In this document: positions 1 through 37,638 of the stretch, in pieces | Position numbering within the stretch: position 1 is the stretch's first letter | How the letters are laid out: each line of letters begins with the position of its first letter | Source: a virus | Direction: 5' to 3' (one strand) | Virus record (IMG/VR): IMGVR_UViG_3300024262_000107 | Coordinates: 1 to 37,638 of that record | DNA length: 37,638 bases | The notes under the pieces: generated by a model | What the model was told of the DNA's origin: nothing | Seen by the model: the letters and a program-made list of their open reading frames with translations, nothing else | Database searches by the model: none | Made by a program: the position numbers and the translations under genes

Positions 1-46
1 GTCCCTTTCGGGTTGATTGTTTTGCACATATAAAACCGAAAGGGAC
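1..46. repeat. 11-bp perfect inverted repeat at window start
   Basis: Arms GTCCCTTTCGG (1-11) and CCGAAAGGGAC (36-46) are perfectly complementary around a 24-nt loop. No T-run follows, and the repeat lies inside an open frame, so it is not a standard terminator. It may be longer, since the left arm begins at the window edge. Function unknown. Confidence 0.6.
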
Positions 47-194
47 GCATCCGGAGTTACGATTGAAAAAGGATAATATTTGGTTCAGTTGTAGTTATTG
101 GAGTGATACGAATGGATGGTATGGTTGTCATACTTCGGAGACGTTTGAAAGTAAAGAGAAATTTAATGCGTTAAAGAATTCATATAAGGGGTAA
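3..194 (+). CDS. C-terminal end of an unrecognised protein (partial)
   Basis: A frame open from the window edge ends at TAA 192-194, giving about 63 residues. The last part is rich in Trp, Tyr, Cys and Ser (IWFSCSYWSD, NGWYGCHTSE), which looks like real protein rather than chance reading. The true start is upstream of the window; an internal TTG at 63 is the only alternative near the left end. It is followed by two hairpins, as expected for the last gene of a transcript. I do not recognise a family. The odd point is the perfect inverted repeat in its first 46 bases. Confidence 0.45.
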   Translation, partial: PFRVDCFAHIKPKGTHPELRLKKDNIWFSCSYWSDTNGWYGCHTSETFESKEKFNALKNSYKG

Positions 195-220
195 AACTCT
201 TATATTTGTAGCTTACTACC

Positions 221-238
221 TTAGGCGTTCAAGCCTAA
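221..238 (+). other. Short hairpin upstream of terminator
   Basis: TTAGGC (221-226) pairs with GCCTAA (233-238) around a 6-nt loop and is followed by an AT-rich stretch. It may be a weak first terminator in tandem with the stronger one at 259-293. Confidence 0.3.
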
Positions 239-258
239 TTTAGTTTATTTGATGATTA

Positions 259-293
259 GAATAGCCGGTGTAGTTCCCGGCTATTCACTTTTT
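259..293 (+). terminator. Rho-independent terminator
   Basis: GAATAGCCGG (259-268) and CCGGCTATTC (277-286) form a perfect 10-bp stem with an 8-nt loop, followed by ACTTTTT. It closes the transcript that reads into the window from the left. Confidence 0.8.
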
Positions 294-383
294 AAAAATA
301 CTGAGTCAGTAAGAGCAAGAGTCTGCTTGTTTTAGGAAACTACAAAAACAGTCGAACAGTTAGAGAGTATAGACGCTCAAGAT

Positions 384-464
384 ATGATTGAGGCTGAGAT
401 TGATAAAAGGATGGATGAGGAGGTAAAACTACTTAGTAGTGATGCAGTAGTTATCGAGGTATAA
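384..464 (+). CDS. Possible 26-aa acidic ORF or remnant of a gene
   Basis: ATG at 384 opens a 26-codon frame ending TAA 462-464. The same frame is open back to a TAG near 334 and reads like ordinary acidic helical protein (VEQLESIDAQD, MIEAEIDKRMDEEV), but no start codon exists upstream of 384. It lies between two terminators with no visible promoter or leader motif. It could be a tiny gene or the decayed 3' end of a larger one. Nothing else is seen in 294-485. Confidence 0.25.
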   Translation: MIEAEIDKRMDEEVKLLSSDAVVIEV

Positions 465-485
465 TCAATACCCTATTATATTAAC

Positions 486-516
486 AAAGTGGTACGTAAA
501 AAATACCACTTTTTTT
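486..516 (+). terminator. Rho-independent terminator
   Basis: AAAGTGGTA (486-494) pairs with TACCACTTT (504-512) around a 9-nt loop, and the T-run continues to 516. It sits just upstream of the first palindromic promoter and insulates it. Confidence 0.75.
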
Positions 517-526
517 ATGCTTTTTA

Positions 527-558
527 TTTGCGTATATAAAAATATATATGTAGATTTA
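527..558 (+). promoter_or_regulatory. Palindromic accessory promoter P1
   Basis: TTTG (527-530), then a 20-bp spacer that is itself a near-palindrome (CGTATATAAAAATATATATG, 531-550), then TAGATTTA (551-558). The geometry matches Bacteroidota vegetative promoters (-33 TTTG, -7 TAnnTTTG), and the spacer is a candidate operator shared with three other promoters in the window. It drives the genes from 606. Confidence 0.75.
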
Positions 559-581
559 CTGAGTATTCATAAGGGTACACC

Positions 582-596
582 ATCAAATAAACTAAA
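582..596 (+). promoter_or_regulatory. AAACTAAA leader motif, copy 1
   Basis: ATCAAATAAACTAAA ends 9 nt before the ATG at 606. It is one of nine copies placed 4-10 nt before start codons and is probably a translation initiation signal. Confidence 0.6.
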
Positions 597-605
597 TACG
601 ATAAG

Positions 606-1070
606 ATGAAAACATTTACAGAAGCAGATTTTAAGAAGTTAGAAAAACAATTTAGAGGAGCGATAGGTTCTATCGGTATGGACCTTGACGCAAGAGTTCA
701 ATTTTGCCTTAGTTCGGGAACGAGTGCTGAAATGAAAATACTAAAACCAAAGCCGGTTGATACGCTGAAAGAAGCAGAGAAACAAACGTCTATTTATGAA
801 TTTCACGGTAACGTTGATTTCTATTATCAGAGAGCGTGGAGAAATGATGAGCAACGAAAGGTTGAAATGAATCACGGTAGTGCCGGTTCTTTTACGCCGG
901 ACGATAAGCCGTTATTTATAAGAGGTATCGCAGTTGGAGAGTTCCTAAAAAATTGGAAAGAATTAACCGCAGTTATTAAGAAGTATTGTGAAGCGTATGA
1001 TAATATGGTTAAGCATAATCATTTCATATTCGAGCAAGAAGAAGAAGCAAGTAAGGAGGCTAAAAAATGA
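606..1070 (+). CDS. Unrecognised 154-aa phage protein
   Basis: First gene after promoter P1, with the AAACTAAA leader 9 nt upstream fixing the ATG. The protein is soluble, has no signal or membrane segment, and ends in a Lys/Glu-rich helix (roughly residues 140-154). I recognise no domain. Its stop overlaps the next start as ATGA (1067-1070), so it is translationally coupled to the mini zinc protein downstream. An AAGGAGG stretch at 1053-1058, inside its own coding sequence, precedes that next start. Given its position, it is probably an accessory or early host-interaction protein (inference only). Confidence 0.8.
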   Translation: MKTFTEADFKKLEKQFRGAIGSIGMDLDARVQFCLSSGTSAEMKILKPKPVDTLKEAEKQTSIYEFHGNVDFYYQRAWRNDEQRKVEMNHGSAGSFTPDDKPLFIRGIAVGEFLKNWKELTAVIKKYCEAYDNMVKHNHFIFEQEEEASKEAKK

Positions 1071-1147
1071 GTTTCAAGTACTGTAAGAAATGTTGCCGAA
1101 TGACGCAACACGTAAATAATGAGTGTAAATATTGTATAAAAAAATGA
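1067..1147 (+). CDS. 26-aa mini zinc-ribbon-like protein
   Basis: ATG at 1067 overlaps the previous stop by ATGA, and its own TGA (1145-1147) overlaps the next ATG in the same way, so it sits neatly in a chain of coupled genes. The product is basic and contains CKKCC near residues 6-10 and CKYC near residues 20-23. These two Cys pairs are spaced as in a minimal zinc ribbon. An AAGGAGG lies 8-14 nt upstream. Function is unknown; metal binding is inferred from the Cys spacing only. Confidence 0.6.
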   Translation: MSFKYCKKCCRMTQHVNNECKYCIKK

Positions 1148-1377
1148 GAGCATACGAAAAGAATGATATTGTAAAGTATAGTACGGTTTATAGCCACGTT
1201 ATTCCGATGGGTACAGAGCACAATTTAGAGGAGTACGCAGACTTAATCGAGAAGCACTATAATTTCTCTACGGAGAGAACGAAAGTTGTTTGTAGATGGT
1301 TACGTGGAACAGAGGGTACGATAAGTAGGAACAGAAACGATCGAACGAGTTTAAAATTTAGAAAGCATATTGATTAA
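1144..1377 (+). CDS. Unrecognised 77-aa protein
   Basis: I start this at ATG 1144, which overlaps the preceding TGA as ATGA, rather than at the TTG at 1132. The product is basic at its C-terminus (about residues 55-75, rich in Arg/Lys). It contains a predicted helical stretch around HNLEEYADLIEKHYNF followed by a WLRG segment, compatible with a small nucleic-acid-binding protein but not diagnostic. Middle gene of the P1 operon. Confidence 0.7.
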   Translation: MRAYEKNDIVKYSTVYSHVIPMGTEHNLEEYADLIEKHYNFSTERTKVVCRWLRGTEGTISRNRNDRTSLKFRKHID

Positions 1378-1387
1378 AATAGATATT

Positions 1388-1690
1388 ATGGAAAGAGCAA
1401 AAATTTATAAGAGTGTTGATACGAACTACAAAGGAGGGTTCGTTGAGTGCAAATGTGGGTATCATAAGGATTTCGGAGACGGGTTCAATCAGTACCATAT
1501 TGAGAATTGTCCGGAATGTACGCCGGAGCTAAAGACGAGAACTCAAGAGACCGTTCAGTATTGGGATAAGGATAGGAGAATGATGAGAGTTGATAAAGGA
1601 GAGAATATTTATTTTGTGATTGATAATGGTATCAATGTGAGGTATAAAGCCGAGAACATTGTAACGAGTTATAAAAATTCAGTAAGATGA
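1388..1690 (+). CDS. 100-aa protein with a Cys-rich zinc-ribbon-like N-terminus
   Basis: ATG at 1388 is preferred over the TTG at 1370. Residues about 21-45 hold CKCGYH and, after some 20 residues, CPEC. This is a CxC/CxxC arrangement typical of small zinc ribbons. The C-terminal half is basic and beta-rich. Its stop overlaps the next start as ATGA at 1687-1690. Zinc and nucleic-acid binding are inferred; the family is not identified. Confidence 0.75.
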   Translation: MERAKIYKSVDTNYKGGFVECKCGYHKDFGDGFNQYHIENCPECTPELKTRTQETVQYWDKDRRMMRVDKGENIYFVIDNGINVRYKAENIVTSYKNSVR

Positions 1691-1959
1691 GTGAGTTTGA
1701 AAATTTAGAAGTGTTGAGAAATCTATTAGGAAAGACCGTTGTTGTAGATTTTAGTAAGATTGAGCAAGGTCCGTACTATAAATATCCGTCTGATTGGGAC
1801 GGTAAACCGTTTGAGTCAGAAGTTGTAGGTATCAATAAGATGAATTGTGCTAACAATGGGTTTGGAGATAATAATGGGGAGATAACCATTTACCCCTCTC
1901 ATTGTGGTCGGAATTGGCAGACGATTGATATAAGGATGGTAGAAATAATTGAAAAATAA
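1687..1959 (+). CDS. Unrecognised 90-aa protein
   Basis: Last gene of the P1 operon, starting in an ATGA overlap with the gene before. It begins with an acidic helix, followed by a beta-rich segment with GKTVVVDF near residues 15-22 and paired Cys residues (NCANN and HCGRN). Length and composition suggest a small single-domain barrel, but I cannot assign a family. The operon ends without a clear hairpin, 12 nt before promoter P2. Confidence 0.75.
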   Translation: MSEFENLEVLRNLLGKTVVVDFSKIEQGPYYKYPSDWDGKPFESEVVGINKMNCANNGFGDNNGEITIYPSHCGRNWQTIDIRMVEIIEK

Positions 1960-1971
1960 AAGTTGGTAAAC

Positions 1972-2002
1972 TTGCGTATATAAAACCATATACGTAGCTT
2001 TA
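1972..2002 (+). promoter_or_regulatory. Palindromic accessory promoter P2
   Basis: TTG (1972-1974), spacer CGTATATAAAACCATATACG (1975-1994), TAGCTTTA (1995-2002). The spacer carries a perfect 7-bp inverted repeat CGTATAT/ATATACG separated by 6 nt and fills exactly the gap between the two promoter boxes. Confidence 0.8.
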
Positions 2003-2012
2003 TCGGAGTATT

Positions 2013-2028
2013 AATCAAATAAACTAAA
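2013..2028 (+). promoter_or_regulatory. AAACTAAA leader motif, copy 2
   Basis: AATCAAATAAACTAAA ends 9 nt before the ATG at 2038. Confidence 0.6.
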
Positions 2029-2037
2029 TTTAAAATT

Positions 2038-2520
2038 ATGGCATCAAGTCAAGCAGAGGCGGCGAAGTTAATCCGCAAAGATTTAAAGGAAGCATTTCCG
2101 AGTATGAAATTCAAAGTAACGTCCGAGTCGTTTTCGATGGGCGATAGTGTTAATGTCCGATGGATGAACGGACCTACATCGAAAGAAGTCGATAAGATTA
2201 TTCGTAAATATCAGTACGGGCATTTTAACGGTATGGAAGATATTTATGAGTACAGTAATCAAGCAGACTTTCCGCAGTCGAAATTCGTTAGTGGTTCGAG
2301 AGAGATTGATTACGATAATATGAAAATTGTAGTCGATGCGTTTAATAAGGAACACGGTATGGAGATTGTGTTAGAACAACGTTGGTGTGAGTATAACGAT
2401 TGTATGATGTGGAAGTACGATGATGTTTACTTGGAAAAATTTCACGATTACGTTTCAAGAGTTGTAGGACCGAAAGCGTATAATACTAACTTTTTAACAA
2501 TTAAGAAAGATGAGCAGTAA
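2038..2520 (+). CDS. LPD29-domain protein
   Basis: The first ~75 residues match the pattern of Large Polyvalent-protein-associated Domain 29: AAKLIRKDLKEAFP, then a KFKV strand, GDSVNVRW, a GPT turn, a helix with EVDKII, and GHFNGMEDIYEY. LPD29 is known mostly as one module of very long polyvalent proteins in phages and conjugative elements. Here it makes up the N-terminal half of a 160-aa protein, with an unrecognised C-terminal half containing a WCEYNDCMMW segment. First gene behind promoter P2, with the leader motif 9 nt upstream. Biochemical role of the domain is not established. Confidence 0.75.
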   Translation: MASSQAEAAKLIRKDLKEAFPSMKFKVTSESFSMGDSVNVRWMNGPTSKEVDKIIRKYQYGHFNGMEDIYEYSNQADFPQSKFVSGSREIDYDNMKIVVDAFNKEHGMEIVLEQRWCEYNDCMMWKYDDVYLEKFHDYVSRVVGPKAYNTNFLTIKKDEQ

Positions 2521-2698
2521 GAGAAGAATATTTGTAGCGTTTACCGGTCGAGAGGTTGGAGCTATCGGAGTAGTATCAATGCAAACTGAGTCGGTCGATG
2601 TACCGGCTGAGAGCAAGATAGAAGTAGTAGAGCAAAAGCTATATGAGAAGTTCGAGCATATAACTGAATTAGTTGTACTTCATTCTATGGCATTATGA
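2510..2698 (+). CDS. Unrecognised 62-aa protein
   Basis: Starts at ATG 2510 inside the end of the LPD29 gene (11-nt overlap) and ends overlapping the next ATG (2695-2698). The short product has a beta-rich N-terminal half (RRIFVAFTG) and a helical C-terminal half (EQKLYEKFEHITEL). No Cys pairs or membrane segment. Translationally coupled to its neighbours; function unknown. Confidence 0.65.
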   Translation: MSSKRRIFVAFTGREVGAIGVVSMQTESVDVPAESKIEVVEQKLYEKFEHITELVVLHSMAL

Positions 2699-2985
2699 GA
2701 GAGTTAATAGTAGGAGACGTAAGCGTTAAGGTGCCCGTAGAGAAGTTATCTAAGGGTTTGTTTAATCTACACTCGCAAGATGATAAGAAGTTAGCCGTGC
2801 TATCCTTTGGTATGTTAGACGCTATGATTATAGAGTCGTTCGAGACAGAGTTCCCGGAGCAGATTAGGAGTAAGTTTACTAAGGAGAATCAAGAGTTGTT
2901 TAAGACTCGAATAGATGATTTTATTAAAGTAACGAAGAAAGAGATCGTTCACGGTATTTACAAGTATGCAAAAATGAGAGTATGA
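2695..2985 (+). CDS. Unrecognised 96-aa protein
   Basis: ATGA overlap with the preceding stop. The protein starts with a short strand region (RELIVGDVSVKVP) and continues as helices with charged faces (residues about 55-96). No recognisable motif. Its TGA overlaps the start of the small membrane protein at 2982, so the chain of coupled genes continues. Confidence 0.7.
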   Translation: MRELIVGDVSVKVPVEKLSKGLFNLHSQDDKKLAVLSFGMLDAMIIESFETEFPEQIRSKFTKENQELFKTRIDDFIKVTKKEIVHGIYKYAKMRV

Positions 2986-3104
2986 GTTTAACGCCGAAAC
3001 AGATAGAAAAAATATTGGAGTATATCGTAGATGGTTTACCGGGTATTCTTATTACCATAGGTATCTTTATAGGATTGATAATAGGTGCGTTTATATTTTA
3101 CTAA
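2982..3104 (+). CDS. 40-aa single-span membrane protein
   Basis: ATG 2982 overlaps the upstream TGA; TAA at 3102-3104. Residues 1-18 are a polar amphipathic helix (TPKQIEKILEYIVDG). Residues 19-40 are an uninterrupted hydrophobic Ile/Gly/Leu span ending in FIFY at the C-terminus. Topology is therefore a cytoplasmic head with one membrane helix. Too far from the lysis cassette to call a holin; a small membrane-acting early protein is possible. Confidence 0.65.
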   Translation: MSLTPKQIEKILEYIVDGLPGILITIGIFIGLIIGAFIFY

Positions 3105-3117
3105 GAATTAATTTAAA

Positions 3118-3161
3118 GGGTGTTACGTGGCAATTATGCCGGTTTTAAGGACGTAGCACCC
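3118..3161 (+). ncRNA. Two-stem RNA structure (candidate regulatory RNA or terminator)
   Basis: GGGTGTTACGT (3118-3128) pairs with ACGTAGCACCC (3151-3161) over 11 positions with one G-U. The loop contains a second 4-bp hairpin, GGCA (3129-3132) with TGCC (3137-3140). It fills the gap between two genes. No T-run follows (only CATTTATTTA), so it is not a textbook terminator. The 3' arm recurs exactly in the NinB-like gene at 37391-37401. Confidence 0.45.
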
Positions 3162-3171
3162 ATTTATTTAC

Positions 3172-3186
3172 ATCAAATAAACTGAG
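3172..3186 (+). promoter_or_regulatory. AAACTAAA leader motif, copy 3
   Basis: ATCAAATAAACTGAG lies 6 nt before the ATG at 3193. No palindromic promoter is present here, so the motif is not simply a downstream part of that promoter. Confidence 0.5.
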
Positions 3187-3192
3187 AGTATT

Positions 3193-3348
3193 ATGGATTT
3201 TTTAGAGTTTTCATTTCAATCGTTTTGGCATTTCGTCGGAGTTGTTATGATTTTAGGTATGTTGTGTAGAACGTTAGTTATATTAGTAACGTTGATTTGC
3301 ACGAGAGTAGTAATGAGAGTACAAAAGGAGGAGGACGATGAAGATTGA
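3193..3348 (+). CDS. 51-aa small membrane protein
   Basis: ATG 3193 follows the leader motif at 3172-3186; TGA at 3346-3348. Residues about 11-40 are strongly hydrophobic (FWHFVGVVMILGML, then LVILVTLIC), enough for one long or two short membrane spans. A charged tail with five acidic residues (QKEEDDED) follows. It overlaps the next gene by 11 nt. The AGGAGGAGGACG that encodes its tail also serves as a Shine-Dalgarno-like sequence for that gene. Role unknown. Confidence 0.65.
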   Translation: MDFLEFSFQSFWHFVGVVMILGMLCRTLVILVTLICTRVVMRVQKEEDDED

Positions 3349-3712
3349 ATTGGAGAAGTTCGAGAAGATGGTCGATTTGATTTCGTGTAGTTCAATAGCT
3401 GAGTCCGGAACAATTTTAGGCAGTACATTTCATAGGAATATTGAGTACGCTTTGACCTCAGCAATTTGGAGAGGACCGGATTTGATGAACGCAGTATTGC
3501 AAGGATTTGAGATTTGTCCGCTTGTAGGATATTCCGGAGAGTTGGAACCGCTCGAGTACAATGAGCATTATTTAGATGTGTGTGCAAATGGTCGAGAGAG
3601 AGGATATGGAGGTATGTTGGTAAAGCATAGAGGTAAAGATGTTGTATTTATTGGAGAACAAATTGAGTTCACGGCGACCGAAAAGAGAGTTGAACAATTA
3701 ACACTATTTTAG
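3338..3712 (+). CDS. Unrecognised 124-aa protein
   Basis: Starts at ATG 3338 within the tail of the membrane-protein gene, with a strong AAGGAGGAGG just upstream. That sequence is unusual in this genome, where most starts have only A-rich leaders. The protein is a mixed alpha/beta soluble domain with scattered Cys (SCSS, EICPL, DVCAN) and a GYGGM loop. It sits two genes upstream of the large terminase but does not look like a small terminase (no helix-turn-helix). Function unknown. Confidence 0.7.
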   Translation: MKIELEKFEKMVDLISCSSIAESGTILGSTFHRNIEYALTSAIWRGPDLMNAVLQGFEICPLVGYSGELEPLEYNEHYLDVCANGRERGYGGMLVKHRGKDVVFIGEQIEFTATEKRVEQLTLF

Positions 3713-3713
3713 T

Positions 3714-3878
3714 ATGAGCGATTGGATGGATAATTTTATAGGTGGACCGAAAAAACCGGAGAAAAAACGTAAGAGTGTACTCAATAGGAAGCGTCAGCCG
3801 GACGATGTAGTATTCACTATAAATGTACCAAAGGCTGAGGGTAATACGTTTAATTGGGAGTTTTATAGGTACAGATAA
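3714..3878 (+). CDS. 54-aa basic protein upstream of terminase
   Basis: ATG 3714 to TAA 3876-3878. The middle is very basic (PKKPEKKRKSVLNRKRQ, residues 12-28), so nucleic-acid binding is plausible. The C-terminal part is a possible strand (DDVVFTINV). It occupies the slot where a small terminase subunit is usually found, but it is far shorter than known small terminases and shows no helix-turn-helix. I do not assign it that role. Confidence 0.6.
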   Translation: MSDWMDNFIGGPKKPEKKRKSVLNRKRQPDDVVFTINVPKAEGNTFNWEFYRYR

Positions 3879-3884
3879 TTTTGC

Positions 3885-3892
3885 TATCTTTG
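3885..3892 (+). promoter_or_regulatory. Candidate structural-gene promoter (-7 box)
   Basis: TATCTTTG matches the Bacteroidota TAnnTTTG box exactly. No clear TTG lies 20 nt upstream. Transcription would begin close to 3900, just before the GTG start I choose for the terminase. Confidence 0.4.
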
Positions 3893-3910
3893 GATTATAA
3901 AAGAGGCAAA

Positions 3911-5479
3911 GTGGAACAACTACAAAGGGAGATTTTAGTTAGTAAACCTCAGCAGACGATTTTAGATAGTACCGCTACGAGAACGCTTATGTTGTCGGGA
4001 GTAGGTAGTGGAAAGACGCACGTTGGAGCATTAGTATCGGCAGAGTATATCACTCGGTTTCCGGGCATCAAAGGATTTATTGGAGCGAACACTTATGGGC
4101 AGTTGAGCAAATCGACGTTAGCCGGTATATTCAATGTATGGAAAGAATATTTTGGATGGGTTGAGGGCGTGAAATACGTTGTTGATAAGCAACCGCCGAA
4201 GCACTATAAAATAGTTGGAGCAAGATACAAGAGTTATGAGAATATAATTAGTTTCGATAACGGGCACGTAATTATAACTGCGAGTTTGGATAATTATAAG
4301 ATGATTGATGGGACAGAATTTGCGTATGCTATTTTGGATGAGACGAAAGACACTAAAGAGGAAGCCGTTAAGGAGGTAATTATAGCGAGAATGAGGCAAC
4401 CGGGTATGTATAGAAGTGGAAAAGATGTGTACTCAATAGACCACTTGAATAGATATATTGAGGAGGGTAAAGTTGAGAAACGAATGGATGATGGAGTTGA
4501 GGTATATTGGAACTTGTTTGATGATACGAAAATAATGGGGTTCAATCCATTGTATGTATTGACGAGTCCGGCGAAAGTTCAATGGCTAAATGATTGGTTT
4601 GATATAAACGATAATCTTGAGGAGATTAGTACGAGGATATTTTCTAAGACGGATTTCTTTCATAAAGTGATCGGTAATAATTCGGTAACGATTAGTAGTA
4701 CGTACCACAATAGAGGGAATTTATCAGTTGGTTATATTGAGAATTTGGTTGATGGTTATAGGCATAACCCTCAGTTAATTGATATGATGATTTACGGTAG
4801 TCCGATTGCTAAGAGTGGAGGAGAGTGGTTTAGTAGGTTTAAGAGAGACGAGCACGTTAAGAAATTGGAGTATAATCCGGAGTACCCGGTTCACGTTAGT
4901 CTCGATTTCAACGTGGTTCCGTATATGACCTTACTTGTTTCGCAGTTCATATTTGATGAGGAGCGTAATGTGATGGAATGGAATACATTGAGAGAGTATT
5001 GTTTGCCGAATCCAAAGAATAATACTGAGGATATTTGTAATGAGTTTCTATACGATTACGCCGGAAATATTAAGGCGTTGTTTTTTACGGGGGACCCGAG
5101 TGGAGCGAATAGGCAGACAGTATCGAAACAGATAAAGCATAATTTTACGGTAGTTGAAACCGTGTTAGGCGATTATTGTGGGAATTATAGTAATAGAGTA
5201 ATGAGGTCCGCACCGGGTTTAGCGAAGTGTAGAGATTTCTTTAATAAGATGTTTGCCGGAGGGTTCAAGATTGAGGCGAATATAGATGAGAGTTGTAAGA
5301 ATTTGATAACAGATTTTGAGTTTCTGAAAGAGGACGTAAATGGAGCGTATAAGAAGCCGAAAGTAAAGAATAGTAACACCGGAGAAACGTATGAAAAGTA
5401 TGGGCATTGTGCCGATGCTTGGAGGTATCAAGGAGTATCAGCGTTCGAGGATGAATTTAGAGATTATGAATTTAGATAG
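3911..5479 (+). CDS. terL: Terminase large subunit
   Basis: DNA-packaging motor and genome-cutting nuclease acting at the portal. From GTG 3911 the protein has 522 residues, normal for the family; a TTG at 3881 would add 10 residues but overlaps the -7 box. The Walker A motif GVGSGKT lies at about residues 30-36 and Walker B (AILDET) has its Asp-Glu at 143-144. The C-terminal RNase H-fold nuclease shows the expected acidic residues in LDFNV (D332), GDPSG (D395) and HCADAWRY (D502). The small genes immediately upstream do not resemble a small subunit. Its 3' end overlaps the next gene. The function is certain; the start codon is less so. Confidence 0.93.
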   Translation: MEQLQREILVSKPQQTILDSTATRTLMLSGVGSGKTHVGALVSAEYITRFPGIKGFIGANTYGQLSKSTLAGIFNVWKEYFGWVEGVKYVVDKQPPKHYKIVGARYKSYENIISFDNGHVIITASLDNYKMIDGTEFAYAILDETKDTKEEAVKEVIIARMRQPGMYRSGKDVYSIDHLNRYIEEGKVEKRMDDGVEVYWNLFDDTKIMGFNPLYVLTSPAKVQWLNDWFDINDNLEEISTRIFSKTDFFHKVIGNNSVTISSTYHNRGNLSVGYIENLVDGYRHNPQLIDMMIYGSPIAKSGGEWFSRFKRDEHVKKLEYNPEYPVHVSLDFNVVPYMTLLVSQFIFDEERNVMEWNTLREYCLPNPKNNTEDICNEFLYDYAGNIKALFFTGDPSGANRQTVSKQIKHNFTVVETVLGDYCGNYSNRVMRSAPGLAKCRDFFNKMFAGGFKIEANIDESCKNLITDFEFLKEDVNGAYKKPKVKNSNTGETYEKYGHCADAWRYQGVSAFEDEFRDYEFR

Positions 5480-5660
5480 CAAGGTGCATTTCACTAAGGA
5501 CGGGTTTGTTAGTGCGACAATTAACGAATGGGAGGAACTACTTAGTAAGTTTAGTTTAGATGAGATACAGTTGGTTTACTTCCAAATACTACCTATTAAC
5601 ACCCGAGTAGAGTTACGTAAGTATATGAGTGAGCGTATGTTAGCACAAAATAAATACTAA
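5466..5660 (+). CDS. Unrecognised 64-aa protein
   Basis: I choose ATG 5466, overlapping the terminase end by 14 nt; ATG 5451 is an alternative, and a start at 5391 would overlap too far. The product has a strand-like start and a long helical part (NEWEELLSKFSLDEIQLVYF) with a basic C-terminus (VELRKYMSERML). No domain recognised. It ends directly before promoter P3, so it probably shares the terminase transcript. Confidence 0.6.
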   Translation: MNLDSKVHFTKDGFVSATINEWEELLSKFSLDEIQLVYFQILPINTRVELRKYMSERMLAQNKY

Positions 5661-5665
5661 AATAC

Positions 5666-5696
5666 TTGCGTATATAAATTTATATACATAGATTTA
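5666..5696 (+). promoter_or_regulatory. Palindromic accessory promoter P3
   Basis: TTG (5666-5668), spacer CGTATATAAATTTATATACA (5669-5688), TAGATTTA (5689-5696). GTATATAAATTTATATAC (5670-5687) is a perfect 18-bp palindrome, the most symmetric of the four copies. It drives the gene cassette between terminase and portal. Confidence 0.8.
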
Positions 5697-5707
5697 CGTT
5701 AATATTC

Positions 5708-5722
5708 ATCAATAAACTAAAA
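5708..5722 (+). promoter_or_regulatory. AAACTAAA leader motif, copy 4
   Basis: ATCAATAAACTAAA followed by an A-run, 4 nt before the ATG at 5726. Confidence 0.55.
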
Positions 5723-5725
5723 AAA

Positions 5726-6007
5726 ATGCACGTAATATTAGTAAAAATCGACGGTAACAGAATCTCAAAATGGCAGTATTTAGACTCCAAATGGGAAAGA
5801 GAGTTAGGAGAATTAGTTAAGTATGACGGAGTACCAATGAACGTTGGTATAATCGGAGATACGAAAGACGCAGTTCTCGACGCTATTAATGACGTAGTTA
5901 AGCAACAAAATAAGATTGAACGTAAGCAACAAAAACTCGACGATAGAAAGTTTTGGAGAATGGTTGCAGTTAAGCGTTCTGAATTGTACCAAAATTTAAA
6001 CTCGTAA
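5726..6007 (+). CDS. Unrecognised 93-aa protein
   Basis: First gene of the P3 cassette. The N-terminus begins with a strand (HVILVKIDGN). A long, strongly charged helix runs over residues about 50-80 (VVKQQNKIERKQQKLDDRK), consistent with a coiled coil or RNA/DNA-contacting helix. No family recognised. Confidence 0.75.
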   Translation: MHVILVKIDGNRISKWQYLDSKWERELGELVKYDGVPMNVGIIGDTKDAVLDAINDVVKQQNKIERKQQKLDDRKFWRMVAVKRSELYQNLNS

Positions 6008-6011
6008 AATT

Positions 6012-6206
6012 ATGAATCAAAATGTAGGAGGTACGATAGATGCGTACAGAGATAGCGAGTTGGATGATTATTTAGACCGACCGAAGTACAGTAGAAATAT
6101 TAGTTTCGGACCGTCTGAGGACGACGAGGAGCGAACGTATATTATGCCCGAAGATATTGATAGATTTTTTAAGGAGAAAGCAGAGAGGGAGGCAGAATGT
6201 TCGTAA
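6012..6206 (+). CDS. 64-aa acidic protein
   Basis: Very acidic throughout (SELDDYLDRP, then PSEDDEERT) with a helical C-terminus (PEDIDRFFKEKAEREAE). The first half looks disordered. Such acidic small proteins are frequent among phage host-takeover or DNA-mimic factors, but nothing here proves that role. It overlaps the next gene by 10 nt. Confidence 0.65.
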   Translation: MNQNVGGTIDAYRDSELDDYLDRPKYSRNISFGPSEDDEERTYIMPEDIDRFFKEKAEREAECS

Positions 6207-6433
6207 CGAAAACCGATCGAGCGAAAGAGTTGTACCAAGATGGACGTTTCAAAGAAGCGTTGTATATTTTCAAAACGTTTAGAATAGATGTTGATAAGGA
6301 CGAACGACGTACGTTAGAGATTGCGTACGGTTGTTTGACCGGAAGTGAATCATTCTATAAGTCGCTTGGTTTTGATTGTAAAATAGAGGTTAATAATGCT
6401 AAACAAATAATAGAGAAAAAATGGATGAGTTAG
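6197..6433 (+). CDS. 78-aa TPR-like helical protein
   Basis: The first 50 residues resemble one tetratricopeptide-like helical pair: AKELYQDGRFKEALYIFK, then a second helix (ERRTLEIAYGCL). One TPR plus capping helices would fit 78 residues. TPRs mediate protein-protein contacts, and the partner here is unknown. It overlaps both neighbours. The TPR call rests only on the A/Y/G/A/F pattern that I can read. Confidence 0.6.
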   Translation: MFVTKTDRAKELYQDGRFKEALYIFKTFRIDVDKDERRTLEIAYGCLTGSESFYKSLGFDCKIEVNNAKQIIEKKWMS

Positions 6434-6654
6434 AAATTTTAGAAGTATTGGGAGAAATGGAAATTGGGCAGATGCGAGAGCATAGATTTTCAGCCGGAAT
6501 ACTGAATAGTTCGAGAGAGTATTTTAAGAACGCTGAGGATGTGTTTGAAGTAAACCGAATCAATGGTGCTTGGGACGTTGCGTATCTGAATACTGAGCAG
6601 ATGGCAAAGTACTTGTTAGGCGAGTTGTCTGAGCAAGAAATGAAATGGGAGTAG
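6421..6654 (+). CDS. Unrecognised 77-aa protein
   Basis: Starts at ATG 6421, overlapping the gene before by 13 nt. Acidic overall, with helical ends and a short Trp/Tyr-containing segment in the middle (GAWDVAYLN). The C-terminal helix reads EQMAKYLLGELSEQEM. No motif recognised. Confidence 0.65.
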   Translation: MDELEILEVLGEMEIGQMREHRFSAGILNSSREYFKNAEDVFEVNRINGAWDVAYLNTEQMAKYLLGELSEQEMKWE

Positions 6655-6655
6655 T

Positions 6656-6671
6656 AATCAAGTAAACTAAA
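6656..6671 (+). promoter_or_regulatory. AAACTAAA leader motif, copy 5
   Basis: AATCAAGTAAACTAAA ends 4 nt before the ATG at 6676, at an operon-internal gene with no promoter of its own. Confidence 0.55.
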
Positions 6672-6675
6672 TTAT

Positions 6676-6858
6676 ATGGAATTTCAAGCAATAGCAGTTA
6701 TCGACCAATCTACGAGCGGACTGTTTATTTATGACGTAGAGAGTGGATTGAACCACGAGCAAACCGAAGAATTTATATCTGAGCAAGGACATCATTTGTC
6801 GAATTGCAGTTGGGGAGAGTTCGACGGAAGTATTAACGATTTAAGAAATGAGGAGTAA
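6676..6858 (+). CDS. Unrecognised 60-aa acidic protein
   Basis: The leader motif directly upstream supports this start. The sequence begins with a strand-rich part (FQAIAVIDQSTSGLFIYDV), followed by a helix and a SNCSWGEFDG turn. Acidic overall. Composition suggests a compact alpha/beta fold. Family not recognised. Confidence 0.65.
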   Translation: MEFQAIAVIDQSTSGLFIYDVESGLNHEQTEEFISEQGHHLSNCSWGEFDGSINDLRNEE

Positions 6859-6859
6859 G

Positions 6860-7057
6860 ATGGCAGATTACACGAAAAAACCGAGAATGACGAGCAGTAA
6901 AAATGATTGCTTGTGTGCGGAGACGCATAACCGAATAAGGAAGCACGAGAGAGTGTTGTTTATTCCGGAGACGAAAAAAGTATATTGTACCGATAGCGAG
7001 AGATATACTGAGTATGTAGAATCGATGAGTAAAAAAATGGGAGGTTCAGATGAGTGA
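6860..7057 (+). CDS. 65-aa protein with separated Cys pairs
   Basis: Two starts are possible: ATG 6848 (69 aa, overlapping the previous gene) and ATG 6860 (65 aa, one base after the stop). I prefer 6860. The product is basic, with a CLC segment and a later KVYCTDSERY segment. This layout, two Cys early, a strand, then VYC, resembles a degenerate treble-clef zinc finger. Metal binding is inferred. It overlaps the next gene by 8 nt. Confidence 0.6.
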   Translation: MADYTKKPRMTSSKNDCLCAETHNRIRKHERVLFIPETKKVYCTDSERYTEYVESMSKKMGGSDE

Positions 7058-7214
7058 GCATAGTCGAAAAGTGTTAGAGCAAAAGAAGAAGATGCAAAAA
7101 AAGTATCTGAAAATGGAGAAAGCGTTGAAAGAAATTATTAAGGGAGGAGAATGTAATTATTGTAGAGAAGTTGCGTCGGACGCATTGAAAAAGGAGGTTG
7201 AAGATGGAGAGTAA
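7050..7214 (+). CDS. 54-aa coiled coil with a CxxC motif
   Basis: ATG 7050 to TAA 7212-7214, overlapping both neighbours. Residues 5-31 are a Lys-rich helix (VLEQKKKMQKKYLKMEKAL). After a double Gly comes CNYC at residues 35-38, then a short acidic helix. A single CxxC could join a partner's Cys pair to hold a metal. Role unknown. Confidence 0.6.
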   Translation: MSEHSRKVLEQKKKMQKKYLKMEKALKEIIKGGECNYCREVASDALKKEVEDGE

Positions 7215-7536
7215 AGTAAAAGAATTAACGACGGCAATACTGAAAGCGGTAAACGTGAAAATAGATACTCCGGTGCGAGTGATAATTGAGACAGTACTCG
7301 AGAAATCGTTTTATGATTTGGAGAAAGAGGTTGCGAAATTGAAAGAAGAATTGGAGAGATCAGTTACTTGGAGCGTAGAGGATTTTGAGAGCAAAGCAAA
7401 TGAACGAGGAGCAGAGCAATACGATAGCAGTAAATTTCCGGATGCTTTGGAGGGAATGATTGGAGCACACGATTGCGAGTATGGTATAACTTGGGTTCAC
7501 GTAGAGCATTGGTTAGAACAAGAGTGTAAAAAATAA
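7204..7536 (+). CDS. 110-aa protein with a conserved-looking HDC/GITW C-terminus
   Basis: Started at ATG 7204 rather than TTG 7198. Residues 5-50 form two helices, the second a coiled coil (YDLEKEVAKLKEELERS). Residues 75-108 read KFPDALEGMIGAHDCEYGIT and then W, HVEHWL and a terminal EQECKK. This pattern (helix, HDC, GITW, helix) is one I associate with uncharacterised phage proteins. The conserved His, Asp, Cys and Trp suggest a functional site, but I cannot name it. Confidence 0.65.
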   Translation: MESKVKELTTAILKAVNVKIDTPVRVIIETVLEKSFYDLEKEVAKLKEELERSVTWSVEDFESKANERGAEQYDSSKFPDALEGMIGAHDCEYGITWVHVEHWLEQECKK

Positions 7537-7552
7537 TTATTAGATTTGAATT

Positions 7553-7852
7553 ATGAAAAAGAATCAGAGAAATAAAATGGCAATAAGGTCGGCGTTTATG
7601 TTGATAGCGATAGTTTCGTTTATAGTTTGCTACGGTTTTCATTATGAGTATAATGAGGAAAAAGAAATGAACAATTTTTTGTTGAAAAGATTACAGAAAG
7701 AGAGAAAAGACAAGATATGGTTGCAGAATCGTTTAGCGAACTGTACGGATTGCAATTTGGCTCATTACTCTATTATACAAGATTGTAAAAAATGTACGGG
7801 TATAGCATCAAATAAGGATGGTATGAGCGAACTATATTGGAAGTTAAACTAA
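7553..7852 (+). CDS. 99-aa membrane-anchored coiled-coil protein with Cys pairs
   Basis: A basic N-terminus (KKNQRNK) precedes a membrane segment at about residues 11-28 (SAFMLIAIVSFIVCYGF). A charged coiled coil follows (EEKEMNNFLLKRLQKERKDK), then CTDC near residues 64-67 and CKKC near 78-81. The topology (N-in anchor plus soluble coil) resembles an i-spanin-like protein, but it lies far from the lysis cassette. Last gene before the terminator at 7915. Confidence 0.65.
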   Translation: MKKNQRNKMAIRSAFMLIAIVSFIVCYGFHYEYNEEKEMNNFLLKRLQKERKDKIWLQNRLANCTDCNLAHYSIIQDCKKCTGIASNKDGMSELYWKLN

Positions 7853-7914
7853 AACTTGAAGCGTTCTTTTTATAAAAGAGTTTCTTGATAGGCTCTGAAA
7901 TTTTTTGAGAACAG

Positions 7915-7944
7915 AGGGTAGTTGTCAAGTCTGCCCTTTTTTTT
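7915..7944 (+). terminator. Rho-independent terminator
   Basis: AGGGTAG (7915-7921) pairs with CTGCCCT (7931-7937) with one G-U pair and a 9-nt loop, followed by eight T. It closes the P3 cassette ahead of the portal promoter. Confidence 0.65.
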
Positions 7945-7966
7945 ATGCTGAGTGTGAAAGTTTAGT

Positions 7967-7974
7967 TATATTTG
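7967..7974 (+). promoter_or_regulatory. Structural promoter (-7 box) for the head operon
   Basis: TATATTTG is a perfect TAnnTTTG box 23 nt before the portal ATG. The -33 region is poor (TTTATG rather than TTTG). No palindrome is present. Confidence 0.5.
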
Positions 7975-7997
7975 TGTGAAAATAAACACGTTATACG

Positions 7998-9920
7998 ATG
8001 GCTTTAGATTTAGAACAAGGATTTGAAAAATTAGTTCAGACCGTAATGCTCGATAAACAAGGGTACCACAAAGATTATAAAAGGACAGTTGAGTTAGCTA
8101 ATTTATATGAGCGGTTAATTACCGGCGAAGAAGTAGCTAAATTACTAAAGCAGTTCACTCCAAGAGAAGATAAAAAACAGTTCGAGCAGAGAGTTCGATT
8201 AACGCAGTTGATTACCCCGGCAATTTCAGAGAAGATTATGCAACCGTTCAATAAGGTGGCGAGAATTGATAATGTGAATAAGTCGATTATGTTCGATGAT
8301 GAGGAGACAGAAACGATTGAGAGAAAGATCGGTGTAGTTGAGTTAGCGTTAGAGCAATTCTACGGAGACGAAACGTTGGATGATTATATGGAGACAAGGT
8401 TCACGGAGTTGGTGTTCACGGACCCGAATAGTTTTATAGTAGTTGAGTTTGATGAGTTCGATAATGAGACGAATAGAGCAAAGCCGTTCCCGTTAGAAGT
8501 GAGTAGTGAAGAAGCTATTGATTACAAGTATGTGAATAACGTTTTACAATATTTGATAATTCAGAAGCCGATAACGTACTTGGTTGAATCGAAGAATGGA
8601 ATATCCAAAGAGAAAGGTAGTGAGTTCAGAATTTACCTTGAGAATTCGTTAATTATATTAAAGCAAACCGATGCAAATTTGGGAGGTTTATCAGCGAAAA
8701 GTATTGTGTTAGGTAGTGATGAAATTCAGATATTGAAATTAGAGGAGAAATCGTTTATAGTTACAGTTGCGAATCCGATGGGAGGAGAAGTTCAAGCGAT
8801 AAGAGTAGGTTACAAAAGAGATATTACAACTAAGGGGAGAACATACGTTTCTCCTTTGCACCCGGCAGTTCCTCGTATGATGAAAACGGTTAAGTCTGTG
8901 AGTGAATTAGACCTTACGACTACCTTGCATACGTTCCCTCAGAAATTACAGTACGTACAAGCGTGTAAAGGCGTTAAAAATGACCGTTGTAGAAACGGAT
9001 TGAACCACAAAGAGGAGACTTGTAAGGCTTGTAATGGTAGTGGAGTAGTTATTCATTTGAGTTCAGCAGACGCAGTTACTTTGCCGATGCCGAAAGACAA
9101 GGAGGATATGCTCGATTTAGATAAGTTGTTGATTTATAAAACACCGCCGGTAGATTTGATTAAGTGGCAAGATGAGTATGTTGAGAAGTTGGAGAGAAAG
9201 TCGCTAACAGATGTGTTTGTTTCAGAGAGTTTGAATCAGATTACGAAAACGCAGACGGCTACTGAGAAAGAGTTGGATATGGAGAGTATTTATGATACGT
9301 TGTTGCCGTATGCAAATAAGTATTCTGCGGTTTGGCGTAAGATTGCAAAGATGAGTTCAGTTTTCACGGATAACGAGGATGTGATAATTGTGCATAAATT
9401 CCCGAAAGATTTTAAGTTAAAAACAGAGAAAGCGTTATTGCAAGATTTGAAGTCGGCGAAAGAAGCCGATGCTCCTCCATTTTTAAAGACTGAAATTGAG
9501 AATGATATTGCGAATAAGGTTTTTGCGGACCAACCGGAAAAGATGAGGGAGTATAGAGTGAAGCAACAACACGTTCCGTTTAGTGGAAAAACGCCGGAAG
9601 AAATTACTATGAGTATTAATATGAATTTGACGACTGCATTTGATAAGATATTGTATGCGAATTTCGATAGCATTATTACGGAAATAGACCAAGAGCAAAT
9701 CAATGCGAATAAAGATTTCTTTGTATTAGGTTACGATGAGAGAATAGAGTTGATTAAGTTGAAAGTTGCTGAGTATATTAAGAGAATAGATGATGAGAAA
9801 AGTTCTGCGATAGCGTTCAATACAGAGGAGATTGAGGATGTTGAGGATATATTAGATGAGGACGGTAATCCGATCGAAGATATTACAAAGGAAGCAACTG
9901 AGGACGTAATTGAGGAATAA
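7998..9920 (+). CDS. Portal protein with inserted Cys-rich (DnaJ-like) finger
   Basis: Position directly after the terminase cassette and before a MuF-like gene, and the length (640 aa), fit a portal protein: the dodecameric ring through which DNA enters and leaves the head. The N-terminal half has the acidic helical character of SPP1-like portals. The acidic tail (from about residue 610) is also common. Unusual is the segment at residues 323-349: Cys323, Cys331, Cys342 and Cys345, ending CKACNGSG, which matches the CxxCxGxG repeat of DnaJ zinc fingers. It shares one base with the next gene (TAATG). The portal call rests on context and length more than on a motif. Confidence 0.8.
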   Translation: MALDLEQGFEKLVQTVMLDKQGYHKDYKRTVELANLYERLITGEEVAKLLKQFTPREDKKQFEQRVRLTQLITPAISEKIMQPFNKVARIDNVNKSIMFDDEETETIERKIGVVELALEQFYGDETLDDYMETRFTELVFTDPNSFIVVEFDEFDNETNRAKPFPLEVSSEEAIDYKYVNNVLQYLIIQKPITYLVESKNGISKEKGSEFRIYLENSLIILKQTDANLGGLSAKSIVLGSDEIQILKLEEKSFIVTVANPMGGEVQAIRVGYKRDITTKGRTYVSPLHPAVPRMMKTVKSVSELDLTTTLHTFPQKLQYVQACKGVKNDRCRNGLNHKEETCKACNGSGVVIHLSSADAVTLPMPKDKEDMLDLDKLLIYKTPPVDLIKWQDEYVEKLERKSLTDVFVSESLNQITKTQTATEKELDMESIYDTLLPYANKYSAVWRKIAKMSSVFTDNEDVIIVHKFPKDFKLKTEKALLQDLKSAKEADAPPFLKTEIENDIANKVFADQPEKMREYRVKQQHVPFSGKTPEEITMSINMNLTTAFDKILYANFDSIITEIDQEQINANKDFFVLGYDERIELIKLKVAEYIKRIDDEKSSAIAFNTEEIEDVEDILDEDGNPIEDITKEATEDVIEE

Positions 9921-10858
9921 TGGCAACGCCGAATGAATTACATAAGGAGAAGATAAATTTCCTTGAGGATAGGGAGAGTATTCTTAAAAGGAAAGTAACC
10001 GGAGCAGAAAAAAAGCTCTTGGATTCTATTATAGAAAAATTCATTGATGAGTTGGAGGTATCGGACGGGCAGATAGTGTCGAACGGTAAGAATATAACAT
10101 TGACTCAAGCACTCGAGGACATTTTTGAGAATTTTGATAAGACGATTAACCGTAGTTTGATTAATACGTACATCGAAGATATTGGTAGTGCGAAAGTTTT
10201 GAACTCGAAGTATTTTAGGACGTTTGAAAAGGATAAGTTTAAGTTCGATAAGATTAAGAGTTCGGTAGATGAGCAAGTAAATAGGAGGCTTGGAATAAAG
10301 AAAGACGGTAGTTTTAAGAAAGCCGGTTTCTTAGATAATTTCATTAAAGATACGAGATTAAAAAATGAGTTCACGGAATTAGTTACGAAAGGAATATCGG
10401 GAGGAGTTGGATTTAGAGAGTTGAAAAGTCAAGTTAAGGAATTTGTAGTTGGCAATCCTCAGCGTTTGGGTGGATTACAAGCGAATTACGGGACGTTTAT
10501 ATATGATACATACCAACAAATCGACCGTTTGAGTTCGGGCATATACGCTAATGAAATCGGTATGCAGTCGTTTATCTATCAAGGAGGTAAAATAGCAGAT
10601 ACTCGAAAGTTCTGTTGTCAGAGAGAGGGAGAACTTTGGACCGTTGAGGAGGCTAAGAAATGGAGAACGCTAAAGTTTCAAGGAAAGTCGAAGAATTACA
10701 ACCCTTTGGTTGATTTAGGTGGGTATAATTGTAGGCACTCAACTCAGTACATATCGAATATATTAGCAGTTGGTAGGCGTAAAGATTTGGAGTTAGATAA
10801 AGATGGAAATTTGGTGCCGAAAAAAGATGCAAGTAAACAGAAATTGAATAAGTGTTAA
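9920..10858 (+). CDS. MuF-like minor head protein
   Basis: The C-terminal region carries the phage Mu F / SPP1 gp7 signature: the strand around DTRKFC with Cys232, Cys233 and Arg235, a Trp at 240, and NPLVDLGGYNCRH at 261-273. Such proteins ride in the head beside the portal and help infection or assembly. The N-terminal 200 residues are helical and charged. TAATG overlap with the portal gene indicates coupled translation. Length (312 aa) is normal. No toxin domain is fused to it. Confidence 0.85.
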   Translation: MATPNELHKEKINFLEDRESILKRKVTGAEKKLLDSIIEKFIDELEVSDGQIVSNGKNITLTQALEDIFENFDKTINRSLINTYIEDIGSAKVLNSKYFRTFEKDKFKFDKIKSSVDEQVNRRLGIKKDGSFKKAGFLDNFIKDTRLKNEFTELVTKGISGGVGFRELKSQVKEFVVGNPQRLGGLQANYGTFIYDTYQQIDRLSSGIYANEIGMQSFIYQGGKIADTRKFCCQREGELWTVEEAKKWRTLKFQGKSKNYNPLVDLGGYNCRHSTQYISNILAVGRRKDLELDKDGNLVPKKDASKQKLNKC

Positions 10859-10874
10859 AAAATTTATATATTTG
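10844..10874 (+). promoter_or_regulatory. Structural promoter upstream of the scaffold/capsid genes
   Basis: TTG (10844-10846), 20-nt spacer, TATATTTG (10867-10874). This is the best full match to the Bacteroidota consensus in the structural region, with no palindrome in the spacer. It starts inside the end of the MuF-like gene. Confidence 0.6.
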
Positions 10875-10905
10875 TTGTTCATTTAATCGATAAAAAATTA
10901 GAACT

Positions 10906-11247
10906 ATGTCAAAAAGAGCAAAAAAAACGATAGCCGGAGAAACGGTTTATAGAAATTTCAGCGATGAAACTTGGAAAAGATTAGGAAAAAACAAAAGCGG
11001 TTGGACGTTAGCACCCGGAAAAGGTGGAGAAACGAAGAAGCCGATTGAAGTAATAGGTGGAGAGGAAAAGAAAGAGGAAGTTAAAAAGGTTGAAGGAATT
11101 GAAAATATTACGGTTGCTGATGTTATTGTTCACTTAAAAACTTTGAACACTAAAGAGGAAGTTGAGGCGTATGTTGGAAAGGATGAGAGAGCCGGAGTTA
11201 TCAAAGCAACTGCTAAGAGAGTAGCGGAAATTGCTGAGAAAAAATAA
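10906..11247 (+). CDS. 113-aa basic head-region protein
   Basis: Very basic, low-complexity N-terminal half (AKKTIAGETVY, then GGEEKKEEVKK). A C-terminal helical domain (residues 70-112) reads VADVIVHLKTLNTKEEVEAY and then a second amphipathic helix, a fold type seen in small phage head or connector proteins. First gene behind the promoter at 10844. The exact role is not recognised. Confidence 0.65.
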   Translation: MSKRAKKTIAGETVYRNFSDETWKRLGKNKSGWTLAPGKGGETKKPIEVIGGEEKKEEVKKVEGIENITVADVIVHLKTLNTKEEVEAYVGKDERAGVIKATAKRVAEIAEKK

Positions 11248-11289
11248 GTTGAATTAACCCGAATTATTAACCATAAAAACTGAGAACTT

Positions 11290-11427
11290 ATGTACGCAAA
11301 TATTAAGAGTGGTCATAAAATTTCTGACGAGACTTTTGGGAAACTAAAAGCACCGTTAAAGGCTAAGTATGTTAAGCACGTTGAGGCTAAACAAGTAAAC
11401 AAGCCGAAAGAAGTTGAAAAAAAATAA
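11290..11427 (+). CDS. 45-aa basic protein
   Basis: ATG 11290 to TAA 11425-11427. Lys-rich with a KISDETFGKLKAP segment and a disordered basic end (KQVNKPKEVEKK). The segment is reminiscent of N-terminal parts of capsid-associated small proteins, but that is weak evidence. It sits between the basic protein at 10906 and the scaffold and probably belongs to the virion or its assembly. Confidence 0.55.
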   Translation: MYANIKSGHKISDETFGKLKAPLKAKYVKHVEAKQVNKPKEVEKK

Positions 11428-11454
11428 GTTACAAACATCTAAAAAAGGGAAAAG

Positions 11455-12366
11455 ATGGAGAAATTATTAGAGGCGTTGGTGTCGAAAACGTTAAACATTG
11501 ACAGTAGCAAGTTTGCCGAACTTGTAAAAACGGAGGACGGAGAGTTAAAGAAAGACGCTCTTAAAATTTTACTCGAACAAGATGCGACGAGAGTTCAGAA
11601 TCTTAAATTAGCCGATGAGACAGAGTTAAAAACTCGTTTCGATAATGGTTATGCTAAGGCAAAGAGCGAGACGTTAAAGGAGTTAGAGAAAGAGATTAAG
11701 ACCACGTTTGAATTTACATCCGATAAAAAAGGTGTCGAACTCATAAACGAGATTGTTGCCGCTAAGTCGAAAGTTGATAAGACCGTTGAGATTACTCCGG
11801 AAAAGATTAAACAGTCGAAGATTTATTTGGATATGATGGATATTAAAGAAGCCGAAAAATCCAAAGCAGTTGAGGATGTTACAAGTCAGTTTCAAGGTAA
11901 GATTGAACAGTTTGAAAAACAAGGGACGTTGAGTGTTGTGAATAAAAAAGCATCGAAGATAATTGATGCCTTGAATCCGATTTTATCTAAGGATTTGACG
12001 AAAGCAAGTAATCAAAAGAATACGATTTTTGAGAAACTTGGTAAGTACAATTTTAAGGTGGAGGATGATAGGATTATATTGTTGAACGAAAAGAATGAAT
12101 TGTTGGAGGACGAGCATCGTAATCCGGTTAAATTCGAGAATGTAGTTAAAGATGTAACTTGTTCGCTTTTCGATCTTGCAGAATCAAAAGAACGTAAATC
12201 CGGTGGAGGAACGGAAGATGAGGATGGTAAAGGCGATGAGAAATTTGAGTGGAATGGTGTTGCACCGAAAACTCAAAAGGAGTATCAGTTAATGATTAAC
12301 AATGCGAAAACGTTAGACGAAAAGAAAGCAATTATGAAATCGTGGAATGACAGTAGAGCCGACTGA
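11455..12366 (+). CDS. Scaffolding protein (probable)
   Basis: Immediately upstream of the major capsid gene, 303 residues, strongly charged and mostly helical. Coiled-coil stretches cover residues about 60-100 (LKELEKEIKTTFEF) and 115-165 (AEKSKAVEDVTSQFQGKIEQ). It ends in a Gly/Asp/Glu-rich linker (about 255-268) and a compact helical C-terminal domain (KTQKEYQLMINNAKTLDEK). That layout and position match phage GP20-type scaffolds, whose C-terminal domain grips the capsid protein. No protease motif seen. Confidence 0.75.
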   Translation: MEKLLEALVSKTLNIDSSKFAELVKTEDGELKKDALKILLEQDATRVQNLKLADETELKTRFDNGYAKAKSETLKELEKEIKTTFEFTSDKKGVELINEIVAAKSKVDKTVEITPEKIKQSKIYLDMMDIKEAEKSKAVEDVTSQFQGKIEQFEKQGTLSVVNKKASKIIDALNPILSKDLTKASNQKNTIFEKLGKYNFKVEDDRIILLNEKNELLEDEHRNPVKFENVVKDVTCSLFDLAESKERKSGGGTEDEDGKGDEKFEWNGVAPKTQKEYQLMINNAKTLDEKKAIMKSWNDSRAD

Positions 12367-12379
12367 AATTAATGTTTAA

Positions 12380-12408
12380 CAAGAGAACTGAAAAATAAGA
12401 CGTTCTCA
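12380..12408 (+). other. Intergenic hairpin before the capsid gene
   Basis: GAGAAC and GTTCTC pair around a loop of about 13 nt between the scaffold and capsid genes, with no T-run. It may act as an mRNA stabiliser or set the capsid-to-scaffold ratio. Weak evidence. Confidence 0.25.
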
Positions 12409-12423
12409 TAATAATTAGAAAAT

Positions 12424-13440
12424 ATGGCTGATGGAAATATAGCTTGTGCGGATTACACTTCGATACAAGTAATGGCAGACGATGTTTGGGCGGATAACGC
12501 TTCAAACAAACAATATATCGCTCGTTGTGAGGCGGCAAAAGCAATTTTGCAAGAACAAACGGCTGAGTTTATTGAGTTAAAAGATCCGAATAAAGACCGT
12601 ACGGTAAAAATCCAATGGATTGATAATTGTGCGGCAGTTGCAGAAGATTACGTTGCAGATTGCGACCACGTTGGTCCGAAAGGAGAGGTTACTTGTGAGG
12701 AGTACAAAATAGAGGAAGCGAAGCAATCAGTTTACTGTATTGAGGAGGACAAGTTTAGAGGTTCTACCGTTGATATGCAGATGATGGTTGCTAAAGGTTG
12801 GCTAACCGCTATGAAGAAACTTGACGAGGAAATTGCGAAGTCCGTAATTGCTAAGATTGATAGTTTCGTAGGTGTTAATGAATTTACGGGTGCACCGGGA
12901 CAAGTTGCCGGTACCGATACGTTCATTCCCGCCGGAAATTGGGGACCGGAGATATTTGCGTATTTTGCGGAAGCGGCTATTATGAATAGTTCAAATGATG
13001 TGTTTTTATTAGACGGAAACAACTTATTTAGACAAAAGTGGTTAGCTCAGTACAACCAATTAAACGCTAATGAAAAAAGTGATATTGCTATGTTGGAAAC
13101 AATTAGAACGTATCACGATTTATTCAATATGGCGGCTGTTGTAGGTGCTAATAAATTGTTTATGATAGATAGAGGAGCGGTTGCTCTTGCTACTAAGAAT
13201 CGTTACTCTACTACTCCGAGAGAAATCTTGACGGGTGCTGATAGAGTTCGTTTTGCGGTACCATCTAAGAATTTACCGGGAGTTATGTACGATGTGATTT
13301 ATACTACTAAGTGTGTTGCTGAGGATATAGTTCATACTTGGAAATTTGTTGCAAGGTTTGATACTTTCTTGAACCCTACGAGTGCGTGTAATCCTACTAA
13401 TACGGGAGTATTGTCGTTCACTTGTGGAACTGCTCCATAA
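12424..13440 (+). CDS. Major capsid protein, Cys-rich
   Basis: 338 residues, after the scaffold gene and followed at once by a strong terminator, as expected for the most abundant virion protein. The long alpha/beta sequence with a helix-rich centre (WLTAMKKLDEEIAKSVIAKI) and a segment around ANKLFMIDRGAVALATKNR fits an HK97-fold capsid of the type without a protease. Nine Cys residues are spread through the chain, which is high for an icosahedral capsid protein. Assignment is by position, length and general pattern. Confidence 0.8.
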   Translation: MADGNIACADYTSIQVMADDVWADNASNKQYIARCEAAKAILQEQTAEFIELKDPNKDRTVKIQWIDNCAAVAEDYVADCDHVGPKGEVTCEEYKIEEAKQSVYCIEEDKFRGSTVDMQMMVAKGWLTAMKKLDEEIAKSVIAKIDSFVGVNEFTGAPGQVAGTDTFIPAGNWGPEIFAYFAEAAIMNSSNDVFLLDGNNLFRQKWLAQYNQLNANEKSDIAMLETIRTYHDLFNMAAVVGANKLFMIDRGAVALATKNRYSTTPREILTGADRVRFAVPSKNLPGVMYDVIYTTKCVAEDIVHTWKFVARFDTFLNPTSACNPTNTGVLSFTCGTAP

Positions 13441-13468
13441 GGAAACTACATAATGAGTTAAAAAAAAG

Positions 13469-13495
13469 AGCCTACTTTTTAAGTAGGCTTTTTTT
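13469..13495 (+). terminator. Rho-independent terminator after capsid gene
   Basis: AGCCTACTT (13469-13477) and AAGTAGGCT (13481-13489) form a perfect 9-bp stem with a 3-nt loop, flanked by A- and T-runs. It is the strongest terminator in the window. Confidence 0.9.
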
Positions 13496-13498
13496 ATT

Positions 13499-13506
13499 TA
13501 TATTTG
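13499..13506 (+). promoter_or_regulatory. Structural promoter (-7 box) for the connector/tail operon
   Basis: TATATTTG lies 17 nt before the ATG at 13524, directly after the terminator. The -33 site overlaps the terminator stem and has only T-rich similarity. Confidence 0.5.
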
Positions 13507-13523
13507 TTAGAAATTTAGACGAT

Positions 13524-14606
13524 ATGAAAACACTAATTTGCTTGGAAAATATAATCGGATTGAGTAAAACTGATTGCCCGTGTTACGAGGATGATAAACC
13601 GGAAGATTTTGACATTTCAAAAAGTGGCTTATTTCTCGATGAATTAGACGGTTTAGAGCTAAAAGCTATTGAGAGTGATATTGAATGTGGCGATGGTAGT
13701 ATTTGGGAGAAGATGGAGACTGCGGTAGCGAACGCAAAAATAAAGTGGCGTACAGATTTTATGAAATGTATTGGAGACGATACTAAAGCGAGAAGAAAGG
13801 CATTTTACGGATTGATTGGATTAACTGAGTGGACGAAAAGCGTTGTAGTTAGTACGGATTATTTGGGAGAGAGATTGAGAACGTGTAATATCAAAGGAGG
13901 AGAGTTCACTTTGAAAGGTATAAAGACGCTTATGGATAATTCGGCTACGTTTACGGTCGAAATTTATAATAACCTATCGCCAACCCCTATCGTAAGTTTA
14001 GCGAACATAAACGCAGTTGCAGACGTTATTACGGATAATGTTTTGGCACCGGACCCGTTGCTTACGTTCCCATTGTATTCTGAGGAGTGCGATGAATTGG
14101 AATATTACATCTTGTATAAGCCGGAGGGAGCATTTGCACCGAGAAATAATAGAGCATCGTGTAGTTGTAGTAAAAGACCGGAGTGGGAGAAGTGGGCAGA
14201 TATTCAAGGAGTAAGTGGAGACGATATTGCAGATCGAGAACTTTGGAGTTCAACGAAAGAGGCAAATGGTTTATTATTGGATTTGCAATTTAACTGTAAT
14301 ACGTCTGAATTGATATGTGGAGGAACGAATTCAGAGATTGATTTTGAGAATGATGATAAGGCTATGACGATGGCGTATGGTATTAGATATGAAGCCGGTC
14401 GTTCATTGATTGACAATATTTTAGGTTCCGGAAATGTGAACAGATATACGATGTTGCCGTCGGATGCTTTGTGGAATTTACGTAACCAATGGGTTGAGAG
14501 ATATGAGGAAATGTTAGCGTACTTTTGCCAAGAGACGGAGATTAATTCAAATGATTGTTTGATGTGTGATGATAAGACGATAAATAAAACGAGTATTTTA
14601 TCGTGA
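13524..14606 (+). CDS. Cys-rich virion protein, head-tail connector candidate
   Basis: The frame is open further upstream, but ATG 13524 is the sensible start because it follows the terminator and the promoter box. The 360-residue product has 14 Cys, including DCPC, SCSC and CLMC groups. A helical N-terminal 110 residues (adaptor-like: IWEKMETAVANAKIKW) leads to a beta-rich middle and a helical end. Located between capsid and head-tail genes, it probably belongs to the neck. No sure family match, and its length exceeds ordinary adaptors. Confidence 0.65.
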   Translation: MKTLICLENIIGLSKTDCPCYEDDKPEDFDISKSGLFLDELDGLELKAIESDIECGDGSIWEKMETAVANAKIKWRTDFMKCIGDDTKARRKAFYGLIGLTEWTKSVVVSTDYLGERLRTCNIKGGEFTLKGIKTLMDNSATFTVEIYNNLSPTPIVSLANINAVADVITDNVLAPDPLLTFPLYSEECDELEYYILYKPEGAFAPRNNRASCSCSKRPEWEKWADIQGVSGDDIADRELWSSTKEANGLLLDLQFNCNTSELICGGTNSEIDFENDDKAMTMAYGIRYEAGRSLIDNILGSGNVNRYTMLPSDALWNLRNQWVERYEEMLAYFCQETEINSNDCLMCDDKTINKTSILS

Positions 14607-15055
14607 ACGCAGATGAGTTCATATCAAAAATGAATTCGTTAAAGGCTACATTGGAAAACGAATTGCCGGATATAATGGGAGAAGCCGGGACGAGTGCGGT
14701 TAGTTTAATTTCAGAGCGTTTCAACAATAGTGGGCAAGATGCAAATGGAGCGTTATTTGGTAAATATTCAGAGACGACGATTAGAATTAAGCAGAAGAAA
14801 TCGAAGCAGACGGCATTTGTTACGCTGAGAGATACGAATAGAATGTGGAGTAACATTGGAATAATTAATGTGAAAACGGGTAACAATATTGCAATAGTGA
14901 AGATGGGTGGTAGGCTTGAATTTACGAGAAAGAAATTGAGAGATAATCAAGAGCGTTTTGGAAAGAGAATACTTGACGTAAATAATTCAGAGAAAGCACA
15001 ATTAAGTAAGATTATTGAGTTTAGAGTGCAACAGATAATTAATAGAACTTTTTGA
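14603..15055 (+). CDS. Head-tail joining / virion morphogenesis protein
   Basis: GTG start at 14603 overlaps the preceding TGA (GTGA). The 150-residue protein shows the pattern of the phage virion morphogenesis (gpG/S-like) and HK97 gp10-like tail completion group: an N-terminal helix (ISKMNSLKATLENELPDIMG), a SERF segment, DANGALFGKYSE, a LRDTNRMWSNIG stretch, and a C-terminal basic region around RKKLRDNQERFGKR. These proteins cap the tail or join it to the head. Assignment moderate. Confidence 0.7.
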   Translation: MNADEFISKMNSLKATLENELPDIMGEAGTSAVSLISERFNNSGQDANGALFGKYSETTIRIKQKKSKQTAFVTLRDTNRMWSNIGIINVKTGNNIAIVKMGGRLEFTRKKLRDNQERFGKRILDVNNSEKAQLSKIIEFRVQQIINRTF

Positions 15056-15056
15056 T

Positions 15057-15662
15057 ATGATTATAGCGTTAGGAGAAATACTGAGAAATAAGCTAAGTGG
15101 TTTTACGTATGTAGATAGATTAGCCGGTGTTGTTCAAGTTGCCGAAAAAAAGGATATTTCAAAAAAGATAAGTCGGTTCCCGATTGCTTGTAATGTTAGT
15201 GGATTAGATTGTGGAGAGGATGGGTTGTTGAATTTCTTAATTCCCGATGATAGGAAAAAGAGTGTGATTTATCTTGAGGATTTGAGTGGAGCGTTATTTC
15301 TTGGTAGAAAAGGAAATGATTTGAATTATAATTGTAGAATTCGATTGATAGGGTGGTTGAATTTAAAGAAGTTAGGGCACGAGAATGATTGTAGTGTAAC
15401 GGCGAAAGTTGTTGCTCATATAATTACGAGACTTGAGAGTTCTCAGCAATTCAACGATGCTCCGTTTACAAGGATTAGTATAACGGCAGTAAATCAACAA
15501 CAAAAGAGTCCGGTTATATTCAATAAGTACACGTACGTTCAGTCGCTTACGCAGTTCCTTATGCACCCATTTGATTACTTTGCGATAGACTTTGTAGTGA
15601 ACTTTACAATAAATAAGAATTGTGTGCCGGAATTTAATGCTAATGTACCCGAAGAATGTTAG
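15057..15662 (+). CDS. Tail terminator/neck protein candidate
   Basis: 201 residues, starting 2 nt after the previous stop. Its slot between a tail-completion protein and the tail chaperones is where the tail terminator is normally found. The sequence is alpha/beta with several strands (CRIRLIGWLNL, TRISITAV, IDFVVNFTI) and conserved-looking Cys (IACNVSGLDC and CVPEFN), consistent with such a fold. Length is somewhat above the usual 130-150. Context-based. Confidence 0.5.
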   Translation: MIIALGEILRNKLSGFTYVDRLAGVVQVAEKKDISKKISRFPIACNVSGLDCGEDGLLNFLIPDDRKKSVIYLEDLSGALFLGRKGNDLNYNCRIRLIGWLNLKKLGHENDCSVTAKVVAHIITRLESSQQFNDAPFTRISITAVNQQQKSPVIFNKYTYVQSLTQFLMHPFDYFAIDFVVNFTINKNCVPEFNANVPEEC

Positions 15663-15997
15663 GAATTTATGAGATAATATACTTCGTGTTTTATGCTATG
15701 ATGATTGGAGCGATTAGCTTTGTTTATGTGTGCATTTTGCAACGTCCGAATATGGTTTTGGGACCGATTGTAAAAGTTTTCGATCGTTTCTTTACGAAGC
15801 CGGGCAAGTTGCTTAGATTTAGGAAGTGGATTTATAAGCCGATTATGGAGTGTGCTCATTGTAACGGTGGGCAGTTTGCATTGTGGTTTTATTTGTATAA
15901 CTATTGGGAGCATAGTTATAGTTTATTTTGGCATATAGGTTTTATAGCGATAGCAGTATTAACAGTAGAAATCTTAATTAATAAATATGGAGAATAA
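15656..15997 (+). CDS. Membrane protein with a CxxC motif inside the tail operon
   Basis: 113 residues with a hydrophobic N-terminal helix (residues 3-28), a basic cytoplasmic stretch (KPGKLLRFRKW), then MECAHCNGGQFALWFYLYNY (CAHC) and a second or third hydrophobic helix at about 88-107. The CxxC followed by a Trp-rich membrane helix recalls DUF1360-like small membrane proteins. It is out of place in a tail gene cluster, where the major tail protein would be expected. It overlaps both neighbours, so it is co-translated with the tail genes. Function unknown. Confidence 0.65.
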   Translation: MLGIYEIIYFVFYAMMIGAISFVYVCILQRPNMVLGPIVKVFDRFFTKPGKLLRFRKWIYKPIMECAHCNGGQFALWFYLYNYWEHSYSLFWHIGFIAIAVLTVEILINKYGE

Positions 15998-16475
15998 AGG
16001 GACAAAATTGAAACAAATTAAACTTGAGGAGTTAGAGTTTGAGGCAAATGGGAAGATGTATTTCATCGAACCGGAAGTTTCCGCAGAAAGGTTCGCAAAG
16101 ATGCAAGAACTTGAGATTGAGTTAGGATTTGGAGTAGATTACAAAACAATGTTTGATGGCTTGGGAGAGGCTTACGAACTACTAAATAGCGGTAGAAACG
16201 CAGATGCGGCGGTTCACGTACACCATATTCGAGAGAGTATTGGTGGATTGGAAAATAGAGAATATCCTATTATGCAGTATTGTGCTTGTTTTATCAATAC
16301 GAAAGATGAGGACCGTAGAAAATGGGACGAGAAAATTCAAGGCGATAAAATTAAAGATTGGAATGAGGAGGGTATATCTTATACGAGTTTTTTTCCTTTG
16401 GCAATCAATACGGTTCGTGGATTAAAGGAGAACTATTTACGATTCATCCAAGATACTTCGCAAAAAAGCAAGTAA
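15987..16475 (+). CDS. Tail assembly chaperone, G-type frame
   Basis: 162 residues directly upstream of the tape-measure gene, as for lambda G and its relatives. It begins with a strand pair (LEELEFEANGKMYFIEPEV), is acidic and mostly helical, and ends at TAA 16473-16475. Just before the stop is a run of six A (16462-16467), from which a -1 shift opens a frame that reaches into the tape-measure gene. The chaperone coats the tape-measure protein and recruits tail tube subunits. Good positional call. Confidence 0.8.
   Translation: MENKGTKLKQIKLEELEFEANGKMYFIEPEVSAERFAKMQELEIELGFGVDYKTMFDGLGEAYELLNSGRNADAAVHVHHIRESIGGLENREYPIMQYCACFINTKDEDRRKWDEKIQGDKIKDWNEEGISYTSFFPLAINTVRGLKENYLRFIQDTSQKSK
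16462..16469 (+). promoter_or_regulatory. Probable -1 ribosomal frameshift site
   Basis: AAAAAAGC lies three codons before the G-frame stop. Slipping back one base at codon AAA (16464-16466) continues in the open T frame. The site lacks a fully canonical second half (0-frame codons AAA AGC), so efficiency is uncertain. Confidence 0.55.
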
Positions 16476-16699
16476 CAGAGGACGAGGAGGATGTAAGACC
16501 AAAGAGTATTAGGAAGCAAAGGGAAGAATGTAGAGAGTATTGGGCGAACTTATTTTGGGCAATAGCTGATGGTAAGCCGACAGAGTTTAACGAAATACGT
16601 AGAACAGAAATATTCGAGTTTTTTAGATTGCTGAAAATACACGAGAAAAGGCAAATTAAGAGTTTGAAAAAAATAGAGAGTTATGGCAGAAAACATTGA
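16466..16699 (+). CDS. Tail assembly chaperone, T extension of GT fusion
   Basis: About 77 codons in the -1 frame relative to the G gene, ending TGA 16697-16699 inside the tape-measure gene. The frame has no ATG, GTG or TTG suitable as a start between its preceding stop near 16359 and its conserved-looking core, so it can only be made as a G-T fusion of roughly 237 residues. The core (REYWANLFWAIADGKPTEFN, then a helix with FEFFRLLKIHEK) is typical of T-type extensions, which contact the tape-measure protein. Not counted as a free gene. Confidence 0.65.
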   Translation, partial: KQVTEDEEDVRPKSIRKQREECREYWANLFWAIADGKPTEFNEIRRTEIFEFFRLLKIHEKRQIKSLKKIESYGRKH

Positions 16700-19600
16700 A
16701 TTTGATTTAGTTGGAGACGCTTCCAATTTTAGTGCTACGGTAACGAGTGCGACTGATGATATGCAAACGCTTAATAAGGAGACGAAAGAGTTTGGCGATA
16801 TTAGTAATAAGTCGTTTAAGGAGGGGAGTGATTCAGCAAATAAGTATGAGAAAGAGATCGAAGATACTACAAAGGCGACTACTAAGCAGTCGGCTTCAAT
16901 AGGTGCTTTGAAAGAGGAGCTAAATAGATTAGCAACCGCTCGAGATAAATCTCAGAATACGGATGAGATTAAAAAATTCAATAAGCAATTAGATGAGGGA
17001 GAGAAGAAAGTTAAGCAATTAACGAACGCCGGTAGAGAGGGTTTTGATGATATGGGTAATGCTATTGATAATACCGGTAGTAAGTTTGGTGGAATGTTAG
17101 ATATAGCCGGTGGGTTTGGTATTGCATTTGGTGTTGAGGCTATTATAGGAGGAATTATTCAGATTGGTGGAGCCGTTATTGATACAGTAGGCCAATTTAG
17201 AACTTTGAGAGGAGAGGTTCAAACTTTGACGGGTTTAACCGGAGACGGATTGGATGCAGTAGTCGTTAAAGCTACGGCTATTGCGGAGACTTTCGACCAA
17301 GATGTTAATGAAGTAATTAAGGCGGCAAATGTTCTATCGAATGAGTTTGGATTTACTCAAGAGGAAGCGTTAGAAAAAGTACAAGCGGCGGCGTTAGGTG
17401 TTGCCGGAAGTACGGACGAATTACTTGAGCAAACGAAAGAGTATGCGAGTCAGATTAGAGCCGCCGGAGGAGACGCAGACGATTTGTTTAATATCATAAA
17501 TAAGAGTGCAACAGATGGCGTATTTTCAGATAAAGGTATTGATGTAGTTAAGGAATTTGGGTTGAGAATTAGAGAGCAGACTCAAGGTTCAAGAGACGCA
17601 TTGGAAAACGCATTTGGTAAGAACTTTACTGATGAGATTTTTGGCGGAATAAACGACGGTTCACTTACGAGTATTGATGCGTTGGAGAGGATAAGTGAGA
17701 AGATGAATGATTCTACGGTTCCGGCGAGTGAATTACAGACTGTAATTGCAGACGTATTCGGTGGACCGGGAGAGGATGCCGGTTTAGCTTATTTGCAGAC
17801 GCTTACGGATATAGGTGGAGCAGTTGAGGATTTGACAGATACGACGAACGCACTAACAAGAGAGCAAATAGCGAGTTTAGATGCAGAGGAGAGGTTGGCG
17901 ACCGCTCAAAATGAATTATCTAAGCTATTTGATAATCAAGCCGGTAATACGTTCTTTACTCAATTACAAGCAGTAGGTTACGAATTTCTTACGGGTATAA
18001 TAGAACCAATACTCGACCTTTTCGGGACGTTAAAGGACTCATTTACCCCTTTATTTGATGCTTTAGGAGAACTTAAAACTGCAATATTTGGAGCCGGAGA
18101 GGGTTTTAGTTTTATGGATGTAGTTTTAGCTCCATTGAAAATATCTTTAGAGATAATAGGTTTCGTTTTAGGATTAGTAGGTCAAGCGTTAGGATTCGTT
18201 GTAAGAGAGATTACCAATTTTGTTAATGAGAGTCCGATTTTGACGTTGGCGTTTGAGGCGATTGGTAATGCGGTTGATTCAGTTATTGAGCAGTTCCAAA
18301 ATTTCAAGGATTTATTAAGTAGTGGTTTTGATGCAGTTTCAGCCGCCGGATTAAAAGCGGCGAGAGAAATAGATGAGAATTATACTCAGCCAATTTTGAA
18401 ACAATTAGAGACGGTAGATGCTACAAGGAGAGAAAATTTGAAACAGAATATATTGAGAAATGAGCAACAACTTGCGAGTAATTTGAAAATATTAGAGTCT
18501 GAGGGGTTGTTGAATTCTGCGTTAGCTGAACAAGTAAGGGCGAAACAAGCGGCGAATAAAACGATTTTAGCTGAAATTAAAAATCAAGAGGATGCAGAGA
18601 AGAAATTAGTTGAAGATTCAGAGAAAGAAAAAGATAAAGTTAGAGAGGCAAATAATAAGAAAGCGAATGATGCGGCGAAGAAAGCCGGAGAGGATAGAAT
18701 AAAAACTCTTGAGAAAATACAAGGCGATTTGGATAAGGCGTTAGAGCGATTAGCGAAAGATAGTGCAAAGGCTGATTTAGATAGATTAGAGGGACCGGAA
18801 TTGTTCGAGAGACAGAAAGAAAACGCACTTACTGAGATCAAAATTTTAGAGGATTTGATTCTTGCGAAAGGTCAGTTAATAGCTGATGAAACGGGAGATA
18901 TATTTGAATTGACAGAGAACCAAATAGAGCAGTTAGAAAATTTAAGGCGAGAAGCGAGAGAAGTAGAGTTAAAAGCGATTTCGGAATTTAATAGAAAAAA
19001 GGCGTTGGCTGAACTTGACGTTAAAGAGGCAACGATAGATATTAAAGAAGCTACGGAGATTGAAACAGTTGAAGATTTAGTAAAGCCGGAAGATACGTCA
19101 GCACAAGATTTCGAGTTAATTAAGCAAGAGGAGGTTTTATCAATTCAAGAGAAGTATGCGAAAGAAAGAATAGCATTGTTGGAGGAGGAGATAGCAATTA
19201 AAGAGGCGTTATATAAAGAGGATGGTAGTGTTGATGCTTCGGAGCAAAACGAACTCGATAGATTAGAACTTGTAAAAGAGAATTTGAATGATACCGTTAA
19301 GGCGACTCAAGATGCTCAAGAAGATTTGCAAAAAAAGAGAGGTAAAACGAGTATCGCTGAATTATTGGGAATGACTGATGAGGATTTTGGTGCGTTAAAA
19401 GAGGGGTTAGGAGTTGCGTTGAACGCCGCTTTAGATGGTATTGGTTCGGTGTTGGATGCACAAGCAGAAGCCGCCGCAATTAGAACTGAGGAATTACAGA
19501 ACGCAGAGGATGAATTGAGAGACGAGCTCGATACAGAATTAGCATTGAGTGAAGCCGGTTTTGCATCGAATGTAGCCGGAAAGCAAGAGGAATTGGCAGC

Positions 19601-20336
19601 AATAAAAAAGGCAAAGGAAAAGGCTCAAAAAGACCAAGAGGAGATTGCGAAAAAGCAGTTTTTATTGGAGACGGCTTTGCAAGTTCAAGGATTAATTACG
19701 TCGTCGATTCAGATTATAGAGGGGTTCTCAAAAATTCCGATTGTTGGTTTACCGTTAGGTATTGCGGCGGTTGGTGCTATGTTAGGGTTCTTTATTAGTG
19801 CTAAGGCTAAGGCGTATAGTGCTATTGGTTCGGGACCTACGGCAGAGAAAGGAGCAGTTGGAGATAATACGGGTATGATTCAAGGACGTAGGCACTATAA
19901 CGGTGGAGAAAGATTCTTGGACCACTTAGAAGTTGAGGGTGGAGAGAAATGGGGTATATTGAATAGAGGAGCATCGAGAAAGCACGGAGGTGTATTTGAG
20001 GAGTTTACTTTAGGTCTGAATGACGGTAGAAATCCTAATGAATTGATGAGAGATTTATTACACGGTACCGGAGTTTATATGAAGCCGGGTGTTGATAATA
20101 AAATTCAAGATAGAGTACTTTCAATTAGGCAGAGAGAGGTTGTTATGTTGGCGAATGTTACGAATGGAAATATGGAGAAATCTATGAATAGTGTTGATAG
20201 GAATTTAGCTGATTTATTAGGATTTGAAAAAGGAAAGATTAGAATAGTTCCTACGCCGACCGGTAGATGGGAAATTGATGATGTTAATAACAAGAGGACG
20301 TTCGTAAAATATACCGAAAATGGCACAAACAAATAA
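16683..20336 (+). CDS. Tape-measure protein
   Basis: 1217 residues, the expected long helical protein after the chaperones; it sets tail length and passes into the host envelope during DNA injection. N-terminal coiled coil (residues 1-130), hydrophobic segments near 138-172 (GFGIAFGVEAIIGGIIQIGG), 484-512 and 1018-1042 (IPIVGLPLGIAAVGAMLGFF), and a very long charged coil from about 570 to 1000. The C-terminal part (EKGAVGDNTGMIQGRRHYNG, then GVFEEFTLG) resembles the tail end of tape measures in Bacteroidota phages. No lytic domain recognised. Confidence 0.92.
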   Translation: MAENIEFDLVGDASNFSATVTSATDDMQTLNKETKEFGDISNKSFKEGSDSANKYEKEIEDTTKATTKQSASIGALKEELNRLATARDKSQNTDEIKKFNKQLDEGEKKVKQLTNAGREGFDDMGNAIDNTGSKFGGMLDIAGGFGIAFGVEAIIGGIIQIGGAVIDTVGQFRTLRGEVQTLTGLTGDGLDAVVVKATAIAETFDQDVNEVIKAANVLSNEFGFTQEEALEKVQAAALGVAGSTDELLEQTKEYASQIRAAGGDADDLFNIINKSATDGVFSDKGIDVVKEFGLRIREQTQGSRDALENAFGKNFTDEIFGGINDGSLTSIDALERISEKMNDSTVPASELQTVIADVFGGPGEDAGLAYLQTLTDIGGAVEDLTDTTNALTREQIASLDAEERLATAQNELSKLFDNQAGNTFFTQLQAVGYEFLTGIIEPILDLFGTLKDSFTPLFDALGELKTAIFGAGEGFSFMDVVLAPLKISLEIIGFVLGLVGQALGFVVREITNFVNESPILTLAFEAIGNAVDSVIEQFQNFKDLLSSGFDAVSAAGLKAAREIDENYTQPILKQLETVDATRRENLKQNILRNEQQLASNLKILESEGLLNSALAEQVRAKQAANKTILAEIKNQEDAEKKLVEDSEKEKDKVREANNKKANDAAKKAGEDRIKTLEKIQGDLDKALERLAKDSAKADLDRLEGPELFERQKENALTEIKILEDLILAKGQLIADETGDIFELTENQIEQLENLRREAREVELKAISEFNRKKALAELDVKEATIDIKEATEIETVEDLVKPEDTSAQDFELIKQEEVLSIQEKYAKERIALLEEEIAIKEALYKEDGSVDASEQNELDRLELVKENLNDTVKATQDAQEDLQKKRGKTSIAELLGMTDEDFGALKEGLGVALNAALDGIGSVLDAQAEAAAIRTEELQNAEDELRDELDTELALSEAGFASNVAGKQEELAAIKKAKEKAQKDQEEIAKKQFLLETALQVQGLITSSIQIIEGFSKIPIVGLPLGIAAVGAMLGFFISAKAKAYSAIGSGPTAEKGAVGDNTGMIQGRRHYNGGERFLDHLEVEGGEKWGILNRGASRKHGGVFEEFTLGLNDGRNPNELMRDLLHGTGVYMKPGVDNKIQDRVLSIRQREVVMLANVTNGNMEKSMNSVDRNLADLLGFEKGKIRIVPTPTGRWEIDDVNNKRTFVKYTENGTNK

Positions 20337-23300
20337 ACTGAGGTTTTTTCATACTGAGGATTTAGATTCAGACCGTAGCGGTTGGAGGCAAGTATATCCA
20401 CTTGGACCAAAAAAATACGAATGGAAGAAAGATAAGAGCGAGGTTTTTTATCGGCAAGAACAAAAGGGAGGCTATACCTTTGTGAATAAGTTAGAGGATG
20501 GTATAGATGATTTTGAGTTTTTTAACTCCATTAATAACGATCAGTTATTAAGATGCGTTAAACGGTTCATAGTTACTGAGGAGAATTGTGGAGGTACGTG
20601 GAGAATTGTACATATTGGTAAGTTTACGATGAACAATGGGAAGTTCAATTTGGATAAGTGTAAAATAGAGGTTAAGCAAGATATTGTTGATGAGTATAGT
20701 TGTTTGAAAGAAAACAAAAAAGAGAAGTTTAATATACTTGGTGTTGCTCCGGATGTAACCGTTTTTTCTCCGGTACAGAATAATTTTGAATTTCTTGGTT
20801 GTAGAAATAAAGAGTTCTTAGAACTTGCATTTGGCGGATTGGCTTGTAATGGAACGGGAGGTTGGAAAAAGTTTTTTACAAAGATTGCGTTTAATAGTCC
20901 TCAGCCGAGAACTACAATTTACAATGAGTCTGTGGCAGACGATTATGTTAAAATTGGGCAAGGATTGAACCACGCTTTTTGGATTCGAGAAAGTTTAGGA
21001 TTATTTTCTTTAGAGATTTATAGGTTTGCAGATTCTCAGATTTTATCATTGAATTTTATTGATATTAAAACTACCGGAGTATTTGATAATGATATGGTTG
21101 GTTTTACTGCAAATAATTTGAAGAATTTATATGCTTATAGACCGGATGCAAATATTTTAACAACGATAGTAGCGAACCATCCGAATGATATTATTTGGTT
21201 TGATGTTGAGGATGTATTAAATGAGGGGTATGCTTTTTTCTACGACGATGCTAATGGATTGTACGCTTATGATTTCAATACGGGAATTCTAAAATTTGTA
21301 GCTAATGTTGATATTTCGATCGAGACGGCGACGTTGGTACCGACGTTGAATATAAGCTATGGAGACGGTTTGTTATCTTGGCACAATAACGTTAGTAAAG
21401 ATTTAATGAGTTACAACCCTTTGACGTTCATATCGAGAGTCGTTGAGAATGTTAATAATGTGAAGTTTATTGTTAGCGAAGATGGATTTTTAACTTGGTT
21501 CAATATTGATTTGAACTATATGAATTTACAGAGGAGAGACGATACTACTTTTGAGATAATTTTACTTAGAGATAATCAAGGCGATTGTAGGTATTCAGCA
21601 AGAGAAAATGAGTGGATTGTGTTTGATGATTTAGCTCCAATAGGTGCACAAATTGTATATAATTTGATAACGCTTGGTGCATTTAGTCCGGCAACAAATG
21701 GAGGAGGTGCATACATTCCGCCGAATTTAGTTTATAAGATAGAAAATGGTTGGTTTTTACAAGCCGGTCAAACTATTGTAGATTTTCAAGCACACTATTT
21801 GGATAGTAGAAATCCGAGCATATTGGGTGCTTGGTATAGCTTGAGTATAAACGTTCCTCTTAATGTGGTAATTAATGCCGGAACGGAAGAATTATTGGAT
21901 ATGAGTGCCGGAGTAGAAAGAATTTATATTTCGGGTAAGGCTTCGGGTGGTGGAGTTCAGCCGTATGAGATTTATTCGGTGGACCAAAAAGACGCTTCGA
22001 TTGTTTTAGTAGAAAGTTTGGGGTTATCTACTGATATAAAAAATATGCCGTATTTATGTATGAATAATTGTGAGCAAGTATTGACGGTAAATAAGGAGAG
22101 AGTTAATATTTATAAGGAGAATATTCAGAGAGACGATGAATTGACGGTATGGTTTAGGGAGTCTATAAAGACTATTTGTGTTGGAACGAGTCCGGTTTCT
22201 CCGGGTGCCGGTTGGATATTATATTATAATCAATGTAATCAATTTGGAACTGCTACGTGGGTAAAAGCACCGGTTTTACCGGCACCTCCGTTATTAGATA
22301 TTGCAGAGGGAGGTTGTTTGTGTACTGATGATGTTCCGGATTTTGTTATAGATGCAGACGAATGTATTAGTTTGGACCCGAACGCAACAACTATTAATTT
22401 ATTAATGTTGCCGAATACTGCGTTTACTTCACCTCAAATAAGAGGATTTGTAGAAGCGAAACAACCATTGGGAGCGTTCCCAACAGTAAGAAAATGGTAC
22501 ATAGAAAATCCGAGAGACGGTTCAACTTATACTTGGTCATTTCCCGGATTTGTAGGAGAGACAATTATTACGGGACAAGGAACGCCGATAATAGAGGTTC
22601 AGCTAACCTCAGCGTTTCCGATTACGAATGTAGCTTGTCAAGAAGTTAATCCGTGTTCGGGTGGTCCGGTACCGTTAGCAACTTTACCGTTTATATATTT
22701 ACCTTGGAACGGTTTCCCGTCCGGTGCTTGTACGCATAATATTCCGAGTATTGCAACGACGAATATTTATAGTGGAGGTAGTGCGGTTTTTATTGGTGTT
22801 AGTTTTCCGTCAGTTAGTGGAGCGAGTTCTACAATACTTACAACTTTAGCAGATGGTAGAAAGCAAGTTGTTGCGGTTCACAATGGAGTTGCGTTGAGTG
22901 TTGTGTTTACTTTGAATATTACGGGTTGCGTTGGTTTAAGTAAAACCGTTCCCGTTGTAGCTATTCCGAGTGCCGATATAATTGTAACTCCTTTAGAAGT
23001 TTGTCCGAATGGTTTACAAACGTATAGTATTCCGACTGCGAAGCCGGTTTGTGCCTATACGTGGAGTGTTGATAGTCCGTGTTTTATAGTTGGTCCGATA
23101 GTAGGGACGAGTGTAGTTATTGATATGAATGGTGCCGTTGGTACTGAGGTATTGACTGCAAGTGAGGTTTGTCCGATTACTCCGGTAAATTATCAGTTGA
23201 TTGCTCCGTGTGATAAGTTACATAGCGATAGTTGGTGGTGGATTATTGGGCAAGATACTGAGTATGATAATGCGAGATTGTTGAAGAATGTAATTGAGGA

Positions 23301-24213
23301 GTTAGTAAAGTCTATTTGCCCGGATATAAAGACCGTACGTAGCGACTTTTTTCAATGGAATCCTCTTAATCCATCGTTGATACATTATGTGTACGGTGGC
23401 GTAAATGAGTACAATTATTTGACGATTTCTCAGAAGTCAGATATAAGGAATCCGGGTGCAAGTGAAAACGCAACTATTGGGAATTTAACGTGGGAGACGT
23501 TTGCTGAATGGATGCGAAATATTGAGGTTTATTATATAATTATAGATGAGGAATTACACTTGGAGCATATTAGTCGTTTCAAAGGTGTTACGGGGTTAGA
23601 TTTGACGCAAGGAATTTATCCGGAGTATGCGAAATATCAAAATTCGTTTAGTTATGCTAAAATTGAAATGTCGAGAATTGAGGAATACAGTTGGATGGAG
23701 GCGTTGAACGCAGATTTTGTAGGATTTCCGATAGAGTATAAAGATGTGAATGGAAACTTTAGTTTGTGCGTAAGTGATGAAACAGAGTCGCACGAGTTTG
23801 CAGATTTGACGACAGATTTGAAATTTATCCAAACGAATCCGGGAGATATAGATAATAATGGGTTTGTTATTTTAGCGAATACTTTTGATGGAGTAAATTA
23901 TAACGTAATACAAAACGTAGGATTAATTGGAGGAGTTAATATTCTGAATTCTCCTATGAGTATAGCAATTTTGCAAGATCGTTTTATGAGGTGGAATAGA
24001 ATTTTAATTTTTGGTAATCTTAATAGGCAATATACGATATTTGATAGTTCTCAGTTTTTCAAGAAACAAGAGAAATTTAAAATACCTTTGTGTTGTGATG
24101 TTCCGTTTAGTCCGTTGGATTTAGTTCTTACGGAATTAGGAAAGGGAGAATTAGAAACGGCAGAAATTGATTACGAAAATGATAGTTTAGAGATAAAATT
24201 AAAATACGAATGA
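20320..24213 (+). CDS. Tail tip/hub protein with propeller-like and PKD-like insertions
   Basis: 1297 residues starting inside the tape-measure end. N-terminal ~200 residues carry a Trp-containing GKF pattern (GGTWRIVHIGKFTMNNGKF) as in tail-tip proteins. Residues about 250-440 are a series of strand repeats (NNLKNLYAYRP, ANGLYAYDFNTGILKFV, VSKDLMSYNPLTFISRV) that look like beta-propeller blades. Residues about 670-960 read as two or three PKD/Ig-like domains (TYTWSFPG, CAYTWSVDSP). Residues 967-1297 look like a baseplate-hub domain (ETFAEWMRNIEVYYIIIDEE, LHLEHISRF). The hub thus appears to be split by surface-exposed modules, perhaps for glycan binding. Confidence 0.75.
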   Translation: MAQTNKLRFFHTEDLDSDRSGWRQVYPLGPKKYEWKKDKSEVFYRQEQKGGYTFVNKLEDGIDDFEFFNSINNDQLLRCVKRFIVTEENCGGTWRIVHIGKFTMNNGKFNLDKCKIEVKQDIVDEYSCLKENKKEKFNILGVAPDVTVFSPVQNNFEFLGCRNKEFLELAFGGLACNGTGGWKKFFTKIAFNSPQPRTTIYNESVADDYVKIGQGLNHAFWIRESLGLFSLEIYRFADSQILSLNFIDIKTTGVFDNDMVGFTANNLKNLYAYRPDANILTTIVANHPNDIIWFDVEDVLNEGYAFFYDDANGLYAYDFNTGILKFVANVDISIETATLVPTLNISYGDGLLSWHNNVSKDLMSYNPLTFISRVVENVNNVKFIVSEDGFLTWFNIDLNYMNLQRRDDTTFEIILLRDNQGDCRYSARENEWIVFDDLAPIGAQIVYNLITLGAFSPATNGGGAYIPPNLVYKIENGWFLQAGQTIVDFQAHYLDSRNPSILGAWYSLSINVPLNVVINAGTEELLDMSAGVERIYISGKASGGGVQPYEIYSVDQKDASIVLVESLGLSTDIKNMPYLCMNNCEQVLTVNKERVNIYKENIQRDDELTVWFRESIKTICVGTSPVSPGAGWILYYNQCNQFGTATWVKAPVLPAPPLLDIAEGGCLCTDDVPDFVIDADECISLDPNATTINLLMLPNTAFTSPQIRGFVEAKQPLGAFPTVRKWYIENPRDGSTYTWSFPGFVGETIITGQGTPIIEVQLTSAFPITNVACQEVNPCSGGPVPLATLPFIYLPWNGFPSGACTHNIPSIATTNIYSGGSAVFIGVSFPSVSGASSTILTTLADGRKQVVAVHNGVALSVVFTLNITGCVGLSKTVPVVAIPSADIIVTPLEVCPNGLQTYSIPTAKPVCAYTWSVDSPCFIVGPIVGTSVVIDMNGAVGTEVLTASEVCPITPVNYQLIAPCDKLHSDSWWWIIGQDTEYDNARLLKNVIEELVKSICPDIKTVRSDFFQWNPLNPSLIHYVYGGVNEYNYLTISQKSDIRNPGASENATIGNLTWETFAEWMRNIEVYYIIIDEELHLEHISRFKGVTGLDLTQGIYPEYAKYQNSFSYAKIEMSRIEEYSWMEALNADFVGFPIEYKDVNGNFSLCVSDETESHEFADLTTDLKFIQTNPGDIDNNGFVILANTFDGVNYNVIQNVGLIGGVNILNSPMSIAILQDRFMRWNRILIFGNLNRQYTIFDSSQFFKKQEKFKIPLCCDVPFSPLDLVLTELGKGELETAEIDYENDSLEIKLKYE

Positions 24214-24214
24214 T

Positions 24215-26029
24215 ATGAGCAAGATTTTACCGATATACACGGCGTTACCTTTTTTTAGAGTTGATGGTACGTATAGTTTAACGAGTCCGAATAAGCCGTT
24301 TTATTTTCAAAAAGACCAATGCGTTAGAGATTGTAATTATGGTACGATTACGGATAGGCAGAGTTTGCCGTCGTTCATTATTAGAGTACCAAAAACTCCG
24401 ATACAGTATTCGATTGATTTTACTACTGATATAAAAATGGAAGTTCTTTGTGCTGATGGTTCTAATGTTGAAATACTTACTCCGAATTATCATTGGGAGG
24501 TAAAAGCGTTTGCTACGAGTGCTGAGGTTACGGGACCGATACAAGCACAAGTTCCGGTTCTCGGAGATAAGTATTATGTTGATGATGGTTTTGGCGATGT
24601 AGAGATTTGGCAATGGTCGGGAGCGGTTTGGTTACAGAGTGGGCAAGTAGTTCCGATTGACGGGTATCTAATGAATGTTGAAGATGAGGGTTTTGTTTAT
24701 CAATTTGTTTATAAAGATAATGGAAATAATAATGTTGCCCGAAATGGATTTTGGAAAAAGACGCTTAATGGTTTTCAAGTTTGTGATATAGGAGACGAAA
24801 CGCTATTGATTTATAATGGATTTAAGGTAAAGTCAGATTTGCCGTTTAATGAGATGAGTTGCGGTTATAGACAAGTAAGGATTTCATTTTTAGACCAAGT
24901 TGATAGTGTATTTACTCCGATTTATTTAAGTGAATTAATAGATGTAAGAGACTTTAATCCGGCGAACAACACTTTACACCGGTTAAATATTACGAATACG
25001 TGTGCGTTAGGTAATATACCGTATGAGGATATTAATTTGAAGCATTTATATTATTTTGATGAGAACGCCGGAGAGGGTTTGGTAGGAGAGCCGGAATATG
25101 CAGTTAGAGATACGAAAGAGGAGGATGGTTTAGGAAATGAATTGTTATTATTTAGTAGAATAAATAAGTTTTTTCAATTAGATACTTTAAGCGTTCCGGA
25201 GTATATCGTAGATTTTTTAATGTTTGCTACTCAGCACGATATTGTAAGCATAACCTTTCCGTTAGAGAAAAGTAATAATTTAACGTTGAATAGTCAGTAT
25301 CAAGGAGAGAGAGAGATTGATAATGATAATTTTACGGCGACGAATGATTGGATTGATACCGGGTGTTATGCTACGGTAAATCTTAAATTTTCGCTCGTTG
25401 ATGATGTAATAAAAACGGGTTGTTGTCAGCAATTAGATAAAGATGCTTGTATTGAATGTGGAGATATAGTAATTGAGGCGGCGTGTCCGGACCAAAAAGA
25501 TTTGATCGAGTCAGCACCTCCATCGATAGGCGATAAAATTTTGATTTTACCTATGAGTTCTCCGGGTTGTGTTGTATGTGATATTGATTGTAATGAGTGG
25601 TATGATAATCCTAATGCTCTTGCTACTTGGAACGGTGTTGGTTGGGATTATGAAACTCCGGTTTTAGATAGATGCGTTACGATATTCAATTCGGGATTTG
25701 GAGTAACAGAACAATGGTTTTATCACGAGATATATGGTTGGCAGATAGTAGGAGCTATGTTTAGTTTTATTCCGAATCAGTATCAAATTGATTTTAAAGG
25801 AGCAATCTATCAAGGGGTTTCGGGTTATGTATATTATAGAAAACTTGGAGAATTTACTTGGAATTTATGGAGCATAGAAACGGCGTTAAGTTTATCAGCC
25901 GGAATTTCAGTAACCGGGTTAGCTCCGTGTACTACGTATCAGTTTCAAATTTTGTTGTTGAGTAATAATTGTGATTATGGGCGTGGTCCGATATATAAGG
26001 CGACAACTTTAGCAGATTTTACGTGTTAA
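24215..26029 (+). CDS. Tail fibre/tip protein with C-terminal FN3 domain
   Basis: 604 residues, 1 nt after the hub gene. Two segments, at about 114-143 (LGDKYYVDDGFG with WQWSGAVW) and 437-478 (IGDKILILPMSS with ATWNGVGWDY), share the GDK-strand-W-x-G-x-W pattern of DUF2793-like fibre modules. The last 80 residues are a fibronectin type III domain (SGYVYYRKLG, then GLAPCTTYQFQILLLSNN). A Cys-rich stretch near 400-455 (CCQQ, CIEC, CVVCDIDC) is notable. Probably part of the adsorption apparatus at the tail tip. Confidence 0.7.
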   Translation: MSKILPIYTALPFFRVDGTYSLTSPNKPFYFQKDQCVRDCNYGTITDRQSLPSFIIRVPKTPIQYSIDFTTDIKMEVLCADGSNVEILTPNYHWEVKAFATSAEVTGPIQAQVPVLGDKYYVDDGFGDVEIWQWSGAVWLQSGQVVPIDGYLMNVEDEGFVYQFVYKDNGNNNVARNGFWKKTLNGFQVCDIGDETLLIYNGFKVKSDLPFNEMSCGYRQVRISFLDQVDSVFTPIYLSELIDVRDFNPANNTLHRLNITNTCALGNIPYEDINLKHLYYFDENAGEGLVGEPEYAVRDTKEEDGLGNELLLFSRINKFFQLDTLSVPEYIVDFLMFATQHDIVSITFPLEKSNNLTLNSQYQGEREIDNDNFTATNDWIDTGCYATVNLKFSLVDDVIKTGCCQQLDKDACIECGDIVIEAACPDQKDLIESAPPSIGDKILILPMSSPGCVVCDIDCNEWYDNPNALATWNGVGWDYETPVLDRCVTIFNSGFGVTEQWFYHEIYGWQIVGAMFSFIPNQYQIDFKGAIYQGVSGYVYYRKLGEFTWNLWSIETALSLSAGISVTGLAPCTTYQFQILLLSNNCDYGRGPIYKATTLADFTC

Positions 26030-26050
26030 GTAGATAACTACATTATGAGG

Positions 26051-26081
26051 TTGTGAGTAGATTTTATTGTTAGGATATTTG
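26051..26081 (+). promoter_or_regulatory. Promoter for the tube-like/tailspike genes
   Basis: TTG (26051-26053), 20-nt spacer, GATATTTG (26074-26081), one mismatch to TAnnTTTG; the ATG at 26107 follows 25 nt later. The spacing is the same as in the other full promoters. Confidence 0.45.
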
Positions 26082-26106
26082 ACGTATAATTTAAAAAATA
26101 GAAAAG

Positions 26107-26757
26107 ATGAAAAAATTTATAGGATTGATGTTTAGTTTATTAGTTGTAACCGCTTCGGTGTTTGCGTTTAGTATAAGTCCCGAGTTAGGAATAATTTTGC
26201 CGAGTATTGCTATGGCAGTCCCGGTGTGTGCGACGAATTGTAGTACAACTTTACCGCCGGTTTCGTTTGATGAATGTCAGCCGGAGACGAATGGTGCTCA
26301 AGTGGCGAAAATTTATATTACGAATATTGGTAATCCTTTAGCGGATTGGACGAATATTTTAGAATGGCAAGCGAGATTAGATAATACGGCAAGTGCGGCA
26401 GATTCTATTTTGACGCTTCACGTTGTTGGTTCTAAACCGGTTCCGAGTTCTACTGAAAAAGAGATTTCTTTGGGTAGAAAGGTAACGGGTAAAAAGACGC
26501 ATATCTTACCGTTTAAAATTGATGAAACGAACGATATTAACCACGAATTTTTGAGACAAAATGAGTGTGGTGGTTCTTACTTAATTTGGTATGAAACTTT
26601 AGAGGGTAAATTATTCGGTGGTACTGAGGGTATAATCGTTTCTTTGCTATTAGATATGAATATTGCCGAGAGTTCAGAGGAGTTAATTCAGAATGAGGGT
26701 AAATTTGAGTGGAAATCTAAGTTTACAGAGGAGCGTATTAACAGTCCTTTAGCATAA
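26107..26757 (+). CDS. Virion tail-tube-like protein with N-terminal signal sequence
   Basis: 216 residues. Residues 1-38 hold a Sec-type signal or membrane anchor (KKFIGLMFSLLVVTASVFAF) and a second hydrophobic stretch ending near AMAVPVCATNC. From residue 60 on, the sequence is a compact beta-rich domain with the pattern KIYITNIGNPLADWTNI, then KEISLGRKVTGKKTH, FKIDETNDINHEFLR and LIWYETLEGKLFGG. I recall this pattern from structural proteins of Bacteroidota phages, and it resembles tail-tube folds. It has its own promoter and may be the missing major tail protein. The N-terminal extension is unusual for a tube subunit. Confidence 0.6.
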   Translation: MKKFIGLMFSLLVVTASVFAFSISPELGIILPSIAMAVPVCATNCSTTLPPVSFDECQPETNGAQVAKIYITNIGNPLADWTNILEWQARLDNTASAADSILTLHVVGSKPVPSSTEKEISLGRKVTGKKTHILPFKIDETNDINHEFLRQNECGGSYLIWYETLEGKLFGGTEGIIVSLLLDMNIAESSEELIQNEGKFEWKSKFTEERINSPLA

Positions 26758-26793
26758 GCTATATAATTACTAACCGATAAAAAAAGAGAAGCT

Positions 26794-27030
26794 ATGGCTA
26801 TTGATTGTACAAATAAAGATATATCTACGGAACAACTAATTAAGGATTTGATTACCGTTGATAATGCCGGAAATCCGGCGATAAGAACAAACGTTTCAGT
26901 TGATTCGGGAGTTAATTTCATAACTTGTGATAATAAAGATTTGACGTTCGATCAGATTTTACGTTCACTTTGTGTTGTTGATTGTAATGGTAAACCGGCT
27001 CTTAATTTGGCGGCGTTCCCTTGCGAATAA
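26794..27030 (+). CDS. 78-aa protein made of two CxNKD modules
   Basis: The whole protein is two copies of one 30-residue module. Residues 3-32 read IDCTNKDISTEQLIKDL with a VD..GNPAI end; residues 43-71 read ITCDNKDLTFDQILRSL with a VD..GKPAL end. The N-terminus of the next gene has a third copy. The module's Cys and Asn-Lys-Asp are invariant among the three. Position next to the tailspike suggests an adaptor or assembly partner that shares its docking site. A terminator follows. Confidence 0.65.
   Translation: MAIDCTNKDISTEQLIKDLITVDNAGNPAIRTNVSVDSGVNFITCDNKDLTFDQILRSLCVVDCNGKPALNLAAFPCE
26800..26889 (+). repeat. CxNKD module copy A
   Basis: First of three copies (residues 3-32 of the 78-aa protein). 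DNA also conserved: a TGTACAAATAAAGATAT core. Confidence 0.65.
26920..27006 (+). repeat. CxNKD module copy B
   Basis: Second copy (residues 43-71); DNA core TGTGATAATAAAGATTT. Confidence 0.65.
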
Positions 27031-27052
27031 AATAAAATACTTACTTATAAAG

Positions 27053-27085
27053 AGCCATATCAAGCAAATTGGTATGGCTTTTTTT
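27053..27085 (+). terminator. Rho-independent terminator upstream of tailspike
   Basis: AGCCATATC (27053-27061) pairs with GGTATGGCT (27071-27079) with one G-U and a 9-nt loop, followed by six T. The next gene starts only 13 nt downstream with no promoter visible between, so the spike probably depends on read-through. Confidence 0.75.
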
Positions 27086-27097
27086 AAACCTTAGAAA

Positions 27098-28750
27098 ATG
27101 GCTGATTGTGAAGTACCATATATAGACTGTGCAAATAAAGATATAACGATTGAAGAATTGTTGAAGTTAATGGCAGTTAAATTACCGGATGGTAGTCCGG
27201 CGTTAAGAACTTGCGGTTGCGGTTGTGGTGGCGATGTACCGGCGAGTAATATGCCGATCGGTAATTCAGTTTTTGTTAATCCTTTAGGAGACGATGCTAC
27301 GGGAGAAAGAGAGAATTTTCATAAGCCTTTTTTAACTTTAAATTCGGCGAAACTTGCGGCTTCTCCGTTCTTGGTAAATGGTGGTTTTATTGTTGCTAAT
27401 GGTACGGGTTATCCGGCACCGGCACCTCAATTAGATGTTCCAACTACGGGAGGAACGGGAGTTGGATTAACGGTTGATTATGAGGAGTCTTTTCCGGGTT
27501 TTATAAGTGTTACAATTAATACTCCGGGAACGGGTTATACGAATGGCGATATAGTTACTATTACGGGAGGTAATGAGGATAGAACGCTTCAATTAAATGT
27601 TGCTCAAGTAATAGATACGATTTATGTTTATGGAGGAACTTATAATGAGGGAAATGTATTACATAAAGAGGGTGTTAAATGGCACTTTTTAGGAAAACCG
27701 ACTTTAAATTTATTTGCTCCATCCGTTTGGAATGATGATGCCGGAATAACTGATATTCAAATTAATGGTGATGCAATAATAAATCATTTTGGTAATGGTA
27801 ATTTTATAAGAGTAAATAATTTTTCGACTGTTAGTATTAATTTTCATAAAGTAACCGGAATAGGTTCGGCAATATTATGGTTAGGTAATGGTAGTGGAAT
27901 TATAAATATAGCTACTAAATTAGAAGTTACAACGGTTAATAGATGTATTCAGTTTGAGGAAGATAATAGATTTGTTATTAATGTTGATGATATTTTCTGT
28001 AATTCATTTATTGGTGGAGTGAGTAATGCAGTTAATTGTAGAGGTAATCATATAGGGCAGTCAATAATTAATGCAAGAATCATAAGACTTGAAAGAGCAA
28101 ATGGTCAGACTGTGGCTGCAAGTCCGACTGCACAAGGTCTTGGAGTTATCACATTCAATATATCGGATAAAATTTCATTTGATAGAGCAACAACAATACC
28201 AATTCAAGGCGATGGTGCAGTAGCATTGTTGGGTGGTACATTCATAATTAATGGTAACATTGATGGGAAAATCGGACACGCTATTGATATCCAAACGGGT
28301 TCCTCTCCAAAATATTTGGAACACAACGGAAACGCAATCAATGATGGTTCACTTCCACTTGTTTACCACGGTGCTGATAGCGGTTTTTGGTCAGCCGGAA
28401 ACTCAACTTTAAAGCTAAATGGTAAATATAAAAGTTCTAATGAAAAGGTAGTACAAAATGGTGGTTTGGCTAATGGTCAAAAGATGTTTATTAATGGAGA
28501 AATAATAAGTGAATATAATGGCATAGTAACAAACTATGGTCTTTATTTAGAAGCCGATGCCGGTGCAACTTTATTAGATAATGTTAAGATCGTTATGGAT
28601 TTAGTGGCAACTAACCCGAGAGGAATTGGTGCCGGTGGACCGAGAGATATTAAGATTGTTCATAACGTTGCGAGTAATGCAGACGTAGATGGAAATATTA
28701 CGAATTTAATTACGGGTACTCAGTATGTTTTTGATACTGATATTGAGTAG
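27098..28750 (+). CDS. Beta-helix tailspike with CxNKD anchor
   Basis: 550 residues. Residues 9-38 are the CxNKD module (IDCANKDITIEELLKL with a DGSPALR end), probably the virion-attachment segment; a CGCGCGG hinge follows. Residues 58-85 (NPLGDDATGERENFHKPFLT) begin a right-handed beta-helix of the pectate-lyase style, with IYVYGGTYNEGNVL near 168-182. An inserted domain at about 102-162 carries the repeated GTGY motif and ends in ITGGNEDRT. The rest is Asn/Gly-rich helical rungs. Such spikes bind or cut surface polysaccharide; no catalytic pair is obvious. Codon use shifts near 28090-28400. Confidence 0.75.
   Translation: MADCEVPYIDCANKDITIEELLKLMAVKLPDGSPALRTCGCGCGGDVPASNMPIGNSVFVNPLGDDATGERENFHKPFLTLNSAKLAASPFLVNGGFIVANGTGYPAPAPQLDVPTTGGTGVGLTVDYEESFPGFISVTINTPGTGYTNGDIVTITGGNEDRTLQLNVAQVIDTIYVYGGTYNEGNVLHKEGVKWHFLGKPTLNLFAPSVWNDDAGITDIQINGDAIINHFGNGNFIRVNNFSTVSINFHKVTGIGSAILWLGNGSGIINIATKLEVTTVNRCIQFEEDNRFVINVDDIFCNSFIGGVSNAVNCRGNHIGQSIINARIIRLERANGQTVAASPTAQGLGVITFNISDKISFDRATTIPIQGDGAVALLGGTFIINGNIDGKIGHAIDIQTGSSPKYLEHNGNAINDGSLPLVYHGADSGFWSAGNSTLKLNGKYKSSNEKVVQNGGLANGQKMFINGEIISEYNGIVTNYGLYLEADAGATLLDNVKIVMDLVATNPRGIGAGGPRDIKIVHNVASNADVDGNITNLITGTQYVFDTDIE
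27122..27211 (+). repeat. CxNKD module copy C (tailspike N-terminus)
   Basis: Third copy (residues 9-38 of the tailspike); DNA core TGTGCAAATAAAGATAT, close to copy A. Confidence 0.65.
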
Positions 28751-28776
28751 ATATTAACTTTTAAAATTTAGAAAAG

Positions 28777-28965
28777 ATGCAAAAAGATACGATTATAGTA
28801 ACGAACAACAATGTGAATCCGGTAGATCAAATTTGCTTGTGTGTTGTTGATACAGAAGCACAACCTCCAACTGATGAAAATACGGCGATTGATTACGATA
28901 CGTTTAGTTCGGCAGAAAAAACGCAACACGATGCGTATGTGCTAATGATAAAGAGTAAAATATAG
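28777..28965 (+). CDS. Unrecognised 62-aa tail-region protein
   Basis: 26 nt after the tailspike stop, with an A-rich leader. The N-terminal half is beta-like (DTIIVTNNNV) with a CLCVV segment; the C-terminal half is a helix (FSSAEKTQHDAYVLMIKSKI). Small proteins after spikes are often chaperones or fibre caps, but no family is recognised. Confidence 0.6.
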   Translation: MQKDTIIVTNNNVNPVDQICLCVVDTEAQPPTDENTAIDYDTFSSAEKTQHDAYVLMIKSKI

Positions 28966-28970
28966 ATATT

Positions 28971-29591
28971 ATGGGTTATCCGGGAACAAATACGAACACA
29001 AAAGAGGACCCGATACCGATTATAACGGTAGAGGTTACGGATGCAGAAATGACGGCTTTAGGAGTTATCTATACGGGTAATTCTGATAAAAAACCGTATG
29101 TTGTATGTAATGTTCAAGATGTAAATAATAAGGTATATTTTATGTGGTCCGGTACTGCTTGGGTAAATATGCAAGTTCAAGGTGGCGGAGGAGGTAATAC
29201 CGATAGAATTGTTATTATAGATTTTGGATTAAATGGAATTTATGGTAGTAACAATACGACTTTTTTATCTATTCCAATTCAAGTAATGATTGCAAAGATT
29301 TTGTCTGTTGGAGTTTATACGAAAGTTGAGTGTAAGATTAATGTTAGTTATGCTACGGGCGGAGCCTCTACGGGAGAAGTTGAATTATTTGATTATACCG
29401 ATGGTGTTGCTATTGTTCCAACGAATTTAGTTTTGACGAATGGAACTTGGGTAAATAAGACAAGTCCGGCATACGTTGATATATCAGCGTATGAGGGTAA
29501 GGCATTAAGGTTACGTTCGAGGAGAGTTGGAGGAGTGGGTGCGGACCAATGTTTAATAGAGGGTGCTCAGTTAATTTTAAAATTTAGTTAG
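28971..29591 (+). CDS. Fibre/receptor-binding protein with Gly hinge
   Basis: 206 residues. Residues 50-70 contain a KVYFMWSGTAWVNMQ module like the W-x-G-x-W segments of other fibres. A five-Gly hinge follows (QGGGGG, near residues 71-76), then a beta-rich domain (80-206) with the look of a jelly-roll tail-fibre head (VSYATGGASTGEVELFDYTD; WVNKTSPAYVDISAYEGKAL). Probably the terminal binding domain of a short fibre attached near the spike. Binding target unknown. Confidence 0.65.
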   Translation: MGYPGTNTNTKEDPIPIITVEVTDAEMTALGVIYTGNSDKKPYVVCNVQDVNNKVYFMWSGTAWVNMQVQGGGGGNTDRIVIIDFGLNGIYGSNNTTFLSIPIQVMIAKILSVGVYTKVECKINVSYATGGASTGEVELFDYTDGVAIVPTNLVLTNGTWVNKTSPAYVDISAYEGKALRLRSRRVGGVGADQCLIEGAQLILKFS

Positions 29592-29592
29592 G

Positions 29593-29910
29593 ATGGGAGA
29601 AGTTAAATTAATGCAAGATGATGCAACGGTTGATTATTTAATAAGAACGGATAATAGAACGGCTACTTTAGGGAAAAGTACGATGGAATTATTAAAGTCG
29701 TTTATGGAAGATGGCGATGATTACGCTACTGCTAAGGCGAAAGTTCAAGCATTGAGTCAAGAGATTACAACAAATCAGCCGGGAGCTAAAATAGATTACA
29801 TTTTGGGCGATACTTCGTTGCTTATTGCAACGGTTCAAGCGAGTGTTTTGGTTTATATGGTACAAGCGAAAAAAGATATAGTTATTAATATTCTGAATAC
29901 TCAAGCATAA
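29593..29910 (+). CDS. Unrecognised 105-aa protein
   Basis: Starts 1 nt after the fibre gene and shares a base with the next start (TAATG). Mixed sequence with a helical middle (TMELLKSFMEDGDDYATAKA) and a hydrophobic C-terminal strand-helix part (TSLLIATVQASVLVYMVQA). Could be a last tail protein or the first of the membrane/lysis block. No motif. Confidence 0.65.
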   Translation: MGEVKLMQDDATVDYLIRTDNRTATLGKSTMELLKSFMEDGDDYATAKAKVQALSQEITTNQPGAKIDYILGDTSLLIATVQASVLVYMVQAKKDIVINILNTQA

Positions 29911-30263
29911 TGTGGGTTTTAATGTTCGTAGTTGCGTTTATTTTCATAGTGTTCTTTACACCTATCGGAATGGTTTTTACGATTGTAATGGCTTTAATAG
30001 AGTGGAATTATGATGTTTTTAATATCTATTATAAAAACCTTTCGATTTCGTTGGACCAATTTGGGAACGTTGCTCTTGCCGGGTTGTTTAATTTGTTGTT
30101 AATATCTGCTCCATATCATTTGTTTGGAGATCCCGACGAGACGATTTCAAGCGTTTTAGGAAAGAATAAATTAAAAGGAACACTAACATACTTGGGTAAG
30201 CGTTTAGATGCTTTATTGAACGGGTTAGATAAGAACCATAGTATAAAAAGCATAGAGAAATGA
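29910..30263 (+). CDS. 117-aa membrane protein
   Basis: Two hydrophobic segments: residues 1-28 (VLMFVVAFIFIVFFTPIG) and about 53-68 (VALAGLFNLLLISAPYHLF), separated by an aromatic linker. A charged C-terminal tail (about 75-117) is rich in Lys. It begins the membrane/lysis block ahead of holin and endolysin. Possible roles include auxiliary holin or antiholin; not provable here. Confidence 0.65.
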   Translation: MWVLMFVVAFIFIVFFTPIGMVFTIVMALIEWNYDVFNIYYKNLSISLDQFGNVALAGLFNLLLISAPYHLFGDPDETISSVLGKNKLKGTLTYLGKRLDALLNGLDKNHSIKSIEK

Positions 30264-30679
30264 ATTTGATTTTATTAGATGCAATAAATGGTATGAGTGA
30301 TGTTGTTTTTGGGTTGAAAGATTTAGGAATAATTGTTTCGGGAGTTGTTGCAACGATTGGTACATATTGGAAAATGACGTATGATTTTAAGGCGTTCAAG
30401 GAATCAACAAAGGTTAAATTCGATACTATGGAAAAAGACAATAATAAGGAGGTAGATACTTTGAAGTTAGACGTTACGGCGGCTAAAATGGGGAGGCACG
30501 CAAACAAAAAGGAGTTGATTGATTTGGTTAAGGATAAGTTTGATGTTGCAAATTTGAGGATTGATAAAACTCAAGAGGATATAAAAATTCATAAGAGCGA
30601 AGTTCAAGGAGAATTTAAGGAAATTAATATGAGTCTGAATAAGATTGTAGGAATGTTGGAGGCTCAACAAAAGCATTAA
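30260..30679 (+). CDS. 139-aa membrane-anchored coiled-coil protein
   Basis: ATGA overlap with the gene before. One membrane helix at about residues 17-36 (VFGLKDLGIIVSGVVATIG) and a long coiled coil to the end (DNNKEVDTLKLDVTAAKMGR; KFDVANLRIDKTQEDIKIHK). Proteins of this shape sit next to holins in many phages of this group and are often called holin-like or hemolysin-XhlA-like. Function inferred from that context. Confidence 0.65.
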   Translation: MNLILLDAINGMSDVVFGLKDLGIIVSGVVATIGTYWKMTYDFKAFKESTKVKFDTMEKDNNKEVDTLKLDVTAAKMGRHANKKELIDLVKDKFDVANLRIDKTQEDIKIHKSEVQGEFKEINMSLNKIVGMLEAQQKH

Positions 30680-30681
30680 TT

Positions 30682-30873
30682 ATGGGAACAGTTGATAGTA
30701 AGTTAGATAAGTTTGTGAGTAAGAAATTTTTGGCGTGGATAGTTGCTACGGTGTTTCTTGGATTAACTTGGTGTACGAATGAACAATGGTATTTTATCAC
30801 TTTGGCGTACTTAGGTTTGCAAGGTGGTATTGATGCTTTAACAAAAGGGAAAAAAGATGGAGGAATTAAGTAA
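30682..30873 (+). CDS. Holin-like protein
   Basis: 63 residues with two membrane helices (KFLAWIVATVFLGLTW and WYFITLAYLGLQGGIDAL), a short polar turn (CTNEQ), and a basic C-terminus (TKGKKDGGIK). Size, two-span topology and position directly before the endolysin (overlapping it by 17 nt) are those of a class II holin, the membrane-pore protein that times lysis. Confidence 0.75.
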   Translation: MGTVDSKLDKFVSKKFLAWIVATVFLGLTWCTNEQWYFITLAYLGLQGGIDALTKGKKDGGIK

Positions 30874-31330
30874 GAATTTAAGCGTTGCGGAAGTAATCAA
30901 GTCGAATACTGCGACGTATAATGGAATAGATAATAGTCCGAGTCCGGAGCATTTGGAGAATTTAAAGGCGTTTGCTGAGGTTATATTTCAGCCGATGCGT
31001 GATGCTTTAGGTCCGATTAGTATATCGAGTGGGTACCGTTCAGAAGCGTTGAACAATGCTATTAAAGGAGCATCGAAAACTTCGCAACATTCTAAGGGCG
31101 AGGCATTGGATTTGGATAATGATTTCAAAGAGGGTAGAGCAACTAATACAGAGATATTTGAGTACGTTCGTGAGAACTTGGATTTCGACCAATTAATTTG
31201 GGAGTATGGAACGAAAGAAAAACCGGATTGGGTTCACGTTTCGTATAAGAAAGACGGTGGAAATAGAGGAGAGATTTTAAGGTGTAAGAGGGTAAATGGT
31301 AAACCGAAATACTATAATTATGAAGATTGA
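30857..31330 (+). CDS. Endolysin, M15A peptidase
   Basis: 157 residues. The zinc peptidase signature is complete: SSGYRSEALNNAIKGA, SQHSKGEALDLD with ligands His78 and Asp85, and WVHVSY with His127. This family cuts peptide cross-links of peptidoglycan (D-Ala-D-Ala or L-Ala-D-Glu-type carboxy/endopeptidases). No signal peptide, so it needs the holin just upstream. It overlaps holin and spanin-like genes on either side. Confidence 0.9.
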   Translation: MEELSKNLSVAEVIKSNTATYNGIDNSPSPEHLENLKAFAEVIFQPMRDALGPISISSGYRSEALNNAIKGASKTSQHSKGEALDLDNDFKEGRATNTEIFEYVRENLDFDQLIWEYGTKEKPDWVHVSYKKDGGNRGEILRCKRVNGKPKYYNYED

Positions 31331-31619
31331 GCAGATAATATTAGCGGTTTTAGTAGTGTTTGGTATCGTGCTTGGTTGCGAAGTAGCCGGAGTATTTGAT
31401 AAGGAGCCGATTGTTGGGCATACCGATAAGGAGGTTCAGTTAATGATGTTGCTAAAGGATAAAAACGAGGAGATCAAAAATTTAAAGGTTGATAATGAAT
31501 TAATGGTAAAGGATTATGAGAGAATTGAGAAAAATATTGGTGCCGATAGTGTTGTTTTTTACAATAGTAGCCGGGCATACAGAGACAGTTTACGGGCAAG
31601 TATCTTCGCCGGAAGATAG
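31320..31619 (+). CDS. Spanin-like membrane-anchored protein (inner)
   Basis: Start at ATG 31320, overlapping the endolysin stop by 11 nt; the upstream ATG 31296 is less likely. Residues 5-24 are a membrane helix (QIILAVLVVFGIVLGCEVAG) with a lipobox-like VLGC at its end, followed by a charged coiled coil (LLKDKNEEIKNLKVDNELMV). This is the layout of an i-spanin (Rz-like), which links inner to outer membrane at the last step of lysis. Its 3' third overlaps the next gene in another frame. Confidence 0.65.
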   Translation: MKIEQIILAVLVVFGIVLGCEVAGVFDKEPIVGHTDKEVQLMMLLKDKNEEIKNLKVDNELMVKDYERIEKNIGADSVVFYNSSRAYRDSLRASIFAGR

Positions 31620-31908
31620 TTGTATTTGCTATACCGATGCTATGGATAAAATGGCGTTGGAATGTTTAGTGAACTCAGCGAGGAAAGACAGTTTGTTGCA
31701 GAATTTGAAATTGCAGATTATAAATTTCAAGGATATTGTTCGATTAACTGAGGATAAGAATACGGCGAATAAGACTGCGTATGAAGATGAAAAAAAGCTC
31801 TCTACTCAGTTATCAGAAGATTTGAATAAGAGTAACAAACGGCTTAAAACGGTTATAATAGCCGGTCCGTTGATAGGAATTTTAGTTGGCATATTGGTTG
31901 CTAAGTAA
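31516..31908 (+). CDS. Spanin-like partner with signal peptide and C-terminal membrane helix
   Basis: 130 residues, overlapping the gene above by 104 nt in a different frame, as Rz1 overlaps Rz. N-terminal Sec signal (RKILVPIVLFFTIVAG, ending near YGQ), three Cys near residues 36-50 (SCIC and LEC), a coiled coil (QLSEDLNKSNKRL) and a C-terminal membrane helix (VIIAGPLIGILVGILVAK). A cleavable signal plus C-terminal anchor would place the coil in the periplasm. No classical lipobox is present. Confidence 0.65.
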   Translation: MRELRKILVPIVLFFTIVAGHTETVYGQVSSPEDSCICYTDAMDKMALECLVNSARKDSLLQNLKLQIINFKDIVRLTEDKNTANKTAYEDEKKLSTQLSEDLNKSNKRLKTVIIAGPLIGILVGILVAK

Positions 31909-31941
31909 TAAAGGTTCTCCCTAAGTACCCTTTGTTTGTAG

Positions 31942-31973
31942 AGCATCGTCAGTAATGGCGGTGCTTTTCTTTT
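31942..31973 (+). terminator. Rho-independent terminator after lysis block
   Basis: AGCATCGTCA (31942-31951) pairs with TGGCGGTGCT (31956-31965) with two G-U pairs around a GTAA (GNRA) tetraloop, followed by TTTTCTTTT. It ends the late transcript before promoter P4. Confidence 0.8.
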
Positions 31974-31993
31974 GATTTTTTTTCAATAAAAAC

Positions 31994-32024
31994 TTGCGTA
32001 TATAATTTTATATATGTAGTTTTA
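31994..32024 (+). promoter_or_regulatory. Palindromic accessory promoter P4
   Basis: TTG (31994-31996), spacer CGTATATAATTTTATATATG (31997-32016), TAGTTTTA (32017-32024). Same geometry as P1-P3. It drives the right-hand cluster of small genes. Confidence 0.75.
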
Positions 32025-32034
32025 CCTCATAATC

Positions 32035-32050
32035 ATTCAAATAAACTAAA
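32035..32050 (+). promoter_or_regulatory. AAACTAAA leader motif, copy 6
   Basis: ATTCAAATAAACTAAA ends 9 nt before the ATG at 32060. Confidence 0.6.
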
Positions 32051-32059
32051 AATAGAGCT

Positions 32060-32530
32060 ATGTTAGTAAGAAGTTTAGAATTCGATAAATTAGTAGTAAG
32101 AGCAAATAATGTTAAAAGGTTCTCGATGGGCGAGGAGCTAAAAGAATACAAGTGTGATAAAGTGTTTGATAACGAAGATGAGTTTTATGCGTCCGACGAA
32201 ATGAAAGAAGTTTGGAGCGGTTTTCAAGGACAGAGTATGAACGAGAGAGTCGGTCGTAAGTTTAAATTCATTTGTGGTTTTGTAATGAACGTGGAGAAGA
32301 AAAAAAATTACGGTCAGCCGTTCAGATTGTTCAAAGTGTATAAGTCGAGTGAGGGTTTGATATTTGTCGGAGAGGAGACAGTTCATACCATAATGAGTAG
32401 TAAGCCGTTGTGTTTGGCATACGTTGGAAAGGACGGGTTTCTTATCAGCAATTTAGCGGTAGATAAAAGTCCTCAAGGACGAAAGTTTCTGAGAACGCAT
32501 AGTTTTGCAAGTACCTCAATAAGTAGATAA
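32060..32530 (+). CDS. Unrecognised 156-aa protein
   Basis: First gene behind P4. Mixed alpha/beta, basic, without membrane segments; several strand-like stretches (KFKFICGFVMNV, SSEGLIFVGEE, KPLCLAYVGKDGF) suggest a compact beta-rich domain. No motif recognised. Its position mirrors the first genes of P1-P3, so it is probably an early accessory factor. Confidence 0.75.
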   Translation: MLVRSLEFDKLVVRANNVKRFSMGEELKEYKCDKVFDNEDEFYASDEMKEVWSGFQGQSMNERVGRKFKFICGFVMNVEKKKNYGQPFRLFKVYKSSEGLIFVGEETVHTIMSSKPLCLAYVGKDGFLISNLAVDKSPQGRKFLRTHSFASTSISR

Positions 32531-32537
32531 AAATAGT

Positions 32538-32553
32538 AATCAAATAAACTGAA
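32538..32553 (+). promoter_or_regulatory. AAACTAAA leader motif, copy 7
   Basis: AATCAAATAAACTGAA ends 5 nt before the ATG at 32559, operon-internal. Confidence 0.55.
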
Positions 32554-32558
32554 ATAAA

Positions 32559-32999
32559 ATGCAAAGAAAAGTAGAATTATTAACGAAGTGGTTGAAAGAT
32601 ACCAACCGTAGCGATTTTCATTTCGACGAAGAAAGAGCCGGTAGCGTTGAGCAATTATTAGTCGATGGGCAAGTAGAAATGTGTCATAAAATAGGAGGAT
32701 GGTTAGAGGAGATTTTAGAGTTCTCAGATGAGCAGATTTCTAAAGAATTAGATGGAGATATTCCGTTAGAAATTAAGGGTTACAAATTTAATATGAGAGA
32801 CGTTGATAGCGTTAATATTGCCGTTGAGTTCATAAAAGGAAAGAGCGGTAGAACAGTTACCGGTCATTTGAATTTGACGACGAATATGGCACACCTTAGC
32901 GTTGATGAGGATGAAGTTGAAAAAACGTTAGAGAGTTGGGGAATAGAGTTGGATGAAATAGAGAAGCGTATAGAGTCAAGAGATATAGAATTAATATAA
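32559..32999 (+). CDS. Unrecognised 146-aa acidic protein
   Basis: Acidic, with an N-terminal helical part (RKVELLTKWLKDTNRSD), a strand-rich middle (PLEIKGYKFNM, NIAVEFIKGKSGR) and a strongly charged helical C-terminus (EKTLESWGIELDEIEKRIES). No known domain. Independent leader motif suggests it is translated on its own rather than by coupling. Confidence 0.75.
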   Translation: MQRKVELLTKWLKDTNRSDFHFDEERAGSVEQLLVDGQVEMCHKIGGWLEEILEFSDEQISKELDGDIPLEIKGYKFNMRDVDSVNIAVEFIKGKSGRTVTGHLNLTTNMAHLSVDEDEVEKTLESWGIELDEIEKRIESRDIELI

Positions 33000-33000
33000 T

Positions 33001-33016
33001 AATCAAATAAACTAAA
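33001..33016 (+). promoter_or_regulatory. AAACTAAA leader motif, copy 8
   Basis: AATCAAATAAACTAAA ends 10 nt before the ATG at 33027, operon-internal. Confidence 0.6.
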
Positions 33017-33026
33017 AAAGTGAGTT

Positions 33027-33362
33027 ATGAGTAAGCAAAATGAAGTACAAGAAGTAAAAGAGATTGATATTTCTCAATGGACCGCAGAAATGCAAGAGAG
33101 TCCTTTTGTGGAAGCGTTCAATAGTGGACCATCTACGAACGTGAATGGTAGTCCGATGAAAATGGCAGTTTGGAATTTAATATGTTCTAAGCGTGATTTG
33201 AGTATGTGGACGAAGCACAATATGAAGCCGACGAGAATGTGGAAAGTGTCAGATGTAAAATGGTATTTTGGTATTAAAGGTAACGGTCAGAAATTGATGG
33301 ATGAGTTTATGATAATCTTCAATGCGATTGTACCAAAAAAAGAGGAGGAAAAAAATGGCTAA
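33027..33362 (+). CDS. Unrecognised 111-aa Trp-rich protein
   Basis: Contains five Trp in segments such as SQWTAEMQ, MAVWNLICSKRDLSMWTKHN and RMWKVSDVKWYFG. The latter half reads like a small winged or helical domain with a Gly turn (IKGNGQKLMDEF), ending in a basic/acidic tail. It overlaps the next gene by 8 nt. DNA or protein binding is possible but unproven. Confidence 0.7.
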   Translation: MSKQNEVQEVKEIDISQWTAEMQESPFVEAFNSGPSTNVNGSPMKMAVWNLICSKRDLSMWTKHNMKPTRMWKVSDVKWYFGIKGNGQKLMDEFMIIFNAIVPKKEEEKNG

Positions 33363-33543
33363 GAGAAAATACAAAATAGAAATAGAAATCATTTGTGAAG
33401 ATGTAGAGATAGACGATGGTGGTTTTGAATTATCGTTGGAGCAAGTTTTCTCCAAACTCAAAGAGGGTTACAATATGGGGAGAGACGGAAATGAAGATGA
33501 AGAATATAGTTTTGCAATAGTAAAAAAGGAGGATATATTATGA
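33355..33543 (+). CDS. 62-aa acidic protein
   Basis: Starts at ATG 33355, 3-8 nt after AGGAGG; the longer frame from 33322 is not needed. A basic N-terminus (AKRKYKIEIEI) gives way to an acidic body (CEDVEIDDGG, DGNEDEEYSF). Beta-alpha-like, no motif. Overlaps the tandem ribbon-helix-helix gene by 4 nt. Confidence 0.65.
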   Translation: MAKRKYKIEIEIICEDVEIDDGGFELSLEQVFSKLKEGYNMGRDGNEDEEYSFAIVKKEDIL

Positions 33544-33854
33544 AAAAAGAGGGTTATAAATTGTATGAGTTGGAGCCGGACGTGGTGCAACTGATAGCAA
33601 ATGAAAAAAAGACGTTAGGTATAGCGAAAGATTTTACCGTGAATAAGTCGATTGAGTATTTTTTCGAGGAGACGACTGATGATTGGAGGGCGGAGAATAA
33701 GTATGAGTTTAATCCGGTAGGGAGAAAGCGAGTGTATGTTTATCTGAATCTTGATAATTGGGGAAGATTGTCCGCAGAGAGTATGTTAGTTAATATGCCG
33801 TTTAATTGTATAGTGAATAGAGCGGTTAAGTTTTACCTAAATAACAAAGTATGA
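33540..33854 (+). CDS. Tandem ribbon-helix-helix DNA-binding protein (candidate regulator)
   Basis: 104 residues that read as two RHH (Arc/MetJ-type) units in one chain. Residues about 62-102: strand KRVYVYLNLD, helix NWGRLSAESMLV, turn NMPF, helix NCIVNRAVKFYLNN. Residues about 5-43: YKLYELEP, helix DVVQLIANEKKTLG, turn, helix VNKSIEYFFEE. RHH proteins bind short palindromes as dimers; a fused pair could do so alone. It is the best candidate in the window for the factor acting on the palindromic spacers of P1-P4. The fold call is from pattern reading only. Confidence 0.6.
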   Translation: MKKEGYKLYELEPDVVQLIANEKKTLGIAKDFTVNKSIEYFFEETTDDWRAENKYEFNPVGRKRVYVYLNLDNWGRLSAESMLVNMPFNCIVNRAVKFYLNNKV

Positions 33855-34033
33855 AACAAGAGCAAGATAAAAAAGCCTTGAGCGAAGATGAGGCTATCGG
33901 AAGCGGAGACGCTTATGAATCTCAGTTAGACGAAAATGATTTTGTTGATGAGGACGGTAATAGATTTCATAAGAACGATGATGGTATTTGGTGTAGATTG
34001 GTAATGAGTAAATTTTGTTCCGATGAAATTTGA
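33851..34033 (+). CDS. 60-aa acidic protein
   Basis: ATGA overlap with the RHH gene. Strongly acidic and probably disordered at first (EDEAIGSGDAYESQLDEND), then a DGNRFHKNDDGIWCRL segment that resembles a short beta hairpin. No family recognised. Confidence 0.6.
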   Translation: MKQEQDKKALSEDEAIGSGDAYESQLDENDFVDEDGNRFHKNDDGIWCRLVMSKFCSDEI

Positions 34034-34199
34034 GAGAAGAATATACAGAGGTAAAATCAATTATTGGAGTAATTGGGACAAGATTAGAATTGTTCGAGAG
34101 GATGGTTCTGAACTTTGGACGAACTGCTTTAGAATTGTAATAGAAACTTTAGGGCCACTTAGGAATAATAGGGTGGTTCAGCTAAAATTAGAATTGTAA
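34023..34199 (+). CDS. 58-aa basic protein
   Basis: ATG 34023 overlaps the preceding gene by 11 nt; TAA 34197-34199 shares its last A with the next ATG. Basic, with alternating aromatic and charged residues (RRIYRGKINYWSNWDKIRIV) typical of a small beta fold. It fills an otherwise unexplained 165-nt gap in a chain of coupled genes, which supports it as a real gene. Confidence 0.6.
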   Translation: MKFERRIYRGKINYWSNWDKIRIVREDGSELWTNCFRIVIETLGPLRNNRVVQLKLEL

Positions 34200-34399
34200 T
34201 GGGAAAAGAAAAAAGAGTATTAAAGGGTGCCGAGTGGCATAATTTTTTAAAGGAAAATCAATTTACGAAAAGGTTGCAAATGGAGTTGTATAGGTGTACT
34301 CATAATTACGAGGCTATCTATTTTTTAAACGGATATTATTTTAGCTTTTCGATAAAGCGAGGGTACAAAAATTTAACGAGTCTAAAACGATTAGTATGA
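34199..34399 (+). CDS. 66-aa basic protein
   Basis: Starts in a TAATG overlap and ends in an ATGA overlap with the winged-helix gene. Very basic (KEKRVLKGAEWHNFLKENQF; SIKRGYKNLTSLKR) with an aromatic centre (YFLNGYYFSF). Nucleic-acid binding is plausible. No family recognised. Confidence 0.65.
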   Translation: MGKEKRVLKGAEWHNFLKENQFTKRLQMELYRCTHNYEAIYFLNGYYFSFSIKRGYKNLTSLKRLV

Positions 34400-34740
34400 T
34401 AAATGGATTTGAGAAAGAAACGCACGAATTAAGCGAGTTTGAGTTAGGATTGATACCGATACTCATAGCCGGTTTGAAAGGGAAGCACGGAAAGGAAAAC
34501 GCAGTTACGAACCCGAAAATAGTGAGAGTACTCAAGGAGTTAGGTAAAAAAACGTCTGAGCCGAGAGTTCGTAAGATGATGCACTATATTAGAACGGAGC
34601 ATTTGGTTACGAATTTGATCGCTACGAATAAAGGTTATTACCGGGCAACGAATCAAGAGGAGATTGATAAGTATGTAGAGGGGTTGAGGCAGAGAGTCCG
34701 CTCGATAGAGGATATAATAAAATCCTTTAATGTTAGGTAA
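34396..34740 (+). CDS. Winged-helix DNA-binding protein
   Basis: 114 residues. Pattern of a winged helix: LSEFELGLIPILIAGLKG, a helix pair with NPKIVRVLKELGKKTSEPRV (recognition region), RKMMHYIRTEHLVTN and a wing LIATNKGYYRAT. A C-terminal helix (EIDKYVEGLRQRVRSIEDI) may dimerise. Proteins with this layout occur next to replication/recombination genes in phages of this group, where they may act at an origin or as regulators. It is the last gene before the recombination operon. Confidence 0.7.
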   Translation: MINGFEKETHELSEFELGLIPILIAGLKGKHGKENAVTNPKIVRVLKELGKKTSEPRVRKMMHYIRTEHLVTNLIATNKGYYRATNQEEIDKYVEGLRQRVRSIEDIIKSFNVR

Positions 34741-34763
34741 CAAGTAGGTAAAAAGTAGTTTTA
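34733..34763 (+). promoter_or_regulatory. Candidate promoter of the recombination operon
   Basis: TTA (34733-34735), 20-nt spacer, TAGTTTTA (34756-34763). The -7 box is the accessory type (same as P4), but the spacer has no palindrome, so this operon would escape palindrome-based control. Confidence 0.4.
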
Positions 34764-34781
34764 CATAAATTAATTATTAAT

Positions 34782-34797
34782 CATCATTTAAACTAAA
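34782..34797 (+). promoter_or_regulatory. AAACTAAA leader motif, copy 9
   Basis: CATCATTTAAACTAAA ends 4 nt before the ATG at 34802. Confidence 0.5.
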
Positions 34798-34801
34798 AAA
34801 A

Positions 34802-35584
34802 ATGGCAGATGAAAACACGCTGATTGAGGTCAGCAAAAATCAAGTAAGTATATCCGATGAGTTTGGGTATAGTCCGGCAGAGGTAGCCGTAATTCAAAAG
34901 AGCGTTGCGAAAGGAACGACCGGTATTGAGTTAGCATATTTTATAAACGTGTGTAAGACCGTTGGGTTGAATCCGTTTATAAAAGAGATTTGGTGCTACA
35001 AGGATAACAAGGGTAATTTGCTCGTGTTTGCCGGTAGAGACGGGTTTCTTTCTAAGGCACAAACGAATCCGAAGTTTAATGGTATTCGTTCGAGCGAAGT
35101 TTGTACGAACGATGAGTTTTCGTTGGATATTGCGAACAATGTTATTAAGCACGTTCAGAACGGAAAAGATAGAGGAGAAATTATCGGAGCGTATGCGATA
35201 GCGTTTAGAAAAGATGGAGAGCCAACTATTGAGTATGTAGATTTCGAGACGTACAATAAGAAGTTCAACGCTTGGAAGTCGCACCCGGCAGAAATGATTA
35301 AGAAAGTTGCTGAGACGCATTGTTTGAAAAAAGCATTTGGAATATCGGGAATTCAATCAGAGTACGATTTTGAGGTTAAAGGGCAGACGGCAATACCGAT
35401 TAATTCAGTAGGTAAGCCGGATGAATTGACGGAGTTAAAGAGGGCAATAGTGCAAGAATTATCAGAGTACAAAGGAGAGGATAAAGAAACGGTTAGAATG
35501 AGTTTACAAATGGCTGAGGAGCAGAATGAATTTACCGTTGAGTTTGGAACTAAAATTTTGGAGGGTTTGAGAAATGGAAAGTAA
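34802..35584 (+). CDS. bet: Bet/RecT-family single-strand annealing protein
   Basis: 260 residues. The core pattern of lambda Bet-like annealases is clear: IELAYFINVCKTVGLNPFIK, EIWCYKD, a strand with LLVFAGRDGFLSKAQTNPKF, and later AWKSHPAEMIKKVAETHCL with KKAFG. It pairs complementary single strands during phage recombination and end repair. Together with the YqaJ exonuclease, overlapping by 11 nt, it forms a Red-type two-gene system. Confidence 0.88.
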   Translation: MADENTLIEVSKNQVSISDEFGYSPAEVAVIQKSVAKGTTGIELAYFINVCKTVGLNPFIKEIWCYKDNKGNLLVFAGRDGFLSKAQTNPKFNGIRSSEVCTNDEFSLDIANNVIKHVQNGKDRGEIIGAYAIAFRKDGEPTIEYVDFETYNKKFNAWKSHPAEMIKKVAETHCLKKAFGISGIQSEYDFEVKGQTAIPINSVGKPDELTELKRAIVQELSEYKGEDKETVRMSLQMAEEQNEFTVEFGTKILEGLRNGK

Positions 35585-36188
35585 CGAACTACAAGGAACT
35601 GAGGAGTGGTTCCAAGAGAGAAGTGGTAAAATTACCTCCTCTAAATTTGATGTACTGAAAACCAAAGGAACGAAAATAGGTAGGTTTGGAGCCGGTGCTT
35701 TGACGTATGCGTACGAATTAATATCGGACGATTTGGAAGCAGAAAGAGAGGAGGGTTACGATGGTGCGAATACTCAGTACGGTACCGAGACAGAAAGTGT
35801 TGCTATTGACCGTTACGAAACGAGGACGTTTACAAAGGTTGAGAAGTGCGGTTTTATTCCGTACGGTTCGAGAGCCGGTGGAAGTCCGGACGGTTTAGTT
35901 GGAGAGGATGGTATCATTGAAGTTAAGTGTAGAGTCGCTACTCATATACATACGGCGGTTTTAGTAACGAAAGAGGTACCGGCATCCAATTACTATCAAT
36001 GTCAAGGGAACTTACTTGTAACGGGACGTAAATGGTGTGATTTCATTTCGTATTGTGAGAATATGAAAGATGAGAAGCAACAACTCGTAGTCGTTAGAGT
36101 TTATCGAGACGAGCCGTTATTGGACCAACTGAAAAAAGATATTTACGATTTCTCTAAAGAGATTGATTTACTAATTGAAAAAATTTAA
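35574..36188 (+). CDS. YqaJ-like exonuclease (lambda Exo family)
   Basis: 204 residues of the PD-(D/E)xK nuclease fold. The N-terminal LQGTEEWFQERSGKITSSKF is the family signature; catalytic residues are Asp106 in GGSPDG and Glu116-Val-Lys118 in IIEVKC, with YQCQGNLLVTG (142-151) as the following helix. It resects double-stranded ends 5' to 3' to give strands for the Bet-like annealase encoded just upstream. Start overlaps that gene. Confidence 0.88.
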   Translation: MESNELQGTEEWFQERSGKITSSKFDVLKTKGTKIGRFGAGALTYAYELISDDLEAEREEGYDGANTQYGTETESVAIDRYETRTFTKVEKCGFIPYGSRAGGSPDGLVGEDGIIEVKCRVATHIHTAVLVTKEVPASNYYQCQGNLLVTGRKWCDFISYCENMKDEKQQLVVVRVYRDEPLLDQLKKDIYDFSKEIDLLIEKI

Positions 36189-36192
36189 AAAG

Positions 36193-37260
36193 ATGGAAGT
36201 ATTAAAATATGAAGTATTAAATAGAGATTCCGGAGAGCTAATTATTTTAGCTGATTACGGACAAACTTTGGAGACGCTAAAAAGCCTTGCTAAAGAGTTT
36301 GAAAATATGGTAGTAACGAAAGAAAATTTCGAGGAGGGAAAGGAAGCGAGGAAAACGCTGAGAGATTATCGTTATGCTATTCAGAATATTAAAAAGCACA
36401 ATACGAATTTAATGAATGAGGCTAAGAATATTGATAAGGCGAGGCACGATAGTTTAATTGAGGTTATTAGTCCGACTGAGGATAAGATAGATGCTCAGAT
36501 AAAAACGATCGAGGAGGAGAAAGAGAGGTTAAAACGTGAGGAGGAGCAGAAAGAAGTTGAGAGAGTGAAAGCGATTAAGGATAATTTGCAGACGTGCGAT
36601 GAATACTTTGAGAGACGGATTGCAGTTGCTAAAACTGATAAGGAGTTAGAGGAGTATAAGTTGCAGTTAGATTTTATGGAGTCGAAATTGAATACAGATT
36701 TTTACCAAGAGTATTCGATGGACGCTGAGGTAAAATTGAATAGCTATCGAGAGCGAATGAAATTGGTTGAGGGTAGAATTCAAGAAGCTAAGGATTTGGA
36801 AAAGCAGAAATTTGAGCAACAAGAAAAAGAGCGTCAGTTTGAAAAACGTGAGGCTGAGTTGAAAGCGAGAGAAGATGCTTTGAAAGTGAAAGAGGCTCCG
36901 ATGATGTGCGATGTTTGTCAAGAGGTTACTTGTGAGTGCGAGGAAGTTCAGAAAGAATTAGTTGTTTCAGAAAGGAGTCCGGGAAATAGAGCGTTTGATA
37001 TGCCGGACGATATTGTTGAAAAGGTATTAACCGGAGAACAAAAGGTTGAGAATATCGTTGATGGAATTAATAAGGTAATCGAGGAAGTTCAGAACAAAGA
37101 GCCGGAACCGGATATTGTTATTAATTTTACTGAAAGCGATATTCAAGAAATGTTACGGGCATTAGATAAAGGCGAAGAATATTTTGCTATTTGGGACTGT
37201 CTGAATTTTCAAGAAACTAAGGAGTATAAAATTAAGATAACCGTAGGAGATTGGGAATAA
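36193..37260 (+). CDS. DUF1351-like coiled-coil protein with C-terminal Cys cluster
   Basis: 355 residues from ATG 36193 (a TTG at 36175 is an alternative). The N-terminal ~110 residues fit DUF1351: a short strand region, then FEEGKEARKTLRDYRYAIQN and KKHNTNLMNEAKNIDKA, followed by a long charged coiled coil to about residue 235. DUF1351 proteins accompany YqaJ/RecT modules; their role is not known. Unusual here is CDVCQEVTCEC at 239-249, a possible metal site, and an extra acidic C-terminal domain of about 100 residues. Confidence 0.7.
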   Translation: MEVLKYEVLNRDSGELIILADYGQTLETLKSLAKEFENMVVTKENFEEGKEARKTLRDYRYAIQNIKKHNTNLMNEAKNIDKARHDSLIEVISPTEDKIDAQIKTIEEEKERLKREEEQKEVERVKAIKDNLQTCDEYFERRIAVAKTDKELEEYKLQLDFMESKLNTDFYQEYSMDAEVKLNSYRERMKLVEGRIQEAKDLEKQKFEQQEKERQFEKREAELKAREDALKVKEAPMMCDVCQEVTCECEEVQKELVVSERSPGNRAFDMPDDIVEKVLTGEQKVENIVDGINKVIEEVQNKEPEPDIVINFTESDIQEMLRALDKGEEYFAIWDCLNFQETKEYKIKITVGDWE

Positions 37261-37638
37261 TGCAGAAAGTTTCAATAAATAGTAGCGTTGAAGATGGCAA
37301 AATAAAGTCAAATCGTAAGGCATTGAATAAGGCGATTCAAGAGTTTAACGGTAAGTTGATAACAATTACCATTCAGCGTAAACGTAAGGTACGTAGCACC
37401 CCCCAAAATGCTTATTATTGGGGGTGTGTTGTTCCTTTAATTCAGTCAGCGTTTGTTGATAGTTGGGGAGAGCGTAAAACCAAAGAGGAAATTCACGAAT
37501 TTTTAAAGAGGGAGTTTCAGTTTACCGAACACGTAAACGAGCAGACCGGAGAAATTATTAAGGTTGGTAAAAGTACTACCGAAAATACTACGGTTGAGTT
37601 CGAGGAATATTTGGAAGATGTGCGTCGGTTTGCTGAGG
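37260..37638 (+). CDS. NinB-like recombination protein (partial, runs off the window)
   Basis: Starts in a TAATG overlap; 126 codons are visible before the right edge. A basic strand region (KLITITIQRKRKVRSTPQN) followed by AYYWGCVVPLIQSAF and a helix with ERKTKEEIHEFLKREF is the pattern of NinB/lambda Orf-like proteins that assist recombination mediators. The QN-x-YYW part is the most telling. A GC-rich hairpin (37397-37426) lies inside the coding sequence. Confidence 0.65.
   Translation, partial: MQKVSINSSVEDGKIKSNRKALNKAIQEFNGKLITITIQRKRKVRSTPQNAYYWGCVVPLIQSAFVDSWGERKTKEEIHEFLKREFQFTEHVNEQTGEIIKVGKSTTENTTVEFEEYLEDVRRFAE

Follow-up and report, generated by a model that had tools for sequence, protein, structure and literature searches.

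Three homologous units of about 31 residues were found in the window (the whole 37,638-base virus record IMGVR_UViG_3300024262_000107), two of them in a 78-aa protein and the third at the N-terminus of the putative tailspike encoded by the next gene. Since a sister phage keeps the same arrangement of two-unit protein and spike N-terminus, the module probably helps to attach or assemble the spike. The data at present comprise a sequence pattern and its conservation, from which we infer docking, a location in the virion, a role of the small protein as an adaptor and termination at an intervening hairpin.

Genomic setting

The window encoded a large terminase (3881–5479), a portal (7998–9920), a tape measure protein (16683–20336) and a 1297-aa distal tail protein (20320–24213), the last two upstream of the spike and in the same orientation. 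No phage in the annotated collection was close to the window phage, and the searched collections may omit records very near it. The C-terminal part of the distal tail protein resembled proteins of Bacteroides, Parabacteroides and Croceibacter phages, and because of these distant matches a host among the Bacteroidota is suggested. Two PKD-like stretches (PF19408) were present within the same protein (22495–22665 and 22978–23172). A 604-aa neighbour protein had no match in phages or among IMG/VR peptides. Within the tail gene run, a 216-aa protein (26107–26757; 12651–13298 in the sister phage, 61% identity) carried a Sec-like signal peptide, with AMA or AFA ahead of VPVC/LPVC, and matched no family. 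Elsewhere, the gene at 12424–13440 was followed by a strong hairpin (13450–13495), which has T-runs on each strand and is possibly a two-way terminator.

Three copies of the unit

The 78-aa protein (26794–27030, plus strand, an open reading frame with an ATG start) consists of two units of about 31 residues joined by a 9-residue linker. Unit 1 occupies residues 2–32 (26797–26889, plus strand; IDCTNKDISTEQLIKDLITVDNAGNPAIRT) and unit 2 residues 42–72 (26917–27009, plus strand; ITCDNKDLTFDQILRSLCVVDCNGKPALNL), while unit 3 forms residues 8–38 of the spike (27119–27211, plus strand; IDCANKDITIEELLKLMAVKLPDGSPALRT). The local scores of the unit pairs were 69, 75 and 72, compared with shuffle means of 19–21 and maxima of 38–47, and for every pair 0 of 5000 shuffles reached the real score. 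In a search of its own genome, the 78-aa protein matched the spike N-terminus with an E-value of 2.8e-5. The window contained three occurrences of the core DNA pattern, where 0 were expected, and no further credible copy was found there. Together with the profile search of the sister phage described below, these results bear out the proposal in the initial annotation of three homologous units, one at the spike N-terminus. The units were not back to back, as had also been stated: units 1 and 2 are separated by nine residues, and a 67-base gap with a hairpin precedes the spike gene.

Sequence searches of the module and the small protein gave no match in Pfam, PHROG or the PDB, with chance matches only in the PDB search of the module, and no similarity to T4 gp10. 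The AlphaFold model of the small protein was too poor to use (pLDDT 40), and a fold comparison with T4 gp10 is not meaningful at this value. In the models of both the small protein and the spike, the module was predicted as a short helix and then a beta hairpin, but with too little confidence to be relied on.

The putative tailspike

The third unit begins a 550-aa putative tailspike (27098–28750, plus strand), 47% identical to its counterpart in the sister phage. Its AlphaFold model (mean pLDDT 54) showed a regular ladder of strands from about residue 219, with pLDDT of about 70–90 over much of residues 219–420. In a Foldseek comparison of the model with the PDB, no match fell below an E-value of 0.001 (best 0.68); the weak matches included the Sf6 tailspike and pectate lyases. 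The model, of moderate confidence, shows a body rich in beta-strands, putatively a right-handed parallel beta-helix. The gene lies downstream of the tape measure and distal tail genes, as expected for a tailspike, and tailspike attachment domains are normally at the N-terminus. A stretch of about 80 residues near the start of the strand ladder (27353–27595, spike residues about 86–166), containing GTGYTNGDIVTITGG, was absent from the spike of the sister phage.

Conservation in a sister phage

Of 64 IMG/VR loci retrieved with an alignment of the C-terminus of the distal tail protein, one was the sister phage (IMGVR_UViG_3300033144_001492, 41,339 bases), which shared 68% identity with the window in this region and 59% in the terminase. 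Both phages had the gene order ~590-aa protein, 216-aa signal-peptide-like protein, two-module protein, hairpin, spike, 62-aa protein and ~200-aa protein. The sister phage encoded a 76-aa ortholog with two units (44% identical to the 78-aa protein) and a spike that starts with one unit. A profile HMM recovered these three units with E-values of 0.015, 2.5e-8 and 1.3e-5, and the test was not circular because the HMM had been built from the window units only. Across the six copies in the two phages, the common core was C-x4-(I/L)-x2-(E/D)-x-(L/I)-hydrophobic-(K/R)-x8-G-x-(P)-A, and only the Cys, one Gly and one Ala were invariant. The CxNKD motif by which the unit had been recognised was present in the window units; its NKD part is specific to the window and missing from the sister phage.

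The small gene could be a decayed former spike of which the duplicated N-termini are left without function. Receptor-binding proteins (RBPs) truncated to little more than a docking peptide are known, such as the 69-aa second RBP of phage KpV767 (PMC6872550). Against this reading, both phages, which differ widely, have kept the two-unit protein in an open frame and at near-equal length (78 and 76 aa), and 69% of second codon positions were identical compared with 33% of third positions. Codon-position conservation, open frame and retained length led us to largely reject this reading, which we regard as very improbable.

The module was N-terminal on the spike in both phages, the two known members of the group. 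In this one pair, the module-bearing residues 1–45 (48% identical) were not conserved above the whole spike (47%), the neck (residues 46–90) was the more conserved at 71%, and the module was not found on a differing spike body. These values count against docking; in many proteins the surface that docks is conserved above all other parts. They would suit a role of the module in folding or oligomerisation of the spike, with the small protein aiding assembly as a chaperone that does not stay in the virion. In both phages the small gene lies immediately ahead of the gene of its presumed client, which fits as well. Chaperones are rarely the client's own N-terminal unit, and we consider this reading rather unlikely. 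Downstream of the spike, a protein of about 206 aa (28971–29591; about 15250–15855 in the sister phage) was similar between the phages in its first ~75 residues and dissimilar in the remainder. With its conserved N-terminus and changed C-terminus, this layout is a better candidate example of modular attachment than the spike is.

Age of the duplication

The DNA cores of the units had been described as similar and the duplication as fairly recent. This was not upheld: the identities between units were 46, 51 and 58% in DNA and 32–52% at third codon positions, and among the codons common to all three cores, AAT and GAT are strongly and AAA mildly preferred in the window genome. Of the six possible pairings of units between the phages, the positional one scored best (221 compared with 159–210), which alone is a one-in-six outcome. 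Three features common to the phages agreed with this pairing: a DSGV linker, a unit 2 that ends in KPA(L/I)NL and a unit 3 that ends in LPxGxPAxR. The best-scoring match of window unit 2 in the sister phage was unit 2 (16/31 identical). Because the positional pairing scored best and the linker and unit-end motifs agreed with it, the layout of two units plus one is most likely older than the split of the two phages. A recent duplication was rejected on this likely age and on the low DNA identity. Units 1 and 3 of the window were the most alike in DNA (58%; 15/31 residues), so later homogenisation of this pair, or parallel adaptation to a common partner, is conceivable.

The hairpin between the small gene and the spike

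A terminator-like hairpin with a 15-bp stem and a U-tract (27049–27085, plus strand) lies between the two genes. The 76-base stretch 27025–27100 had a folding energy of −19.6 kcal/mol (z −5.3), and a hairpin of different sequence was found at the same place in the sister phage (−18.4 kcal/mol, z −4.8). The U-tract ends only 12 bases before the spike start codon, which leaves hardly any room for a promoter between hairpin and spike; the spike would then have to be expressed by read-through or from a promoter ahead of the hairpin. With the hairpin between them, the spike gene is probably transcribed less than the small gene, and the small protein could be the more abundant product.

Because its gene precedes this conserved hairpin, the small protein may be in excess over the spike, and it carries the module without a spike body. 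Both features would suit a competitor, one of the two roles first suggested for the protein: by filling the tail sites at which spikes dock, it would cap how many spikes each virion carries. Two joined modules, however, point to bridging at least as much as to blocking, and we judge a competitor improbable.

Occurrence of the module elsewhere

Searches for the module on the spikes of other phages recovered it in the sister phage, and there on a homologous spike body; because the module was seen only with this body, movement between different spikes lacks support. In 50 further records of distant relatives, searched whole with a six-unit profile, one short antisense match was found and judged to be chance, and none of these records contained a homologue of the spike. 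Searches with tblastn gave no credible match in the phage collection (78-aa protein, both spikes, module and module consensus) or in plasmids (78-aa protein). IMG/VR was scanned with peptides, with DNA patterns and with an alignment of the three units, and only chance matches were returned; these queries required NKD-like or NK cores, which are absent from the units of the sister phage, and were therefore blind to more diverged copies. A genome scan, which took in no Bacteroidota prophages, returned a single locus, gammaproteobacterial and unrelated. A weak match in Dulem virus 37 (E-value 0.4) was dismissed as chance; the matching 381-aa protein is encoded away from the tail genes, about 2.6 kb from an integrase gene. 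In the passages covered, a paper on Bacteroidetes cryoconite phages (PMC7468147) contained no comparable motif.

The lack of any family matching the module would also be expected if the unit had nothing to do with spike attachment and were a general motif for surface or host interaction, such as a binding site of another phage protein or of a host protein. Such a motif is unlikely, as the unit was found only at the spike N-terminus and in the neighbouring gene.

Proposed role

As a tentative reading, to which we give somewhat less than an even chance, the unit would serve to dock the spike on the tail, and the small protein would be a tail adaptor with two modules. The unit of about 31 residues would be a small module for docking at the tail tip in a siphovirus of the Bacteroidota type, and one N-terminal copy would hold the putative beta-helix spike on the tail. 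In the 78-aa protein, a short linker joins two modules and there is no spike body; this protein would act as a double-headed adaptor in the virion that binds the same tail site, or pairs with the spike's own module, and so lets spikes be mounted. Termination at the hairpin would reduce spike transcription relative to the small protein.

In favour of the docking module and adaptor are the homology of the modules, the gene order of the sister phage, the location downstream of the tape measure and distal tail genes, the N-terminal place on a protein that is rich in beta-strands in its model, the hairpins in both phages and the precedent of the Klebsiella phages discussed below. The spike-attachment system first proposed fits because the module is N-terminal, on a probable beta-helix protein, and lies beside tail genes in a layout conserved in the sister phage; its occurrence on no other body speaks against it. 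The evidence does not separate the adaptor well from a competitor, a chaperone or an unrelated function. We are doubtful of the fuller scheme in which a spike-free double docking protein, kept in excess by a terminator, mounts or limits spikes and so sets their number per virion through a docking module not described before. If the small protein does limit spike number, this would be a simple means of tuning receptor binding.

Comparison with known systems

The mounting of spikes by Bacteroidota siphoviruses seems little studied, and a literature search on the subject found nothing relevant. The pairing of a short module with a self-contained companion of two copies would provide a compact means of attachment and would help to find spikes in unannotated phages. 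Recurring docking modules are known from the T4 gp10-like XD domains common to the CBA120 tailspikes and T4 gp10. The window module resembles them in recurring in several tail proteins, whereas XD domains are larger than its ~31 residues.

In Klebsiella phages of the KP32, KP34 and JD001 groups, short, group-specific N-terminal peptides have been proposed to attach secondary RBPs (PMC6872550). In KP32viruses the docking peptide comprises 29 aa on a depolymerase-type spike, and it is also what remains in the truncated RBP of KpV767; the KP32 and KP34 peptides are thought to dock on a T4gp10-like domain of another RBP (PMC6872550). The window module is likewise short, N-terminal on the spike and specific to a phage group, and by analogy the system may work in the same way. 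Unlike in these phages, no T4gp10-like domain was detected here and the companion consists of two copies of the module. In phage K1-5, spike attachment is mediated by the adaptor gp37 through a T4gp10-like docking domain (PMC6872550). The window also encodes a putative separate attachment protein, but it is the spike's own N-terminal peptide in duplicate. Modular anchors of spikes are known in principle; what is new here is the module family and its layout.
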